Made by a program: the position numbers and the translations under genes. 64,000 nucleotides of DNA from Natrinema halophilum (lineage in GTDB: Archaea; Halobacteriota; Halobacteria; Halobacteriales; Natrialbaceae): contig NZ_CP084880.1 of assembly GCF_013402815.2 (NCBI RefSeq), forward strand, positions 248,001 to 312,000, in the 5' to 3' direction. The stretch's first letter is position 1; each line of letters opens with the position of its first letter. Under the pieces are notes generated by a model. That model ran no database searches and had not been told where the DNA came from. It was given only the letters and a program-made list of their open reading frames with translations. Below are positions 1 to 64,000 of this stretch, one piece after another.

Positions 1-662
1 GCAAATCGGTTCTGCGGGATTGACTCGAGGATGTCTTCGCGAATGTTCTCGTTTTCACGGACGCCCTTCGTGAATTCGGTTTTTACGTATCCCGGTGCCA
101 GGGCGTTTACACGGATCTCTGGAGTCCACTCGACAGCTAGTGATTTCGTCATTCCGACCAGAGCATGTTTTGAGGCTGTATACGGCGTTTGGTATGGGAG
201 TGCGACGACACCGCCGACGCTGGCGACGTTCACAATAGAACCTGTTCCGTCCCGATCATCGATTCGACGGCCGAACTCACGCGAACAACGAAACGCGCCT
301 GTAACGTTAACTCCAAGAATTTTGTTCCATGTCTCCATGTCCAGGTTCCGGGCGTCTCCGAAGAATGGGTTGACTCCAGCATTGTTTACGAGCACGTCGA
401 CGCAACCAAGCGACGCCTCGACGTCGTCGAACATCGCCTCAACGGATGCCCCGTCAGTCACGTCGAGCGTACACGGGTGGGCAGTCCCGCCGGCATCTTC
501 GATACGGTCCGCCGTTGCCTCGAGAGCGTCTTCGGACCGAGCGACTGGGGCGACGTCTGCTCCTGACTTGGCCATGGCGACCGCGATTTCTTCGCCAATA
601 CCGCGACTACCTCCCGTCACTACCGCTACATTGCCTTTCAGCGAGAAGGCACTGAGTCCCAT
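1..662 (-). CDS. SDR family oxidoreductase (3' end cut by window edge)
   Basis: NAD(P)-dependent short-chain dehydrogenase/reductase, read leftward from ATG at 662 and running off the left edge after about 220 residues of a family usually near 250. The cofactor motif TGGSRGIG lies near residues 16-23, NNAGV near 90, and the catalytic Ser followed by YTASK near 150-160, then the usual PGYVKT segment. All core residues are present, so the visible part looks functional. The substrate is not determined by sequence; the nearby acyl-CoA genes make a 3-hydroxyacyl or alcohol substrate plausible (inference). Overlapping plus-strand open frames are shadows with no recognisable domains. Confidence 0.85.
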   Translation of the reverse strand, partial: MGLSAFSLKGNVAVVTGGSRGIGEEIAVAMAKSGADVAPVARSEDALEATADRIEDAGGTAHPCTLDVTDGASVEAMFDDVEASLGCVDVLVNNAGVNPFFGDARNLDMETWNKILGVNVTGAFRCSREFGRRIDDRDGTGSIVNVASVGGVVALPYQTPYTASKHALVGMTKSLAVEWTPEIRVNALAPGYVKTEFTKGVRENENIREDILESIPQNRF

Positions 663-751
663 GAGAATCGATTCACAAATCACGGATATGAACGTTGTGT
701 TATCACCGTATTAGGCCAGATCTCCGTGTTTGAACGGTTTAGATCCAAATC

Positions 752-807
752 GGGTTAGGACTGAATTTGGTCACTGAAAGGGTTAGGACCGAATTTGGTC
801 ACCGAAG
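752..807. repeat. 28-bp direct tandem duplication
   Basis: Two adjacent copies of a 28-bp unit beginning GGGTTAGGAC, differing at a few positions, lie in the spacer between the SDR gene and the 3' end of the SMC-like gene. No coding role is visible. It is one of several short tandem duplications in spacers of this window. Confidence 0.75.
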
Positions 808-865
808 AGAAGAACGTACGAGACATAAGGTATCTGTGATCAGATATTACTGCCGGCTGACTGCG

Positions 866-2806
866 TTAACTCAGTTGATCTGCCGTTATCTGTGTATATT
901 GATCCGTAATACGAGACGCATCTTCGGGGAGGAGTGCGACGATAAGGTACGACGAATACGCAGAAAAGTATTCGACCAGGTCTGCGATACGTTCAGAATC
1001 GATCGCCTCTAACGAATCCAACAACACGAACGGTACTTCTTGGTATACCTCGTGAACAAGATAGCCTGCGAGTGCAACTACCAAGCCGATCACCTCGCGT
1101 TCGCTTTCGCTTAGGTTTGCTACTATGTCTTCGTAAACGGATCCGGTTCCCGATTCTCGTACGAGGTGCAGGTCGAACGTCGTTTCATCCCCACTTCTCG
1201 CCTGCGATTCTTTTCGTTCAATCCAGACACGTGATATGTTTCGATAATTGAGGATATTTAGTACTTCGTCCATGTGCTTGTTGAACTTTGAAACGGATTC
1301 GGATTCGATTTCAGCCACTCGACCGCGCTCGCGATTGAGTTCTTGGCGGATTTCGTCGAGTTGATCCTGCAGCGTCGATTTATCTGGTAGCGATTCGATC
1401 TCGTCGATCTCTTCTTCGACTGATGCTAGCTCCTGTTGCTTCTGGCCCTGTTCGTACTGTAAATCGCTTATTTGCTCGTATGTTTCTAATAGATCGCTGT
1501 CGCGAAGTTCCTCAGTGTCGGCGACATCGGATTCGAGTTCGCTAATCGTTTTGCCCACTTCTTTTACTTCCGCTTCGAGGTCTGCCTTGCGCTCTTTTTT
1601 TGCCTCGAGTTTGCGTTCGACATCGTTTATTTCACTGCTAAGGCGTTCTCGCTCCTCGATCGCGTCTCGAATCTCCATTTGTTCGTTCTCTAGTTCGTTA
1701 ATTCGCGACTCGAGATCGGAGATCTCGTTTCGTTTTTCAGTGACGACATTTCGAAGATTCTCAAGGCGATCTGCTATCGCTCCTCTATCGGCTCGATTTC
1801 CGCAGGTCCAACAGGTGACTTCCTGGTCCGATTCGGGGGCGAGTTCCGTAACAGGTCCATCGGTGGATGGTTCATCGGGCAAATTGGATATACTCTCGGA
1901 GAGTATATCTTCGTTGAATTCGACGATCGAAGCGAGATCTGATACCGTATTCTCGAGTTTTCGCTTTCGGTTCCGGTTGGATCGGAGTTCCCCCTGTATT
2001 GCGTTCAAATCTGCTTGAGTGTCCTCTGATAGATCGTCACGTTTCGAGCGAAGTTCCGCTGGCCGTTCTTTTAGGGCATCGATTTCCGCTGCAATGAGAT
2101 CGATCTGGTCCGTGAGTTCGCTATGTTCTTTCCGCCGTTCGTCGAGCCTATCGACGAGTTCTTCGGCCTCTTCTGCCATCTCGGCGTTAGCCTCGTATTC
2201 GGTCACTTTCGACCGAAGCATCTCGATCTCCTCTTCGAGCGACTCGATCTCCGCTGAAAGCGTCTGCCGCTTTTCCTCGAGGTTCGGTAACGTATTCGAA
2301 CGCCGTTCGATTTGATCGAGCTCTGCACTGATTTGCTCGCGTTCTCTTTTTAGATGCTGGATGCGGCGTTCGATTTCTGCTGTATCTACTGGCCGCATGA
2401 TGATTTCTCGGAGGTTGTCACCGCGCTCTATTGCGAGGCGTGCCGGGTTATCTTCGAGAAGCGAGATGAAAAGATCGATCAGTTCATTGTTCTCCATATA
2501 GGGTTCTCCAGTCACCTGAACCCCGGTTTCCGTCCGTTTGTAGTGGCGCGAATACTCCCTGTCACCAACGGTGAGTGTAACGTGGCCTTCGTCAGCATCG
2601 CTTTTGAGCGTCGCATTCGTCCCACCGAGAATGTCACTGACCGCTCGTAGAAGACTTGTTCGATTGGTTGCATTTCTCCCCGTGAGAAGATTGACCCCGT
2701 TCTGGAATTCGACGGAGCACGAATTGATGCCGCCCAAGTTAGTAACGTCCAGTTCGACCCGCTCGTCGATAGTCGGCTTCTGTACAGTCTCGTCCGGATA
2801 TGACAT
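866..2806 (-). CDS. sph: Archaea-specific SMC-like ATPase, Sph type
   Basis: A 646-residue protein with an SMC/Rad50-like layout. The N-terminal ATPase half carries an unusual P-loop, GRNATNRTS, at residues 43-51. A long Glu/Arg/Lys-rich coiled coil follows from about 140 to 560, interrupted near 332-335 by a CWTC pair resembling a zinc hook. The C-terminal ATPase half has a Walker-B-like FVLLDS near residue 595. The gene lies downstream of, and on the same strand as, an rdfA homologue; in Haloferax an SMC-like protein, Sph3, and RdfA both act in cell-shape control. A cell-shape role here is inferred from family and neighbour. The start MSYPDET places the ATPase strand at the expected distance. 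A 420-bp spacer separates it from rdfA, wider than expected for one operon. Confidence 0.8.
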   Translation of the reverse strand: MSYPDETVQKPTIDERVELDVTNLGGINSCSVEFQNGVNLLTGRNATNRTSLLRAVSDILGGTNATLKSDADEGHVTLTVGDREYSRHYKRTETGVQVTGEPYMENNELIDLFISLLEDNPARLAIERGDNLREIIMRPVDTAEIERRIQHLKREREQISAELDQIERRSNTLPNLEEKRQTLSAEIESLEEEIEMLRSKVTEYEANAEMAEEAEELVDRLDERRKEHSELTDQIDLIAAEIDALKERPAELRSKRDDLSEDTQADLNAIQGELRSNRNRKRKLENTVSDLASIVEFNEDILSESISNLPDEPSTDGPVTELAPESDQEVTCWTCGNRADRGAIADRLENLRNVVTEKRNEISDLESRINELENEQMEIRDAIEERERLSSEINDVERKLEAKKERKADLEAEVKEVGKTISELESDVADTEELRDSDLLETYEQISDLQYEQGQKQQELASVEEEIDEIESLPDKSTLQDQLDEIRQELNRERGRVAEIESESVSKFNKHMDEVLNILNYRNISRVWIERKESQARSGDETTFDLHLVRESGTGSVYEDIVANLSESEREVIGLVVALAGYLVHEVYQEVPFVLLDSLEAIDSERIADLVEYFSAYSSYLIVALLPEDASRITDQYTQITADQLS

Positions 2807-3226
2807 TATTCCTCTTTATCGCACCGTGCCATTTAAATTCTACGGCTTCCACTCTCACAAATTCTACGCCGCTTCTTTCTGTATAATGTCTCGTTTCAAT
2901 TCTTTCTGTATAATATATTGTTTCTGTATAATACATTAGGTATGAATGAAACGGACCGTCATGAGACAAATCGTCACGAAACAGGGTTCCTCCGGAAAAT
3001 AACAGTGTCATTCCAGGGGAGAACGATGGAATTCAATTTCAGATTAGTGGCTGAACTCGCTTATTGATGTCATCGAATTCCACATCGGGAACGAAAAATA
3101 AATCTCGAAGTTCAAAACGTGTCCCACTGAATATGCCCGAAAATCATAATTGAGCGCGAGGGGTGAAGCGCGAGGGGTGAAAAAGCAGCGACGAAGCAAG
3201 TCAAGCAGCGACGAAGCAAGTCACAC
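2807..3226. other. Spacer between rdfA and sph with three kinds of short repeats
   Basis: No convincing gene. A 12-bp string TTTCTGTATAAT occurs three times between about 2877 and 2932. A 14-bp unit AGCGCGAGGGGTGA is duplicated at 3153-3180, immediately followed by a 20-bp unit duplicated at 3183-3222. The AT-rich part just upstream of sph (2820-2930) could hold its promoter. An open frame across 2739-3011 merely translates the repeats and is not credible. Confidence 0.6.
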
Positions 3227-3889
3227 TCATTTAGGGGTGGGTTCAGCCGTTTCATCTGAACTGCACGCACACGATTCCTGTTCGAGTAACTCCCCGAATC
3301 GGTACGTATTGCCACACTCCGGGCACGTTATCTGTATCATGACCGAAACATCAGTGCTCTGCATTGTAACGATGTCCGCGCTAACTAGTCGCGATATCGT
3401 CTGTTCGACGACCTGTCCGCATCGGGTGCGTGCCCATTCGATCGTATTTCGGGCTGCGTTGGTCGTAATGCGAATTCCACGCGAAGTGTCGATATCTAAA
3501 CAGTTGTTGAGATGTGACCGAACGGTCGGGTGGGTGACCCAGTTCGACTCGATCTCACCGAGATCTATACCGTTCTGTTCGAAGCGTTTGCGAACTCTCG
3601 CTTCACGATCGGCCGGTATCTGGTCGTCTGCAAGGGTTTCATATACTGCTGATAGTGCATCATCGGCGCTCACGGCACCGTACGCGACGTTCGTGAGGTC
3701 AGTTTCCGCCTCGGCAAGTGCCGCTTCGAGAATTTGTTTATTAATGTAATCGGCTAGAACCCGAAGACTCGCATTCTGTCCGTCACGACGGTGTCGAATC
3801 TCCTCGTTGAGATCAGTAAGACCGTACTGTTCGATCGTTCGACCGATTTTGCACGCGCATCGTCGTTCGCTGTCGATAGGGTTACCCAT
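3227..3889 (-). CDS. rdfA: Rod-determining factor RdfA homologue
   Basis: A 220-residue protein matching my recollection of haloarchaeal RdfA. The N-terminal region has a Cys-rich start, KIGRTIEQYGL and a LADYINK segment. The middle resembles the family's recurring 'GID..EIESNWVTHPTVRSHL' pattern. A VVEQTISRLV helix precedes a C-terminal zinc-binding part, CPEC at about 196-199 and CAC near 210. RdfA is a haloarchaeal factor needed for rod-shaped cells, and its gene typically sits beside an SMC-like gene, as here (sph at 866-2806). The start codon at 3889 begins MGNPID. No function was tested; the assignment rests on pattern memory and synteny. Confidence 0.7.
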   Translation of the reverse strand: MGNPIDSERRCACKIGRTIEQYGLTDLNEEIRHRRDGQNASLRVLADYINKQILEAALAEAETDLTNVAYGAVSADDALSAVYETLADDQIPADREARVRKRFEQNGIDLGEIESNWVTHPTVRSHLNNCLDIDTSRGIRITTNAARNTIEWARTRCGQVVEQTISRLVSADIVTMQSTDVSVMIQITCPECGNTYRFGELLEQESCACSSDETAEPTPK

Positions 3890-4021
3890 CTGAGTCTTCC
3901 CTCCAGATCTCGTGTTTCCAGTTCCGTAGTCTCCTGATCGTCATGCTCATCGTACTTCTGGTGTATCATCCTCAAAATCGTTTCCCTTCGAATAGTCGGT
4001 GAGTAATTGACCTTCGCCGCT

Positions 4022-4086
4022 TTCCACCAGTACTCACTTTCTCTTCCTTCCACCAGTACTCACTTTCTCTTCCTTCCACCAGTACT
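4022..4086. repeat. 26-bp tandem repeat, about 2.5 copies
   Basis: Unit TTCCACCAGTACTCACTTTC plus TCTTCC is repeated head to tail at 4022-4047 and 4048-4073, with a partial third copy to 4086. It lies just upstream of rdfA, in the 3890-4211 spacer that otherwise shows no gene, so it could affect spacing of the rdfA promoter (inference). Confidence 0.85.
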
Positions 4087-4211
4087 ATTGTAAAGCAAGT
4101 CTCGAATATTTGCATTCTCTGTCGTCTCGACTAGTCACGCTACTGGTCGCCTCGCCCAATGATGATACCGGCCACCCTAGGCAATCGCTATCACTGTGAT
4201 GCGTTCCGCCA

Positions 4212-4649
4212 TTATGAACATGAAACCATCGCACCGACGTCCGATCCGGCTTCGGGTTCGGAAATGGCAATCGCGATTACGTCGTCACCCGACGTGACCC
4301 CAGGAAGGTACCGCTCTTTGACAGCGTCACTCCCGAACATCTAGATCGTTCGGGGTGCGACCACCTGCTGTTTGTAGAGATATTCGGCCGTTTCAGGACA
4401 GACCTGTCCGACAGCTTCGATACTGAGCACTGCTTCGAATTCGCCCATGCCGCCGCCGTACTCTTCTGCGATATTCAATCCAAGATACCCCCGGTCGGCG
4501 AGCAACTCGATGTTCTCCATCGGTACCTCGCCGTCCCAGGAGAACGCAATATCCAAAAATTTCGTTTGGGCGAGTTCCTCTAGTGATAATACTACCATCT
4601 CCTGCTCCGCTGATAGGGATAGTATTTTATCGGGGGTCACAACATGCAC
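4212..4649 (-). pseudogene. Acyl-CoA dehydrogenase N-terminal remnant
   Basis: Read leftward, the frame gives an acyl-CoA dehydrogenase N-terminal domain (ADRGYLGLNIAEEYGG, then VVAPRTI). It stops at TAG (4341-4343) and continues in the same frame as MFGSDAVKERYLPGVTSGDD and AISEPEAGSDVGAM, a classic acyl-CoA dehydrogenase signature, before a second stop at 4212-4214. The C-terminal helical domain with the catalytic base is absent. It is therefore a nonsense-interrupted, truncated copy, distinct in sequence from the intact dehydrogenase at 5085. Confidence 0.85.
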
Positions 4650-5084
4650 AGTAAAGTCTTCTGTTTATTCTGGTGTGGTGTAGAGATTTCGCCATTTCGA
4701 CCTGATATAGTATCGATGACTGGTTTGACGGAAATCGAGACGACTGGTTTGACGGAAATCAAGAATGGTGGACGTGTGCTATTAAAATTCCTCAATTGAT
4801 CGAATCGCCGTCTGCGTCTACTCAAAGATAGGACGCGTCGTTACTATTCGTTGGAGAATGGACCGGGTGCGAGAGTGGATCAGCCACATACCAATTGTTC
4901 GAACGATCATATATGCGTGCGATCGAGTCGGACCCAATATGAATCTCCGCTGGAGGGTTTGAACATATTGAACAAAGAAACGCAACAAAAACAGTCCAAT
5001 AATATCATTTGCTTTCTGTCAGTTCCCGTCCGTTCGGGAAGATATTAAAAGATTTAATAAACGATAGCGGGACGAGATACCTGC
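4650..5084. other. Spacer with 24-bp duplication and ACAD promoter region
   Basis: No gene seen. GACTGGTTTGACGGAAATC occurs at 4718-4736 and again at 4742-4760, a 24-bp tandem unit. The last 50 bp are AT-rich, with TATTAAAAGATTTAATAAA-like sequence about 25-40 bp before the ATG at 5085, compatible with an archaeal TATA element for that gene. Confidence 0.55.
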
Positions 5085-6242
5085 ATGAACAATATTTCGG
5101 ATACTATCCTGTCAAACGAACATAGGATGCTGCGCGATGAAACGAAGCGGTTCGTCGCGAACGAGGTAATTCCCGAGGCGAGCGAACGCGATCCGAAGAA
5201 AGAAGAGATGTCAGACAATCTCGTCGATCAACTGGCAGAAATGGGATTTTTTGGTATTTTGATCGATGAAGAGTATGGTGGACTCGGAATGGATCTGAAA
5301 TCGTATGCGATAATCGCCGAAGAGCTATCTAGAGGGTGGCTCAGTGTGGGGAGTATCATCGCTCGTGGGCAGAGTCTGGCCGGGGCCACTGAAGCGCAGA
5401 AAGAAGAGTATTTGCCAAAGATGGCGTCCGGTGACGCGCTCAAAAGTATCGCAATCAGCGAGCCGAACGCGGGTAGTGACGTCGCGAATATGCAGACCCG
5501 CGCCGAGCGCGACGGTGACGAGTACGTCCTCAACGGTCAGAAGACGTGGACGACGTTCGCGAAAGGATCTGATTTCATTCTCACGTACGCGGTAACTGAT
5601 CCGGACGCGGAGCCAGCCCATCGCGGTATTTCGGGTTTTATCGTCGAAAAACCGGCTGGCACGTTTGATCGTGACGGGCTCAGCGGACAATCGATCGACA
5701 AAATCGGCTATCACGGATGGAAAACGTGGGAAGTAAACTTCGACGACGTGCGCGTCAGCGCCGATAAACTCGTCGGCGGTGAAGAGGGGAACGGTTTCTA
5801 TCAGATTATGGATTTCTTCGAGGAAGGCCGCGTTCACACTGCAGCTCGGTCGGTGGGATTAGCCCGAGGAGCGATCGAAGACTCGGTTGACTATGCTCAA
5901 GAGCGCGTGCAGTTCGATGAACCAATCTCCGAATTCCAGGCAATCCGGTTCAAACTGGCTGAGATGGCCACGCAGGTTGAGGCTGCGCGCGCGTTGATGT
6001 TGCTCGTTGCAGATTCGGTCGACTCCGGTGAACGAGCCGACGCCGAAGCTGCGATGGCGAAACTATTTGCCAGCGATATCGCCGAGAAAGTAACTAGCGA
6101 AGGGATTCAGATTCATGGCGGATACGGCTATACGACCGATTTCGACGTCGAACGATACTGGCGGGATGCACGATTGACGCGTATTTTTGAAGGAACGAAC
6201 GAGATTCAAAAGCGCATCATCGCTGACGCGTTGCTTACGTAA
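5085..6242 (+). CDS. Acyl-CoA dehydrogenase
   Basis: FAD-dependent acyl-CoA dehydrogenase of 385 residues, the usual family length. It oxidises an acyl-CoA to the 2,3-enoyl-CoA and passes electrons to an electron-transfer flavoprotein. The N-terminal domain contains EEYGGLGMD, the flavin/substrate region contains ISEPNAGSDVANM and NGQKTWTTFA, and the C-terminus has GGYGYT and IFEGTNEIQK, whose Glu is the catalytic base in many members. All core signatures are intact. ATG at 5085 follows an AT-rich promoter-like stretch. The enoyl-CoA hydratases downstream suggest a fatty or branched acyl-CoA role; chain length cannot be told. Confidence 0.92.
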   Translation: MNNISDTILSNEHRMLRDETKRFVANEVIPEASERDPKKEEMSDNLVDQLAEMGFFGILIDEEYGGLGMDLKSYAIIAEELSRGWLSVGSIIARGQSLAGATEAQKEEYLPKMASGDALKSIAISEPNAGSDVANMQTRAERDGDEYVLNGQKTWTTFAKGSDFILTYAVTDPDAEPAHRGISGFIVEKPAGTFDRDGLSGQSIDKIGYHGWKTWEVNFDDVRVSADKLVGGEEGNGFYQIMDFFEEGRVHTAARSVGLARGAIEDSVDYAQERVQFDEPISEFQAIRFKLAEMATQVEAARALMLLVADSVDSGERADAEAAMAKLFASDIAEKVTSEGIQIHGGYGYTTDFDVERYWRDARLTRIFEGTNEIQKRIIADALLT

Positions 6243-6482
6243 CTACCACCCACAATTAGCTGGATGCGTCACATCGGCGAGGATATGACCGGAAACAATC
6301 GAGGACAGGGGTAGAGACCGATCCGAACTCTGTTTCGAGGTTTCTAAAACGACGCTGGAAATTGGCACCTGTCGCGGTAGCCAAACATTCACTGCCGATG
6401 GACTAGTTATCTCAGAAACAGATCGATAAGGGGGTGTCTCAGTGCGAGAGGGCGGCAGTTTATTCGATGTGAATGCTCCCTC

Positions 6483-6689
6483 TCAAATCCTGTTCCTTGG
6501 TGAAGACTGAGAGCCGGAATCGCCCGACTGACGGTTCATGTCCCCGATTCCCGGTTGGTCGACTTTGATCACTTTGGCACCGAGATCGCCGAGCATAAGT
6601 CCTGTGAAGAGTGCTACGACGAGATAATCGAATTCTACGACAGTGATGTCGGACAGCGGAAATTGTGGTGTCGATTTAGTACCGATCAT
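6483..6689 (-). pseudogene. CaiB/BaiF CoA-transferase N-terminal fragment
   Basis: The open frame encodes LSDITVVEFD, a 'GLMLGDLGAKVIKVDQPG' stretch and GDMNRQ, the N-terminal signature of family III CoA-transferases. The sequence then diverges and stops after 68 residues of a family near 400. The catalytic Asp region and everything downstream are missing. An intact member is present at 32636. The fragment is a truncated relic. Confidence 0.75.
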
Positions 6690-7078
6690 CGAATTGTCGT
6701 GTCATGTCCATCACTGAGTGCGTTCCGGCGCCAATTCTTGTCGCAGAATTCGTATCCGACCCGTTCTCAGGGGGGCGGTCGTTCGATACGACGAACGGGG
6801 TGCGGTCATCGTTTACCTCTCCTGTTGTTTCACCGGGAATGTCTCGATAGTCGACGCTGTTGCTCCCGAACGGTGTCCCAGTCGCGGCAGCAATCGGCGT
6901 GAATGCTCTCGAATCCCAGTCAACTCGCGGCAGTAACCGGTGGCGTTCTTCTGGTCTACGAACTGGTAATCGATATCCTGCCGGAGCTGACGTGAGGGTT
7001 TACTATCAATTAATATACCCAATAGGTCTGCGACCGGTGGTATATTAGTTTCGCTACAGGAGGACCTCCGTCGGTAGT
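6690..7078. other. Gene-poor spacer, possibly decayed coding sequence
   Basis: No intact gene. On the minus strand two partly open frames between about 6680 and 7010 have protein-like composition ('DSRAFTPIAAATGTPFGS' in one of them), but I recognise no family and no usable start or length. This could be another acyl-CoA-enzyme relic; that is only a guess. Confidence 0.3.
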
Positions 7079-7138
7079 CATAGAGTCACCAAGACTCCCA
7101 TAGAGTCACCAAGACTCCCATAGAGTCACCAAGACCCC
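7079..7138. repeat. 20-bp tandem repeat, three copies
   Basis: CATAGAGTCACCAAGACTCC is present twice exactly and a third time with the last bases changed. It lies in the spacer upstream of the enoyl-CoA hydratase at 7257, where it may alter promoter spacing (inference). Confidence 0.9.
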
Positions 7139-7256
7139 TCTAGAGCACTCTCGGAGCAATCTATTCGGGCTCAGCTGAGTACGGTTTCCGACCTCGTACG
7201 TAGCACATCAATCATCGAGGGAAAACGTTATTCGTCGACGTTTCGTGGCTCCGATC

Positions 7257-8051
7257 ATGTCTGCTGATGTCGTTACCACTACGATCACGGAAGGAGTCGG
7301 CCGAATGAGAATCGATCGGCCGGAGAATATGAACGCGTTTACTCCTCGTGTTCTCGAGGGACTACACGACGCGATCCGAACGTTCGAGGCGGACGACGAC
7401 GTTCGTTCGATCATGTTCACGGCTGCCGGCGACCGAGCGTTCTGCGCCGGCGTCGACCTCGGTGAGGAAGGTGGGCTCAGCCGATCGACGCCGGAGGCGT
7501 TGGATACCGTCCACCGAGCACAGCGGGTGCTCAAGGCGCTCCGCCGCTCACCACTTCCAGTTGTCGGCGCGATAAACGGATATGCGATGGGAGCCGGGAT
7601 GGATCTCGCCCTGGGCTGTGACATCAAAGTCGTCAAGGCTGATGCCACGCTCAGTCAATCTTACGTGAACGTCGGACTATCGCCGGGCGACGGCGGGGCA
7701 TACATGCTGCCCCGACTCGTCGGTGAAGAGGTTGCGAAGGACCTGATCTTCTCCGGCCGTCAGATCTCCGGCACAGAGGCCGGCGAACTCGGCATCGCAT
7801 CGACGGTCGTCGACGGAGGTGCCGATCGCACTCGAGAGGTCGCATTCGATCGCGCTCGCGAGTTGGCGAACGGCCCCTCCGTCGCACTCGGAAACGCAAA
7901 GCAACTCATCAACGAAGCTCACGACGTCAACCTGGAGACGGGTCTCGAACACGCGATCGAGGCGATCGGGGAGTGTCGCGAAACGGACGATCACGCCGAA
8001 GCTGTTGCCGCGTTCGAAGAAGATCGTGATCCCGAATTCACGGGCGAGTAG
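7257..8051 (+). CDS. Enoyl-CoA hydratase/isomerase family protein
   Basis: Crotonase-fold protein of 264 residues from ATG at 7257; an in-frame GTG at 7245 is a less likely start. The oxyanion-hole segment FCAGVDL and the GYAMGAGMDLALGCD helix are clear. The two Glu residues that catalyse hydration in classical enoyl-CoA hydratase are not both present: the first position is Asp (GMDLA) and the second falls in SQSYVNVG instead of a PE pair. This argues for an isomerase, hydrolase or other crotonase activity rather than standard hydration. It is close to, and convergent with, a canonical hydratase gene at 8088-8906. Confidence 0.85.
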   Translation: MSADVVTTTITEGVGRMRIDRPENMNAFTPRVLEGLHDAIRTFEADDDVRSIMFTAAGDRAFCAGVDLGEEGGLSRSTPEALDTVHRAQRVLKALRRSPLPVVGAINGYAMGAGMDLALGCDIKVVKADATLSQSYVNVGLSPGDGGAYMLPRLVGEEVAKDLIFSGRQISGTEAGELGIASTVVDGGADRTREVAFDRARELANGPSVALGNAKQLINEAHDVNLETGLEHAIEAIGECRETDDHAEAVAAFEEDRDPEFTGE

Positions 8052-8087
8052 GGAAATCGGGGCGATCCGAGGCAAACCGCGACAGCG

Positions 8088-8906
8088 TTACTCTTTGTTA
8101 GCCGGTTGAGAGCCGGTGAACGACCTTGCTGTGTGCTCGTCCCCGCTGACGAACGACTCGGCTCGATCGCGAAATTCCTCGGAATCCCAGACTGCTGCCG
8201 TCATGTCTCGAGCCATCTCTCGATTGACCATGCCGATGTTCGTCCAGGTTTTCATGATCGATTTGATGGTGCGGTAGGCCTGTGGACTCTTGGTGGAAAC
8301 GATGTCTTCTGCAAGCGAAACAGCTTCGTCACGAGCGGTGCCGTCAGGGACGACACGGTTGAGTAGTCCCCACTCCTGCATCTGTGACGCGGGATACATC
8401 TCTCCGAGCAACAGCATCTCTCGCGCCCGTTTTTCGCCGACGAGCAATGGGAGCAACTGGACACCACCGCCGGCAGCGGTCGATCCGACGCCCACTTCCG
8501 GCTGCCCAAATGTAGCCGATTCACCGGCGACGATCAGATCACATCCCATCGCGAGCTCGTTTCCGCCGGCTGCGCAGACCCCTTCAATGGCAGCGATCGT
8601 CGGTTTCCCCGTCTCTCTGAGCACGTCGATCGCCTCGAAGTATTGGCTCATCCAGCGCGTCCCCTCTTCGAACGACATCTCGGTCAGGGTCCCGAGGTCG
8701 GCCCCCGAACAGAAGACGTCACTGGTCGTCCCGAGAACGATCGCGTCGATATCCGTCTTACGGTCGGCTGCCGTAAACGCGTCGTCCAGCTCCTGTATCG
8801 TCTGTAAATCGAGCGTGTTGTGCTGAGCTTCGCTGTCGAGCAGAACGTGGACGATCCGCTCGTTCGATTCGTCCGTCGTGACCGAAATCTTATCGAAGGC
8901 CGTCAT
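8088..8906 (-). CDS. Enoyl-CoA hydratase
   Basis: Crotonase-fold protein of about 272 residues. The oxyanion motif FCSGADL and both catalytic Glu positions are present (AGGNELAMGCD and FGQPEVGVG), as expected for hydration of 2-enoyl-CoA in beta-oxidation. The ATG at 8906 is chosen because a GGAGGTG Shine-Dalgarno-like element lies about 10 bases upstream; an upstream ATG at 8933 is in frame but would include that element. The gene is convergent with the hydratase-like gene ending at 8051, with only 36 bp between their ends. Confidence 0.88.
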   Translation of the reverse strand: MTAFDKISVTTDESNERIVHVLLDSEAQHNTLDLQTIQELDDAFTAADRKTDIDAIVLGTTSDVFCSGADLGTLTEMSFEEGTRWMSQYFEAIDVLRETGKPTIAAIEGVCAAGGNELAMGCDLIVAGESATFGQPEVGVGSTAAGGGVQLLPLLVGEKRAREMLLLGEMYPASQMQEWGLLNRVVPDGTARDEAVSLAEDIVSTKSPQAYRTIKSIMKTWTNIGMVNREMARDMTAAVWDSEEFRDRAESFVSGDEHTARSFTGSQPANKE

Positions 8907-9058
8907 CGTGGAGGGCAACACCTCCTCGAACATTAATCCCTGTGACCTGCCCGACCAGCGTCTGTCGGCGCCGGTCGGTCAAATCCCCGCGGTACCAGTT
9001 CGAGGCAATCGGCGAATTCGCCCGCTACAGCGGGTCGTCCGTCCTCAACCGATACCGT

Positions 9059-9343
9059 CTCCGATCTGGCCGAGAGGCCGAGGAATTTGGATTGGTTAAC
9101 TCCGCGGTCGCGCCGGACGCGTTCGACGAGACTGTAGACGACCTCGTCGAGACGCTAGCCAGCAAGACCCCTCGTATCCTCGAGTGGCAGTCGCAGGTCT
9201 TTCGGGCACTCCGATCGAACGGTATCGAATCGGGCATCAATCACAGCCTCGAGGTGATCGCCGCTTGCTTCGATACGTACCATCAAAGCGAGGCGATGGC
9301 TGCGATCCTCGAGAAGCGGGAGCTGCAATTTCAGGGTCGGTAA
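9059..9343 (+). pseudogene. Enoyl-CoA hydratase C-terminal fragment
   Basis: The frame encodes only the last third of a crotonase: GREAEEFGLVNSAV, the helix 'LVETLASKTPRI' and the C-terminal SEAMAAILEKRE tail. Sequence upstream in the same frame (from 8942) is not recognisable, and the oxyanion and catalytic segments are missing. It directly abuts the start of the divergent hydratase gene at 8906, suggesting a deletion or recombination joined them. Confidence 0.75.
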
Positions 9344-9428
9344 GTCGCATTAGCTGTTCGAACGCACGATACCTACTGTTCGGACGTATGACGGAGACTA
9401 TTTCCGAGTCGTCTTCGTTTGACCGCCC

Positions 9429-9887
9429 ATGACGAAGCACTTCGAAGATCTGAGTGAGGGAGAGACGTTCAATAGCGATTCGCACACGGTAACGAAACAG
9501 GAGATTATCTCGTTTGCAAAGCAGTTCGACCCGCAGCCATTTCACGTCGACGAAGCGGCAGCCGAGGACTCGATGTTCGGCGGACTAGTCGCCAGCGGAC
9601 TCCACACGCTCTCTATCGCCACTCGGTTGAGCATCGACGCCTGTCTGAGTAACATCGCGAACATGGGCGGCAGCGGGATGGACGAACTCAGGTGGTACAC
9701 GCCCGTCCGCCCCGGCGATACGCTTTCGGTACGCGTAGAAGTACTCGAGAAAACGCCGAGCAACAGCCACTCCGACCGCGGATACGTCGATCTAATGCGG
9801 CGTGCATACACCGACGACGACGAGGAAGTGATGTCGGTTATCTCGCACAACCTCGTTCGGCGGCGAGGGTCGGAAGAGGACGACTGA
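9429..9887 (+). CDS. MaoC family hot-dog dehydratase
   Basis: A 152-residue single hot-dog-fold protein. The hydratase-2 motif appears as FDPQPFHVDEAAA near residues 37-49, with the catalytic Asp and His, followed by FGGLVASGLHT. Family members hydrate 2-enoyl-CoA, often giving the R-3-hydroxyacyl-CoA, or act as related dehydratases. The gene stands alone on the plus strand after the hydratase fragment and before the relic rdfA-sph pair. Length and motif are complete, so it is probably functional; the substrate is unknown. Confidence 0.88.
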   Translation: MTKHFEDLSEGETFNSDSHTVTKQEIISFAKQFDPQPFHVDEAAAEDSMFGGLVASGLHTLSIATRLSIDACLSNIANMGGSGMDELRWYTPVRPGDTLSVRVEVLEKTPSNSHSDRGYVDLMRRAYTDDDEEVMSVISHNLVRRRGSEEDD

Positions 9888-10029
9888 CGGGCCTCGTTTC
9901 GGGCCATCTCACGTTCAATGAGTGTCGACACTCGAAGGCCGCCATCGCCATATCTTCGTCCGGTTTTGTATCGGGATTCGACCGCGAAAGTGCCAGCAGG
10001 CGCTACTGCCGCTGGACGAATTATCCGGT

Positions 10030-10272
10030 TCAAACGCTTAAAGCAATAACTCTCGTTGACAGTCGGGCATCCGATTCGACATCCGCCTTGATCGAGGCAT
10101 TGTCGCTGCCGAGCGTGGCCATGATTCCGTTGAGAAACGATGTTCGGTTGGTCGCGTGCCGCCCTGCAAGCACCGTCACTCCGGGTGAGAATTCGACCGC
10201 GGCCTGATCGATACCGCCGACGTTGTTCACATCGACTGTAATGTCTCTGTGTAGCTTTACGTCACTATCCAT
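10030..10272 (-). pseudogene. Sph SMC-like protein, N-terminal fragment
   Basis: Eighty residues matching the start of the intact sph at 866-2806: 'DVNNVGGIDQAAVEFSPGV', then the atypical P-loop GRHATNRTSFL, then SDNASIKADV. The alignment ends abruptly and a stop follows; the coiled coil, zinc hook and Walker B are gone. Together with the rdfA fragment just upstream it is the remnant of a second rdfA-sph locus in the same gene order. Confidence 0.85.
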
Positions 10273-10428
10273 TTACCGACAGGTTGGCGGTTTCAGTACA
10301 TAAACGTACGGCTTTCCCCGTTCCCTCGGACCGGTCGCGCGCTCGCGACCGAGTTGCTCGCGTTGCCAGCGACTGAACGACTGGCCGACAGGAGTCAAAC
10401 GGCAGGCCTGCAGGTACCGACAGCGATA

Positions 10429-10662
10429 TCATTGATCCAGTTGGGCACAGTCACACTGCACGTCCTCGTCGATATCCCCGATATCAAATTGGGCCCCACA
10501 CTCTTCACAGATGACGCTCATGTCGACGAACACGCCCGGGGTTTGAATACCGATGTGATCGGTGTCGGCAAGCCGTTCGTGTCTGTCCTCGGCGACGGTG
10601 ACGAGGCGACTCCGGAGTTGCTGGACGTTCGACTGCGCCTGTTCGACGCGATCGGTGTTCTA
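10429..10662 (-). pseudogene. RdfA C-terminal fragment
   Basis: On the minus strand an open stretch without a start codon encodes a helix VQQLRSRLVTVAEDR, then PGVFVDMSVICEECGAQFDI and a final CDCAQ. This aligns with the C-terminal helix and zinc motif of the intact RdfA at 3227-3889 (SVMIQITCPECGNTYRF). A TAG stop lies directly upstream, so about two thirds of the gene is lost. It precedes the sph fragment, the same order as the intact locus. Confidence 0.75.
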
Positions 10663-11446
10663 GCTGGCCTCGTGTTCATGTACGGTTTAATCAGGCAAAT
10701 ACGTGGAAATTGATCGCCTGGACCGTCTGCTATTTTTCAGTATCATCACAACTGTGAAGTGGCCGTTTATCTATATCACCGGTACCACTGTGAGGGAACC
10801 GTTTGACGGGGCCTTCTATGCTAGCTGGTTACACGGCTCGGATGCTGATCGAATGCTATCTATCGTACTTGGGCGGGGAATTCGACTTTTTAACCTGATC
10901 GAGTTCCGTTACGCCGCGGGTATTCGACAGTAGAAGTCCGTGGTTCATCGTGACGAAGTTCCGTGACGTCGGCTAGTTGAGTGCTGGTTGAACAGACGTG
11001 AGAATACGCTTCTTGTTGGCGAACCGTGAGCTCTCTCGACCCAGCGACTGAAATATCCCAGGTCCGCAGGAAGGTGTGCGTGGCTCGATACGAACCTGAT
11101 TCTGGAAGCAACTGTGAAACAGATCGAATTCGACCCTCACCCTTCGGTCAGCGGGGGGAATCGGGGCTGTGAAACCCCTAGCGAGTGATCCAACCGGCGT
11201 GGTCGATACGAACTTCGGATCGGTAATCTACAGTCGGCAGTCGGGCCAGCGTCGTAGACGGCTTGAATAGCCCCCACTATAACACGCAACGGCCTCACCA
11301 GCCACTCAACGGACGACCACCAGCGGAGATGCTAAACAGTGCCCGTTCAAGTGTTTCCTAAACGCGGACTGTGAAATGTGACCCGTACCGTCTTCTCCGG
11401 ATCAGGAGTATATCGCATCAACTATTGTTAGTTCGATTACTATTCA
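10663..11446. other. Gene-poor spacer
   Basis: Several short open frames exist on both strands but none shows a recognisable domain, a plausible start or consistent coding character. No terminal repeats or structured RNA were obvious. The sequence becomes AT-richer toward 11400, entering the lower-GC block that follows. Confidence 0.4.
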
Positions 11447-12610
11447 TCATGACTGGCCAGGCGTTTGATCATCGGTTTGATCTTTCTCACGACTTTCTTC
11501 GTAGGATTCGAGGAACCGATCTGCGATTGTATTCCGCATCACTGCCCGAGTTCCGCCTCCAGTCTGAAACATCCAGACATCGCCAATATACTCAAAGAAA
11601 GGAGTATTCGTATAAATACCGTGGCCTCCAGTGATGGCCATCGCCGTATCAGTCGCCTCTTTTCCAGCCTTTGCTGCCTCTAGCTTGGTAGTTGCAGATA
11701 CTAGTGGAGTAAGGTCATCATCTATTACTTTGGTTACCGCTCGGTCGCGAAGTGCCTTCGCACTCTCGAGACGGGCATAAGCATCAGCAATTCGCCATCG
11801 ATTTCCCTGAAAGTCAGTCACATACCCTTTATCTCCAATTTCCCGTTGACTGGCATAATGTAATGCACGATCTAGTGCATACTCTCCAGTACCTATAAGA
11901 CCGCTGGCATTTCCGACCCTCGATTCGTCCCAAGCCGTTGTGAATGCTTCGAATCCATCACCAATCTCTCCAAGAACCTGGTCATCGGGGACAACACAGT
12001 CATCGAGTTCAGCATCCCAAGTAGGAATCTCCCGACCTCCAACGATACCGTATTGCTTCGTCGGTGTATAGCCTGGATTATCTTGATGAACGATAAATGT
12101 CGTCAATTGGTCGTCGACCGTGGCCCAGACAAGGATGATGTCGGCTTCTGCCCCTTCGTGAAGCTGAGATTTTTTCCCGTTTATTTTGAACGTATCGCCC
12201 TCACGTTCGGCTGTCGTTTTCATCTTTTCGAAACTTGAGCCGGCTTCCGGTTCAGTGACAGCTACTGCGCCCATGATTTCTCCATTTGCCAACTTCGGAA
12301 GCAACTCTCCTTTCTGTCTCTCGTTACCGAGCTCTAAAATAATCCTAGCTATGTGGTAACTATTTCCATGGACGAGTTGGTGATACGGCCCAAGACCTTC
12401 TAGAACATGGTATCTGACAATCCCACCGTTGCCGAGTCCACCGTATTCTTCCGGTATTATCTGATTGCCACCAAGATGGCAAATCTTCTTGTATAAATCA
12501 TGTGGAAATTCATTCTTATCCCTATATTCACTTAATTCTTCAAAATGGTCCTCGATAAAGTCGCGGGCTTCATTTCTATACTGAACAGCCTTTTCCGAAG
12601 TGTTATTCAT
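11447..12610 (-). CDS. Acyl-CoA dehydrogenase family protein lacking the usual C-terminal Glu
   Basis: A 387-residue acyl-CoA dehydrogenase fold. The N-terminal domain has QIIPEEYGGLGNGG, the flavin region has VAVTEPEAGSSFEKM and INGKKSQLHEG, and the C-terminus has ITGGHGIYT. At the position where most family members have an EGT..I motif with the catalytic Glu, this protein reads MFQTGGGTRAVMR, so the canonical base is missing. It may use another residue, act on an unusual substrate, or have lost activity. The gene is divergent from an acyl-CoA synthetase at 12834 across a 220-bp spacer, and both use more A/T-ending codons than their neighbours, suggesting joint acquisition. Confidence 0.85.
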   Translation of the reverse strand: MNNTSEKAVQYRNEARDFIEDHFEELSEYRDKNEFPHDLYKKICHLGGNQIIPEEYGGLGNGGIVRYHVLEGLGPYHQLVHGNSYHIARIILELGNERQKGELLPKLANGEIMGAVAVTEPEAGSSFEKMKTTAEREGDTFKINGKKSQLHEGAEADIILVWATVDDQLTTFIVHQDNPGYTPTKQYGIVGGREIPTWDAELDDCVVPDDQVLGEIGDGFEAFTTAWDESRVGNASGLIGTGEYALDRALHYASQREIGDKGYVTDFQGNRWRIADAYARLESAKALRDRAVTKVIDDDLTPLVSATTKLEAAKAGKEATDTAMAITGGHGIYTNTPFFEYIGDVWMFQTGGGTRAVMRNTIADRFLESYEESREKDQTDDQTPGQS

Positions 12611-12833
12611 CCTGTTAGTACAGTATATTGAAAATTACATAAAAGTTTGGGTGCTGTGGGGAACTATTGTTTGAATTAGCCGTTTTTGGACAAAGGGCGT
12701 CCGCCGTTTCTTGAATCAATTTCCATGTTGTGACAGTTCAATTCGATGATAACTGGCGATTCATCTGGGCCAATCAAATGCAATCTAAATACGACAAGGA
12801 AATTATTTATGGCCAAAGTTGAATACCAAATGT

Positions 12834-14432
12834 ATGGTAGTGCCTGACGAAGTTCGAGATTACCGACACTTGAAACCTCTCGTTCTAGGAGAATTCCCTA
12901 AGCGTGTGGTTGAGAGTCATCCACCGGAGAATCTCGCAATACGGGATCTCACATACAACGTTGACCTTACCTACCTTGAGTTTGCCGAGCGTATTGAATC
13001 CTTAGCCCAGACCCTTCGTGATTATAACGTTAACACTGATGATATCATAGCAATATATTCAAAAAATTCATATAAGCTGATCGAATCAATATTTGCAATT
13101 TGGAAATGCGGTGCAATCGCACTGCCCTTGAATTGGCGTCTAAATGAGGATACGCTATCGAATTTACGCCAAAAATACGATCCCAAACTCACGTTTGTTT
13201 CTTCTCGAGCCTCACCTATCCATGACCGTGGCAAACCTGACAAATTCATAGATATGGACGGAACCTATCCAGAGTTGAAACCGTTTGATGATGATCCAGC
13301 AGATATATCCTTACTATCGGAAATAGACGCACAGCCGGGCGATGAATACGAAATAGCAAATATATTTTTAACAGGAGGAACAACCGGAATTCCGAAAGGA
13401 GTTGCCTTATCGCATAAGGCGATAGTCGAATCAATCACGAATCAGATTATTCTAAATAAGGGGTTCCACGAACTGCATAACGATATCAGAACTCTATCAA
13501 CGGCACCACTCTTTCATGCAGGGGCGTTAATTAACGGACTCCTTCCCACAATGTACCTTGGCGGTACAAATATCATAATGGAGGAAGACAATCCCCTTGA
13601 AGATAGGTTGAAACACATCGACAATGAATGTGTATCCTATGTATTTATCGTGCCAACTGTGATGAATCGGATCCTTCGAAATAAACACTTGCTCAATAAA
13701 TATGATATTTCAAATCTCCATACGGTCTTTGACGGGGGAGAGCCTCACGATCCTGAAAAGCGACGTGAATTCATTGAACTCGTTGGATGTAATGTGACTA
13801 ACGCGGCGGCACAAACCGAAGCAGGAGCTAATGGAGGCTTCATCAACTACATTGATTATATGAATGATGATCCAAAATATCTGAATTGCTCCGCCGTTCG
13901 CACATCGATGCGTTGTGAAGTCGATGTGGTTGACGAGACTGGTGAATCAGTACCGCCAGGTGAAAGAGGCGAATTACTATTTCGAGGCGAGCATATGATG
14001 ACGGAATATTGGCAAGAGCCCGATAAAACAAGCGATAAAATCAAAGATGGTTGGCTTTACACAGGAGATATTGTAAGACGGTATTCTGATCACAGAATTC
14101 AATATATTGGGCGAAAAGATGATATTATCATCACGGGTGGAGAAAACGTCTCTGCTATCCTCGTAGAAGATACAATTGAAAAGCATCCTGACGTACAGGA
14201 AGCAGCTGTGTTCGGTGTTGATGACGAAGAATGGGGAGAGGCAATTACCTCTGCAATCGTACTAAAGAATAATAAGGAATTGACTGAGAACGATATAATA
14301 CAGTTTACAAAAAAGCACCTGGCAAGTTATCAAGCTCCAAAATACATTTGGTTCATTGATACAATTGACAAGAATGCCGTGGGTAAGAAACAACGGTTTA
14401 AAGTAAAAGACCGATATTTAGATCGAAAATAG
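12834..14432 (+). CDS. AMP-dependent acyl-CoA synthetase
   Basis: ANL-superfamily adenylating enzyme of about 532 residues, converting a carboxylic acid, ATP and CoA to acyl-CoA. The adenylate-binding signature appears as FLTGGTTGIPKGV, followed by STAPLFHAG, the YTGD motif, the GRKDD hinge and the C-terminal VGKKQR carrying the catalytic Lys. ATG at 12834 is preferred over an in-frame TTG at 12819. Codon use is markedly AT-rich compared with flanking genes, like the divergent dehydrogenase at 11447, so the two probably arrived together and may act on the same acid. The acid itself is unknown. Confidence 0.9.
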   Translation: MVVPDEVRDYRHLKPLVLGEFPKRVVESHPPENLAIRDLTYNVDLTYLEFAERIESLAQTLRDYNVNTDDIIAIYSKNSYKLIESIFAIWKCGAIALPLNWRLNEDTLSNLRQKYDPKLTFVSSRASPIHDRGKPDKFIDMDGTYPELKPFDDDPADISLLSEIDAQPGDEYEIANIFLTGGTTGIPKGVALSHKAIVESITNQIILNKGFHELHNDIRTLSTAPLFHAGALINGLLPTMYLGGTNIIMEEDNPLEDRLKHIDNECVSYVFIVPTVMNRILRNKHLLNKYDISNLHTVFDGGEPHDPEKRREFIELVGCNVTNAAAQTEAGANGGFINYIDYMNDDPKYLNCSAVRTSMRCEVDVVDETGESVPPGERGELLFRGEHMMTEYWQEPDKTSDKIKDGWLYTGDIVRRYSDHRIQYIGRKDDIIITGGENVSAILVEDTIEKHPDVQEAAVFGVDDEEWGEAITSAIVLKNNKELTENDIIQFTKKHLASYQAPKYIWFIDTIDKNAVGKKQRFKVKDRYLDRK

Positions 14433-15172
14433 AATGTAGCTGATTTATTAGCGGCAGACTACGGGGATGAATCTTCACGGAGAACGGTTTACGCGTTAGA
14501 GGCGACAGTCCCCGATCGAATTACATCGAGTACGAGGCGAAGCCACACGATGAAGAAGGTGAGACATCCGTGACGCACTCCCAGGGCGGGCGACGTTATT
14601 CGATCCGTTTGGCCAAGCATCGCCCCTCTTTTGTGAGCGATGAACTGAATGACTGCGACGGCTTATCAGGACGACATCTCGGAAGCAGTAGGTGGAAATA
14701 AAAACACAGGCTGAAGCCACCTCATTCGATGTTGAATGTCGGCTCACTGCCCTTCTTCCCCCAGAGCGTACGAAACCCACGCCAAAGACATCCGTGGTCG
14801 AGCGTGAGGGGTTACTTCTGCTCCCACTGCTTGTGGTCGTCACGTCCGACTTCGCTGAACACTCTCCGACTTCTGATGCAGTTACAATTCTACTTCCGAA
14901 GGTACGCTCTCTCCGGGAAATTTCTATCAGCAGTCGACTCCGCCGTTCGCTGAGCACCTCCGTGACCTCATCGAGTATTCCGCTCGACGAGGTGATGACA
15001 TCTCCCACCATCACTGTGCAATCCAACCGGGTTAGAAGCGTGATCGTTGCTGATGGAACCGTACTGTGGTGGCACGAAATGCTTTCTGAGGAGCACACAG
15101 CGCGTCACGAGGTGCAGGCTGAAGCGAGAGTGGCCAGCGTAACTACTGAACGACCGGAAGGAACGTCTCGAT
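14433..15172. other. Gene-poor or decayed stretch
   Basis: Overlapping frames on both strands (for example 14496-15098 minus and 14692-15183 plus) look low-complexity and match no family I recognise. Short coding-like pieces change frame repeatedly, as in a decayed gene or IS element, but no terminal inverted repeats or transposase motif could be pinned down. Confidence 0.4.
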
Positions 15173-15451
15173 CTAGTCGCTAGCGGAACTCTCTCCGCAC
15201 CTGTGTGCCAGGGGGTACTCGTGGTCAAACATTGCGCGAATGTGATGAAGGATGAATTCCGGAGTCCATGCTGGAGCATCACTGCCAATAGGTGATGATG
15301 GAGTGTTCAGCACCACTGACAACACTTCCCGGGTGAGAGTGAACACCGACGCAAACTGGTGATGAGAAGCGTCGTTGTGAACTACGAGAGTGCGTTCGAA
15401 GTCTACATCCAGCCAATCGTCGGTAGTGTGGTTCGAAAGCCGAACACGCAA
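15173..15451 (-). CDS. Hypothetical protein or remnant
   Basis: A 92-residue minus-strand frame with natural-looking composition (DDWLDVDFERTLVVHNDASH, then EFILHHIRAMFDHEYPLA). I do not recognise a family. The frame can be extended upstream without a clear start codon, and no ribosome binding site is obvious, so it may be the C-terminal part of a decayed gene. Confidence that it is expressed is low. Confidence 0.3.
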   Translation of the reverse strand: MRVRLSNHTTDDWLDVDFERTLVVHNDASHHQFASVFTLTREVLSVVLNTPSSPIGSDAPAWTPEFILHHIRAMFDHEYPLAHRCGESSASD

Positions 15452-15710
15452 TTTTTGGCGCAGAGTCGTCGCTCAGATTGAGACATATACCATAAGTTGT
15501 TAGACATTTCTTGGGTCTTACTTCTCTGGCAGATGTGCCAGCAACCGCACCTCACCGACACGGTCCAACCTTTGCCCTTGTTCATAATATAAAACAATGC
15601 AAATTACAAAAATACAAACTATATATCAAACCAATAGAACCAATCGAGAAATGAAATTTTATATTTTCACTTCGGCGACGAACGGCGCTTCGGCCGAACG
15701 GTGACGGATA

Positions 15711-16994
15711 TCAGTCCACTAAGGAACACTCTGAGGACGGCGGAACGGCGACAGACTCGCCTTCGACAGGAATCACTTCGGCGAGGCCGTAGTAGTCGAA
15801 CTCGTCGACCGGCCCCATTCGTCCCTGAATCGTGTACTCCTGGATGCCCTGGTGATCCTCCTCGCGCAGGCGGATCGTGCCCTCGGGCGCCTCGTACTCG
15901 AATCCCTCGAGGGCATCGACGACATCGTCAGTATTCTTGCTACCCGCTTTGTCGGCGCCCTCTTTGACGATGTCCACGAACTGGTACCCCTCGCTCGCAA
16001 ACCCTATTGGCGTGCGGTCGTATTCCTCCTGAAAGCTCGACACGTAGTTGTTGTTCACCTCCGTGTCGGGGAATGAGGGGTAGTACGTCGCGGTCAACAG
16101 GCACTCCGGCATGTCTTCGCCCAACGCTGCCGGAACGTCTGGAAAGGCCGCGGTTCCGACGGCACAGAACTGCGGTCCGTCGTCCGACTGAAGCGATTCC
16201 ATCTCGAACAGATCGACGCTGTTGGCTTGCTGAATGAACGTGATCAGGTCGCCCGAGAATAGGCCAGTGTGTAGAACGTCGGGTTCGGCGTCCGAGATTG
16301 CCTGTATCTCGTTCTGGTAGTTCCCTTTACCTAACTGGGTGAACGTCTCGTAAGCTACCTCGACGTCGTGATTTTCGTCCATATACGACGTGAACTCCTC
16401 CCACGATTCGTGTCCGAACGTGTAATCCGGGTTGATGCCAGCGATCGTGTCTATCTCGTCACCATATTGGTCGATCAAGATGTCCGCCATTGCCCGACCG
16501 TTATCGGTGAGATTGGCTTGCGCGCGGAAGGTCGTCCGCTGACAGTCGCCCATCTGAAGGTTCATCGACTGTGTGTTGCAAACCAGCAGGGTGTTCCTGG
16601 ATGCACAGAATTCCGACACGGCGATTGCGCTGTTGCTCGTCTCCATTCCGGTGATCGCGTCGACGTTATCCTCTTCGATCAGCTTGCGCGCGCGGGTGAC
16701 GGCCGTGTCGGGATTCGCCTCGGAATCCTCGTGAATGAGTTCGACGTTGTACCCCTCGTCCGCCTCGTTAATCTGTTTCGCTGCGAGATCTGCTCCCCGT
16801 CGCAGCGGCGGTCCCATCGACGAGAAGACGCCCGAGTGGACGCCGATGACGCCGATTTTCAAGGTTTCATCGTCGCTGTCACTATTCCCGAGACAGCCAG
16901 AGAGGCCCATTGCCGTGCCAGCACTGAGCACACCCGTGGATTTCAGTAAACTTCGCCGGTCGATATTGTCTAATTTCAACACATTAGTAAACAA
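15711..16994 (-). CDS. ABC transporter substrate-binding lipoprotein, branched-chain amino acid (LivK) type
   Basis: Periplasmic-binding-protein-like receptor of 427 residues. The N-terminus carries a Tat lipoprotein signal (DRRSLLKS, a hydrophobic stretch, then LSGCLG with the lipid-anchored Cys near residue 33). The mature part begins TLKIGVIGVHSGVFSSMG and follows the type I binding fold of amino acid, amide and urea receptors. It would sit on the outer face of the membrane and deliver a ligand to a permease; no permease or ATPase genes are nearby. The start is a TTG at 16994 or a GTG at 16982; no ATG fits. An AT-rich promoter-like segment lies just upstream, consistent with a leaderless transcript. 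Confidence 0.88.
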   Translation of the reverse strand: MFTNVLKLDNIDRRSLLKSTGVLSAGTAMGLSGCLGNSDSDDETLKIGVIGVHSGVFSSMGPPLRRGADLAAKQINEADEGYNVELIHEDSEANPDTAVTRARKLIEEDNVDAITGMETSNSAIAVSEFCASRNTLLVCNTQSMNLQMGDCQRTTFRAQANLTDNGRAMADILIDQYGDEIDTIAGINPDYTFGHESWEEFTSYMDENHDVEVAYETFTQLGKGNYQNEIQAISDAEPDVLHTGLFSGDLITFIQQANSVDLFEMESLQSDDGPQFCAVGTAAFPDVPAALGEDMPECLLTATYYPSFPDTEVNNNYVSSFQEEYDRTPIGFASEGYQFVDIVKEGADKAGSKNTDDVVDALEGFEYEAPEGTIRLREEDHQGIQEYTIQGRMGPVDEFDYYGLAEVIPVEGESVAVPPSSECSLVD

Positions 16995-17137
16995 ATGCCA
17001 GTATACTAATTATTTTTTTGGCCAATTTTGATACGCGCATATACTGGAGCAATGAACCGTAAATTGGCACCGCCATCTATCTATAACTCGTCGCACAAAA
17101 TCAGATAGCGTCTGAAACTGCGCAACGAAATATACCA

Positions 17138-17533
17138 GTGTGTATCGACGCGTATCCAGATACGGATACTGAGGTCTTCCGAATCGGGGCTGCAGATGAT
17201 ATCCTCCGTCTTCAGGCGAACGCCCACGAAACGGAATATACGATACCGGAACTCGTCGATGCAACTGGGGTTACTCGATCAACGGTATGGCGAGCCATCG
17301 AACTTCTCGACAACACCGGAGCCATACGAATCCGGGAGATCCCGCAACGGAACTATGTCGCTATCAACCCGGATCGACTACACAATCCGGACGAGTACCA
17401 ACTGCGAGTGATCGATATCGAAACGCTCGAGCGACTCGTGGATTCGGTGACCGAAAGTAGTGATCTCGAAATTCGATTTTCGATTGAAAGATGTCGTGTT
17501 CTCGTTTCCCAGGACGAGGTACGGGTTGCTTGA
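17138..17533 (+). CDS. Winged-helix DNA-binding protein, apparently truncated
   Basis: A 131-residue protein from GTG at 17138. Residues 18-70 form a helix-turn-helix domain (ILRLQANAHETEYTIPELVD, then ATGVTRSTVWRAIELL) with a short wing ending NYVAINPDRL. In haloarchaea this N-terminal type is often fused to a nucleotidyltransferase domain with a GS..RG..R..SD.D motif; here that motif is absent and the chain ends after a short divergent tail. It may be a shortened member of an antitoxin or regulator family. Divergent from the solute-binding protein gene, it could regulate it (inference). Confidence 0.65.
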   Translation: MCIDAYPDTDTEVFRIGAADDILRLQANAHETEYTIPELVDATGVTRSTVWRAIELLDNTGAIRIREIPQRNYVAINPDRLHNPDEYQLRVIDIETLERLVDSVTESSDLEIRFSIERCRVLVSQDEVRVA

Positions 17534-17574
17534 CTAGCGCTAGCGACTGCAGATGCGAGTATGCAGCCGCACTA

Positions 17575-18375
17575 TCACAATTCTTCGTCTTTCTCCCAAT
17601 CCGGGCGCGGCGTTGGCGACGGAAGGTCGGCAACTGCAGTTCGGAGCTCCTCCTCAGTCGTCCATGAGAAACACCGATCATGTAATTCGAATTTGCGAAA
17701 CTTGTTGAGGTGAACCCAGCTGTACGTTGCGGGTTCCCCTCCCTCGTCCTTCCGGACGGTGATCACGTCCCAGACATCTTGGTCAGCGATGTTAACGCCA
17801 GTGTCCTGCGCACGTTCAATGACCGAGTCAACTTTCGCTTGGATCTTGTCCTCTGACAACTCGTCCGTGAACGCGATTTCGAGGGCTGCTTGGATAACAT
17901 GGTATTTCGACTCGAGATTCGCGTCAGTGACCCATGAGTAGTCACGTGGGAACACATACGATTTGTCGAAATACGGTGAGTCGTCGATCTCTCCTAGTTC
18001 CGATGCTTCGCCACCGCTTTCCTTCTCGAAGATGCCAACGATGTAGTCGCTGTACGTCGCCAGCAGTGAAAACATGATATCGAACGTATTGAGCCGTTCA
18101 GTCGGAAGTTCGATGAGATCCCCCATAATAAACGGATAGGCCCCAAGTTGCTTCGTAAGCTCGTTCTGTACGGCGCGGAGGTGACGGATGTAGGGGTTGC
18201 GATAGCTACCAAGGATGAAGTACGACGTCCGTTGACTCCAGAGATATGGCAATTCCCGCTGGATAAAGCGCCACACCTCTCGTTTCTCTGCAGGCTCGAG
18301 TTCGATATCACCGACTGCTTCATGAACTATCGTCATAATATCCGCAGCATCGGGCGGGGGATTCGGATCACTCAT
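17575..18375 (-). CDS. Hypothetical haloarchaeal protein
   Basis: A 266-residue soluble, acidic protein from ATG at 18375 (MSDPNPPPDAADIM). I do not recognise a characterised domain. It is rich in aromatic residues and contains LPYLWSQRTSYFILGSYRNP and FDKSYVFPRDYSWVTD segments. It is divergent from a winged-helix regulator gene at 18491; the two probably share a promoter region of about 115 bp and may work together. The surrounding toxin-antitoxin-like relics make a role in a mobile or defence cluster possible but unproven. Confidence 0.7.
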   Translation of the reverse strand: MSDPNPPPDAADIMTIVHEAVGDIELEPAEKREVWRFIQRELPYLWSQRTSYFILGSYRNPYIRHLRAVQNELTKQLGAYPFIMGDLIELPTERLNTFDIMFSLLATYSDYIVGIFEKESGGEASELGEIDDSPYFDKSYVFPRDYSWVTDANLESKYHVIQAALEIAFTDELSEDKIQAKVDSVIERAQDTGVNIADQDVWDVITVRKDEGGEPATYSWVHLNKFRKFELHDRCFSWTTEEELRTAVADLPSPTPRPDWEKDEEL

Positions 18376-18490
18376 CAGCTCACGGTTCAAACCAGAACAC
18401 CTTATCGCTTCTGAACCACATTGGCTTTTCTTATAATAGCCAACTTGGATGCCCCAAACCATTATAGCATCGCTCCCCGTAGGAGCACAT

Positions 18491-18979
18491 ATGAGCGAGA
18501 GTCACACTGGAACACCCGATTCGGGGCCGTTCGCGGAACAGCAGCGACTGTTCAAGTTGCTGTCCCAGGATACGCGTCACCTCATCATCCAGGAACTCCT
18601 TGGCCATCCCACTCATCTCATGTCGCTTGCGGAGCTCGAGTACATGACTGGAAAGAGCCAGGCAGCGATCAAAGACCAACTTGAGACGTTGATCGAAGCA
18701 GGGATCGTCGCACGGTACACTTACGAACCGAGTCACGGAACGCGTAATCTCCCATCGCAGTTCTACGGCTTCACGGAACGCGGCGTTGAGATTCTCCACG
18801 ACTACAAGTATCTGCGTGGCCTCCCAGCCGCCCGCGCTCTTTACGAGAATACTCGTAAAACTGAGAAGATCGAGCGCCACGAAGCGGCACCGCGCCCAGA
18901 ACTTCCAGTCGCTGTCGCAGACGCACTCGAGTTCGACGAACCCGATCTAGACGTCGCCGATGTTAGCCCGAACCAATAA
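18491..18979 (+). CDS. ArsR-like winged-helix regulator, probably shortened by a frameshift
   Basis: A 162-residue protein from ATG at 18491. The core is a winged helix (LFKLLSQDTRHLIIQELL, then LAELEYMTGKSQAAIKDQLE and LIEAGIVARY). The frame ends DVADVSPNQ at 18979, but the -1 frame is open from 18967 to 19200 and continues naturally as a helical tail, suggesting the original protein was about 70 residues longer. The DNA-binding domain itself is intact, so the product may still bind DNA. It is divergent from the hypothetical gene at 17575. Confidence 0.7.
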   Translation: MSESHTGTPDSGPFAEQQRLFKLLSQDTRHLIIQELLGHPTHLMSLAELEYMTGKSQAAIKDQLETLIEAGIVARYTYEPSHGTRNLPSQFYGFTERGVEILHDYKYLRGLPAARALYENTRKTEKIERHEAAPRPELPVAVADALEFDEPDLDVADVSPNQ

Positions 18980-19200
18980 GCGACTCACAGAAATTTGAGC
19001 ATCTGGCAGCCAAGCACGATCAGATCACGGAAGAGCGGTTCACGGCCGTCCGTCAGTGGGTCGAATACATGAAAGAACACCCACCCGAGGTATGGGGTCC
19101 GAAACAGAATGCAGTGGTCGATTCCCAACTCGAAAGTGCCCAGCAAACTGGACTGTCCGCAGACCACGAGCGTCAAGTTCGGGACATCGCACAGCAATAA
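18967..19200 (+). pseudogene. Detached C-terminal segment of the winged-helix regulator
   Basis: Open stretch without a start codon, in the -1 frame relative to the gene ending at 18979 and overlapping it by 13 bases. It encodes PEPISDSQKFEHLAAKHD, then RFTAVRQWVEYMKEHPPEVW and ends RQVRDIAQQ. The regular helical sequence and immediate continuity indicate that it was the C-terminus of the upstream regulator and was separated by a small indel near 18965-18980. Confidence 0.6.
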
Positions 19201-19217
19201 ACTGACGAGGAGTGTGG

Positions 19218-19489
19218 CTACGGTTCTTCATTTTCCGGCATCGTGACGCGGAGTTCACCATCAACTTCATAGAAGTACCCACGTTCGAGTAATCGAGTGA
19301 GTGCGTGGGTTGCGTCTGCGGGTTCGAGGGCCAGTTCGTCCGAACTGCCGAGGATCTCGAGCGCTTGCTCTCGGTGGTTTGACTTGAGATCACCACTCTT
19401 GTCGGAGTCAGGCTATGAGTACAGAGATTCTCGTACGCATCCAAGATCCATTCTGGAAGCGGTGGCCGTGGATGGGTGATCCTGCTCAT
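19218..19489 (-). pseudogene. Small winged-helix-like protein, frameshifted
   Basis: The minus-strand start reads MSRITHPRPPLPEWILDAYE. After about 25 residues the coding sequence continues in another frame as DKSGDLKSNHREQALEILG, then ATHALTRLLERGYFYEVDGE and ends at TAG (19218-19220). A one-base shift near 19405 joins the two into a protein of about 90 residues with a winged-helix-like C-terminal half. It belongs to the same decayed cluster as its neighbours. Confidence 0.6.
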
Positions 19490-19677
19490 CTCGCCTTCCT
19501 ACTACATTCTCAGTCATCGGTCTGTTTAAGAATACCACCAATAGAGGCCTGTATCCATCCACACTGAATGTCAGACATATAAAATATTAACTCAACAGTC
19601 AGTGAATTTCTGAGAGAAGCGCCACATCATCACGCTATCTACCCGGGCACGCTCGGTCCGACGGAGTCCTGATTCTA

Positions 19678-20106
19678 ATGATCAGTCAAAACCGACTCCG
19701 TGTCCTTGCCCGTGAGCTAGGTGGCCGCCAGGGCTATGCTGAGAAGAACTACGTCAGTTCCTGGATTCTCTGGGGTATCTTCACGAGTGGCTTTGGCGAG
19801 AACCTCATGTTCAAAGGTGGAACGGCGCTGAGCAAACTGTACTTCCTCCAATCGTGGCGATTCTCAGAAGATTTCGATTTCGGCATCGAAGGCCGGTACA
19901 ACGGATCAGAAGACGATCTCCGTGATGTCCTTGACACAGTTACCGAGCGTTCCGGAATAGAGTTCACCATCAGCGAGCACCACGAGTCCCGCCAGCAACA
20001 CTATCCGACACACTACGTCGACATGAGTATCCAGTATCGGGCGGTGCTTGACCATCCGTATACGACCAGTCTCGACGTGATGGTCGACTCTTGGGAGTCT
20101 TGGTAG
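19678..20106 (+). pseudogene. AbiEii/AbiGii-type nucleotidyltransferase toxin, C-terminally truncated
   Basis: The N-terminal 142 residues show the family signature: FKGGTALSKLYFLQSWRFSEDFDF, i.e. the GG.AL.K nucleotidyltransferase loop followed by R.S.D.DF. Full-length members are about 250-300 residues; here the chain ends DSWESW at a junction with sequence belonging to another gene (a luciferase-like fragment read on the other strand). The type IV AbiE systems pair such a toxin with a winged-helix antitoxin; the winged-helix relics upstream could be that partner (inference). Probably inactive. Confidence 0.7.
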
Positions 20107-20186
20107 GTATCGTAGGGAGCGAGATTATCCGCGATGAACACCGAGTCAAACTTGCCCTGTTCCGAGACCCGGGCGATGGTGTTCGG
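20100..20186 (-). pseudogene. Luciferase-like monooxygenase fragment
   Basis: Between the acyl-CoA synthetase stop and the truncated toxin, the minus strand reads ARVSEQGKFDSVFIADNLAP then YDTYQDS. This is the N-terminal signature of flavin-dependent NtaA/DszA-type monooxygenases (AE.G.FD.VF.AD). Only about 28 residues remain. It marks a recombination junction that also truncated the toxin gene. Confidence 0.45.
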
Positions 20187-21857
20187 TCAGGCATCCGATT
20201 CGGCATCCGCTTCCCACTCGTGAAGCACTGAGCGCTTGATAAAGCCCTGAGGGCTCAACGGAAGCTCGTCGACGAATACAATATCGCGGGGGTATTTGTA
20301 TTTGGCGAGTCGCTGTTTCACGTGTTGACGTATCTCGTCTTTCAATTCGGCAGACGGCGTGTATTCGTCCCGGAGGACGATGAAGGCCTTCACGATTTGG
20401 CCGCGTTCATCGTCCGGAATCCCGATAACACCAGCGTCGACCACGGCTTCGTGGGTTCCGACCGAATCTTGGACTTCCTCGGGTGAAATTCGGTACCCGG
20501 AGCTAATAATCACATCGTCCTTCCGCGAGATGAATTTCACTTGACCGTCCTCGTGCATCTCGACAAGGTCTTCAGTCAGCATCCAGTCCTCTACGAACTT
20601 CTCCGCGGTCCGGTCAGGTTTATTCCAATACTCGGTGAAGATGACTGGATCTGCCCTGTCGATGGCAAGTTCCCCGACTTCCCCGTTATCCAGTTCGTCG
20701 TGGGTGTCTGGGTCGAGAACGACCATTTCATGTCCTGGAATCACATATCCCATCAGGCCGTGCCGAAACGGCTGGTGAGTTGTACAGTCTCCGACGATCA
20801 GGTTCCACGCTTCGGACTGGGCGTACGATTCGTGGATCGTGGCGTCGAGAGAATGCTGCACCCACTCAGTGGTTCCGGTGTCGAGTGCTTCGCCGCCACT
20901 CAATATCAGTCGAAGGGAGTCGAGGTCGTAGTCCTCTGGATTAACCATTCCTTGCATCCGTCGGAGACTGGTAGGTGGCAATAGCGTGTGTGTAACGCCG
21001 TGGCTCTCGACGAGCTGAAGCGGCGTTTCGGGTTCGAACCCGGAGCCGCTCTCGTAGAGCAACACCGTCGTACCGAAGTATAACCCGGCGATTAGCTGGG
21101 TCAACCCGCCAGCGAAACTCAGGTCCATCGGTGACCAGATGAGGTCTTCATCCCGGAGGTCGCAGTTGAAGAAGTTCGCCCAGATCCCCGGCAGCTGCCC
21201 GATGACTGATCTGTGTGGATGCACTACCCCTTTTGGGTCACCAGTCGTGCCGCTCGTATACATGATTACCATGTCGTCGGCGGCGGCGGTGTCGACTGGG
21301 TTGCGCCCGCTGGATTCGGCATCGATCACGTCCCAGAAGGCGGCTTCGTCGGTTGTCGGTTCCGCCGCCCCGGTCAGGAGCGTCTGGCTGATATCATCCA
21401 CCTCGCTACGTACTTCTCGAAATGTCTCAAGGTTGGATGAGTCGACGACGCAGACGTCTGCCTCCGTGTCGGCGAGCATGTACTCTAGCGAGTCGGAGCC
21501 GTATAGCGTGCTCATCGGAACTGAGATGGCGCCCAGCCGCCAAGCTGCGAGATTCGCCACGACCGTTTCGACCACTCGCGGGGCGTTGATGGCTATATGG
21601 TCTCCTTTCTCGACTCCAACACTCTCAAAGTAGTTCGCGAGTTTGCCGGTCCATTCAGTGAGTTCCTGGAATGTGACTGTTCCCGCCTCATCGGCGAGTT
21701 CGTTCCGATATACGAACGCTGTTCGGTCACCGGAGTCGGCCCACCGATCACAGAGATACACCGTCGCGTTGAACTTCTCCGGGAGGTTCCACTCCCACTC
21801 GAAAGCCTCGGTGAGCCTGTCGAACTGTTCCCACTCCTCTTCAGTCGGGAGAGGCAT
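20187..21857 (-). CDS. AMP-dependent acyl/aryl-CoA synthetase with altered catalytic Lys motif
   Basis: ANL-superfamily protein of 556 residues, resembling medium-chain or benzoate-type synthetases. The adenylate motif YTSGTTGDPKGVVHPHR is near 205-221, followed by WSPMDLSFAGG, ESYAQSE, LTEDLVEM at the YTGD position and SRKDDVIISSGYRISP at the hinge. In the C-terminal A10 motif, where a GK pair carries the catalytic Lys, this protein reads LSPQGFIKRSVL: Lys is replaced by Phe, with a Lys two residues later. Adenylation may therefore be weak or use the shifted Lys. It is transcribed alone, leftward. Confidence 0.87.
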   Translation of the reverse strand: MPLPTEEEWEQFDRLTEAFEWEWNLPEKFNATVYLCDRWADSGDRTAFVYRNELADEAGTVTFQELTEWTGKLANYFESVGVEKGDHIAINAPRVVETVVANLAAWRLGAISVPMSTLYGSDSLEYMLADTEADVCVVDSSNLETFREVRSEVDDISQTLLTGAAEPTTDEAAFWDVIDAESSGRNPVDTAAADDMVIMYTSGTTGDPKGVVHPHRSVIGQLPGIWANFFNCDLRDEDLIWSPMDLSFAGGLTQLIAGLYFGTTVLLYESGSGFEPETPLQLVESHGVTHTLLPPTSLRRMQGMVNPEDYDLDSLRLILSGGEALDTGTTEWVQHSLDATIHESYAQSEAWNLIVGDCTTHQPFRHGLMGYVIPGHEMVVLDPDTHDELDNGEVGELAIDRADPVIFTEYWNKPDRTAEKFVEDWMLTEDLVEMHEDGQVKFISRKDDVIISSGYRISPEEVQDSVGTHEAVVDAGVIGIPDDERGQIVKAFIVLRDEYTPSAELKDEIRQHVKQRLAKYKYPRDIVFVDELPLSPQGFIKRSVLHEWEADAESDA

Positions 21858-22514
21858 GGTGAATGCAGTAGACTTGCCGTGAAATACTTTTCCCAGTGAC
21901 TGCTCGTCTACTCATAGAAAACTTATCATTCAGAACCAATTATCGATGATTGACGGGTGATCTCGTGCTATACTACCACATTCGTTTGTGTCACACCAGT
22001 TCGACGCGAACGACAACCTGATGAATTCAATGACAAGGATGACGCATGTTCAGATCTACGTAGATTCGACGACGATCCAGCCGGCGGGATATCGAGATCT
22101 GAACTCTGAACGAACAGTCGTGCTTACCGTATATCATTCGAATGGTTGTGACAAAAACGGCGTCTGTCATCGTGTCCTGCGGTGACAACACTTACTGCCT
22201 TGGGAACTGCGGTCCAGATGGAAGAACGAATCATTTCCCAAGCGCACCGAATCCCGACGGTTCCGATCCCGTGGCAGATATCGCGCCGTCTGCACTCGTG
22301 AATGCAATTCCGTCTTTCTGTTCACCACCATTGGCACATCTGAGCAGTGAGAACGTGGTTACTGGAAGTGATAGGCACTTTGCCATCCAAGGGGGTAGTG
22401 TTGCGATGAGGTCGAAGAATGAGGCGGGGAACGATTTGTGAGTGGTATATGCTCGATATCGATCGCCTCGCCGGGGATAACGACTGAATCGGGTTAGACT
22501 TACTGGAGTGAGAA
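21858..22514. other. Spacer upstream of the IS6 relic
   Basis: No gene recognised on either strand. The sequence shortly before 22515 is expected to contain the left end of the IS6-type element, but I could not identify an exact terminal inverted repeat. Confidence 0.4.
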
Positions 22515-23083
22515 GTGACACCCGAGCTGGCGATGAAGCTTGGTATCCATCTCCATCATGCTGGATTATCTCTCTCGGATACCGTCTCTGTTCTTGAGAG
22601 GTTGGGTGGAGATCGGCATCGAACCACCGTTCACAACTGGGTGACGAAGGCCGACCTCCAGCCCACCTCCGGTTTCGACCCGAATCACGTCGCGGAGGAT
22701 GGGACCGTGATTCGAATCAACGACGAGCAGTTTTGGCGGTACGCCGCGGTCGATGCTGAGACCAACCGCCTGCTGTGTGTCAGACTCTATCTGACTAGTG
22801 ATCAGGCAGTGACCCTGATATTCCTCGTCAAACTCCGCGACGAACATCAGGTCGATGATGCGATGTTTCTCGCCGATTCGGCACCATGGTTGCAGGTAGC
22901 CCTCCATCGCCATGGGCTCCGATTCCAGCATAAACTCATGAGAATCGGAATACCGTCGAACGTGTGTATCGAGAAGTAAAACGCCGAACTAAGCAGTTCT
23001 CAAAAACATTCGGCAACGTGCCACCAGAGCCCTCCGAATCGTGATCGCAGGCCCTCGCCCACCGCCAAAATGCGCTTATCTAA
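22515..23083 (+). mobile_element. Degenerate IS6-family transposase
   Basis: Transposase of the haloarchaeal IS6 group. The N-terminal helix-turn-helix (LSLSDTVSVLERLGGDRHR, TVHNWV) and DDE-domain start (HVAEDGTVIRINDEQFWRYA, AAVDAETN, FLADSA) are visible to about 22945. The coding sequence then shifts frame and continues ERVYREVKRRTKQFSKTFGN to a TGA at the place where relatives have Trp, then SQALAHRQNALI and TAA at 23081. With a frameshift and a nonsense codon the element cannot make full transposase. It sits immediately upstream of the carboxyltransferase gene. Confidence 0.85.
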
Positions 23084-23138
23084 ACACGACTCTACGGGGG
23101 CAAAAACGTTAACAACTTCCTTATTGTTCTGCCTACGC

Positions 23139-24743
23139 ATGGCCCAAGACCGGGATACAGATCCGCGTTCACTCTACGAATACGTCCAGTCGATCCGACG
23201 CGAGATCCGTGACGAGGGTCGGCCAGAGGCCGTGAAGAAACAACACCAGCAGGGATCGATGACAGCGCGCGAGCGGATCAAGTACCTCTGCGACGACGAC
23301 TCATTCAAAGAAATCGGACTATTCGCAGCTCCAGCTCCGAACACGCCGGAGACGGTAAACTGGGACAGAGCTGATGCGCCTGCCGATGGAATCGTCACCG
23401 GAATTGGCCAGATAGACGGTAGGTCCGTGGGAATCGTCGCGAGTGACTACACCGTCAAGGGCGGGTCACGGGGCGAGACAGCCCGCCAGAAGGAGAACCG
23501 CATCCTCCAGATCGCCCTGCGTCGGGGGATACCGGTCGTTATGCTTCAGGACGGTAGCGGACAGCGGATCCAGGAAGGACTGGACGCTCGAACCTTCGGT
23601 AAGAGCGGAACCGTCGCCGGCGACAACACGATTACCTTGTTGCGGAAGCTCTCTGGGTGGGTGCCGACTGTATCCGCAGTCATGGGCGACAGCTTTGGTG
23701 GCCCGACGAACTACTCGACGCAGAGCACGTTCGTCCCCGTCATTCACGGACAAGCGCGGATGGGCGTCGCTGGCCCTGCGCTCGTGCAGGAAGCCTTCGG
23801 CGACGATGTCGACGTCGACGATTACGCAAGCGCACAGATTCACGTCACCGAGAGCGGCATCGCAGATATCGGTTGTGACGACGACGAACACTGCCTCGAC
23901 GTCATCCGGACGTTCCTCTCGTATCTCCCGACTAACTCGAACGAGGAGCCACCGCGTAGCGACAGGTACGAACCGCCGACCGATGCAGAAAAGGAACGAC
24001 TTCTGGATATTATGCCCGAGAAAAAAACCAAGGGTTATGACATCCACGAGGTCATCAACGGGATCGTCGACCGCGAGTCAGTGTTTGAGATCAAACCTGC
24101 GTTCGCACGGAATCTCGTCACCGCATTCGCTCGCATCGAGGGGCGATCGGTGGGGATCATGGCCAACAACCCCCGGTTCAAGGCAGGAACCGTCGACGCC
24201 AACGCTGCGGACAAAGCCGCCCAGCATGTGGCGACATGTGACGCCTTCGGCCTCCCATTACTCACCCTTACCGATACGCCAGGTCTCATGCCAGGACCTA
24301 ATACCGAACGCGCCGGGATTGCCAATCACGCTGCCAACATGCTCTTCGAGGTGAACAGAGCCACAGTGCCGAAACTGAACGTCGTGCTCCGTCGTGGCTA
24401 CGGGTTCGGCTACAACCTTATGGCCAGCGGCCGATCTAACAACAGTGAACTCGCAGCTGCGTGGCCGACTGCAGAAATTTGTGCGATGGGTATCGAAGGA
24501 GCCGTCGATATCGCATACCGATCAGAGATCGAGGCGGCCAACGATCCGGACGCGAAACGGGAGACACTCGTAGAAACGTTCCAAGATCGGACTGATGCCG
24601 TCCGTGCGGCCGAAGGGATGGGAATCGACACTGTTATTGATCCTTCCGAAACCCGGGATTGGATCGCCCACACGCTCAAAGCGACATCCGGGCCGACCAA
24701 GGAGGGATGGCCACCGAAGAAGCGATCGATCCGGCCACTGTGA
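23139..24743 (+). CDS. Acyl-CoA carboxylase carboxyltransferase (beta) subunit
   Basis: Carboxyltransferase of 534 residues from ATG at 23139, of the propionyl-, acetyl- or methylcrotonyl-CoA carboxylase type, transferring CO2 from biotin to an acyl-CoA. The N-terminal half has ARERIKYLCDDDSFKEIGLF and the oxyanion-type glycine-rich segments GGSRGETA and DSFGGPTNYS; the C-terminal half has ANNPRFKAGTVD, TLTDTPGLMPG and RRGYGFGYNLMASG. No biotin carboxylase or carrier gene is in the window, so partners must be elsewhere. The promoter lies between the IS6 relic and the ATG, in an AT-rich stretch around 23105-23130. Confidence 0.9.
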   Translation: MAQDRDTDPRSLYEYVQSIRREIRDEGRPEAVKKQHQQGSMTARERIKYLCDDDSFKEIGLFAAPAPNTPETVNWDRADAPADGIVTGIGQIDGRSVGIVASDYTVKGGSRGETARQKENRILQIALRRGIPVVMLQDGSGQRIQEGLDARTFGKSGTVAGDNTITLLRKLSGWVPTVSAVMGDSFGGPTNYSTQSTFVPVIHGQARMGVAGPALVQEAFGDDVDVDDYASAQIHVTESGIADIGCDDDEHCLDVIRTFLSYLPTNSNEEPPRSDRYEPPTDAEKERLLDIMPEKKTKGYDIHEVINGIVDRESVFEIKPAFARNLVTAFARIEGRSVGIMANNPRFKAGTVDANAADKAAQHVATCDAFGLPLLTLTDTPGLMPGPNTERAGIANHAANMLFEVNRATVPKLNVVLRRGYGFGYNLMASGRSNNSELAAAWPTAEICAMGIEGAVDIAYRSEIEAANDPDAKRETLVETFQDRTDAVRAAEGMGIDTVIDPSETRDWIAHTLKATSGPTKEGWPPKKRSIRPL

Positions 24744-25278
24744 GCCGGTGATCGAGTCACGTCCAACAGCGTTCATCTGGAAGGGGAGTCGCTGTCGACG
24801 ACCTGTAGATCGAACCGCTCCTCGAGCGGTTCAGCGAATTCCGACACCACGTCCGTCTGATTGATCCGAAGACAGAAGACGCCGATATCGCCCCTCCGTG
24901 CGAAACGATTTCTGGGGAGGCGTTCAATCTCGTGATGCGATCGGCCGCCGTCGTGTCGTCGCTGAAAGTAGTATTTCGAGGACGGACTGAAAGCAGTTGC
25001 CTCGTGGCGACCGCTCTGGAGCCGACGACTGGCGGGATACAATAGATACGAAACGACCTAGAGCTACCTGGACAACTCCCTCGTGTCGACCGGATCGACG
25101 CCGAAGACCTGTTGTCGTCGAGCGGCCAGTAGTCGTGCCGTCAGATGTCTCTGAGTACTGCTACGTAATCCCCGACCCCATCTGCCCCAGCCGTGTAGAG
25201 GCCAACTATTCTGTTCCACTTTCCGCGACTCGTTCGCTTACGAGAGTGGTATCAACCCGAGATGGGTTTACACGGACG
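24744..25278. other. Spacer with a possible gene remnant
   Basis: On the minus strand a frame ending near 24773 carries GVFCLRINQTDVVSEFAEPL then EERFDLQVVDSD, which has protein-like composition, but the upstream part is unlike a protein and no family is recognised. Nothing else is supported. Confidence 0.3.
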
Positions 25279-25629
25279 TTAAAACCCACCACTGAAGAGT
25301 CCGGACCCGGCTTCGTCAGATCCGTTGTTGTCGGACGGTGAATCCGATTCGTTCGAATCCGATTCGGTTTTAACCGGGTTTACTTCTTCGGATTCGCCCA
25401 TTTCCGCGAGACGCTGTGCGTACTCGCCGGTTTTTTCGATAACGTCGTCCTCTTGTACCGCAAATGCCCATCTGATCGTATCGGGAACTTGAGCGGGGGC
25501 TGAACCGCCGCGTTCTGCGAATGCGGCTACGGCCATTCTGATATCGTCGTCCATTTTTTCGATTTCCTCACACAGGAACTCGGGTACGTTTTCGGGGGGG
25601 TGCATCGTTGTGGGAACACTTGGTTCCAT
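25279..25629 (-). CDS. Hypothetical small acidic protein
   Basis: A 116-residue protein beginning MEPSVPTTMHPPENVPEFLC. The first 85 residues look folded and helical (EIEKMDDDIRMAVAAFAE, DTIRWAFAVQEDDVIEKTG), followed by a Ser/Asp/Glu/Asn-rich disordered tail. No known domain is recognised. A start at the inner Met (MHPPEN) is also possible. It stands alone between gene-poor regions. Confidence 0.6.
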   Translation of the reverse strand: MEPSVPTTMHPPENVPEFLCEEIEKMDDDIRMAVAAFAERGGSAPAQVPDTIRWAFAVQEDDVIEKTGEYAQRLAEMGESEEVNPVKTESDSNESDSPSDNNGSDEAGSGLFSGGF

Positions 25630-25950
25630 ATGATAATATGATTGTCGGCCATCCGCCCGTCTTGGTACCGAGAAGAAGGGATACGGACCTACCTGGAATA
25701 TGACAAATCGTCGTTACGCTTGCACCCGGCTGATCCAGACAGAGTGAAAAACCGACTGCACGTGTTACTGGTGACGCTATGCCCGACGACTGTTATTCGT
25801 CGTTCGAGTACGAAAACGACTGCTCTTAGACGATCGAAACTTGTAGTGTGGCCGACGTTATCAGGATCTTTCTCCAGTAATCCGATGCTCTCGATCGTTT
25901 CGACTCACTGTGTATCGTCCCGTCGGAAGTTATGGTAGCGTGCAGTATCG
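25630..25950. other. Spacer upstream of the hypothetical gene
   Basis: No supported gene. The AT-rich start near 25630-25645 is likely the promoter side of the small acidic protein gene. Confidence 0.35.
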
Positions 25951-26041
25951 ACCACGGTATCAGTCGGCCGTCGACTACGGAATTAGTCGACCGTCAACCA
26001 CGGTATCAGTCAGCCGTCGACTACGGAATTAGTCGGCCACA
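25951..26041. repeat. 46-bp tandem duplication
   Basis: Two consecutive copies of a 46-bp unit starting ACCACGGTATCAGTC, with a few differences. Each unit itself contains the near-repeated half GTCGACTACGGAATTAGTC, so the array reads as four related half-units. No coding role seen. Confidence 0.85.
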
Positions 26042-26263
26042 TCAAACGCGTGGCCCCTTCCAGAATATGCCTGGCAATTCTCATATATGCAGTATCGATC
26101 ACTTTATCATCGAATCGTACACTCTCCGGGATTCTTCGAGCAGCGCCGTCCTCATCAATTCTAATATCTATCGTCGAAACTTCACATCACTCTCGTCGGT
26201 CGCGATACGATCGTCGATCGGATCGGCGTGGCCTGGTTCGACGACCCGATCCCCGATATAACC

Positions 26264-26414
26264 GATGTCGCCGATGTCGCCGATGTCGCCGATGTCGCCG
26301 ATGTCGCCGATGTCGCCGATGTCGTCGATGTCGCCGATGTCGTCGATGTCGCCGATGTCGTCGATGTCGTCGATGTCGTCGATGTCGTCGATGTCGTCGA
26401 TGTCGCCGATGTCA
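26264..26414. repeat. 9-bp minisatellite, about 16 copies
   Basis: Tandem array of GATGTCGCC alternating with the variant GATGTCGTC. Because the unit is a multiple of three, all six frames stay open: one strand reads repeated Asp-Val-Ala/Val, the other Gly-Asp-Ile/Asp-Asp-Ile. A minus-strand frame (26168-26500) and plus-strand frames run through it, but none has recognisable flanks, so I treat it as a repeat rather than a gene. Confidence 0.9.
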
Positions 26415-27077
26415 GTTTCGTCGATGATATTTTTGCACCAGTCCCGCATCGAACGATCCACTTGGTTCCACGAGTTTAACGTTCTCGGTGTTTCGATCAC
26501 TATTCATGCACTCGGTCGCATTTCGTTTCTTCGACGGAACGAATTCGACATTTCTGCACCGCCGAAATGAAATTAAAACCCGTTCAGTGTGATTCCCATC
26601 GCGTCTTCGATGACGCTCAATCAGATAGTAATCGCATTATCTGCCGTTTCATATTCACTCCCGATCGCCTTGGCATTGTGAGTGAATCCGTCCGTGCCAG
26701 CAGCACCGATCGTCTCGATGATATCGGCTTGCTTCTCTCTTTCATGTTCGGCGAACGCGAACCTTCCCGATGAATCCTTCTTTCAGGGTCCGGTGGGACT
26801 CGCTTATCGACGTGCTGTTCGAATTCCGCGATGAAAACCAACACTTTCGATCGGTGGTGGTCTGGGAGTTCTTCATCGGTAAAAGGCCAGACTACGTTTC
26901 AAACTCCTGTAACACTGGGAGACTGGCAACTCGCCTGCTTCGACCTTCGGTTATCACTCGATCGGAAGTCGATAGATTTCCCGGCGAGATACCGGATCGT
27001 TGCGTCGGTATCAGTCGTGTCTCCTGGCATCTCATCCACTCGACCGTTTGTAGGGCTGGTCGAACCCGGTTTCGCTC
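26415..27077. other. Gene-poor stretch, partly decayed
   Basis: A minus-strand open piece at about 26619-26760 reads RFAFAEHEREKQADIIETIG and so on, without a start codon, and is bounded by stops. The sequence at 26899-27077 is the open but unrecognisable tail after the DUF35 relic. Nothing here is a supported gene. Confidence 0.35.
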
Positions 27078-27486
27078 CCCCCTCTCTCGGAACGAAGATG
27101 GGAATCGAGACGTTCTCGTCTTCGGTATCGACGAACTGGACCGCAACGCGCCTTCCCATAGCGACTTCCTCGGAGTTGACATCGATGTTCGTCATCAGTC
27201 GCGTCCCTTCGTCGAGTTCCACGTACGCAAGGATAAGCGGTAAGTCAGCTTCCAGTCAGCCGTTCATCGTTCGTGCCGTCGAATACGAGTATACTTCGCC
27301 CCAGCCCGACGTATCATGTCACTCGACGTCGTCGCTGAAGCAATCGGGGCAGAGCGACCGCGGGTAGTGATACACGAGTCCACAGTCGTTGCATTCCCGA
27401 ACGAGGAAATCACCGTTAGATGCGGCCCGCCAGTAACACTCAGTTTCCAGGTTCGCTTCTGGAGCGGGGCGCGGGCTCCAGGTCAC
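27078..27486 (-). pseudogene. DUF35 OB-fold partner of thiolase, interrupted by two TGA codons
   Basis: The frame begins at a GTG overlapping the stop of the thiolase gene. It encodes a rubredoxin-like zinc motif (RECNDCGLVYHYP, LCPDC) and an OB-fold domain (LAYVELDEGTRLMTNI, then VAVQFVDTE and IPIFVPRE). TGA codons at 27319-27321 and 27256-27258 interrupt it, both where relatives commonly have Trp. Such proteins form complexes with SCP-x-type thiolases and are usually encoded next to them. Both genes of this pair are broken. Confidence 0.8.
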
Positions 27487-28659
27487 TGGTCTTCTTTCCC
27501 GAGTACGACGGTCGCTGCACCGTGACGGGTCGCCATACTTCCACCCGTCCCGTGGGCGAGAGCGACCTCAGTGTCGACTTGCACTTCCGGATTCGCCTCG
27601 CCGCAGAGTTGCCGGACGGCCTCGATCACTTTGGTCATCCCGCCGCGGTTCCCCGGATGATTCGAGCACAGGCCCCCGCTGTCCGTATTGAGCGGAAGGG
27701 CACTATCAGGAGCCTGAAACGTTCCGCCCTCGACGAACTCACTGCCCTCGCCCTTTTCGCAGACGCCCAGGCCCTCGAGCGCCTCGAGGACGGTGATGGT
27801 AAAGGAATCGTCGATCGACGCGTAACCGACGTCATCGGGGCTGAGTTCGGCTTCTGCGAAGGCTTGTTTACCGGACGATTCGGCTCCGGAGTGGGTGATA
27901 TCGATTCGTCCGGCACCGTGGTGTGAGGGAGCTTCACCATGACCGAGCACTTCGACGGCCTCGCGGATGAGACCGGCGCGAACGTCGTCGAAAACGATGA
28001 CCAGCGCACCGCAACCGTCGGAAATCAGGCAGTAGTCGAGTAAATGAAGTGGATCGGCTACGGCCCGTGATTGGACGACGTCTTCGACGGAGACGGGGTC
28101 TCGATACATTGCGTCTTCGTTGTACTGTGCGTGCTCGGAGGCAGCGACGCGTATCTCGACGAACTGTTCGCTCGTCGTGCCGTACTCGCGCACGTGCCGT
28201 CGCGCGGCCATGCCACCCATCGTGATGCTGGTCGCGCCGTCTATCCGCCCGAAATTATCCTGTACTGTTTTGATCTCTCTCGCACCTGGTCCCGTCGCGT
28301 AACCGCGAGAGCGGGGACGACCGGCGAGCATGACGAGTGCAACGTCACACTTCACAGTACGGATAGCGCTGACTGTGTGTCCGACGTTTGCGATATCGGA
28401 TGAGCTACCATAATCGGTTGTGTCGACGTTTGACGGCTTCATTCCGAGATAGTCCGCTATGACGGAGCGGGGTCAGTCCGGATCGGCACTCGGGAATCTT
28501 CGCAGTAAAGAGCCCGTTGATACTGGCTTTCGATAGACCTGCATCATCGAGTGCACCCTTGGCCACTTCGGCAGGTAACTGCGGAGTCGACATTTCCGGT
28601 GCTTTCCGTGTCGAATGTTCGAAGGCACCAGCAACATATGCTGATTCGCGTTCTGGCAT
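27483..28659 (-). pseudogene. SCP-x-type thiolase (acetyl-CoA acetyltransferase family), frameshifted
   Basis: The N-terminus starts at ATG 28659 (MPERESAYVAGAFEHSTRKA, then EVAKGALDDAGLSKASI). The reading frame shifts near 28470 and continues as SVIADYLGMKPSNVDTTDYG, then GRPRSRGYATG, APSHHGAGRID, the NHPGNRGGMTKVIEAVRQL segment and the terminal ALAHGTGGSMATRHG. Joined, the product would be about 390 residues, normal for the family, which cleaves or forms 3-ketoacyl-CoA. The frameshift and the broken DUF35 partner downstream indicate a dead operon. Confidence 0.85.
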
Positions 28660-29378
28660 TCCGCAACCAGAGCAATTCATCTCTCCTAAAATCTTGCTTT
28701 CGAACACTTGCTGTCAGGCTACATGGAGGGTCGAAACAGCGATACGAGTCTCAGATCGACAGTTTTCATCTCAATTCGGTACTATTATTCTGTAATAATC
28801 ATGCGTCTTCTATCAGTTCGGTCAGGCTGAACACACTATATCGTCGATTTTCCTTCTCATGTTCCGTCATCCTCACTCAGCGTACGCTTCGGCGGTTTTT
28901 GCGGTATGGTCTCCGTTCCTGAAAGAGAATAGCATGGGCTCAAGTACCACACTTCAGTCATCGATCGCCGGTGACCTTACCAACCATATGGGTGGAAAAG
29001 ACGGAGCGAAAACTCGCACAATTCGGTTTCCGATATGAATTCAGGTCACGGTTCACGGCTCTGTTGGCCGTACAATCGGGCGATACCGAGAAAGGGGTGA
29101 ACGGAACGATCCGGGACCGATAGCTCATCTTCCGTAATACGGAACGGGAACTACCCGACGAGAGACCTGCTGGGTTCATTCCACGAACTATCGTTGTGCG
29201 GATGGTTCGCTGACTACGTTCGAATCGGTCTGACTCTCGGCGGACGGTGGCCATCGATGGTTGGCCAGACGCGAAAACGACCAGCTTCGGGGTTCGTTCC
29301 GCTTTCTGATGGCGTTGCCGTCTATCCGAAAGCGATTCGTTTAGAAAATGTCGTCGAAACTTTGTCGCGTTCGAGCTA
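28660..29378. other. Gene-poor spacer
   Basis: Short frames on both strands, including a 217-residue minus frame at 28958-29611 that is very Arg/Ser-rich and overlaps a real gene, show no domain. The AT-rich part at 28700-28860 may hold the thiolase promoter. Nothing else recognised. Confidence 0.4.
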
Positions 29379-30173
29379 TTATCGTCCGGTGAACGACGGT
29401 TCGTAGTCGTCCTCCACGAACGCACGGGCACCCTTTTCGTGGTCTTCGGTCGCCAGCAGCGGTTTGAACTGTTGACGGTCGTATTTGAAACCTTCCTCGA
29501 GGTCGGTTTGAGTGGCGACAGAAGCAGATCGTTTGATCGCCTGAATCGCAAGCGGTGGCTTCGATGCGATCTTTTCCGCGAACTCGGCCACGGCGTCGTC
29601 GAATTCCTCATCGGAAAATCGTTTGACGAGATTCAACTCGTGTGCACGGTCAGCGCTGATATGGTCGCCGGTCATCGCGATTTCTCTCGCGACTGCGGGA
29701 TTGGCTAGTTCGCTGATCAGTTGCACCCCGCCCGCGCCAGGGATCAGTCCGAGGTCGACCTCCGGAAGCCCCAATCGTGCATCTTCGTGAGCCAACCGGA
29801 AGTCACAGGACATCGCCGTCTCGAACCCGCCACCGAGACAGTAACCGCGGATCTTTGCGATGATCGGGACCGGGAACGACCGGATGAACTCGTAGTGAGA
29901 GCGGTCTGACCGATCACCTGCGGATGCATCACTGAATTCGTTGATGTCCGCTCCAGCACAGAAATTCCCTCCTGCGCCCTCGATAACTACTGCGCGGAGT
30001 GCGACCCCGTCAGCCTCGTCGTTCTCCGCGTCAAGTTTTTCGAGCCCGGCGATAATATCAGTCTGAAGCTGACCGCTGAGTGCGTTCAGCGAGTCGGGAC
30101 GGTCGAGCGTCAAGTGACCAATCCCTGTTTCGGCATCAAATTCCACGGCGGTCGTTTCGAATTCGGTTGGCAT
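29379..30173 (-). CDS. Enoyl-CoA hydratase
   Basis: Crotonase-fold protein of 264 residues. The oxyanion motif FCAGADI and both catalytic Glu positions (GGGFETAMSCD and GLPEVDLGLIPGAGG) are intact, so hydration of 2-enoyl-CoA in beta-oxidation or aromatic-acid catabolism is likely. The C-terminal KGARAFVEDDYEPSFTGR tail is typical. It is divergent from a 3-hydroxyacyl-CoA dehydrogenase remnant at 30304, the enzyme that would act next, suggesting they once formed a functional pair. Confidence 0.92.
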   Translation of the reverse strand: MPTEFETTAVEFDAETGIGHLTLDRPDSLNALSGQLQTDIIAGLEKLDAENDEADGVALRAVVIEGAGGNFCAGADINEFSDASAGDRSDRSHYEFIRSFPVPIIAKIRGYCLGGGFETAMSCDFRLAHEDARLGLPEVDLGLIPGAGGVQLISELANPAVAREIAMTGDHISADRAHELNLVKRFSDEEFDDAVAEFAEKIASKPPLAIQAIKRSASVATQTDLEEGFKYDRQQFKPLLATEDHEKGARAFVEDDYEPSFTGR

Positions 30174-30303
30174 GCGTTCCGGTTATTATTGACTAACGTC
30201 ATATAGCTACTCCTTTGGGACATGAACTAAACGGTGACGGGCGACCGAATGGACGCCTTGACCCGAACAGGACACTTTTATCCGTATCTGATGCCGCATA
30301 CAA

Positions 30304-30459
30304 ATGGTAGTCGATAGTGACACCATCGAGACAGTTGCAGTAGTCGGAAGCGAACAAATAGGCCGTGGAATAGCTGCCATTCTTGCGCTTTCGGGCTACG
30401 AGACCGCTGTCAACGACATAGTGATACATTTTGTCGCGGGCTTGGTTGCTCCGACGTGA
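30304..30459 (+). pseudogene. 3-hydroxyacyl-CoA dehydrogenase N-terminal fragment
   Basis: Fifty-one residues starting at ATG 30304: DTIETVAVVGSEQIGRGIAA, then LALSGYETAVNDI. This is the dinucleotide-binding strand-turn-helix of 3-hydroxyacyl-CoA dehydrogenase, with the usual G.G..G pattern already altered (GSEQIG). The sequence then departs from the family and ends at TGA 30457-30459. At least 230 residues are missing. The SCP2-like gene begins at once. Confidence 0.75.
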
Positions 30460-30467
30460 CAACTGCT

Positions 30468-30830
30468 ATGCAGGGGCCCCAGGATCTCGTCCAAGCAGCG
30501 AATGACGATCATCGGTTCGAATCGGCGACCGAACAGTTCGACGGGTCGATCACCATCGAAACCGGGTCCCGGACACTCTGGCTCAGGATTTACAGGCGCG
30601 CGATCATCGCCACGGAACCGTCCGTTCCCATGGCCGGGGAGACGTTCAGCGTCGTCGGCGAGACGAACAACTGGGCTCGACTCGTCTGCACCGACGCATC
30701 GCTGTCTGAACTCCTCTACGACGGCAGCCTTCGGACGAAGGGCAACAAAATCGAAAGGAACCGGATGCGAGACTGTCTCGAGTTGCTGGTTCGTCATCTC
30801 GAGACGCTCGAGCGGGAGGCGATCCAATGA
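30468..30830 (+). CDS. SCP2-like sterol-carrier-domain protein
   Basis: A 120-residue protein (ATG 30468; an in-frame GTG at 30456 is an alternative) resembling the SCP2 lipid-binding fold: FDGSITIETGSRTLWLRIYR, then GETFSVVGETNNWARL and a C-terminal GSLRTKGNKIERNRMRD helix. Such small domains bind acyl-CoA or other hydrophobic ligands and often accompany acyl-CoA enzymes. Its stop overlaps the start of the alpha/beta hydrolase gene (ATGA), indicating co-transcription. Assignment is by pattern, not by search. Confidence 0.6.
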   Translation: MQGPQDLVQAANDDHRFESATEQFDGSITIETGSRTLWLRIYRRAIIATEPSVPMAGETFSVVGETNNWARLVCTDASLSELLYDGSLRTKGNKIERNRMRDCLELLVRHLETLEREAIQ

Positions 30831-31642
30831 CGGACGTCGATGCGGATTTGAGCGGACAGTACGTCGATATCGAGGGAACGAGGACCTACTACGAGACGGC
30901 GGGAGATCCGTTGGGCCCGCCATCGTCCTCGTCCACACTGCCGGCGCGGAGGGGCGCCAGTGGCGGTACGTCGGCCCGAAACCCGCACAAGCTGGCTACC
31001 ACGTTTTCGTACCGGATCTTCCCGGACATGGCACGTCCTATCCGTCGACTGGGTGCCACACTCACGCCTTCACCAGCACGCCGAATTCCTCTGGCCGTTC
31101 CTTCAGACAGTTGCGGTGGAGCAACCAGTCGTCGCTGGTTGTTCAATCGGCGGGATACCATCCTCGATGTCGCCGTTAACCACGCCGACGACATCGCCTT
31201 TGCGATCTCCATCAGAAGGGCCTGTCGAACCCGTGGCGCCCCGCTCAGACGCCAGTCGCACCCGCACGCTTGCCCCGGTTGGCATGACCTTCTCGATTAC
31301 TCGGTCGTCGACTGCACGGCAGGCGACCACGGCGAGCCCCTTCTCGAGGAATTGAAGTGGCAACATCGCGAATCCCAGCACGCAGCAGCGAACGACTTGC
31401 AAGCGTGGGCCGACCACGACGTTTCCGACCAGCTGGCCGAGGCGACCTGTCCCGTGCTCTTGGTCTGTGGAGACGACGACTCCTTCTTTCAGGACGACGT
31501 GTTCGAGGAGACCGTTACCGGATTGCCGGACTGTGAGGCGGTCACTATGAAAGACACTGGACACTACCCGATGGTGGAACGATTGGACCGCACAGCGAAA
31601 CTCGTGTGTGAATTCCTCGTGGACATCCGTGTCAGCGAGTAG
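30827..31642 (+). pseudogene. Alpha/beta hydrolase with multiple frameshifts
   Basis: Recognisable pieces lie in successive reading frames. MTDVDADLSGQYVDIEGTR is in the first. IVLVHTAGAEGRQWRYVGPK, then FVPDLPGHGTS, is in a second. FLQTVAVEQPVVAGCSIGG, with the nucleophile Ser, is in a third. DTILDVAVNHADDIA and the C-terminal VLLVCGDDDSFFQDDVFE and GHYPMVERLD are back in the first. At least three indels are needed to rebuild the enzyme, so it is broken unless the sequence has errors. The original enzyme would have been a standard esterase/hydrolase of about 270 residues, downstream of and overlapping the SCP2-like gene. Confidence 0.75.
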
Positions 31643-31732
31643 TCGCTCTCGACGTGTTCCGCCCTGGGATCGGTTGCTGGCGGCCTGTCAAATGACAACT
31701 CTTTTTGTTCGTTCGGTCAATCGTTTTACGAG

Positions 31733-32509
31733 ATGCGAACCACTACCATTGCGGAGAAATGTGATTTTGCCGGAGACGTTGCTGCCGTCACCGGTGGTGC
31801 ACAGGGTATCGGACGATCGATAGTCGAAGCGTTCGCGGCAAGCGACGCAGATGTGGCCATCGCCGACATCCAGCAAGAGACGGCGGCGTCGACGGCCGAG
31901 GAGATCGAAGCCGAATACGGTGTCGATGCGGTGGCAGTCGAATGCGACGTTTCGTCGGCCGACGACGCAAAGGCGATGGTCGAGACGGTCGTCTCCAACC
32001 TCGGCAAGATCGATTACCTCGTCAACAACGCAGGCGTAGCGGCCGGAACGCCTAGCTTCCTGGAATCTGAGCCCGAGGACTGGGACACGGCCGTCGACGT
32101 TTGCTTCTATGGAACGATGAACTGCACGCATGCCGTGTTACCTCACATGATAGAGCGCGGTGACGGTGCAATCGTCAACTTCGCAAGCGACTCCTACAAG
32201 GGTAACGACCCCGGGCTGGCGGTCTACGGCGCTGCGAAGGCAGCGAACGTATCCTTTACAGGGACCGTCTCGAAGGAAGTCGGCGACGAAGGCATCCGTA
32301 TCAACTGTATCTCTCCCGGTACGACGCGGACACCCGCGACTGAGGACTGGATCGACGAATACGAGGAGAAAATCCTCGAGAGCTACGCGCTGGATCGTCT
32401 CGGCCGGCCGGAAGACATCGCCGACGGCGTGACCTTCCTCTGTAGCGACGCTGCAGACTGGATCACGGGACAGACGCTGAGCGTCAATGGCGGGTACGTT
32501 CGATCGTAA
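31733..32509 (+). CDS. SDR family oxidoreductase
   Basis: Short-chain dehydrogenase of 258 residues. The cofactor motif TGGAQGIG is at about 20-27, NNAG near 98, then VNFASDSYKG with the catalytic Ser, and YGAAKAA with Tyr and Lys. The C-terminal RPEDIADGVTFLCSDAADWI and TGQTLSVNGG are standard. NAD(P)-dependent oxidation of a hydroxyl group, possibly a 3-hydroxyacyl-CoA or alicyclic intermediate, is inferred from the neighbouring CoA-transferase and hydratase. It is followed 126 bp downstream by the CoA-transferase on the same strand. Confidence 0.92.
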   Translation: MRTTTIAEKCDFAGDVAAVTGGAQGIGRSIVEAFAASDADVAIADIQQETAASTAEEIEAEYGVDAVAVECDVSSADDAKAMVETVVSNLGKIDYLVNNAGVAAGTPSFLESEPEDWDTAVDVCFYGTMNCTHAVLPHMIERGDGAIVNFASDSYKGNDPGLAVYGAAKAANVSFTGTVSKEVGDEGIRINCISPGTTRTPATEDWIDEYEEKILESYALDRLGRPEDIADGVTFLCSDAADWITGQTLSVNGGYVRS

Positions 32510-32635
32510 GCCATCCCGGTCAGTACGGCCTCCGAACCCGGGGCTGCAACAAAATCGAGTGCTCGCTTCGATACAGGCCATCTGAATCGGAACGCAGAAG
32601 GGAGTTTTATTCACGTCCGGGCGAATCGTGCTGGT

Positions 32636-33817
32636 ATGGATCTCAGTTCCATCACGGTACTCGATCTGTCGCAGTTGTTACCGGGCCCCTACGGCACACA
32701 GTTGTTAGCAGAGATGGGCGCAGACGTCATCAAGATCGAACAACCGGACGGCGGTGACTACTCACGCTACACCGAACCGACGATGGATAGCGGCCAGGGG
32801 GCGGTTTTCACGGCTGTCAACCGAGGAAAAGAGAGCGTCACTCTCGATTTGAAATGCGACGAGGGACGGGAAGCGTTTTACCGACTCGCGGCGGAGGCGG
32901 ACGTCGTCTTCGAGCAGTTCCGACCAGGAGTGGTGGATCGGTTAGGCGTAGGGTATGAGGACGTCTCGGAGTACAATTCGGAAATCGTCTACTGTTCGCT
33001 TTCGGGATACGGCCAGACGGGGCCGTACCGCAAGCGAGTGGGTCACGACCTCAATTATGCAGGGTTCGCCGGCCTGATAGATATGACGCGAGCCGATGAA
33101 GACGAACGGCCTCGGCTCCCAGGCTACCCCATCGGCGACATGGCCGGCGGGACCTTCGCCGCTCTCAGCATCGTCGGTGCCCTTCTCAGTCGGGAACTAG
33201 GGTCTACCGGAGGGAATTACATCGACATCTCGATGACGGACGCCGTCCTCTCGTTCTCCCAGGCTGTCGGGGTGCTGGCGATGACCGGCCAAAACCCCCG
33301 CCCAGGCAAGACGCATTTAACCGGGAAATATCCGTGCTACGACGTCTACGAGACAGCCGATGGCCGGTATCTGACTCTCGCGGCACTGGAACCGAAGTTC
33401 TGGGCCACGCTCTGTGACGAACTCGACAAGCCACATCTCCTCGAGAAACACCAATCAGGGGATGAAGCCGTTAGAACGGCCGTACGGGACGAATTAGCCG
33501 AAACGTTCCGAACCAAGGACCTGGCAGCGTGGGAGGACCAACTCGGAGACGTTGACGTAATGATCGGACGAGTGAACACGCCACAGGAGGCACTCGAGGA
33601 CCCCCACCTCCGTGAGCGGGATGTCATCAAAACCGGTGGGGATGGCCCGCAGCGAATCGGCTTTCCCGCGTCGGTTCAACAGGGACTCGACGGGGGAAAA
33701 GGACCCGTGCCAGACCTCGGTGAACACACCGATAGCGTCTTCCGGCGGTTCGGGTTCGACGACGAAGAGATCGCCTCCCTTCGGGACGCCGGCGTGGTCG
33801 GCGAGTCGGCGGACTAG
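32636..33817 (+). CDS. CaiB/BaiF family CoA-transferase
   Basis: Family III CoA-transferase of 393 residues. The N-terminus has VLDLSQLLPGPYGTQLLAEM and GADVIKIEQPDGGDYSRY; NRGKESVTLDLK and FRPGVVDRLGVGYE follow. The conserved SGYGQTGPY leads into a GHDLNYAGFAGL stretch where the family places the catalytic Asp. It transfers CoA between organic acids, often activating an acid for the downstream catabolic steps. The full length and intact motifs contrast with the relic at 6483. Confidence 0.93.
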   Translation: MDLSSITVLDLSQLLPGPYGTQLLAEMGADVIKIEQPDGGDYSRYTEPTMDSGQGAVFTAVNRGKESVTLDLKCDEGREAFYRLAAEADVVFEQFRPGVVDRLGVGYEDVSEYNSEIVYCSLSGYGQTGPYRKRVGHDLNYAGFAGLIDMTRADEDERPRLPGYPIGDMAGGTFAALSIVGALLSRELGSTGGNYIDISMTDAVLSFSQAVGVLAMTGQNPRPGKTHLTGKYPCYDVYETADGRYLTLAALEPKFWATLCDELDKPHLLEKHQSGDEAVRTAVRDELAETFRTKDLAAWEDQLGDVDVMIGRVNTPQEALEDPHLRERDVIKTGGDGPQRIGFPASVQQGLDGGKGPVPDLGEHTDSVFRRFGFDDEEIASLRDAGVVGESAD

Positions 33818-34310
33818 TTCCGCTCGCGGTTTTCCGTCACGTGTAGTTGGTAGCTTCTCCTCCGGAGTTGTGTCGGGTCTTGCTCGTTCCGCCCTCCTAT
33901 CGACTGGCGAAGCTGGTTGTGCGAGGTCTGAATTCTATGCAGGCATGTACTTCCCACCTGCAAGACGTCCACTACCGTACCGATCCCGTCACTGCGTTCC
34001 GTCAGGATCGAACGGCAGGTCCCTGCACAGAGGCGAGTCGGAGTACGGTCGAGAATGCGTCTGAGGCAAGACTCTGCTGTTAGACGCGGGTGGTATTCGC
34101 GCCACCCCTGTCCGAATTTCATATAGCGGAATAGAATTCATGGATTGCAGGCGGGTTCAGGGTACTAATGGGTGTAGATCGGTTGTCCACTTGCGACAAC
34201 AGTCTACACGGTAGTTTTTAATATCTGTCACCACTGCGTAGATGCACGAAAATGCCAGTTTCAAAATCCACCCTGAACGGAGCGAATCCACTCTTTGGTC
34301 GCGTCAAACC
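33818..34310. other. Spacer upstream of integrase
   Basis: No gene recognised. The AT-rich segment around 34210-34240 is promoter-like. Attachment-site repeats for the integrase were looked for by eye and not found. Confidence 0.4.
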
Positions 34311-35540
34311 ATGACCGATGCCGATACCGACACGATTCGCTGGTCACACAAATCACTCGAAGAGCTTCGAACGTTCTGGACGGCCCGCATCGAACCGGAA
34401 CTTCGTCGTCACGGTCACGACCTCGACGATCGGCCGACCTATCGAGACCTTCTCGACGCTGGATTCGGCGGCCTGCAGGATGCGCTTCGAGAACAGCATG
34501 ATCTGACGCTCGCAGAATTTCTTCGATCCGTTGGTTTCGTCGACGAGTCTGCGGACGGGTACAGGTGGCATATCGGGGACGAATCTACCGTCGACGAACT
34601 CCGGTCGTACATTCGAACCCTCGATCGGCGGCGGGACCTCGCCGAAAATACGATTGCGACTAAACAGTCCCGGCTCGCCACGTACGCGCGATTGTATCGA
34701 GACGTCCACGGCCGGGCCGACCTAACCGGTCGCATAGATGACATCGAAGAGAAAGCTCACGAAATCGAGCGTGTTCTCGCCGTTTTCGACGAACTCGATC
34801 GCAACCTCGATAGTGACGAGTCGAAACTCAGGTACTTGGGCGACGTGTCACAATTTTACGAGCATCTCGTTCGACGTGGAAAAGCAGCGTACAACCCCGC
34901 GGAAACGATCGATATGGAATACGGTTGGAAACGACCAGAGCCCGATAACGTCGCCCTTTCCGACGAGCAGGTCAATCGGATCTACGATGCCGTCGAATCA
35001 CCGTCAGAAAAACTTCTCGTACTCGCTCTCTGCGGGTGGGGTCTCCGACGGAGCGAGGTCGCATCGCTCCACGTGTCCCAATTCGTACTCGACGGATCCG
35101 ATCCGCACATCTATTTCGAAGAACGCAAGAACGGGCCGGGTACGGTCGCGTTGATCTACGGTCGCCAGACAGTGGTCGATCGAATCGATGCGCTTAGCGC
35201 TCGAGACGGGGACTGGAACGGGTATCTCTTTCCGTCCGATCAGTCCACGTCTGGTCATATTATCGGCGATACGGTTCAAGCTCGCTTTCAGCGCATCGCG
35301 GACCGTGCGAGCGTTCAGGTCCGAGGGGAGACGCCAACTTCGAAGATGGGGCGCAGATTCTGGTATACTACGTACCTCGATTCGCAAAACGCCCTCCTCG
35401 ACAACCTCGAGGCGATTGCGGCTGACCAGGGGAGTTCGGACGTAAGCGTTGTCCTGAAAAATTACCTCTCGGAACAGCAGCGTCGCCAACACCGTCGAGA
35501 ATATATGCGCAAGCGTCTCACGAAGGCGTTTGCTCAGTAA
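34311..35540 (+). CDS. Tyrosine-recombinase-like integrase
   Basis: A 409-residue protein from ATG at 34311 (an in-frame upstream ATG at 34242 would add 23 residues). The N-terminal 170 residues are a haloarchaeal-type DNA-binding extension with a coiled helix; the C-terminal catalytic domain has LALCGWGLRRSEVASLHVSQ with the first catalytic Arg, FEERKNGPG with a Lys, and SKMGRRFWYTTYLD where the HxLRH box is expected, then VVLKNYLSEQQRR with a candidate Tyr. The box keeps Arg but lacks the usual His residues, a pattern I associate with a haloarchaeal integrase group. It may serve a mobile element or plasmid near the ParA operon. Confidence 0.75.
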   Translation: MTDADTDTIRWSHKSLEELRTFWTARIEPELRRHGHDLDDRPTYRDLLDAGFGGLQDALREQHDLTLAEFLRSVGFVDESADGYRWHIGDESTVDELRSYIRTLDRRRDLAENTIATKQSRLATYARLYRDVHGRADLTGRIDDIEEKAHEIERVLAVFDELDRNLDSDESKLRYLGDVSQFYEHLVRRGKAAYNPAETIDMEYGWKRPEPDNVALSDEQVNRIYDAVESPSEKLLVLALCGWGLRRSEVASLHVSQFVLDGSDPHIYFEERKNGPGTVALIYGRQTVVDRIDALSARDGDWNGYLFPSDQSTSGHIIGDTVQARFQRIADRASVQVRGETPTSKMGRRFWYTTYLDSQNALLDNLEAIAADQGSSDVSVVLKNYLSEQQRRQHRREYMRKRLTKAFAQ

Positions 35541-35986
35541 CGCCTTCTATTTTCGGTCATACTGTGATGAACTGATAGTGGTCTTTACTGTCTGAACTCT
35601 GTCGAGGTTGCTACTCTTACATCCATACACCAAATGGCGCTATATCTATCTCGGGCGTGTTGCGTTGTAAATGCCATCACAGATATTCGTGGGATTACCC
35701 CGTTTTGCCGCCCTGTTATCCGAAGACCAACCAACTAGAAGGTGTTCACCTATCACGAAACTTCGAACAGAAACTCATCGGCGAAATCAACCAAAACAAC
35801 TGTTTTGGCTACTGAAGGCTCTCCCGAAACGGGAACCCAGAACTAGAGGGTAAACGAGTGTGTGTTCCGAGGCGGTCGCTCAAATTATTTAAACCATGGT
35901 CGGCTATCGGAATGTTCATGAATTAAACCCTGCTGTGAATGGGGGATGGAAGCAGCCTCGAATCGCGGTGAACGCGGGTTATACAT
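35541..35986. other. Spacer before the TnpB relic
   Basis: No intact gene. A 60-residue open frame at 35671-35853 has no recognisable content. The stretch probably contains deleted transposon sequence, since TnpB C-terminal coding begins right after it. Confidence 0.35.
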
Positions 35987-36169
35987 GTGAAGAACTGCGA
36001 ATTGGTGGCTGATAGTGACGTGAATGCGGCTGAGAATATGCGTGCGGCGGGAACTCCGCGTCCTGCCCAGGATAGGAACGGCTATCTAGCCCAGCCATCG
36101 GTTCGCCTGTTCGACAATCAAATCGGGGGGAGTTGCCTCACAAGAACAGGTCCAACCGTAGACCGGTAA
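35987..36169 (+). pseudogene. TnpB (IS200/IS605 group) C-terminal fragment
   Basis: The frame encodes DSDVNAAENMRAAGTPRPAQ, then DRNGYLAQP. DVNAA.N with its Asp is the last RuvC-like motif of TnpB, the RNA-guided nuclease of IS605-type elements, followed by the typical haloarchaeal tail. The zinc finger just upstream is degraded and the rest of the gene is missing. It is a dead remnant; the downstream hairpin at 36199 may be its right end. Confidence 0.75.
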
Positions 36170-36197
36170 CTATCCCAACGGTGCCGTGTAGTTCGGA

Positions 36198-36237
36198 AAG
36201 CCCCGTCGTCGGGCTGTGCCCAACCGCTTGAGGGATC
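36198..36237 (+). other. Possible right end of the IS605-type element
   Basis: About 30 bp after the TnpB stop, AAGCCCCGTCGTCGGGCT forms a 5-bp stem and is followed by GTGCCCAACCGCTTGAGGGA. The position and the hairpin followed by an unpaired segment fit the right end of IS605-type elements, from which guide RNAs of TnpB are made. This is inferred from position and shape only. Confidence 0.35.
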
Positions 36238-36342
36238 GATGATCACTCTCCGTTTACGACGGGGCGGAGGTCTCCATGTACTACGAACCGGGCCCGTGAA
36301 TGGCTGGTATCGTTCGCAACTTGACCGAACTTACTATACGGA

Positions 36343-36834
36343 CTAGTCGACCGACTCGAAGCCCCAGTCTCGAAGCCGATCGACGACGTCATCGACGTTG
36401 TACATTGCTGCTTCGTAGGCTGCCTCTCGAACGTCGGTCTTCGAAACGTCAGTTCCGAGTTCTTCGCTTACCGCGTCAACGAAATCGCTCTCTGCGTCGG
36501 TCACATAATCCCGCAAGTAAAATTGCACCATCTCGCGGTCCTGTTTTACGTTATCGCGGACGTAAACCCATGGAACGCCCGAATCGCTCGCACTGTTTTG
36601 TGGCGGATCGTCTACGATCGAGTCGTTCGATCCCGTTTCCCGTTCGGTAACTGTCTCATCGGTCGTCGTTTTTGCCTCCGCTGTTGATTCCGATTCCTCG
36701 TTTTGCCGATCCGGTTTTGAATCGGGTTCATCGTCGGTTGCTTCATCGGTGGGCTTTTCTTCAGTAGTTTGTTTTCCGGCGGTATCGTCTTGGCCCATGT
36801 CTGCGAATGGATCGCTCCCGGTTCCTTTTTTCAT
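36343..36834 (-). CDS. ParA-associated partner protein (putative partition protein)
   Basis: A 163-residue protein whose ATG overlaps the stop of parA (ATGA), so the two are translated together. Residues 1-85 are a disordered Glu/Asp/Thr-rich region; the C-terminal part (VPWVYVRDNVKQDREMVQFY, then DVREAAYEAAMYNVDDVVD) looks helical and folded. It has no ParB-type motif I recognise. By position it should be the DNA-binding or adaptor partner of the ParA ATPase, perhaps recognising the iterated repeats beyond 37.7 kb (inference). Confidence 0.7.
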   Translation of the reverse strand: MKKGTGSDPFADMGQDDTAGKQTTEEKPTDEATDDEPDSKPDRQNEESESTAEAKTTTDETVTERETGSNDSIVDDPPQNSASDSGVPWVYVRDNVKQDREMVQFYLRDYVTDAESDFVDAVSEELGTDVSKTDVREAAYEAAMYNVDDVVDRLRDWGFESVD

Positions 36835-37673
36835 AGACCGCCCACCTCCTCGATTTTCGTTGCTAGTTGATCGATTTTCTCGAGCGTCTCCATTTCGTGG
36901 TCGCGCTGTCGGTCCCTGTGTGCATCGACGTAGTGGCGTGGGGTACACTGCTGATCCCAGCATCCCTCGAAGAGCGACGACCGGTCGCGGATCGCAACGG
37001 GTGCCGGATAGCCCCGATCGCGAATTTCCGACAAATACCGTTCCTGATCGGACGTTCGACCGACACCATTTGGGACTGCAGAGAGGACGCCGATTTCCGC
37101 TTCGAGCCGATCCTCGAGACCATCGACGAGTTCTTCCAGTCCGAGGACGCTTTGCATGCCCTTGCCGGTCGGCTCGACGGGGATTACCAGACTCCGTGTC
37201 GCCGAGACTGCATTGTACAGGTGGGGGCCTGCAGTCGCAGGCGGGTCGACGACGATGACGTCGTATTTCTGGGGAAGCCCAGATTCGAGGAGTACCTGTC
37301 GGAGCCGATCGTATGGGTCGAACTCGTCTCCCTCGCCGAGATCCTCCGCCATCTGCTGTGCCCGGTTGAGAAGATCCTCGAGGTTTTCCAGCATATTATG
37401 GCTTGGAAGTAAATCGAGTCCGTATTCGGTTTCGTGAACGAGGTCCTCGAGTGGCCCTTTCGGCCGATCGATCAGATGTCGAACGATGTTGTCGGCCTGG
37501 CTATCGTCTCGTGGGGCATCGACGTCGAGAAAGTAGGTGAGCGATCCGTTTTGTTGATCCATATCGATCGCGAGGACATCGAGTCCGTGTGCAGCGTGGG
37601 ACTCGAGCAGTGCTGCGCCTATGGTGGTTTTTCCGACACCACCCGCTTCGGAGTAGGTCGTATATGTGAGCAT
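36831..37673 (-). CDS. parA: ParA family partition ATPase
   Basis: A 280-residue P-loop ATPase. The deviant Walker A EAGGVGKTT is at residues 9-17, switch I VLAIDMDQQNGSLTYFL follows, and the Walker B/switch II segment is DVIVVDPPATAGPHLYNA. Such ATPases drive segregation of plasmids or chromosomes with a DNA-binding partner and a centromere site. The partner gene overlaps its 3' end, and an array of degenerate repeats lies upstream, completing a partition locus. Placement on a plasmid or secondary replicon is suggested but no replication initiator is in the window. Confidence 0.92.
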   Translation of the reverse strand: MLTYTTYSEAGGVGKTTIGAALLESHAAHGLDVLAIDMDQQNGSLTYFLDVDAPRDDSQADNIVRHLIDRPKGPLEDLVHETEYGLDLLPSHNMLENLEDLLNRAQQMAEDLGEGDEFDPYDRLRQVLLESGLPQKYDVIVVDPPATAGPHLYNAVSATRSLVIPVEPTGKGMQSVLGLEELVDGLEDRLEAEIGVLSAVPNGVGRTSDQERYLSEIRDRGYPAPVAIRDRSSLFEGCWDQQCTPRHYVDAHRDRQRDHEMETLEKIDQLATKIEEVGGL

Positions 37674-37720
37674 GGTTGTCGGTTAGTCTTCTTGAATATA
37701 ATACTTCGCCACACCGTCTG

Positions 37721-38800
37721 GATAGTCTAACTAGTTGGCCTAACCGAATAGCTCATCTCCAGATGAGCGATTACTTGGTTCGTATCCGCCATTTCGACCC
37801 GCTACGATCGGTTAGGCCACTCGGGACGCTTGACCAGATGTGTTGTCTAGCAGAATATGTTTTCTTGGCCATTCTATAACATCTTTCGTGTGATTGATCG
37901 AGTTCGGATAACTCTGTTTACGCAGGCCAATTAATTCGATAGAACAACCGGATTATGCGCCGCAAGTGGTTTGAGTACGTGATCTATATGGTTTCGTCTG
38001 CGTTTTCTAGTTAGGATCACTGGCACGCCTATTCAAGAAGTCTTGCCAACTGGCCTATCTGGTTGAAACTCCTGCCAAGCACGTGCGATTAGATCACAGG
38101 TGTTTTGATAAATCGACAGGCTCCATCCGTATAACGTAAAGCAGCCTATCCAATCAGACTAATCGATTAGCCTTACCGGTATATCTATTCAATAGGTATA
38201 CTCCGGCTGATACCGGGTTTCCTGTCCCTGATACCGTGTGGCTTTGTCGAGTAGCCGAACGGAATAGCATATCCGAATAGCCTAACCAATAAGTCAACCT
38301 GGTTAGTTAACAGCCCCGTCCAATTACGTCAGGAACGGCAGTTCGACGGGAATACTCCTATCCTGAGAAACTAACCCAATAGCCTAACCGAATAGCATAT
38401 TCGACCAGTTTCCCCCTCCTTTCTCAGACAGGGGGTGTTGGCCACGGAGGCGGAAGGTCTCGGAACTGAGTCCAGCTGTAGTTATTAGACAGGCCTTCTT
38501 GATAGCTTTACTAGTTAACCTAACTAATCGGTGTATCCGTATAGGCTAACGGGTTAGGATAATGGGGTTGTATAGCAGAATCGTTTCTTCGGGTTAGACG
38601 CTTTCCGGAGGGAGACGAAATAGCATATTCGGATAGCCTATCTGGCCAGCCTAACCAGACGGCCTTCCCCTTCCGCCAATTTCCAGAATACTGATCACTG
38701 GTTATACCACGGAGACAGAACGGGACGTGCATCTTTCCAGAAAGGCTCATCGAGTAGCATTACTGGTTGGGCTAACTAGTTGGCCTATCCGAAATCTCTC
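37721..38800. repeat. Iterated degenerate repeats upstream of parA (candidate centromere/origin)
   Basis: About 1.1 kb without a gene is filled with variants of short words: TAGCCTAACC/TAGCCTATCC, CTAACTAGTTGGCCTA (37727 and about 38773) and AATAGCATATTCG or AATAGCATATCCG (about 38264, 38391, 38619). Several are joined, as in GAATAGCATATCCGAATAGC followed by CTAACC at 38261-38288 and CCTAACCGAATAGCATATTC at 38383-38402. The words occur in both orientations and in clusters spaced by roughly 100-130 bp. This resembles iteron or centromere arrays next to ParA operons. The repeats also cover the parA promoter, so autoregulation is possible. Confidence 0.75.
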
Positions 38801-38990
38801 CTTCTTCTCAAGCGTTGTCAACGCGATCATTCGCTATGCGTACGAAACACAGTTGCCGCTTCTACGGAGTTGCTGTAGAGGACTGGCGGCGTCACCGAGA
38901 CAACGGTCGTGATCAGGTCGGCCCCAGTCGGGTGCGAGTGAAGGGGAGATCGGGCTACCCAATATGCTGCCACGACGGCAGTTTCGAGTA

Positions 38991-39314
38991 TCAACCTGTT
39001 TCGATCAGTTCTGCCTCACCGTACGTCTCGTCGACAGACGTGACGCGAACTGTTGCCTCAATCGCCGAAATGTCTGCCTCGAGAAAGAGGACGAAACCGC
39101 TCTCTGTTTTACAGACGAGCGTGCCGTCTGACTTCTCGTCGACGATATCGACAGCAACGGTGTCCCCGAGTTCGGGCTTTCCGCCGAGGGGTTCTCCACA
39201 CCGCCAACAGTCCGTGTCGTACTCTGAGGATTCTTCCGGAGCGTTATTGGCACCACATCGTGGCGTATCGCACTTGATATACGAGTCGTGGATTCCCGGC
39301 TGGTAGCGTCCCAC
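38991..39314 (-). CDS. Small zinc-ribbon plus TRAM-domain protein
   Basis: A 107-residue protein from GTG at 39314. The N-terminal part has two Cys pairs (IKCDTPRCGA and DCWRCGEPLGG) forming a zinc ribbon; the rest (LGDTVAVDIVDEKSDGTLVC, then TVRVTSVDETYGEAEL) matches a TRAM-like RNA-binding beta-barrel. Proteins of this kind in haloarchaea are thought to bind RNA. It follows the repeat region and is transcribed toward it. Confidence 0.75.
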   Translation of the reverse strand: MGRYQPGIHDSYIKCDTPRCGANNAPEESSEYDTDCWRCGEPLGGKPELGDTVAVDIVDEKSDGTLVCKTESGFVLFLEADISAIEATVRVTSVDETYGEAELIETG

Positions 39315-39609
39315 ACCGGACCGAGGCTACTGTCTCTAAAAAATGTACCGTTCAGTTCGCGAATTCCTATTGCGTCGTCGTATCCGAAGACCATCGCTAC
39401 ACTACTGCTGCGGGACGGAAGCCGCTTGCATGATACGTTGCCCGGTGGCGATTCACCTACAGTCGCCCCGTATGGGTTCGTGATTTACGACGGCACCTCG
39501 GAGAGGCCGTAGCTATCTGGAAGTGCAGTGGGTCAAGACGCGGCTCTCACTCTCTATGATTGAAACTCCACATATAAGCGAGTCCGGAAATAGTCTGTCG
39601 TCGCTTACG
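39315..39609. other. Spacer with no gene seen
   Basis: No supported gene or repeat between the TRAM protein start and the end of the PadR-like gene. Confidence 0.4.
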
Positions 39610-39888
39610 TCATTCGAGACCGACGAACTGATTTTCCCACTCCCGTCGGGCCTCGAGTTCCCGGGTACCTCGTCGAGTAACCGAATAGATGTTGGTTCGG
39701 CGATCTTTTTCCCCCTTCTCGACGAGCCCCTTGTCGACGAGCGTGTCCAGATTCGGATAGAGTCGCCCGTGGTGGATTTCCTTCTCGTAGTAGTTTTCGA
39801 GTTCTTCCTTGATGGCGAGCCCGTGGGGTTCGTCTTGACCGGCGATCACGTACAACAGGTCGCGCTGGAATCCAGTGAGATCGTACAT
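39610..39888 (-). CDS. PadR family transcriptional regulator
   Basis: A 92-residue winged-helix regulator from ATG at 39888: MYDLTGFQRDLLYVIAGQDE, PHGLAIKEELENYY, HHGRLYPNLDTLVDKGLVEK and the wing DRRTNIYSVTRRG. PadR proteins typically repress genes for stress or phenolic compounds. Its first 50 residues are almost identical to the regulator at 48359, differing mainly after the wing, so the two are recent duplicates. The upstream frame extension to 40005 has no support. Confidence 0.9.
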   Translation of the reverse strand: MYDLTGFQRDLLYVIAGQDEPHGLAIKEELENYYEKEIHHGRLYPNLDTLVDKGLVEKGEKDRRTNIYSVTRRGTRELEARREWENQFVGLE

Positions 39889-40445
39889 ACTTCTACTCTG
39901 TAGACCAACGTATAAAATTCCGTCTATCTTTGAACGAAGAGAGTCCCCCTTCCCCGGGGCGGCCGTAGAACGCAACCGGTTCCAATGCCATCCTGAAGCT
40001 ATCATCTCATTGAATAGAGTTGTATCCCCTTACCTGATACGACATATATTCCGGAATATCCGGGTTAGATATGTCAGTCGTCCGTGGTTCAGCGGAAAAT
40101 AATACGCACGAGCAAAGGTTGTGGGTTATTATCCTACAACCACTGATTTATTTTGAATCACAATGTGGCACAGGGCGAGCGCATTCCGCGTCTTCGAGCG
40201 CGGGATCGAGTAGTATTCATAGTGCGTCCGTTCCACACTACTCTACAGTATGTGGTTTTCGTACTGTTCAGTTGTAGTTAGAGTCGATAGCTACGTACAT
40301 ATCGCGTGAACGGGGGTACTGCCAGGGTGGGCGACGTTCGAGTGTTTGAGTTCGCAGTAGTGAGTTTCGATGGGCACTGGTATATCGTGGATACCGAGAT
40401 CGAATATAAACTCGAGCTCTCGGCGCTTGATTGGAAATTCGTCTC
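39889..40445. other. Spacer with no gene seen
   Basis: AT-rich segments near 39890-39930 and 40030-40140 are probably promoter sequence for the PadR gene and unknown transcripts. No domain-bearing frame was found. Confidence 0.4.
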
Positions 40446-40769
40446 CTACGTCGGTTCAGCCGGGGTATAAGTGTAGAGACGGTAGATCAGACGGAGAACA
40501 GCAAAGAGGATACTCACCTGGAAGATGATTGGTATGTACGGTGGGACATCGGTGATCGCTACGAGGACACCGAGGACCAATGCTGCGATGCCGATGCGGA
40601 GGACAGTGTTCCCCGCGATGTCAGCGACGACGTCGTCTGGGAGCGGCGAAGTCCTATCGTAGCCTGCGAGAAGAAACGTCCAGCCACGGAATTTGATCAG
40701 TGCTCCTGTAATCATCAATAGACTGCCGACACTGAGCCACTGCAAGGCAGTAGAGGACGGTTCGATCAT
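40446..40769 (-). CDS. Small membrane protein (DUF3784-like)
   Basis: A 107-residue protein with three predicted membrane segments, near residues 9-33 (LQWLSVGSLLMITGALIKF), 54-72 (VLRIGIAALVLGVLVAI) and 78-97 (YIPIIFQVSILFAVLRLIY). The segment TFLLAGYDRTSPLPDD between the first two resembles DUF3784 membrane proteins. Its start overlaps the stop of the methyltransferase gene (ATGA), so it is translationally coupled to it. No function is known. Confidence 0.7.
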   Translation of the reverse strand: MIEPSSTALQWLSVGSLLMITGALIKFRGWTFLLAGYDRTSPLPDDVVADIAGNTVLRIGIAALVLGVLVAITDVPPYIPIIFQVSILFAVLRLIYRLYTYTPAEPT

Positions 40770-41473
40770 CGTCTGTCACCGCAATCAGGATCGATCTCGA
40801 ACGTGGTTATCATGCCGAGCAGTCCGGTATTCGTGTCCTGCACCGTGAGGCCCGCTTCCGCGACAATTTCTCTTGGTTCTTGGGTCCATCGGCATCCCAT
40901 CTTCGCATAGTGTGCATCAGTACGCCACTCCTGGTACCTCGCGATTGCTCCCACGTCGCTACGCCCGTGTTCGACCAGGCGAATCGTTCCATCGGGCTTG
41001 CAGACACGTTCCATCTCCCGCAGCGCAGCGACCGGGTTCGGGAACGTACACGTCGACAGCGCGGAGATCACCACGTCGAAGCTGTCGTCGGGAAAATCGA
41101 GATCCTGTGCGTCCATCTCTCGGAGCGTGCCGTCCATTCCCAGCGCGGCGAGTTGCTCGTCGGCGTTCGCTAGCATTTCCGGGCTGATGTCGATTCCGAC
41201 GAGATCGACCGTGTCGGGGAGATACCGGAAGTTCGCCCCAGCCCCGCAGGCGACGTCCAGTACCCTCCCTTCCACGTCGCCGAACCGGGAGCGACGATAT
41301 CGACCAGTGACGACGCGGTCGAACAGCTCGAATCGATGCATCCAGTCGGCATATTCGGCATAGGTGGACTTGATCTCCGAGACCGACATCGATCGGTTCG
41401 ACGCTGGATCGGTGTCGTCTCGATGGTGCTCGCTGCAGGGCTTGTGCTGCGTCGGTTGTTCAGTTCGAGTCAT
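40766..41473 (-). CDS. Class I SAM-dependent methyltransferase
   Basis: A 235-residue methyltransferase. After a polar 30-residue leader, the SAM-binding motif I is VLDVACGAGANFRYLP, then LVGIDISPEMLANADEQ (motif II) and FDVVISALSTCTFPNP (motif IV), followed by REMERVCKPDGTIRLVEH. It resembles UbiE/phosphatidylethanolamine-type small-molecule methyltransferases; the acceptor is unknown. The gene starts 30 bp after the end of the S9 peptidase gene on the same strand and is coupled to the small membrane protein downstream, likely one operon. Confidence 0.88.
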   Translation of the reverse strand: MTRTEQPTQHKPCSEHHRDDTDPASNRSMSVSEIKSTYAEYADWMHRFELFDRVVTGRYRRSRFGDVEGRVLDVACGAGANFRYLPDTVDLVGIDISPEMLANADEQLAALGMDGTLREMDAQDLDFPDDSFDVVISALSTCTFPNPVAALREMERVCKPDGTIRLVEHGRSDVGAIARYQEWRTDAHYAKMGCRWTQEPREIVAEAGLTVQDTNTGLLGMITTFEIDPDCGDRR

Positions 41474-41502
41474 TGTCGTGGATTCCTTTAGTATCTCGGC
41501 GT

Positions 41503-43245
41503 TCAGACGTGCGAGCTGAAGAACTCGACAGTCCTGGTTATGTACTCGATGCGGTTTTCGGTTCGCTCGACGCCGTGGCCTTCGTCCTCGAATAGCAGGT
41601 ACTCGTAGTCGACATCCCGCTTTTCTACTGAGGACACGAGCTGTTCGGCTTCACTTTTGGGTACCCGCGGATCGTTCGCCCCCTGAACGATGAGCAGGGG
41701 AACGTCGATGTCGTCGGTGTACGTGATTGGGGACCGTTCTTCGTAGAGGACGGGCTTTTCTTCGGGTGTGCCTTGGAGTTTCCGGATCAACACGTCACCC
41801 AGATACTGCCGAGCCTCTTCGATGGTCGTCTCCCAGTTGACGACCCCACAGACGCTCGCACCCATGTCGAACGCGTCGGTCGCGCCGACGCCCATCAGGG
41901 CCATATAGCCGCCGTAGGACGCGCCGAGAATACCGACCTGGTCCCGGCCTCGATTTCGGAGGTACGCAGCGGCCGCGACGACGTCGGTGAGATCGTCGCC
42001 GCCGAGGTCCCCGTCGCTCGCCTTCCGGAAGTCACGTCCGTAGCCGAGACTCCCACGGAAATCCGGTGCGAGAACCTCGAACCCGGCGCGGACGAGCGTC
42101 TGCGTAACTATGTCGAGTCGGTTGTAGTGCTGTGCCTCCGGGCCACCGTGGACCTTGACGACACCACCGAGTGGCTCGTCTTCCGGTCTGTAGAGTCGCG
42201 CGGCGATCTCCCGGCCGTCGAACGATTCGTAGGTAATCTCCTCGGGGAAAACCGTCTGGACATCGACCTGCCCTTCTTCAACGACGGTCGCCCCGTCGCG
42301 CCGAAGATCACCGGCGGTCGCTGGACTCCAGTGCTTGTAGTAGACGTCGCCATCGATGGATTTCAGGTCCATGTTCATACCTGTTCGCTCGACGGTCGTG
42401 ACGTCGCCATCGCTGAGCACACACAGCCGCCGGTCCCCGCCGCGAGCTTCGATGAACGCGATGTCGCCCTCATCCGTCCACTGTGGGTCGTACTTGTCGT
42501 GGTTGTTCACGTAGCAGAGTCTGTAGTCACCGTCGCCGTCCGTGACTGCGAGTTCTCGATACCCCGTCTCGTGGTTGGTCGTAAAGACGATTCCATCTTC
42601 CGACCACGCACCGTCGCCGTCGTCGGTAAAGGCGAACGACTGCTCGGAATCGGGTTCGTCAATGAAGACGTCGTCCCTATCGAGGTGGAGGTCCACGAGC
42701 TGGAGTGCCGAGTCGTCGAAGGTACCAGCCTGGTAGACGATCCGGTGCCCGTCCGGGGACCACGCGTAGCCCATCACCGGTTCGTCGGCTTCGGATTGCT
42801 TGGTGATCGTGCCTTCGTCGATGTCGTACGTGTACAGGTCCAGCGACCGATCTCGATTAGAGATGAAGGCGATCCGATTCGGATCTGTCGGAGCCTGTCG
42901 AGCGTTGACGTTGAGGAACTGGTCGTCTACAACCGGCGTTACCGCTCCGGTCTCGGGATCAATCTTCAGGAGGTCGAACTGTTCGTTCCCATCTACATCG
43001 CGATAGGCAAGAATTGACTCGTGACCCCGCAACCACGTCGGTGACGTGATATCGCCGTCAGCGTGCGTGAGTCGACCCTCACTGGTCCACAGGTCGTAGT
43101 CTCCGTCACCGTAGGCGGCATAGACGACCGTGTCGTCGGGCATCTTCGTGTAGCCGGACACGCCGTGTGCCCCAGCGAGACGATGCACGTACTCGGAAAG
43201 CGATTCGACATGTTGCCCCTCGGCAGGCGTTTTGTGTGCCGTCAT
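41503..43245 (-). CDS. S9 family (prolyl oligopeptidase-like) peptidase
   Basis: A protein of about 580 residues from ATG 43245, or 584 from ATG 43257. The N-terminal half is a beta-propeller built of TolB/WD-like repeats (for example MGYAWSPDGHRIVYQAG); the C-terminal alpha/beta hydrolase domain carries the nucleophile Ser in GILGASYGGYMAL (near residue 447), Asp in QGANDPRVP (near 529) and His in DEGHGVE (near 561). It hydrolyses short peptides or acyl-peptides, probably in the cytoplasm as no signal peptide is present. It leads the operon with the methyltransferase and membrane protein. Confidence 0.92.
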   Translation of the reverse strand: MTAHKTPAEGQHVESLSEYVHRLAGAHGVSGYTKMPDDTVVYAAYGDGDYDLWTSEGRLTHADGDITSPTWLRGHESILAYRDVDGNEQFDLLKIDPETGAVTPVVDDQFLNVNARQAPTDPNRIAFISNRDRSLDLYTYDIDEGTITKQSEADEPVMGYAWSPDGHRIVYQAGTFDDSALQLVDLHLDRDDVFIDEPDSEQSFAFTDDGDGAWSEDGIVFTTNHETGYRELAVTDGDGDYRLCYVNNHDKYDPQWTDEGDIAFIEARGGDRRLCVLSDGDVTTVERTGMNMDLKSIDGDVYYKHWSPATAGDLRRDGATVVEEGQVDVQTVFPEEITYESFDGREIAARLYRPEDEPLGGVVKVHGGPEAQHYNRLDIVTQTLVRAGFEVLAPDFRGSLGYGRDFRKASDGDLGGDDLTDVVAAAAYLRNRGRDQVGILGASYGGYMALMGVGATDAFDMGASVCGVVNWETTIEEARQYLGDVLIRKLQGTPEEKPVLYEERSPITYTDDIDVPLLIVQGANDPRVPKSEAEQLVSSVEKRDVDYEYLLFEDEGHGVERTENRIEYITRTVEFFSSHV

Positions 43246-43446
43246 TGGTTCGAACACCGCGTCGACACTCGGACCATCGTGCTCCCATCCCTTAACAATT
43301 ATAGAGTATTTGATATATTATCAGGACTGTTTCAAAATTTCGTTTGAGTGGCTAGCCCGGCAATCGGGCGTATCTAAGACGATTTCAACAGTTGGCCCCG
43401 ACAACGGCCCGATCCATCAAACGAGAATTTTGAAATATATATGTCA

Positions 43447-44367
43447 TTAACGACGACCGTGCTGATCGCTGTGTCGCACACGTTCAGTTCGTGTAACCGT
43501 GGCGTTTTTATCGAGAAGCAGTCGCAGTGCACTCGTCTCTCGTTGTAACTCGACTCGATACTCATCAGGGGCAGTCTGGATCTGTTCAGATGTCCATTGG
43601 CCGTCCTGAAGATAACGATGGAACTCCCAGGCACCCGTTCCCAGAACGTCGACGCCGTGATCCCAGTGGAAAGCGATCGATTCTGGATGGTAGACTGCTG
43701 CATACGGCAGGGGAACACCCATAACGCGCTGACATTGCTGACATTCGTTGACAACCCCGTAAGAGACAGGTACCAGATCCCCGACTGAAGTCGACTCGGC
43801 ATCCATGACCTCCGTATCGAAATGACCGGCACAGTCCGGACAGACTCCTTGCTGCATTTTGAGAAAGTCGCCGACCTGCTCCCAGATGACAGCATCAATC
43901 AGATCAGGCCCTGAGTGAGATCGCGCCTGTGCGGGCCTGATCCGATACGAGAAGGCGGGGCGGTCACATTCGGAACACCGAATCATGAAGTACTGCTCTT
44001 CGAGTTGGGCCTCGAGCGGGCTTTCCCCACAGAATAGACACCGCCCATCCGTCTCGATGGTTCCGAAATCCGGCGGCGAGCGAAAGTTCTCGGCGAGAAT
44101 AAACCTGACCAACTGCTCGCCAGCATGGGTGAACGCGTAGCCGTTCTCATGCTTCCTGAGAAATGTACCCGTGAGTTCTCCGAGGTGATACGAGAGTTTC
44201 GACGTGTTGTCTACGCTGACGCGATCGTAAATGTCAGAGAACGATAGTTCGGTGACGCCCGTCTGTCGCTTTTCGTGCTGTGCGAGTGCGACCGTTCGAA
44301 GGATTTCGAGTCGAATCTCGTCGGACAAGAGCCCGAATACGTCGGCTGCCGTCTGTTCGGTCTCCAT
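43447..44367 (-). CDS. Winged-helix transcriptional regulator with zinc-binding C-terminal domain
   Basis: A 306-residue protein. Residues 1-85 are an ArsR-like winged helix (AADVFGLLSDEIRLEILRTV, then DNTSKLSYHLGELTGTFLRK). The C-terminal two thirds contain several Cys pairs (CLFCGE, RCSECDRP, VCPDCAGHF, ECQQCQRV) of a haloarchaeal zinc-binding effector domain. It probably senses a ligand or redox state and regulates nearby genes. It is transcribed leftward toward the peptidase gene, with a 190-bp AT-rich spacer between them. Confidence 0.85.
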   Translation of the reverse strand: METEQTAADVFGLLSDEIRLEILRTVALAQHEKRQTGVTELSFSDIYDRVSVDNTSKLSYHLGELTGTFLRKHENGYAFTHAGEQLVRFILAENFRSPPDFGTIETDGRCLFCGESPLEAQLEEQYFMIRCSECDRPAFSYRIRPAQARSHSGPDLIDAVIWEQVGDFLKMQQGVCPDCAGHFDTEVMDAESTSVGDLVPVSYGVVNECQQCQRVMGVPLPYAAVYHPESIAFHWDHGVDVLGTGAWEFHRYLQDGQWTSEQIQTAPDEYRVELQRETSALRLLLDKNATVTRTERVRHSDQHGRR

Positions 44368-45045
44368 ACAGGATAGAACGCGACTGTCGTATTGAAACTA
44401 CGGCCAGACACCGGGGTGAGGGCAATGCCGGTACTCGTATCGCTGGCGACCCGTGCCACCGAAGAACGAACTACAGCGTACGGAAAACGACAGTGAACAG
44501 ATGTAAGTGCGGTCTGGTTATTCAGTATTTCCGTAACTCGAATTCGTCGTCTTTGGCGTCTATCTCGCAAACTCACGGGCAGCTTCCGGCTCTTCCGATA
44601 TCTTTATTGTATACGAACCATATTTATAGTAACAAGGTTATAATAACCACACAAGAATGTGTTATTCCCGTGGTTTTCTTTGGCTATCTCCAGTAATAGT
44701 TGCAAATACTTACAAAATTTCCAACAGGTTAATGGGGGTGTGTTCTAAAGCCTGAAATGGCGAGGTATAGGATGTAGTCGTTGCTGATGGGATTCGACAC
44801 TCCGAGACATACACCCTCGCCACTACGAGATCGTTCCGATGTGAAGCCACCTGCCAAACTGTCACCCGATCTCGTTTCCCATCATACGACACACCACCTA
44901 GGGGATTAAGCACTCCATCGCCGACTCCCGTCGGCATTTCAGCGCGGCGTTAATTTTTTCCGTAATCTATAGAAACATCAAGAGGAACTAAAAAATAAAC
45001 TATAAAACCATAAGCTTGATAATTCACTCCAGATTATGATTACTC
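44368..45045. other. Gene-poor, AT-rich spacer
   Basis: No supported gene. A 75-residue minus-strand frame at 44710-44937 (MPTGVGDGVLNPLGGVSYDG) has natural composition but no domain and could be a transposon remnant. AT-rich tracts at 44600-44720 and 44950-45040 include TATAAAA at 45001-45007, a possible promoter for the structured segment that follows. Confidence 0.4.
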
Positions 45046-45158
45046 GCGCGCTGAAAAGTGCGCCACAGAAGGGGAATTCGTCTCTATGGCGACTCCCCCT
45101 TCTGTGCCTCACGTAGCTCCCTTTCTGGGAGAGTCTCACCTTGGGGGGGTGAGACTTT
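45046..45158 (+). ncRNA. Candidate structured RNA with four successive hairpins
   Basis: Four stems occur in a row. GCGCGC/GTGCGC is at 45046-45051 and 45058-45063. CACAGAAGGGG/CCCCTTCTGTG is at 45064-45074 and 45096-45106, 11 perfect pairs with a 21-nt loop. CTCCC/GGGAG is at 45117-45121 and 45127-45131. AGTCTCACC/GGTGAGACT is at 45132-45140 and 45148-45156, 9 perfect pairs with a G-rich loop. T residues follow the last stem, like a terminator, and TATAAAA lies about 40 bp upstream. No open frame explains the structure. It could be a small RNA, a cis-regulatory leader or the end of a mobile element; the strand is assigned from the promoter-like and terminator-like flanks. Confidence 0.45.
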
Positions 45159-45846
45159 AAAACGCATGCGATTTTGCTGGGTATTTGTCCCTCGTTCGTT
45201 GTTCCGCTGGGTGCGCCGCCGAATCTCTTCGACTATCTGATCGACTCCCATTCATTACACGAGCAAGAACCACAGAAGATCAAACCTCATTGCGCTCGAT
45301 ATAATTACGTCCATTCTACAATACACCGAAATGTAATACTTTCATTGCTGTAAAATGTTCTCGTTAGTTTGTAGCGAACGTGATCGTCTGGGCCGAGGAG
45401 AATGAACGATAGGGAGGTTTCTTCTTATTCTATCGGTGGACGGAATTGTTGTTCCAGATATCGGGAAGTGATATTTCCGTTATCGGAAGTTTTCCCACGC
45501 TCTATACTGGTGAGAGGCCTTGTTTGGACGCCAAAGACACCGGCTTACTTCGGTGGGCAGACCACCATCAGCACCAGAACTGTGTAGGGTGTCTCCTCGT
45601 CTTTCCCGATTCACACGTCTCGCAACGTTTGCGAAACACGCCGTTTCCGACGATTCTGCACCATCGGTCAAGACGGGTGATGGCGAGTACGCTAATTGGA
45701 CCATCGACGCTATCCACGGCCTCCGCGAATAACTCGATCCTGCTTCCTAACGTCGGTCAGTATAGAGGCAACGGTTAGCAGTTCCTGTGTGAGTCGGTAT
45801 AATTCCATCACAGGCTTTTTCGTTTCGACAAGACAGACACAAATAC
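45159..45846. other. Spacer upstream of creatininase-family gene
   Basis: Frames on both strands (for example 45446-45778 plus and 45480-45704 minus) show no domains. Nothing else supported. Confidence 0.4.
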
Positions 45847-46605
45847 GTGCCTTCTCGCAAATCAGTACGCCTTGAGGAGATGGTATGGCCAGAGGTTGAA
45901 TCTGCCCTCGAAAATGGAACACGGACAGCAATCGTGGCTGTCGGTTCGATCGAACAACACGGTCCACATTTACCGTTGAATATGGATGCGCTCGACGGGG
46001 ACGAGCTTTCACGCCGAATTGCGTCAGAACTGGGCGATGCCCTCGCTGCCCCAACGATTCGCCCCGGGTGTTCGGGCCATCACATGGAATTTCCCGGTAC
46101 GATCACCGTTCCACCTGAGACGCTGATGGACGTAATCCGGTCGTACTGCCGATCACTCGGCGAACACGGCTTCGAGTACATTGTCCTGGTCCCGACCCAC
46201 GGCGGGAACTTCGGGCCGGTCGAGACCGTGGCGCCCGACATCGCCCGCGAACTCGACGCCACGGTGATTCCACTTGCCGATCTCGACGAACACATGCAAT
46301 TGCTGAACGAGGGGCTTAGCGAGGCGGGCATCGAGTACGATCAGGACGTGATCCACGCCGGAGCCGCCGAAACGGCGATGGTGCTGGCCATCAACGAGGG
46401 TCTCGTCAGGATGGAGAATATCGAACCCGGGCCTGAGGGCGATATCTCACCAGCCCGTTTGCTGAGTGAGGGGTTCAAATCGATTACCGAAAACGGCGTC
46501 CTCGGTGATCCGACCAAAGCAACCACCGAGGCAGGAGAAGTGATCATTCAGAACGTCGTGGACACGTACGCCGAGCAGGTCAAAAGTGAACGCGATGCGG
46601 TCTGA
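45847..46605 (+). CDS. Creatininase family protein
   Basis: A 252-residue metal-dependent amidohydrolase-like protein from GTG at 45847. The metal-binding signatures of the family are present: VGSIEQHGPHLPLNMD (Glu and His), GCSGHHMEFPGTI, VPTHGGNFGPVE and HAGAAETAMVL. Members hydrolyse creatinine or related cyclic amides, or act in cofactor biosynthesis (for example formamide hydrolysis in archaeal riboflavin/F420 synthesis). The actual substrate is unclear. The gene stands alone. Confidence 0.9.
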   Translation: MPSRKSVRLEEMVWPEVESALENGTRTAIVAVGSIEQHGPHLPLNMDALDGDELSRRIASELGDALAAPTIRPGCSGHHMEFPGTITVPPETLMDVIRSYCRSLGEHGFEYIVLVPTHGGNFGPVETVAPDIARELDATVIPLADLDEHMQLLNEGLSEAGIEYDQDVIHAGAAETAMVLAINEGLVRMENIEPGPEGDISPARLLSEGFKSITENGVLGDPTKATTEAGEVIIQNVVDTYAEQVKSERDAV

Positions 46606-47743
46606 GTGTGCGACCTACTGACAGACGCAGGTTCCCTGAGAGATTGATTCGTAGCGTTACTAGCGCACGGAATCTGGCTTCTCACCCCGTCTAAACAAGA
46701 CCCGAGTGATACGAAATTCGGAGGAAATACATGTGTCATATAGCATGTCAGATAGCCATTGATACGTAATTTCGTGATTTGACGCTCGATCGCTGTTGCG
46801 TTACGTTTGCTGTCTCATATTCTGAGCGATCCTGCCAACCGATTGCCTCGAACTCGAACGCAACGACCTCTGACGTGAAGTGGTCTCGATTTCGCGGATC
46901 TGCATCAGCGCGTACGGAACCGACGACGCGTTCGGGGTTTGGTGCTAAAAATTGAGGGCCTCAGAAAGGGGTCAGAATCCGCCCGGATGGGCGCAGAAAG
47001 ACGGCCGCCGGGCGGGACGGGTGGGACAATATCGCGGTCAGTGGGTGGTGATTGAATCGTGTCGCGTGAGATACGCGACGGTGAATATGTTCGATCTGGC
47101 ATATATCAATCCCACCCCAATTCTAAGTGCGTAGGAATCGTCCCTCTGGCCGTTTGAAATAACCCCCGTTCACCGTTGCGCTGGGTCCGCTGTCGGATGT
47201 CTCTACGGCCTTACCCGTGGACTGCTCCAGGACCAACTCGAGCACCGTCTGGTCCGTTTCGCTTTCGATATCGCGAACCCGTATCAGTTCGTTAGTCGTC
47301 AACTGCTTGGAGTCGGTCGTCTCCTACGGACAAACCCCGAGGTGGGCGGGCAGCCAATTCGCTCTGAATATCTCTTTTTGTGAGTAGTGTCGACGACTTC
47401 TAGCTACGACGATGATAACTCGTCACCAATTATAGAAATGAAGGTGTTGGAACCTACTGTCCCGGATGCTCATCAAATATCCGTACTTTCGGTTGGATGA
47501 TTCGCGTTCCCTCTACTGTTCTCGAGACGCCTTACTGGGATTCGAAGTGTTTTGACGGAGTGTGTTCGTCTCTGTTCGCTTGAATCTCCGTTCTGTCGAA
47601 GAAATTCACACATATGTCACACCGGGGGATGGGAAGTGGGCCACATCGAGTAAGACCGTATCTTTTGTATGGGATTTCTTCACCCTGGACCAATAGCTAC
47701 AAACCGCGATTCATATTTATGACTGGGACTCGAAGACAAGAAT
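46606..47743. other. Decayed coding region
   Basis: No intact gene over 1.1 kb. Two minus-strand open pieces without start codons look like protein: about 46758-46966 (GPQFLAPNPERVVGSVRADA, then EVVAFEFEAIGWQDRSEYET) and about 47118-47326 (QLTTNELIRVRDIESETDQT, then VLELVLEQSTGKAVE). They may be copies of one small family: the first region, read in another frame, contains MQIREIETT, similar to IRVRDIESET in the second. I cannot name the family. Confidence 0.4.
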
Positions 47744-47899
47744 ATGCCACACGATCAAGACGTTGAAGGCGACACCTCTGAAATATCGTCCGAGTACGAG
47801 TGCCTTCAGTGTGGGAGGATAGTCAAGGCTGAGACGAATCCAGGCGAGTGCGAGGAGTGTGGTGGTGACTTCCAGAACCGTGCGAAATCGGTTGAATAG
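47744..47899 (+). CDS. Rubrerythrin-like zinc-ribbon small protein
   Basis: A 51-residue protein (ATG 47744, TAG 47897). A short acidic leader precedes YECLQCGRIVKAET and GECEECGGDFQNRAKS, two CxxC pairs forming a single zinc ribbon. It matches the small haloarchaeal 'rubrerythrin-like' zinc proteins, which are abundant, often stress-linked and of unknown molecular role. A closely related copy lies at 63250. An AT-rich TTCATATTTATG segment about 25 bp upstream is promoter-like. Confidence 0.85.
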   Translation: MPHDQDVEGDTSEISSEYECLQCGRIVKAETNPGECEECGGDFQNRAKSVE

Positions 47900-48358
47900 G
47901 GTTCTCCCTTCTTCTCACATAGTTGAGGAGCCCCTGTAAAACTGAACCATATGGTTCGAACCGTAGTCGAATCCGGCAGTATGAGTTCGGTCTGGCCTTC
48001 ATCTCGTCCAGCCTCGTGCCTCTCGGAGCGTGTGAGGGGATGAGCACGCCCGCAGGAACATTTTCGAAAACGAGACGTAGACGGCATCAGTCGTGCTACC
48101 GAGCGTGGTTTGTATCTTCGAGTATCGGCTGCTTCCCCAAGCTCACGGGTCGGGGCAGCTGCCTCGAACCGCCTGTGAATACGCGGAATTCAGCCGGAAA
48201 CTGGGAAGTGTGAACGACGGCGATACTCCGCTCCGAATTTCTCGTATCGGTTCGAATGGATAGTTACTCTCTTTCTGATGTTATATTTGTACCGCCCCAC
48301 AATCACTTCCGTTACCAATATCCGATATATTTATTAACCGATAGTACGAATTATCTAT
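47900..48358. other. Spacer between zinc-ribbon and PadR genes
   Basis: No supported gene. The AT-rich stretch at 48295-48357 (including TATATTTATTAACC) should contain the PadR gene promoter, probably leaderless because the tract ends at the ATG. Confidence 0.45.
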
Positions 48359-48652
48359 ATGTACGATCTCACAGGCTTCCAGCGCGACCTGTTGTACGTG
48401 ATCGCCGGCCAAGACGAGCCCCACGGGCTCGCCATCAAGGAAGAACTCGAAAACTACTACGAGAAGGATATCCAACACGGGCGACTCTATCCGAACCTCG
48501 ACGAGATAGTCGATAAGGGCCTCGTGGAAAAAGGAGAACTCGATCGTCGGACGAATTACTATACGGTCACTGCCCGTGGCCGGCGGGAACTCGAGGCTCG
48601 ACGGGAATGGGAAGATCAGTATGTCAGCGACAAGTTGTCTGATGTAGTCTAA
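48359..48652 (+). CDS. PadR family transcriptional regulator
   Basis: A 97-residue winged-helix regulator: MYDLTGFQRDLLYVIAGQDE, PHGLAIKEELENYYEKDI, QHGRLYPNLDEIVDKGLVEK and the wing DRRTNYYTVTARG. It is a near duplicate of the regulator at 39610-39888; the recognition-helix half is almost identical, so both may bind the same operator, while the C-terminal ends differ (YVSDKLSDVV here). ATG at 48359 follows directly after an AT-rich promoter-like tract. Confidence 0.92.
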   Translation: MYDLTGFQRDLLYVIAGQDEPHGLAIKEELENYYEKDIQHGRLYPNLDEIVDKGLVEKGELDRRTNYYTVTARGRRELEARREWEDQYVSDKLSDVV

Positions 48653-49119
48653 CGTGTCTGTGTCCACCGGGACCTGACCGTCGGTACGAGGAGCGGCCTG
48701 TAATCGCGACTCGATGCCCATACTACTGTATGGAAGTAAATTAATATTTATAAGTATAATCGTAAGGATAGGGGATATCAGTCGACGAGATGACGGGCGA
48801 TACCGGAACCTGTTGTGACTGGACGATGTGGTCGTCACTGGATCTATCATCGTCACCGGGGTACCGTGAGTGTCGGGCAGTGACCGTTGCAATTATTTCC
48901 CGCAGTCATGGTCGTCAGGTTCCAGTCGCAGATCGGCTTGCTTGACGGATTTTGACTATCAAAAGCGGGTTCGACCGCGACAGTCGAACTAACGTGGGCT
49001 CTTTCTCGACTCGTAGAGGACAGGTACTGGCATTTTCGTCTGAACGACCTGAGACCCAATGATAACGTGTACGTCATTAACCGTTAGAACTTTCTGCTCA
49101 CTAGTCTTCGAGAGCAACT
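48653..49119. other. Spacer upstream of IS630 transposase
   Basis: No gene recognised. An AT-rich stretch lies at 48730-48765. The left end of the IS630-type element should be close to 49060-49100 (CATTAACCGTTAGAAC), but no confident inverted repeat was found. Confidence 0.4.
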
Positions 49120-49635
49120 ATGGACCATCTTGATGATATCTCTATCGAGGAATTGCAAGATGCACTTGCGGATGTAGAGAGGAAAAAGCCGACTGAACGG
49201 CTGCTAGCAGCGATTGCCTTCAAAAACGGCGTTTCACAGACTGAACTAGCTGAGTGGTACGGTGTTCAACGACGAACGATCTATAGTTGGCTCAAGCGAC
49301 TGGACACAAATGAGCCGCTTGAACAGGCTGTTGCTGATGATCATCGACCTGGCAGAAAACGGAAATTATCAGAAGAACAGCAGAGTGAATTCGAACAGGT
49401 TGTCCACGAGTCGCCGAAGAACGTTAGCCTTGACGCGGCTTCATGGACGCCAAAACTGGTCCAGCAGTATCTTGAGGAAACATACGACGTCGAATACTCG
49501 ATTCCGAGCTGTCGGCGGTTGCTAAAAGAAGCAGGGTTGACGTATCAGCGATCCCGTCGTGTGGCCACCGAAGCTAATTCTGGCGAATCACACGACGATG
49601 ACACAGAGCCTGGCGGGAAATGGACGACACAGTAG
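49120..49635 (+). mobile_element. IS630-type transposase, N-terminal part (OrfA) only
   Basis: A 171-residue frame: a helix-turn-helix region (LLAAIAFKNGVSQTELAEWY, GVQRRTIYSWLKRL), a winged second domain (KLSEEQQSEFEQVVHESPKN, then DAASWTPKLVQQYLEETYDV) and SIPSCRRLLKEAGLTYQRSR. In haloarchaeal IS630 elements the DDE catalytic part follows in a second frame; here only a few residues of unrelated sequence follow the stop and the catalytic domain is deleted. The element is probably dead, though the DNA-binding half could still be made. Confidence 0.8.
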
Positions 49636-50281
49636 TCGTACTGCGAACACCGATACCATCGCAATTCGAGTGGTTTATTATAACGAACAAGGTGAATACC
49701 CACACAGTTAAGCCTGGGACGATTCAAATCGCACGTCCAAGGAGTGAAGTACCTCGGGGACGAGACCCGAGGCTTCACCGGTTGTCTGTGTCGTCCAGAA
49801 ACGGACGAACAGACGCAGGCGAATGTAATTCCCCTCGACCGTCCCGAGATGGGCCGGTTGGAAGTAACACCCGAAACCCTCGTTGTGTCCGCGAGGGCCG
49901 GTCGCTCCACCACGACCCGACAATTCTCGTCTCACCAAGCCAAAGATAGGGGTTTAGAGGAGTCGCATTTCCAAACCGAATCTCAGCCAGCAGTGGATTA
50001 TAGTTTGAATCCATTTTTGTTGTATCTTCTGACTGTAATCACACCATCAAACGACATTTGTTAGATATTCCGACGGGCATCACCCTTACGGTCAAATCGT
50101 TCGACAATCTTTGATTTCCAGTCGACACCAAGGCACTCGCCCTGCCCCGCCTGCAGACTGCAAATCATACTATCCCAACTGCAGCTGGAATTCCGGTGCA
50201 TTCAGGCGGTAGTAGGTATCGACCCAGATCGGTTATCGGAGTCGAAATACGGCAATTGTTCACGACCTGAACCCGATGGGG
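49636..50281. other. Transposon-relic region with a strong hairpin
   Basis: Contains the hairpin annotated separately at 49744-49778. Frames across it on both strands (for example 49744-50064 plus) have no domain. On the minus strand the sequence leading to the hairpin could be the last part of a decayed TnpB-type gene, but no diagnostic motif remains. Nothing else seen to 50281. Confidence 0.4.
49744..49778 (-). ncRNA. Hairpin resembling the 3' end of a TnpB-associated guide RNA
   Basis: GTGAAG-TA-CCTCGGG (49744-49758) pairs with CCCGAGGCTTCAC (49766-49778): 13 base pairs with a two-base bulge and a 7-base loop. On the minus strand this reads GTGAAGCCTCGGG, loop, CCCGAGGTACTTCAC. A bulged stem of this kind, as I recall it, lies at the right ends of haloarchaeal IS1341/IS605 elements, where the guide RNA of TnpB is made and the guide follows the stem. 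No tnpB survives here, so it would be an orphan remnant. Assignment is from shape and memory. Confidence 0.4.
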
Positions 50282-50860
50282 TTACCCTGAATGACCGCTG
50301 GAGAGACGGTTCGTAATCACATCTTTGCCAGGACAGCCATCGTATATCCAAACTACCATCATGACGAAAAGCGGAACGATCTGGGAAATAACGAACAGAA
50401 CACCAATCGGGGTGAAAATGTATGCAATCGACTCATTCAGGTAGTATAGTATCGTCTCGAGAAACCCACCGTGGGTGGTCATCGGAACTGGAACAAGAGG
50501 CCAGAATAGAAATCCAAGCGAAACGTCCATCTCCAGGATAGATAGCGGGGAAAAAACGTCCGTAAAGAGGTGTGAGAGATAGCCGATTACCCATGCAGCC
50601 CCGACCTCCGGTTGACCGTACCGGCCAGCGATCATCATCCCGACTAGCAAGAGTGGGCCAACGAAGAAGAACGAATGGCCCAATGACCGACCGGGAATAA
50701 TCGCCAGCGTCCATGCAAGCGGTTTGTCGACGAGGTCCGGAAACTGTGTCGCTACGGCGAGCGCAATCGCACCTCGGCCGGTAGGCGGTCGACGAAGCAG
50801 GGCGTGAGTCGATATCGAATAGAGGAGATAGCCGACTGCAAGATGTCCCCAGGGCCACAT
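50282..50860 (-). CDS. Membrane-bound metal-dependent hydrolase (YdjM/DUF457 type)
   Basis: A 192-residue integral membrane protein with about four or five hydrophobic segments. Conserved polar motifs for metal binding occur at membrane edges: WGHLAVGYLLYS (His), ATQFPDLVDKPLAW (Asp), GRSLGHSFFFVG (His) and GYLSHLFTDVFSP (His, Asp). Members of this family are predicted membrane hydrolases of unknown substrate. The start MWPWGHLA places the first His motif at the N-terminus as usual. Confidence 0.85.
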   Translation of the reverse strand: MWPWGHLAVGYLLYSISTHALLRRPPTGRGAIALAVATQFPDLVDKPLAWTLAIIPGRSLGHSFFFVGPLLLVGMMIAGRYGQPEVGAAWVIGYLSHLFTDVFSPLSILEMDVSLGFLFWPLVPVPMTTHGGFLETILYYLNESIAYIFTPIGVLFVISQIVPLFVMMVVWIYDGCPGKDVITNRLSSGHSG

Positions 50861-51665
50861 TATTTGTTCATGCCTCGAGTCGACGCTCGTACGTACCGTT
50901 TGCTCTCTCTACTGAGACACGCACCTGATTTCGAGAAGTCTACAGTGACTTCACTCCGTTGTCTGGCTGGTATTTCCATTACACTTCCTCTATGATCGCG
51001 TCGCTGGTTTCTACGGATCTACCGTCCGAGGATACGCATGCCGCCATCTGTATTCAGAAGCATACATGGTTACTTTTTAAATATATTTTCGGTATAAAGA
51101 CTGCACTGGAATCGAGGAAGCAAATGGCTACTTTCGAGGCGGCTGATACGACTGTGACGGAATATGACTTGATTTGAAAGTAGTTGAGGATTCGAACGAG
51201 CCATGGCAGGAACTGGCCGAATCAACGCCTGTTGAGATTGGAACCGCTAGGAGTCATGTTCGGAGAACGTGATTCCTCCAGGTGCCCTCGCTGACACAGG
51301 AACCTCCGTATCTGCTCACGGGCGCGAAGCGCTCGTTCGCATGGTCCATGAGACCTTCGCTCTCGCGCTACCTGCAAAGAACGACGGCGATCGCTGCGGG
51401 TGAGTGGGGGAGCTCACCTGAGGAAGGCGGCCAGTAGGCGAGTTTTGCGAGGGTTTCTCTCCCCATTATACTCGGCAAGGCATCGAAAATGTCCTGTTCG
51501 TCAGTAACTCGCCAGCCGGGGAAATTTCCAGTAAGTGGCACAAGAAGCCCAGACTTCGTTATCCAAACGAAGGACAGCCAAAGAAACAGCTGCATAACGT
51601 GTCAGATATTCCTATTATAATTCTATAGAAAATAAACTTAAAACAGTATGTGTTGCTCTAAATAA
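50861..51665. other. Gene-poor spacer
   Basis: Short frames such as 51368-51595 minus (MQLFLWLSFVWITKSGLLVP) show no supported family. The AT-rich tract at 51600-51660 is promoter-like for the beta-CASP gene. Confidence 0.4.
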
Positions 51666-53324
51666 ATGGAAGTATCATTCCAACATGCAAATCCCTTTCG
51701 AGGTAACGAGTCGTACGTACTTCGGTTCGCCGACAACGTACGCAATCAGACAGCGTGTATCCTGGTCGATGCTGGCACTGGGGTTGAGGTAGAATCCCTA
51801 CTCGACTCGAGTTCCGACGACTATCTTGCAGCTGTTTTACTGACACACGCCCACGTCGACCACTATAGCACACTTGCAGAAAACATCGTTCATCAGGCGC
51901 CCGTCTACGCGGCGTCGGATACCGCAGCGATTCTTCCCGAAGTCTTCGCAGTCGGAACGGACCATTACGACCTCGAAAATACCGACGCCGTCCTCGATGC
52001 CGTCGAACCGATCGATGGCTGGGAACAAGTGACTGCCGATATTCGCGTCCGGCCGATTCCGGCCGGACATGCTCCTGGGGCTGCTGGCTTTTGCATCCAA
52101 TTCGACGATTGTGGCGAGTCCCATACGCTTCTCGCAACTGGTGACTTCACCTGCCGACGAGCAGCAGGCTATCCGGGTCTGGAGACGGCTCCTTCCATCG
52201 ACGTCGATGGGATTTTTCTGACAGGAACGACAGCAAATGATCTCGAGACAACGCTTACTGACGCCGTTGGGACGATCCTCACGCGCGCACAGGCCGGATC
52301 GACGACGCTGGTCACGACGAGCGGCCTAACCGGCGTTCATCTCGCTTATCTGCTCGCCAACGCCGGAGAGCAATACGATATCGACGTTCCAATTTCCCTC
52401 GTCGGCCACGTTGCAAAACTCGCCACCCGCCTCGAGTACGATCATGATGCCCTCGAATTCGTTCCAGAATTCCACCACTCCGACCGCTGTCTGGCTTCTG
52501 GTCAGATCACAATCGCTGGACCCGAAGTACCGGTCGATGGGAGCGCACGCCGACTGTTCCAGGCGATCCGCGAGGACGCAGGTGCGACACTCGTTCAAGT
52601 TACGAACGGTGGACCAGATCCGGTTTCGAGTGCTCCCTGTACGGTTTACGAATTCACTATCAAAAACCACCCGACCAAGGAAACGATCGACGAGGTAGTC
52701 GACGCCCTCTCGCCGACGCAGATCGTGATCGTCCATCAGACCGGTTCGAACGCGGACCGTTACAAGGACCAGTACGACAGTTTCGTCTGGGCGACGGACG
52801 ACGACGAGATTCATACGCTCTACGACGATGGATGGCAACCTCCGCCATGGGTTACCGAAGCGACGAGACAGCGCGTTCGTACCCGGAGCGGACAACGTCG
52901 GAAACAACTCGTCGGCGATTCTGTTTCCGGGCTCGAACTCTCGTTCCCGCGGGTCGAGCGTGCGTCGGACGTCGATCTCGAGGCAGAGGGGCTGAATGTC
53001 ACGACATTGCACGATCGACTCGCCAACCCATCGGCTGAATTCTCTGCGAACGCGTCTTCGTCGGAATCACTCTCAGAAATGGACGTGCTGGAACCGGAGC
53101 GAGAGACGACAGACGATACGACTACGGACGGCAGGCTCCAAGCGATCCTCGATCGGTTAGACGGTATCGAACGGTCGATTTCGACCGCCCAGACGGAAGT
53201 GGCCGCACAGGTCGTGGATGCCGGTGACGAGAGTACGCTACTTCGTGTCCACGACCCAACTGTCTTCGAAGACGCCACTCATGGTGACACGGTGACGATC
53301 GCGGTCGTTAGCGAAAACGAATGA
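51666..53324 (+). CDS. MBL-fold/beta-CASP nuclease-like protein with extended C-terminus
   Basis: A 552-residue metallo-beta-lactamase-fold protein. Metal ligands are visible in LLTHAHVDHYS (HxHxDH near residues 61-66), AGHAPGAAGFCIQ and ATGDFTCRR; a beta-CASP-like insert follows (TTLVTTSGLTGVHLAYLLAN), then TIKNHPTKETIDEVVD and IVIVHQTG. The layout resembles archaeal CPSF/RNase J-type RNases. From about residue 390 the chain is an acidic, low-complexity extension not typical of the family, ending in a predicted helix (LQAILDRLDGIERSI) and a small domain. RNA processing is the likely role, but the extension suggests a specialised, accessory version. Confidence 0.85.
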   Translation: MEVSFQHANPFRGNESYVLRFADNVRNQTACILVDAGTGVEVESLLDSSSDDYLAAVLLTHAHVDHYSTLAENIVHQAPVYAASDTAAILPEVFAVGTDHYDLENTDAVLDAVEPIDGWEQVTADIRVRPIPAGHAPGAAGFCIQFDDCGESHTLLATGDFTCRRAAGYPGLETAPSIDVDGIFLTGTTANDLETTLTDAVGTILTRAQAGSTTLVTTSGLTGVHLAYLLANAGEQYDIDVPISLVGHVAKLATRLEYDHDALEFVPEFHHSDRCLASGQITIAGPEVPVDGSARRLFQAIREDAGATLVQVTNGGPDPVSSAPCTVYEFTIKNHPTKETIDEVVDALSPTQIVIVHQTGSNADRYKDQYDSFVWATDDDEIHTLYDDGWQPPPWVTEATRQRVRTRSGQRRKQLVGDSVSGLELSFPRVERASDVDLEAEGLNVTTLHDRLANPSAEFSANASSSESLSEMDVLEPERETTDDTTTDGRLQAILDRLDGIERSISTAQTEVAAQVVDAGDESTLLRVHDPTVFEDATHGDTVTIAVVSENE

Positions 53325-53366
53325 GCTCCCAGGGAATTACAGTTAAGTGGGATGTAACGCGCGATT

Positions 53367-53741
53367 TCACACGACTGAGCTCTGTTGGTCAGTTGCATCT
53401 GTGAGGTGCGTTTCCCCCCACTCCGCCATTTCCTGAATAACTGGCTCGAGCGATTTTCCGAGTTCGGTGAGCGAATATTCGACGCGAACCGGTTTTTCGC
53501 TGACGATCTCTCTATCGATCAACTGTTTCTCTTCCAAGTCCTCTAACACGTCTGAGAGTACCTTACTCGAGATGCCCCCGACTTCCGTCTTCAGGGCGTT
53601 AAAGCCCAGCGGTCCGTTGGCGAGCAACCGGTGGAGAATTACGGTGTGCCACTTCTTTCCGATCAACGTCGCGGTGGACGTAATAGGACACCAGTCTTCG
53701 CCTGTACACCACACTTCCAGTCGCTGTGATGACTCGGTCAT
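53367..53741 (-). CDS. HxlR family transcriptional regulator
   Basis: A 124-residue winged-helix regulator from ATG 53741 (MTESSQRLEVWC; an upstream in-frame start at 53765 is less likely). It has CTGEDWCPITSTATLIGKKW, then ILHRLLANGPLGFNALKTEV, GGISSKVLSDVLEDLEEKQL and the wing VEYSLTELGKSLEPVI. The two N-terminal Cys could sense redox state or thiol-reactive compounds, as in other HxlR members. Divergent from a thioredoxin-reductase-like gene, with palindromes in between, it probably regulates that gene and itself. Confidence 0.9.
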   Translation of the reverse strand: MTESSQRLEVWCTGEDWCPITSTATLIGKKWHTVILHRLLANGPLGFNALKTEVGGISSKVLSDVLEDLEEKQLIDREIVSEKPVRVEYSLTELGKSLEPVIQEMAEWGETHLTDATDQQSSVV

Positions 53742-53770
53742 ATCGGACGGTCGCACTGGAGCCACATATA

Positions 53771-53915
53771 GTTACCTCCTGTAACTACATTACGTATGGT
53801 AGTCGGTGGGGGTTTTTTGACGGCTGTACTTTTTAGTGAGAAAAAGACCATTACCTTCGGGTAACCTGATAACCCGGTAGTTTGCTAACGTTTATGCCTA
53901 ACGAGGGGTAACCCC
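53771..53915. promoter_or_regulatory. Divergent promoter region with GTTAC/GGTAA palindromes
   Basis: Between the HxlR gene and the flavoprotein gene are several inverted repeats sharing the core TTAC/GTAA: GTTAC-5-GTAAC at 53771-53785, TTACC-TTCG-GGTAA at 53851-53864, and the perfect palindrome GGGGTAACCCC at 53905-53915, about 20 bp before the ATG at 53934. They are plausible operators of the HxlR regulator. Confidence 0.55.
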
Positions 53916-53933
53916 ATTACTGTTAGTTACTAT

Positions 53934-54965
53934 ATGACGGCAGCCAATACACCCGAAGACGCTGACCGGTACGAGGTCGCCGTTGTCGGCGGTGGTCCGG
54001 CCGGCCTCACGACTGCGCTCTACGCGACGCGACTCGGCCACGAGACCGCTGTCTTCGATCGTGGCGGTGGTCGCGCCGCCATGATGCAGGACACGCACAA
54101 CGTTATCGGCATCCCCGAATCCGTCTCCGGAAACGAGTTCCTCGAGACGGCCGCCGAACAGATTCGATCCTACGGTGCCGACTACCGACGGGAGTTCGTG
54201 ACCGGGATCGAGCGCCGGGACGGATCGTTCGTCCTCGAGACGGCTGACGAATCTGCCGTCGCGGAGCGCGTCGTCCTCGCGACCGGGTTTTCCGACGGTC
54301 GCCCCGACCCCCCGTTACCCCGAACAGGTCGGGGCCTGCACTACTGTCTCCACTGTGATGCATACATGTTCGTCGATGAACCGGTGTACGTGATGGGCCA
54401 CGGTGAGAGCGCGGCTCACGTCGCGATGATTATGCTCAACTTCACCGACGACGTCGACCTGTTGCTCCGCGGCGACGAGCCCACGTGGAGCGACGAGACG
54501 GCGACGATGTTGGAACATCATCCCGTCGATATCATTCCCGAAGACGTTACCGGCGTTCGGAACGGCGACGACGGCTGGCTCGAAGCGCTGGAATTCGAAG
54601 ACGGCACCGATCGCGAGTACAAAGGCGGCTTCGCGATGTACGGTTCCGAATACAACAACGGACTGGCGGCGTCACTCGGTGCGGACCTCACGGGAGACGG
54701 TACGATCGACGTCGATGATCACGGACGGACATCGGTCGACGGCCTGTACGCAGTCGGCGATCTGGTGCCGGGACACAACCAGATCCCGGTCGCGATGGGC
54801 CAGGGTGCGAAAGCGGGAATCGCGGTTCACAAGGACCTCCGCGAGTTCCCGAAGTCCGTCGCGGAACTCGAGACTGAAGGTTCCGTGTCTCCGAGCGACG
54901 TTCCCGCGATGGCTGATAGTCTGCGAAGTCGGGCGAACGAGCATTCATCGGCGGAGAGCGATTGA
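53934..54965 (+). CDS. Thioredoxin-reductase-like FAD/NAD(P) oxidoreductase
   Basis: A 343-residue flavoprotein. The FAD-binding VAVVGGGPAGLTTALYATRL is at about residue 15, RVVLATGFSDGRPD follows, the NAD(P)-binding part has VYVMGHGESAAHVAM, and the C-terminal FAD signature is GLYAVGDLVPGHNQ. The redox-active Cys pair appears as HYCLHCDAYM, one residue different from the usual CATC-type motif but still CxxC. It likely reduces a disulfide in a small protein or ligand. The divergent HxlR regulator with two Cys suggests induction by redox or electrophile stress. Confidence 0.88.
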   Translation: MTAANTPEDADRYEVAVVGGGPAGLTTALYATRLGHETAVFDRGGGRAAMMQDTHNVIGIPESVSGNEFLETAAEQIRSYGADYRREFVTGIERRDGSFVLETADESAVAERVVLATGFSDGRPDPPLPRTGRGLHYCLHCDAYMFVDEPVYVMGHGESAAHVAMIMLNFTDDVDLLLRGDEPTWSDETATMLEHHPVDIIPEDVTGVRNGDDGWLEALEFEDGTDREYKGGFAMYGSEYNNGLAASLGADLTGDGTIDVDDHGRTSVDGLYAVGDLVPGHNQIPVAMGQGAKAGIAVHKDLREFPKSVAELETEGSVSPSDVPAMADSLRSRANEHSSAESD

Positions 54966-55166
54966 GCGGTCCCCTGAACGGGCCGCAGTGCCATCGGTGA
55001 TGCCGAGTACACTCCCGTCGTCCACTCTGGACTTTGTTATCCCCGTCTATCGCTCGCTGAACGTCGCCATCCATTGGTCGCCGAACGGCCGTTCAGGAGC
55101 GATAGCCGTTTTCCCGAGTGTTTTACCCTCTCGCTAATAATCATCCCCCAAAACGTAGCAACGGCC

Positions 55167-55937
55167 ATGGAGTCGCCGGAACCGGATCGTCGAACCCTCA
55201 TCCTCGGCGCAACGTCACTGGCTACGGGAAGCTTTTTTGCTGGCTGTCTCGGCGGGTCCGACGAACCGGCACCGAACGGGACGACGGATAGCGCCGATGA
55301 CGAGGAGCCAACGGAACCGGACGAGTCGACCGATACGAACGAATCGACCGATACGGACGGCGACGACCGAGAGTCGACGGAATCCATCGACGGACTCACG
55401 TTCGGCAGCGACGATGCATCGTGCGGCATCGTCTTCGTCCCACAGATCAACATGGACCGAACGAGTTGGACGGACCAGGCTAAGGCGCTCGCCGGAGGCG
55501 AGCGATTCGGGCTCGCGATCGATCCCGAAGATGATCGTCCGACGGCGATTCGAAACGCAATAGACTCTCTCCGGTCGACCGTGGGCGTCGACCACGTCGT
55601 CCTCGTCGGGGCGAGCATCGGCGCCGAAGCCGCGGTCGTTGCCGCCGCAGAAGCCAGCGACGACGTCGACGGGCTAGTCGCGCTCTCTCCAGGCGGCGGG
55701 ACAGGCCGCGCGTCCGAGCTCCGGGCGCGGTCGCTGTTCGTCGTGGCGGAGAACGACGACGACAGATTCGTCGAGACGACGCAGATACTCCACGAAAACG
55801 CACCCGATCCGACGCGACTCGAGGTGCTTCCGGGTGGCGCTCACGGCCAGCGGCTGTTCGACACCGACCGCGGCGACGCCCTCCAGAACTGGATCGACGA
55901 ACTGATCGAAACGGTATGTACCGCAAACGACGGCTAG
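55167..55937 (+). CDS. Tat-exported lipoprotein with alpha/beta hydrolase fold
   Basis: A 256-residue protein from ATG 55167. The N-terminal Tat lipoprotein signal is DRRTLILGATSLATG, then FAGCLGG with lipobox Cys 27; an acidic Ser/Thr/Asp/Glu linker follows to about residue 75. The mature domain has the nucleophile elbow VVLVGASIGAEAAV (Ser 150), an acid candidate in VVAENDDDRFV and His in GGAHGQRLF. It is probably an extracellular, membrane-anchored esterase or dienelactone-hydrolase-like enzyme. Its 3' end overlaps by 4 bp the 3' end of the convergent flavoprotein gene. Confidence 0.82.
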   Translation: MESPEPDRRTLILGATSLATGSFFAGCLGGSDEPAPNGTTDSADDEEPTEPDESTDTNESTDTDGDDRESTESIDGLTFGSDDASCGIVFVPQINMDRTSWTDQAKALAGGERFGLAIDPEDDRPTAIRNAIDSLRSTVGVDHVVLVGASIGAEAAVVAAAEASDDVDGLVALSPGGGTGRASELRARSLFVVAENDDDRFVETTQILHENAPDPTRLEVLPGGAHGQRLFDTDRGDALQNWIDELIETVCTANDG

Positions 55938-57361
55938 TCGGTCGATTCCTGCAACGTTCCGGAAAGAACCTTCGCGGCCACGAGTACCGGATCCCACGTG
56001 GAGTTAAACGGCGGCGCGTACGCGAGATCGTAGTTCTCCACGTCGGAGACGGTGGCTCTCTCCTCGAGTGCGGCGACGACTGCGTGACTTCGATGAACCG
56101 CACCTTCGCCGTACTCGCTCGCGAGGCTCGCGCCGAGGACGCGTCCGGAGTCGCGGTCGGCCGTTAGTGTGATGGTGATGGTTCCCCCCTCGGGATAGTA
56201 CCCGGCACGGGATTTCGCCGTCACCGTTTCGCTAACGGGATCGAACCCGGCTTCGCGAGCTGCGTCGTGGTCGACGATACCTGTTCGCGCAGCCTCGACG
56301 TCGAAGGCCTTGACTGCGGCCGTGCCGGCGATGTCGCCACCTTTCGACGGCCTGCCGGTAACGGTTTCACCCACCGCGCGGCCGTGGCGATTGGCGGTCA
56401 ACGCGAGCGGGACGTACGCCGGCTCACCCGTGACGACGTGAGTGGACTCGGCGCAGTCTCCCGCGGCATACACGTCGGGAACGTTCGTCTCACGATACGC
56501 GTCTGTGGCGATTGCACCGGTCTCGCCGAGGTCGATTCCGGCTCTCTCTGCGAGCGCCGTTCGGGGGCGAACGCCGGTTCCAAGCAGGACCATCTCGACG
56601 TCGATTCGCTCTGAAGCGGTGACGACGGCGCCGACACGCTTTCCGCCCGAAACCGCCTGCACCTCTGCACCAAGGTGAAGGACGACGTCCTGCTCTTCGA
56701 GGTGGTCGGCGACGTGTTCGCTCGTCTCTTCGCTGAACCCCTTCAGTACGCGATCCCCACGCTGGAATAGGTGCACCTCGAACCCGTTTTCGGCCAGTGC
56801 CTCCGCCATTTCGATGCCGATGTAGCCACCGCCGACGACGCCGACTGGACCGGTACAGTTCTCGAGATACCGACAGGCTGGCCCGCGATCCGGCTGCTGA
56901 AGCGATTCGCCGCCGCGCGCTCGAGCGACGTACTCGCGGAGTTCCTTTCCATCGCTCATCGACCCGAGCGTGAACACGCCGTCGCGGTCGGTTCCGTCGA
57001 TCGGCGGGATCACCGCCGCCGAACCGGTCGCGATCAACAGGTGATCGTACGGCTGGACGACCGTCCCCGACTCGTGTTCGGCGGTAACGGTTCGGGCGTC
57101 GGTATCGATTTGGACGACCTCGTGTCCCGTCCTGAGATCGATGTCGCGGTCCTCGCGAAATTCCTCGGGGGTCACCGAGACGAGCGCCTCGAGCGATTGT
57201 ATCTCCCCTTTGACGTAATACGGGAGTCCACACGCACCGTAGGAGACCCACTCCCCCATTTCGAACACGACGACCTCGCGGTCCGGATCTTCGCGCTTTG
57301 CCTTGCTCGCTGCGGACATCCCTGCTGCGTCGCCACCGACGACGACGAATGGATCGGTCAT
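55934..57361 (-). CDS. CoA-disulfide reductase / NADH oxidase family flavoprotein
   Basis: A 475-residue FAD- and NAD(P)H-dependent oxidoreductase. The N-terminal FVVVGGDAAGMSAASKAKRE binds FAD; the single active-site Cys is at residue 44 in VSYGACGLPYYV, as in CoA-disulfide reductase and NADH oxidase. GVVGGGYIGIEMAEALAENG binds the nucleotide, and VPDVYAAGDCAESTHV is the second FAD motif. The C-terminal dimerisation domain is complete. It may keep CoA thiols reduced or handle peroxide or polysulfide. The gene is convergent with the lipoprotein hydrolase. Confidence 0.9.
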   Translation of the reverse strand: MTDPFVVVGGDAAGMSAASKAKREDPDREVVVFEMGEWVSYGACGLPYYVKGEIQSLEALVSVTPEEFREDRDIDLRTGHEVVQIDTDARTVTAEHESGTVVQPYDHLLIATGSAAVIPPIDGTDRDGVFTLGSMSDGKELREYVARARGGESLQQPDRGPACRYLENCTGPVGVVGGGYIGIEMAEALAENGFEVHLFQRGDRVLKGFSEETSEHVADHLEEQDVVLHLGAEVQAVSGGKRVGAVVTASERIDVEMVLLGTGVRPRTALAERAGIDLGETGAIATDAYRETNVPDVYAAGDCAESTHVVTGEPAYVPLALTANRHGRAVGETVTGRPSKGGDIAGTAAVKAFDVEAARTGIVDHDAAREAGFDPVSETVTAKSRAGYYPEGGTITITLTADRDSGRVLGASLASEYGEGAVHRSHAVVAALEERATVSDVENYDLAYAPPFNSTWDPVLVAAKVLSGTLQESTD

Positions 57362-57689
57362 ACCGGTCAGTAGTCCGTTACTATCATAATATCTAACCGG
57401 TCGTGTACGCGCGATACCAGAGCGTCGGTCGTCCGTGGTCGTCTCCCCCGTGGCGTTGCAACGACGAAATTACGACGTTCGGTCCGGTTTGCGTGTTGCC
57501 TCCCCGGAAATCGAGCACTTCGAGTACTTCGTTTCCCACACTACGCCGGCGAGAGTCCCGATTCCCTTCCTGAACGCTTCGCTGCGCCTGCGAGGGATCT
57601 CGACGAAATGGGCCTGGAACGACTACCTGCGGCGACTTCCGCTCTTCCCTGTCCATCCCCGGAGGCTTGCCCGTCGTGCCCGATAGCTG
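57362..57689. other. Spacer with no gene seen
   Basis: Frames across this spacer show no domain. The first 40 bp are AT-rich and likely form the flavoprotein promoter. Confidence 0.4.
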
Positions 57690-57953
57690 TCATTCGCTGA
57701 CGCGTGCAATCTCGTCGGCCGCTATCGATTCGGAAATCGAATAGAGCGTTTTTCTCGCGTCGCGAAACGACACGCGCTCGTGGAGTAGATCGGCTTCGCG
57801 AAGATTACCGATCGCGTACCGGACCGTCCGCTTGCTCAACAGGGACTCGTCTGCGATCTGACTCTGCGTCATCGTGCCGTTTACCTCGAGTACTTTGTAG
57901 ACGAGTTTCGCACTGGGTGAGAGTTCGTATAGCTGATCGCTGGTGTGGTTCAT
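57690..57953 (-). CDS. Small winged-helix transcriptional regulator (MarR-like)
   Basis: An 87-residue protein that is almost entirely a winged helix: ELSPSAKLVYKVLEVNGTMT, QSQIADESLLSKRTVRYAIG and NLREADLLHERVSFRDARKT. Its size and motif match haloarchaeal single-domain MarR/helix-turn-helix proteins. It may regulate the divergent gene at 58064 or itself. No effector domain is present. Confidence 0.82.
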   Translation of the reverse strand: MNHTSDQLYELSPSAKLVYKVLEVNGTMTQSQIADESLLSKRTVRYAIGNLREADLLHERVSFRDARKTLYSISESIAADEIARVSE

Positions 57954-58063
57954 GTGTTACCTCTCGATTGCACGGATGGTATCCGTTTTCCGGTGCTGCA
58001 TCGCATGTACACGACCGACGTTTCGATCGGACACCATTTAAATAATATGAGTATATATCTCGG

Positions 58064-58510
58064 TTGGTCAGAAGTCAGATATCGGATCAAACACCGCTAT
58101 CACGCCAGATCGAGTACGAATTCGTCGATTCGCTCGAGCAGGTCGTCGAAGGTCGGTCGATCAGCGGGGTGGTTCCCCGCGATGACGTACTCGATCGTCG
58201 GCTGCGGACCGGACGAACCGAACTGTCGGGGAACATTTCGTTAAACCAGGAACTGACCGTCATCAAGCGGGTCAACGAGTGGATCGATGCGGGCCACCTC
58301 CCCGAAAGCGAGTTTTCGAAGACCGCCATCCGACGGCTCACGATGGAACGGACGTACCACTGCTCGACGAAAGTCGACCGCAGCCCGACGTTCATCCGAG
58401 AGTTGATGGCCCTCGGCGAAGAGCACGCGGCCGCCTTTCTCGAGGCTGGCCCACCCGATGAGAGCGAGTACACCGTTTCGGAACCCCACCACAGCCCAGC
58501 AACCCGATGA
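58064..58510 (+). CDS. Hypothetical protein
   Basis: A 148-residue frame from a TTG at 58064. It is acidic and helical (EYEFVDSLEQVVEGRSISGV, then NQELTVIKRVNEWIDAGHLP and TFIRELMALGEEHAAAFLEA) with coding-like codon use, and it fits the gap between the divergent regulator and the carboxymuconolactone-decarboxylase-like relic. I do not recognise a family. An antisense frame (58087-58521) is much less protein-like. No clear ribosome binding site. Confidence 0.5.
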   Translation: MVRSQISDQTPLSRQIEYEFVDSLEQVVEGRSISGVVPRDDVLDRRLRTGRTELSGNISLNQELTVIKRVNEWIDAGHLPESEFSKTAIRRLTMERTYHCSTKVDRSPTFIRELMALGEEHAAAFLEAGPPDESEYTVSEPHHSPATR

Positions 58511-58552
58511 CCGATTTCCATCCAGAACGATCACTAACCGAAACACCGAACC

Positions 58553-59045
58553 ATGTCACGACTTCTATTACTCGAACTTGACGACATCCCAGCGGAGTAC
58601 CACCACCTGCTCACTGACGACTATCTCGGTGATCGCCACATCTTCCGTGCGTGGGCACACACCCCGAGGTCCTCGAGGCCACGCTCGAGTACATGAACAC
58701 CCTCTACAACCAGCTCGGTCAGCGACGAAAGGAGCTGGTCATCCTCACGTCGCTCGGGCGCGTCAGGCCCGATACGAGTGGCACCAGCACGTCGACATCG
58801 CCCGTGAAAAAGGCGTCACGCTCGATGAGATGCGCGCGATCGGCGGCGACGATTTTTCACCGTTCGACGACGCCGAGTTCGTCCTCATCCAGTACGCTCG
58901 AGCCGTCGAATCTGGAACGGTGACTGACCGGATTCACGACGCGCTCGCCCGGGAGTATTCGCCGGCGGAGATCGTCGCTGCCGGCCTGCTCATCGATTTC
59001 TACGTCGGCCTGGTACCGATTACGGCGGTATGGGCGATGAAATGA
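58553..59045 (+). pseudogene. Carboxymuconolactone decarboxylase (AhpD-like) family, two frameshifts
   Basis: Starts at ATG 58553 with LLLELDDIPAEYHHLLTDDY, then HIFRAWAHTP. It continues in a second frame as EVLEATLEYMNTLYNQLGQR then KELVILT, and in a third as ARQARYEWHQHVDIAREKGV, TLDEMRAIGGDDFSPFDDAE and so on to the stop at 59043-59045. Joined, this is a 165-residue AhpD/CMD-fold protein, with Glu and His of the family's E..H motif in YEWHQH. Two single-base indels around 58660 and 58765 disrupt it. These could be real decay or sequencing error. Confidence 0.75.
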
Positions 59046-59207
59046 GAATCACCGCGGGCAAACAGGTCCCAGTTGCTCGGTTCCGGCGCCTCGAGCCTGC
59101 AGTCGGTCTCAGTCTCGGTCGGTTGTCCGGTCGCGCTCGGTTGTCGGGCTCGTTTTCGTTCCTCTCTGCCTGGTGAATGCAATGGGCAAAAATAGGTGGC
59201 TACAGCG

Positions 59208-59675
59208 TCAGTCGAGCGATGTGCTGAGGAGGTTGAGACGAGAGCTGAACATCGACGCCGCTTCGGAAAGCGTCTCCGTATCCCCCTCGTCGAACGTCCC
59301 GTCTCGAAGAAACAGGAACGTCGTGAGGCCGGCCGTTTCGGTGCCCCTGTCGTACCGGATCACGTGACCGTTCCAGTTGTCCGGCTGGCTAATTACGTCC
59401 ACCATTTCGCCGTCGACTTCGAGCAAGTCGACGGTGGTACTCTGCTGGAGCCGCGAGAGAACCTCGAAATTCGTGTCCGGCCAGTAGGAATACGAGTATA
59501 CCAGCACCTCCTCGTCTTCTTGTGCGGTCGCGGAGCCAGCCGCACCGAGTGTCACGGCACTCCCAGCGAGTGCCCCTTTTGTGGCCAGCGAACGTCTCGA
59601 ACCAACGTGTTCGTGGGTCCGTTCCTGCCCGCTGTCCGTTTCGTGTGCGTCTTCTCCGGAATCAGTTGCTGTCAT
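59208..59675 (-). CDS. Tat-exported protein, paralogue 1
   Basis: A 155-residue protein from ATG 59675. A polar leader ends in SRRSLATKGALAGSAVTLGA then ATAQ, a Tat signal with a probable cleavage site and no lipobox. The mature part, about 110 residues, has VYSYSYWPDTNFEVLSRLQQ, QPDNWNGHVIRYDRG and FLFLRDGTFDEGD. It shares this pattern along its length with the adjacent gene at 59662-60144, so the two arose by tandem duplication; the genes overlap by 14 bp. No known function; it is secreted or surface-associated. Confidence 0.78.
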   Translation of the reverse strand: MTATDSGEDAHETDSGQERTHEHVGSRRSLATKGALAGSAVTLGAAGSATAQEDEEVLVYSYSYWPDTNFEVLSRLQQSTTVDLLEVDGEMVDVISQPDNWNGHVIRYDRGTETAGLTTFLFLRDGTFDEGDTETLSEAASMFSSRLNLLSTSLD

Positions 59676-60144
59676 TGTTGTCAGTCGTCTCGCCGTTACC
59701 ATTGCCGTTTCCAGCCACACTGAGCGACGTACTCAACAGATTCAACTCCGAACTAAACATCGATGCGTCCCCGCTCGTCGAACCGGTATCGCCGCTGCTC
59801 AGCACCGCGTCCCTGAGGAACAGGAAGGTGGTGACACCGGCTGCTCCACCCCTCGTCTCGTATCGGATGACGTGCCCGTTCCAGTCGTCGGGCTGACTGA
59901 TCTCGTCGACTAACTCACCGTCGACTTCCAGTACGTTGACAGTCGCAGTCTGCTCGAGTCGAGCGACGACGGTGAACTCCGCCCCCGGAAAGTAGTCGTA
60001 CGAAAAAACCAGTCCCTGTTCGTCTTGCTGGGCGGACGCTGTCCCGGTCGTAGCGGCGGTTCCGAGTGCGATAGCGCTTGCTGCAAGCGCGCCCTTTTTT
60101 ATAAACGTGCGACGTGAGTCGCCGTCACTGTCCTGTTGGCCCAT
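59662..60144 (-). CDS. Tat-exported protein, paralogue 2
   Basis: A 160-residue protein with the Tat signal DSRRTFIKKGALAASAIALG then TASAQ. The mature part matches its downstream neighbour: VFSYDYFPGAEFTVVARLEQ, QPDDWNGHVIRYETRG and FLFLRDAVLSSGD, ending in MFSSELNLLSTSL and a Gly/Asn-rich tail that the paralogue lacks. The family is not recognised. The gene overlap and co-direction with paralogue 1 indicate one transcript; a promoter-like AT-rich stretch lies at 60190-60250. Confidence 0.8.
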   Translation of the reverse strand: MGQQDSDGDSRRTFIKKGALAASAIALGTAATTGTASAQQDEQGLVFSYDYFPGAEFTVVARLEQTATVNVLEVDGELVDEISQPDDWNGHVIRYETRGGAAGVTTFLFLRDAVLSSGDTGSTSGDASMFSSELNLLSTSLSVAGNGNGNGETTDNNDSN

Positions 60145-60461
60145 TATTGCTCTCCAGTCTCTTCGTGAGACAGTACTCTTTGCGACCGGCCACCAATTAA
60201 ACTGAGACTATCGTCTCATTCCAAACTATTGGTACTAATTTGGGAAATAACGGATGAAATCAGCCGGCTGCATCTATTTGAGCGCAAAACGTTCGACCCG
60301 CTCCCCCCGTCGTTCGCTATGTCGGTAAGTGCCTGTATCCGCCGATAAACTTACTAATACCCGTCAATTTGCCTGTAAACAGGGTAGCTGAGATTGTTCT
60401 CCGCCGATTATTTCAACGAAGTCGATTTGCAGCGGGAGCAACAGTCCCCTCGGCGCTGCGT

Positions 60462-60782
60462 TCACGGCCTTCCCAATGCAGCGGCGAACGAACGCGAGCA
60501 GCGGCAGCGAGTACGCGATCTGAACCCGTAAATCGCGACGAAGTTCACGACTGCCTCGAGCGGCAACCCGACGGCACCGACGAAACCCACCACGACAATT
60601 GCCACGATCGTGACCGAAGCGATCGTCGGCGGATCGCCGAGCGATGCGCTCTCGTCACTCGCCCCGCGGCTGAACAATCCGGAGCTACCGAGACAGCCTG
60701 CTACGGCGGTGAGACCGATGCCCCTGGTAGCGCCGATGACGCGCCGTCTCGAGATGCCGTGGTTTGGCCGTTCCCCTGGCAT
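60462..60782 (-). CDS. Putative small Tat lipoprotein with one membrane segment
   Basis: A 106-residue frame from ATG 60782 (MPGERPNHG). It has SRRRVIGATRGIGLTAVAGC, a Tat signal with lipobox Cys, then a Ser/Asp linker and a strongly hydrophobic segment TIASVTIVAIVVVGFVGAVG. The last 25 residues are Arg/Cys-rich and look unnatural, suggesting a decayed 3' end. No family is recognised, so it may be a partly degraded lipoprotein gene. Confidence 0.5.
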   Translation of the reverse strand: MPGERPNHGISRRRVIGATRGIGLTAVAGCLGSSGLFSRGASDESASLGDPPTIASVTIVAIVVVGFVGAVGLPLEAVVNFVAIYGFRSRTRCRCSRSFAAALGRP

Positions 60783-60935
60783 GGGTAGCAAACGGACCGC
60801 AGACCCAACAACTCGACGTTGGCTGTGTGTGGCCGACGCACAAGCGCGATTCAGTATTTAGTACTGCTCGCCCAAGGTCCGAGTGTGACTCGTCACGAAG
60901 ACAGGGAACCCAAAAGCGATGCCGGCAGGGCCCGA

Positions 60936-62198
60936 ATGAATCCGAACCCGACGGACCCGTTCCGAAACGGGATCGATCGGCGGCGAGTGCTGCAATCGTC
61001 GGCAACGATCGGAGCGACCGCTACCCTGTCGGGTTGCCTCTCGGAGTCGGACGGACAGCGAGCGCCGACGGTGTACGTCTTCAACAACGGTGATCGAACG
61101 CTGAGCATAATCGACGCCACGACCGACGAACTGATCGAGACAGTCCACATCGGAACGACCGCCTCATTCCCGGCCAATCAGTACGGTACCGGCATCGATT
61201 CGGCGTCCGAGGCGCTCTGGCTCAACGTATCCGGCGGCGTCAAAGCCCTCGATCAGCACACGTTAGAGGAAATCGCAGCGATCGAAACCGGCTTCGGTCC
61301 GAACTATCCCAATCTGACGCCTGACGGTGCCCATTTACTCGTTGCTGCCGGCGGAACGACGACCCTCGAATCCGATCCACCCGATCCCGATGATCACGTT
61401 CTCGTCCGCATCGATGCCGATCGCGAGAGCGATACGTTCGGCGAGGTTACGGGAGAGATCGAGGTTGGCTACAGCGGCCCGTGTGATATGACACTCGGTC
61501 CCGACGGTGCGTACGGATTCGTCGCAGACATCGCAAACGAGACGTTGACCGTTCTTCGCGTCGATCCGTTCGAAATTGCCACTCGAATCGACGTGGGAGA
61601 GCCCACAGGAGACGGAAACGTACTCCCGTTCATGTGCACCGCATCGTTCGACGGCGATCGCCTCCTGGTCGAAAACGGCGAGGGTGAACTCGGCTCCGAT
61701 CCGGAAATCCCGCGCGAAGGGTCAGAAAGTATCTGGAACATTTCCGATCCCGAGACGCCGGTCGAACTCGAGCGGATCACCCGCGACGACGGATTATCGG
61801 CGCCACCGATCACGAGCGAAGTCGATCCGTCCACCGACGCGGCGTTTCTCTTCACTCCCGGCATCGAGGCCGTCACGGTGATCGATCTCGAAGAGCAGGC
61901 CGTCGACCGTGAAATCGCTATCGGCGGCAGCGCGATCGCGGGAGCGTGGGGCCCTGCTCGGGAAACGTTGTACGTACCGGTTCAGACGGCAAACCACGTC
62001 GCCGTCATCGACCCCGATCAGCGAGCGGTCCGTACGACTATCGATACTGGAGAGTCTCCGACCGGTGCCGTCGGTGGAATGGTTCGACCCGAGACGTCCG
62101 CCAGCCAACGAATGCGGAGTTCGCTGGCATCACTCGGCCTCCCGGTGGGGGACCGGGAATCGACGGTTTGTCCAGATGATAACTGCTATTGTGGTTAA
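60936..62198 (+). CDS. Tat lipoprotein with YVTN-type beta-propeller
   Basis: A 420-residue protein from ATG 60936; an in-frame TTG at 60819 would bury the signal. The N-terminus has a Tat lipoprotein signal (DRRRVLQSSATIGATATLSG then Cys). The mature chain is built of repeated blades such as TVYVFNNGDRTLSIIDATTD, GFVADIANETLTVLRVDP and VPVQTANHVAVIDPDQRAV, typical of YVTN/SMP-30-like seven-bladed propellers on the archaeal surface. Function is likely ligand or metal binding or adhesion. It is divergent from the small lipoprotein gene. Confidence 0.82.
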   Translation: MNPNPTDPFRNGIDRRRVLQSSATIGATATLSGCLSESDGQRAPTVYVFNNGDRTLSIIDATTDELIETVHIGTTASFPANQYGTGIDSASEALWLNVSGGVKALDQHTLEEIAAIETGFGPNYPNLTPDGAHLLVAAGGTTTLESDPPDPDDHVLVRIDADRESDTFGEVTGEIEVGYSGPCDMTLGPDGAYGFVADIANETLTVLRVDPFEIATRIDVGEPTGDGNVLPFMCTASFDGDRLLVENGEGELGSDPEIPREGSESIWNISDPETPVELERITRDDGLSAPPITSEVDPSTDAAFLFTPGIEAVTVIDLEEQAVDREIAIGGSAIAGAWGPARETLYVPVQTANHVAVIDPDQRAVRTTIDTGESPTGAVGGMVRPETSASQRMRSSLASLGLPVGDRESTVCPDDNCYCG

Positions 62199-63249
62199 CG
62201 GGACGATCTGCACGTGGGACGTTTCGCTGTCAATTACCGCGGCCAAATGAACCAGCCGACCGTCCCAACCAGATAGTGACGCCTTCATTCGTCCTGCGTG
62301 ATGCCGGCCGTCTAGCCGATCGATGGTTACAAATCAGTTATCTCGTCCTCTCGACTTGCTCTGTTCACACTTCGGTCGAGATACTACTCGGATGACCTCG
62401 AACAGGCCGTTCGTACGGCTCGTGGCCGACGCCGCCTTTCGACGTGTTATTTCGAGCCACAACTAATATATAAAACATTTCTCATTTGACAGAGATGTAA
62501 CCGCCGCCGATAGCATCGACGAAGTCGAGACGGGGAATCGAGTCAGAATCGAAACAGAAGGCCCGGACAAGTCCCAGACGGGATTGTTTTCGCCGTATCC
62601 ATCGCCTGCCATAGATATCTAGCATCGTATGTGAAGCGGAATGTGGATTAGAATATTGGTATAAAGGAACAAGACAACTCTGTTCGATAATCCGACTTTC
62701 ATCTGGCCGAAGAGAATCACAAATACAAATCTGCGATATGCGGTCGTATACGGCAAACATTCGTTGCCTGCGCCCTCTTACAATGTTCGACACGCGACTG
62801 GCCGGGAACCAATATTGTACAATTATCTCAATTTTATAAGTTAGTATATTTTATAAAATTCTGGTAGTTATTGTGGGTGTGCTTGAATGAACATTCATAT
62901 ATTTGTAGAGGTTCGGTGGTGTCGGGTTCGAAACAGATGTCGGGAACCCACCTCGAGAGCCAAGCGGTGCCGTTCGCTCACACCGGTCCATCTGTACCAG
63001 ATACGAATCGGGTCTCGTCGATCGCCTCGAGTACACGACGAACGCTATCGTGCTGTGAGACGCTGGAAATCGGCTCTCGTTTACAGATCGCTCGTGGAAC
63101 ATTACTGTGGGATCGGGAGATAAAGGTCGTCTCGGACAGCATTTGCTTCAATTTGCCACACGATGACGCGAGTGGCACGCTTCCAGACGAAAATGCCACC
63201 GTGACACAGCGACCGACGTATTAAATAGATCCCTGCTTTTTTTCCGTTG
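62199..63249. other. Gene-poor spacer
   Basis: A 103-residue minus frame at 62482-62793 and plus frames at 62871-63224 have unremarkable composition and no domain. AT-rich tracts at 62820-62860 and 63220-63245, the latter just before the zinc-ribbon ATG, are promoter-like. Nothing else supported. Confidence 0.4.
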
Positions 63250-63393
63250 ATGTTCGACGCTCAAGACAACCCTCGAACGGAGTCCACGTACGAATGCTTG
63301 CAGTGCGGTGAAATCACACAGGCGATGTCCCACCCCGGGTCCTGCTCGGAGTGTGGCGGCGACATTCAGAATCGAGCGAATTCTCTCGAATAG
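63250..63393 (+). CDS. Rubrerythrin-like zinc-ribbon small protein
   Basis: A 47-residue protein (ATG 63250, TAG 63391). YECLQCGEITQAM and GSCSECGGDIQNRANSLE give the same two CxxC pairs and C-terminal end as the 51-residue copy at 47744; the acidic leader differs. It is one of the small haloarchaeal zinc proteins of unknown molecular role. The AT-rich tract ending about 10 bp before the ATG suggests a promoter close to the start. Confidence 0.85.
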   Translation: MFDAQDNPRTESTYECLQCGEITQAMSHPGSCSECGGDIQNRANSLE

Positions 63394-63569
63394 CAGCCGC
63401 CTTGATGACCGGCAGTCGTTACGTCCGGGAGGTCGAAGACTGCGGCAAGGTACGTATCGTTGTTCCACTAACGGGGTTTGTGCCGAGGGGAGTACGTCTG
63501 GGGCTTTGGGGCTTTGACGACCGGGGAAGCGGGGCTCGATGTCGCCGTCACAACACGTCTGACTGAGTG

Positions 63570-64000
63570 ATGGACAACGTTTTAGTGACCATCGGGAAAG
63601 GCATGTACATGGGAGGCGACCACGAGGATCTTGTCTGGCGTCGAAATATTCTGGAGCAAGTACTGACTGTTCGACAGGAGGTTGCATCCACCGTTGGGAC
63701 AGAAACAGTCCCCATCGACTCGATTTCGGGGCGAACAATAGCCGAACCTGTCGTTGCCGACCGAGATATGCCGGAACACGACTTCGCGACCATGGACGGG
63801 TTCGCATTCGATGCGACGGACCCATATCCGTTGACCGTCGTCGAAGGGGAAGTCTATCCGGAAAATAAACCATCGGCGCTCGAATCGGGCGAAGCGATCC
63901 GCGTTGCGACGGGCGCACCAATTCCAGAGGCGGCGAACGCGGTGTTGAAACGGGAAGATGCAACCGTCGAAGACGGTTTGCTCCATGGAACCGACATTTC
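63570..64000 (+). CDS. moeA: Molybdopterin molybdenumtransferase MoeA, 5' part (cut by window edge)
   Basis: Start of a MoeA protein, which inserts molybdenum into molybdopterin-AMP. Visible segments are the N-terminal helix (LEQVLTVRQEVASTVGTETV), ISGRTIAEPVVADRDMPEHD, the conserved substrate motif FATMDGFAFDA and ATGAPIPEAANAVLKREDA. The start could be ATG 63570, 63603 or 63609. The gene runs off the right edge after about 143 of roughly 400 residues. No other molybdenum cofactor genes are in view. Confidence 0.88.
   Translation, partial: MDNVLVTIGKGMYMGGDHEDLVWRRNILEQVLTVRQEVASTVGTETVPIDSISGRTIAEPVVADRDMPEHDFATMDGFAFDATDPYPLTVVEGEVYPENKPSALESGEAIRVATGAPIPEAANAVLKREDATVEDGLLHGTDI

Follow-up and report, generated by a model that had tools for sequence, protein, structure and literature searches.

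The gene-free DNA upstream of a parA operon in Natrinema halophilum carries an array of about 30 short sites, mostly arranged in runs of 2–4 units, which is very probably the partition centromere (parS) of the plasmid and, at its parA end, an operator through which the operon would regulate itself, both read by the product of the partner gene of parA. The exact 13-bp register of these units is the main feature of the array. The window, i.e., the whole 64,000-nt stretch of DNA that was analysed, corresponds to bases 248001–312000 of the 425,401-bp replicon C2 in a three-contig genome.

The unit of the array is the 13-bp pseudo-palindrome RRWTAGNCTAWYY, with the consensus RRWTAG-N-CTAWYY and a single central base. 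Sites were called with a PWM derived from related loci (Table 1). The sequence-only reading had described a gene-free stretch with repeated words in both orientations beside an overlapping parA/partner pair, and each of these elements is present, with no apparent gene to the right of parA up to ~38800. The array that it had placed at 37721–38800 is real, but begins nearer parA, at 37681, and ends at ~38790; likewise, its repeat words are real but turn out to be phases of one 13-bp unit, whose exact register had been missed.

Autocorrelation at lag 13 reached 0.358 over 37701–38800, the maximum of the whole window (a mean of 0.253, sd 0.019), and the top value outside the array was 0.303. Against 2000 dinucleotide shuffles, the lag-13 value of the array was 0.360 vs. 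0.250 ± 0.013 (shuffle maximum 0.293; z = 8.5), and half-site patterns numbered 20 vs. 3.3 ± 1.8 (maximum 11). The repeat density had been claimed to lie far above that of the other spacers in the window, and the repeat words to be open to refutation by shuffled sequence; the density claim holds, and the words exceed every shuffle. A repeat finder returned 31- and 26-nt direct repeats, many copies of which (families D1 and D2) lie exactly 13 or 26 bp apart, and an Rfam search of 35000–41000 gave no match. Genome-wide, exact RRWTAGNCTAWYY has nine matches, three of them in the array. The others are single and near the control rate of 4, for which reason scattered chromosomal sites of the SegB kind were rejected.

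Table 1. Coordinates (in the window) of the par locus and of the 13-bp sites in its array.
Feature	Position	Strand	Basis or remark
Partner gene, 163 aa, proposed centromere-binding protein and parA activator	36343..36834	-	next to parA at every locus surveyed
parA, Walker-type ATPase, 280 aa	36831..37673	-	Pfam AAA_31 5e-17; Soj/ParA structures 3e-8
Whole array, proposed centromere (parS) and parA operator	37681..38790	.	PWM, shuffle test, kept in orthologues
Promoter-proximal site, proposed operator	37681..37693	-	PWM score 10.3; 8-20 nt upstream of parA start codon
TATA-like box of parA, GTATTATATTC on minus strand	37694..37704	-	read from sequence; inference, no transcript data
Three contiguous 13-bp units	37720..37758	+	PWM
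Single 13-bp site	37810..37822	-	PWM
Single 13-bp site	38048..38060	+	PWM
Three contiguous 13-bp units; weak unit then in register at 38191	38139..38177	+	PWM
Four contiguous 13-bp units	38249..38300	+	PWM
Two contiguous 13-bp units	38377..38402	+	PWM
Units in 13-bp register at 38513, 38539, 38552	38513..38564	+	PWM
Four contiguous 13-bp units	38618..38669	+	PWM
Four contiguous 13-bp units	38739..38790	+	PWM

The putative TATA-like box of parA is centred ~26 nt upstream of the start codon and has array sites on either side, the promoter-proximal site lying between the box and the start codon. A site at or close to the parA start was likewise found in nearly all group A loci and in most others.

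The same geometry recurs across the haloarchaea. The partner family is widespread there (present in 85 of 125 genomes of the host's taxonomic family), and a search of 393 genomes of the phylum gave strong partner matches only within the haloarchaeal order, with weak ones (E > 0.001) outside it. About 96 loci were extracted, and in every readable one the partner gene either overlaps the parA stop or directly adjoins it. For 92 loci, the sequence upstream of parA was long enough to scan lags of 8–44 bp, and the strongest was 13 in 75 of them, 26 in 8 and 39 in 3 (86 of 92 in total), as compared with 13 in 3 of 84 control stretches taken 2.5–3.5 kb upstream, in which 26 or 39 never came first. 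Pooled same-strand spacings between sites were 13 bp 631 times, 12 bp 3 times and 14 bp once, with sharp peaks at 26, 39, 52, 65 and every multiple up to 78. Since 13 bp so far outnumbers its neighbours and the multiples are this sharp, conservation of the spacing reaches single-base precision in spite of a degenerate sequence. In a second set, drawn later and made up of 23 loci that mostly belong to other families, the strongest lag was 13 or 26 in 22. Many of the loci are close relatives, and the counts are not independent events.

The extent of the array in orthologues is similar to the ~1.1 kb measured here; three loci (L038, L056 and L117) had weak or displaced arrays despite an apparently intact ParA. 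A common higher-order period of the runs was sought without yielding a sharp shared value, the spacing being roughly 85–125 bp in some loci. Upstream of parA in one locus (L041), successive runs of 13-bp units recur at about 83–98 bp, and in other loci at 100–140 bp. There may be a higher-order spacing of runs, not common to all loci. Among named plasmids, the system is carried by pNRC200 and pHS2 of Halobacterium salinarum, pHME132 of Haloferax mediterranei, PL100 of Haloquadratum walsbyi and pNMAG01 of Natrialba magadii; in their records, the partner is labelled “hypothetical protein” and the array is unannotated.

The word written in the 13-bp units follows the lineage of the partner. We defined seven partner groups by six residues of a predicted strand, and a motif search that made no use of these residues returned seven words, one for each group. 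VQFYLR partners have the word CTAACC/TAG-N-CTA, xExHxR partners TCTGTNACAGA, VQLHLQ partners TATCTAAGA, LTFFVH partners TTTGNAACAA, HQLFVx partners CAGTANTACTG and HQFFLR partners CAGT; the word of VPLFLx partners is TGAACA, with a unit that is a direct repeat and not a palindrome. Words of the locus's own group occur 9–16 times per 700 bp, those of other groups mostly about once, and the clearest cross-reaction links groups F and G, both with Gln/Phe in the strand. Leave-one-out assignment placed 88 of 89 loci in the right group, the one failure being a truncated locus whose ParA has no P-loop. In the second set, the predicted group word was present in all 18 loci that belong to a defined group (18/18). 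The groups were defined from residues of the predicted strand, and that this strand determines specificity is therefore a hypothesis.

The groups of ParA are fully congruent with those of the partner, and a search for loci in which the two were mismatched found none, so linkage alone cannot tell which of the two proteins reads the word. A comparison of groups B and D is informative here: their words are unrelated, their partners are 39% identical and their ParAs 68% identical. Because the partners diverge along with the words and the ParAs less so, the partner, and not ParA, is favoured as the reader, an inference from sequence comparison for which there are no binding data. Reading by a general host DNA-binding protein is ruled out, since the window locus and a second locus at the start of C2 carry different words, each of which fits its own partner group.

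The partner gene overlaps the parA stop by 4 nt. In its product, a linker that is acidic (31% D+E, 4% K+R) joins an N-terminal MKxGSGxDPF motif to a conserved C-terminal domain of ~75 aa; the N terminus reads M, up to five residues and K-x-G in 94 of 94 partners. No family match was obtained in Pfam or NCBIfam and no relative of the partner profile among PDB sequences, in agreement with the sequence-only reading, which recognised no ParB-type motif in this protein. PHROGs gave nothing useful, and no homologue was found in phage records.

In an AlphaFold monomer model of the window partner, an extended strand-like segment is followed by three helices, with a core pLDDT of about 90 or more. The corresponding model of a group C partner has the same segment as a continuous helix, and the models thus disagree on the strand. 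Foldseek searches with two partner models in the PDB and one in BFVD returned no significant match; weak, non-significant matches were to ribbon-helix-helix (RHH) folds, namely ParD and the TCP domain, the latter an RHH (PMC10049435). In the segment, hydrophobic and variable residues alternate, and helices come next. Together, the weak fold matches and the sequence pattern suggest a ribbon-helix-helix-like dimer, which is a hypothesis and has not been established.

The other protein of the pair meets the definition of a ParA-family ATPase through its AAA_31 match, and its nearest solved structures are Soj/ParA proteins (E-values in Table 1). The P-loop lies at the very start of the protein (around residue 8) and reads SEAGGVGKTT, without the signature lysine of the deviant Walker A motif (KGGxGK). 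Since this lysine is commonly regarded as acting across the ParA dimer, its absence is unusual. Where related ParAs have a P-loop, it reads SEAGGVGK in most groups and SESGGT[YF]K in group C, and KGGVGK is kept in other ParA/Mrp-like P-loop proteins of the same genome.

Besides the par locus in the window, C2 has two more of this family, one at the contig start and one at 142 kb. The contig-start locus has an array of its own. At the third (C2:141660-149073; L035, L224), ParA lacks the N-terminal part with the P-loop and there is no 13-bp array, as if this locus were decaying. The 57-kb plasmid C3 (L222, L225) of this genome encodes a canonical KGGVGK ParA, followed downstream by another protein, and lacks a 13-bp array; its par locus is read here as a second partition type in one cell. 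Within the window, a tyrosine-type integrase is encoded at 34242–35540, and a remnant that reads like the C-terminal end of TnpB (SDVNAAENMRAAG) lies at 35980–36110, just downstream of the partner gene. Farther away, at 26262–26413, a 9-bp repeat (CCGATGTCG) is present in seventeen copies.

The sequence-only reading had left the choice between a centromere and an origin. The former is strongly supported, because in nearly all relatives the array accompanies the parA/partner pair and keeps its geometry, and its word changes from one partner lineage to the next. The array, its register, its conservation, its linkage to the partner lineage and the site at the parA start are direct observations. 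Iterated sites in a gene-free stretch do resemble iterons, and ParA loci often lie near origins, so that the sites could in principle be iterons or origin recognition boxes for an initiator. Predicted haloarchaeal origins are, however, defined by ORBs directly adjacent to orc/cdc6 (PMC3528665), and the Orc1/Cdc6 genes of C2 lie at 54–61 kb and at 246.9 kb, the nearest ~38 kb from the array. The word, moreover, varies with the ParA/partner lineage, and we consider a replication origin highly improbable. Copies produced by slippage and decay, as in neutral satellite DNA, would also be tandem and degenerate, as these units are. That explanation deserves next to no credence, given a strict 13-bp register in which core positions are conserved and the rest is degenerate in dozens of loci, the near absence of single-base spacing errors, group-specific words maintained across genera and the absence of the array where ParA is truncated.

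A third rival reading is that the array serves solely to autoregulate parA, as a long operator that is not a centromere. Autoregulation is common among partition operons, the promoter-proximal site separates the TATA-like box from the parA start codon, and most loci have kept a near-start site. One or two sites would be enough for repression, though, and about 30 sites in runs over 1.1 kb, with similar arrays in orthologues, extend far beyond a haloarchaeal promoter. The two functions are also compatible, as parS arrays of pSM19035 overlap promoters (PMC9499535), and an operator alone is in our view unlikely. Another possibility is that the array is read by ParA itself, or by another protein of the same linkage group, as the congruence of the groups would allow. 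This ParA lacks the N-terminal DNA-binding extension of type Ia ParAs, and it is the partner C-terminal domains that diverge in step with the words, the ParAs less so; we regard this alternative as very unlikely.

For a centromere read by the partner, the following mechanism may be proposed. Partner dimers would bind the 13-bp units through their C-terminal domain and, as the units are contiguous and in exact register, would align into a short oligomer along every run. On B-DNA, successive units 13 bp apart are rotated by about 86 degrees, so that about four units would make up one turn of the protein superhelix. With many runs along ~1.1 kb, a large partition complex could form, in which the N-terminal MKxGSGxDPF tail, carried on the acidic linker, would engage ParA-ATP on the nucleoid and trigger release, and the plasmid would be moved by the usual ParA gradient. 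Each partner lineage would read its own word, and coexisting replicons and par loci would not be confused. The partner as reader, binding as a dimer, activation of ParA, autoregulation and partition itself are all inferred, without binding, transcription or stability data.

The form that centromeres take on archaeal plasmids and chromosomes was an open question in a 2016 review (PMC5120986). In the open-access literature we found no description of a haloarchaeal plasmid centromere; an earlier description elsewhere is not excluded. With one geometry and a lineage-specific word at this gene pair across the haloarchaea, this type of array is a strong candidate for the long-sought haloarchaeal plasmid centromere. 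It would provide a sequence-level definition of the centromere, a 13-bp lattice upstream of a defined parA/partner pair, in which the partner sequence predicts the centromere word. The system is located on replicons of the genetically tractable Haloferax mediterranei (pHME132) and Halobacterium salinarum (pNRC200/pHS2), and possible uses include stable haloarchaeal vectors and the prediction of plasmid incompatibility. It would help explain the upkeep of megaplasmids in multi-replicon, polyploid haloarchaea, and, with the signature lysine missing from the whole ParA family, the system would put the need for this residue to the test. A further, more tentative idea, for which we see a limited chance, is that these loci form a distinct partition class specific to haloarchaea, in which a partner with no kinship to any known centromere protein reads the 13-bp lattice through a swappable six-residue strand, as a protein-to-centromere code, and drives a ParA that completes its ATPase cycle without the signature lysine.

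Among known systems, canonical bacterial ParABS likewise combines a ParA ATPase, an adjacent partner gene and a cis-acting site. It differs in that the partner here has no match to a ParB, HTH or CTPase domain and the site is an iterated array instead of an isolated 16-bp parS. The AspA-ParBA system of the Sulfolobus plasmid pNOB8 is another ParA system on an archaeal plasmid and it, too, has a palindromic site, together with an archaeal centromere protein (PMC5120986); there, three genes go with a 23-bp site, whereas here two genes go with 13-bp arrays and there is no ParB homologue.

SegAB of the Sulfolobales is archaeal too, and in both systems the 3' end of the ParA-type gene overlaps the partner gene and 13-bp palindromic sites with a one-base centre lie near the start of the ParA-type gene. 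The ChIP motif of SegB is the 13-bp palindrome TCTAGA S TCTAGA; such sites occur a short way upstream of segA and again near −59 (PMC12284271). SegB sites, in contrast, are scattered over the chromosome, mostly in genes, and here there is one array at a plasmid par locus. The partner was rejected as a SegB homologue, with an hhalign probability of 0.1% for partner profile A1 against four SegB; these four Sulfolobales proteins were verified against 7dv2 (3e-37), and with only four a very remote relation is not excluded. A local similarity of the partner and SegB, KTxx[KR]EA, had no hhalign support. An assignment of the window ParA to the SegA type was likewise rejected (SegA 7dut E = 1 vs. Soj 3e-8), and some members of the ParA family match SegA at 1e-11 in direct BLAST. 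As a separate observation on SegB, one Sulfolobales segB gene (L181:2223-2660) encodes about a dozen tandem 12-aa repeats (EEEKGLESTLKR), and each 36-bp DNA repeat contains GTCTAGAGTC, which resembles half of the SegB binding motif; this segB gene may itself be an array of SegB sites.

In its predicted mechanism the locus resembles the delta/omega system of the Streptococcus plasmid pSM19035, as it does SegAB in geometry. That system has, as here, short tandem repeats in contiguous runs that overlap the parA promoter; its centromere protein, an RHH ParB, is small and not of the HTH type, as would be the one proposed here. The RHH ParB of pSM19035 binds contiguous heptads in the parA promoter, and the ATPase is fully activated only with four or more of these repeats in a row (PMC9499535). 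The unit is 7 bp there and 13 bp here, where it is pseudo-palindromic in several groups; the array described here extends over ~1.1 kb in several runs, its partner could not be linked by sequence to any known family, and the signature lysine is missing from its ParA. By its sequence, the locus has the iterated cis-acting site at the operon that marks type I partition. As far as can be predicted, the system works like type I partition with iterated sites and is detectably neither ParB nor SegB. “Works like” is better supported than “is a member of”, and filing it as SegAB, ParB or omega is unwarranted.
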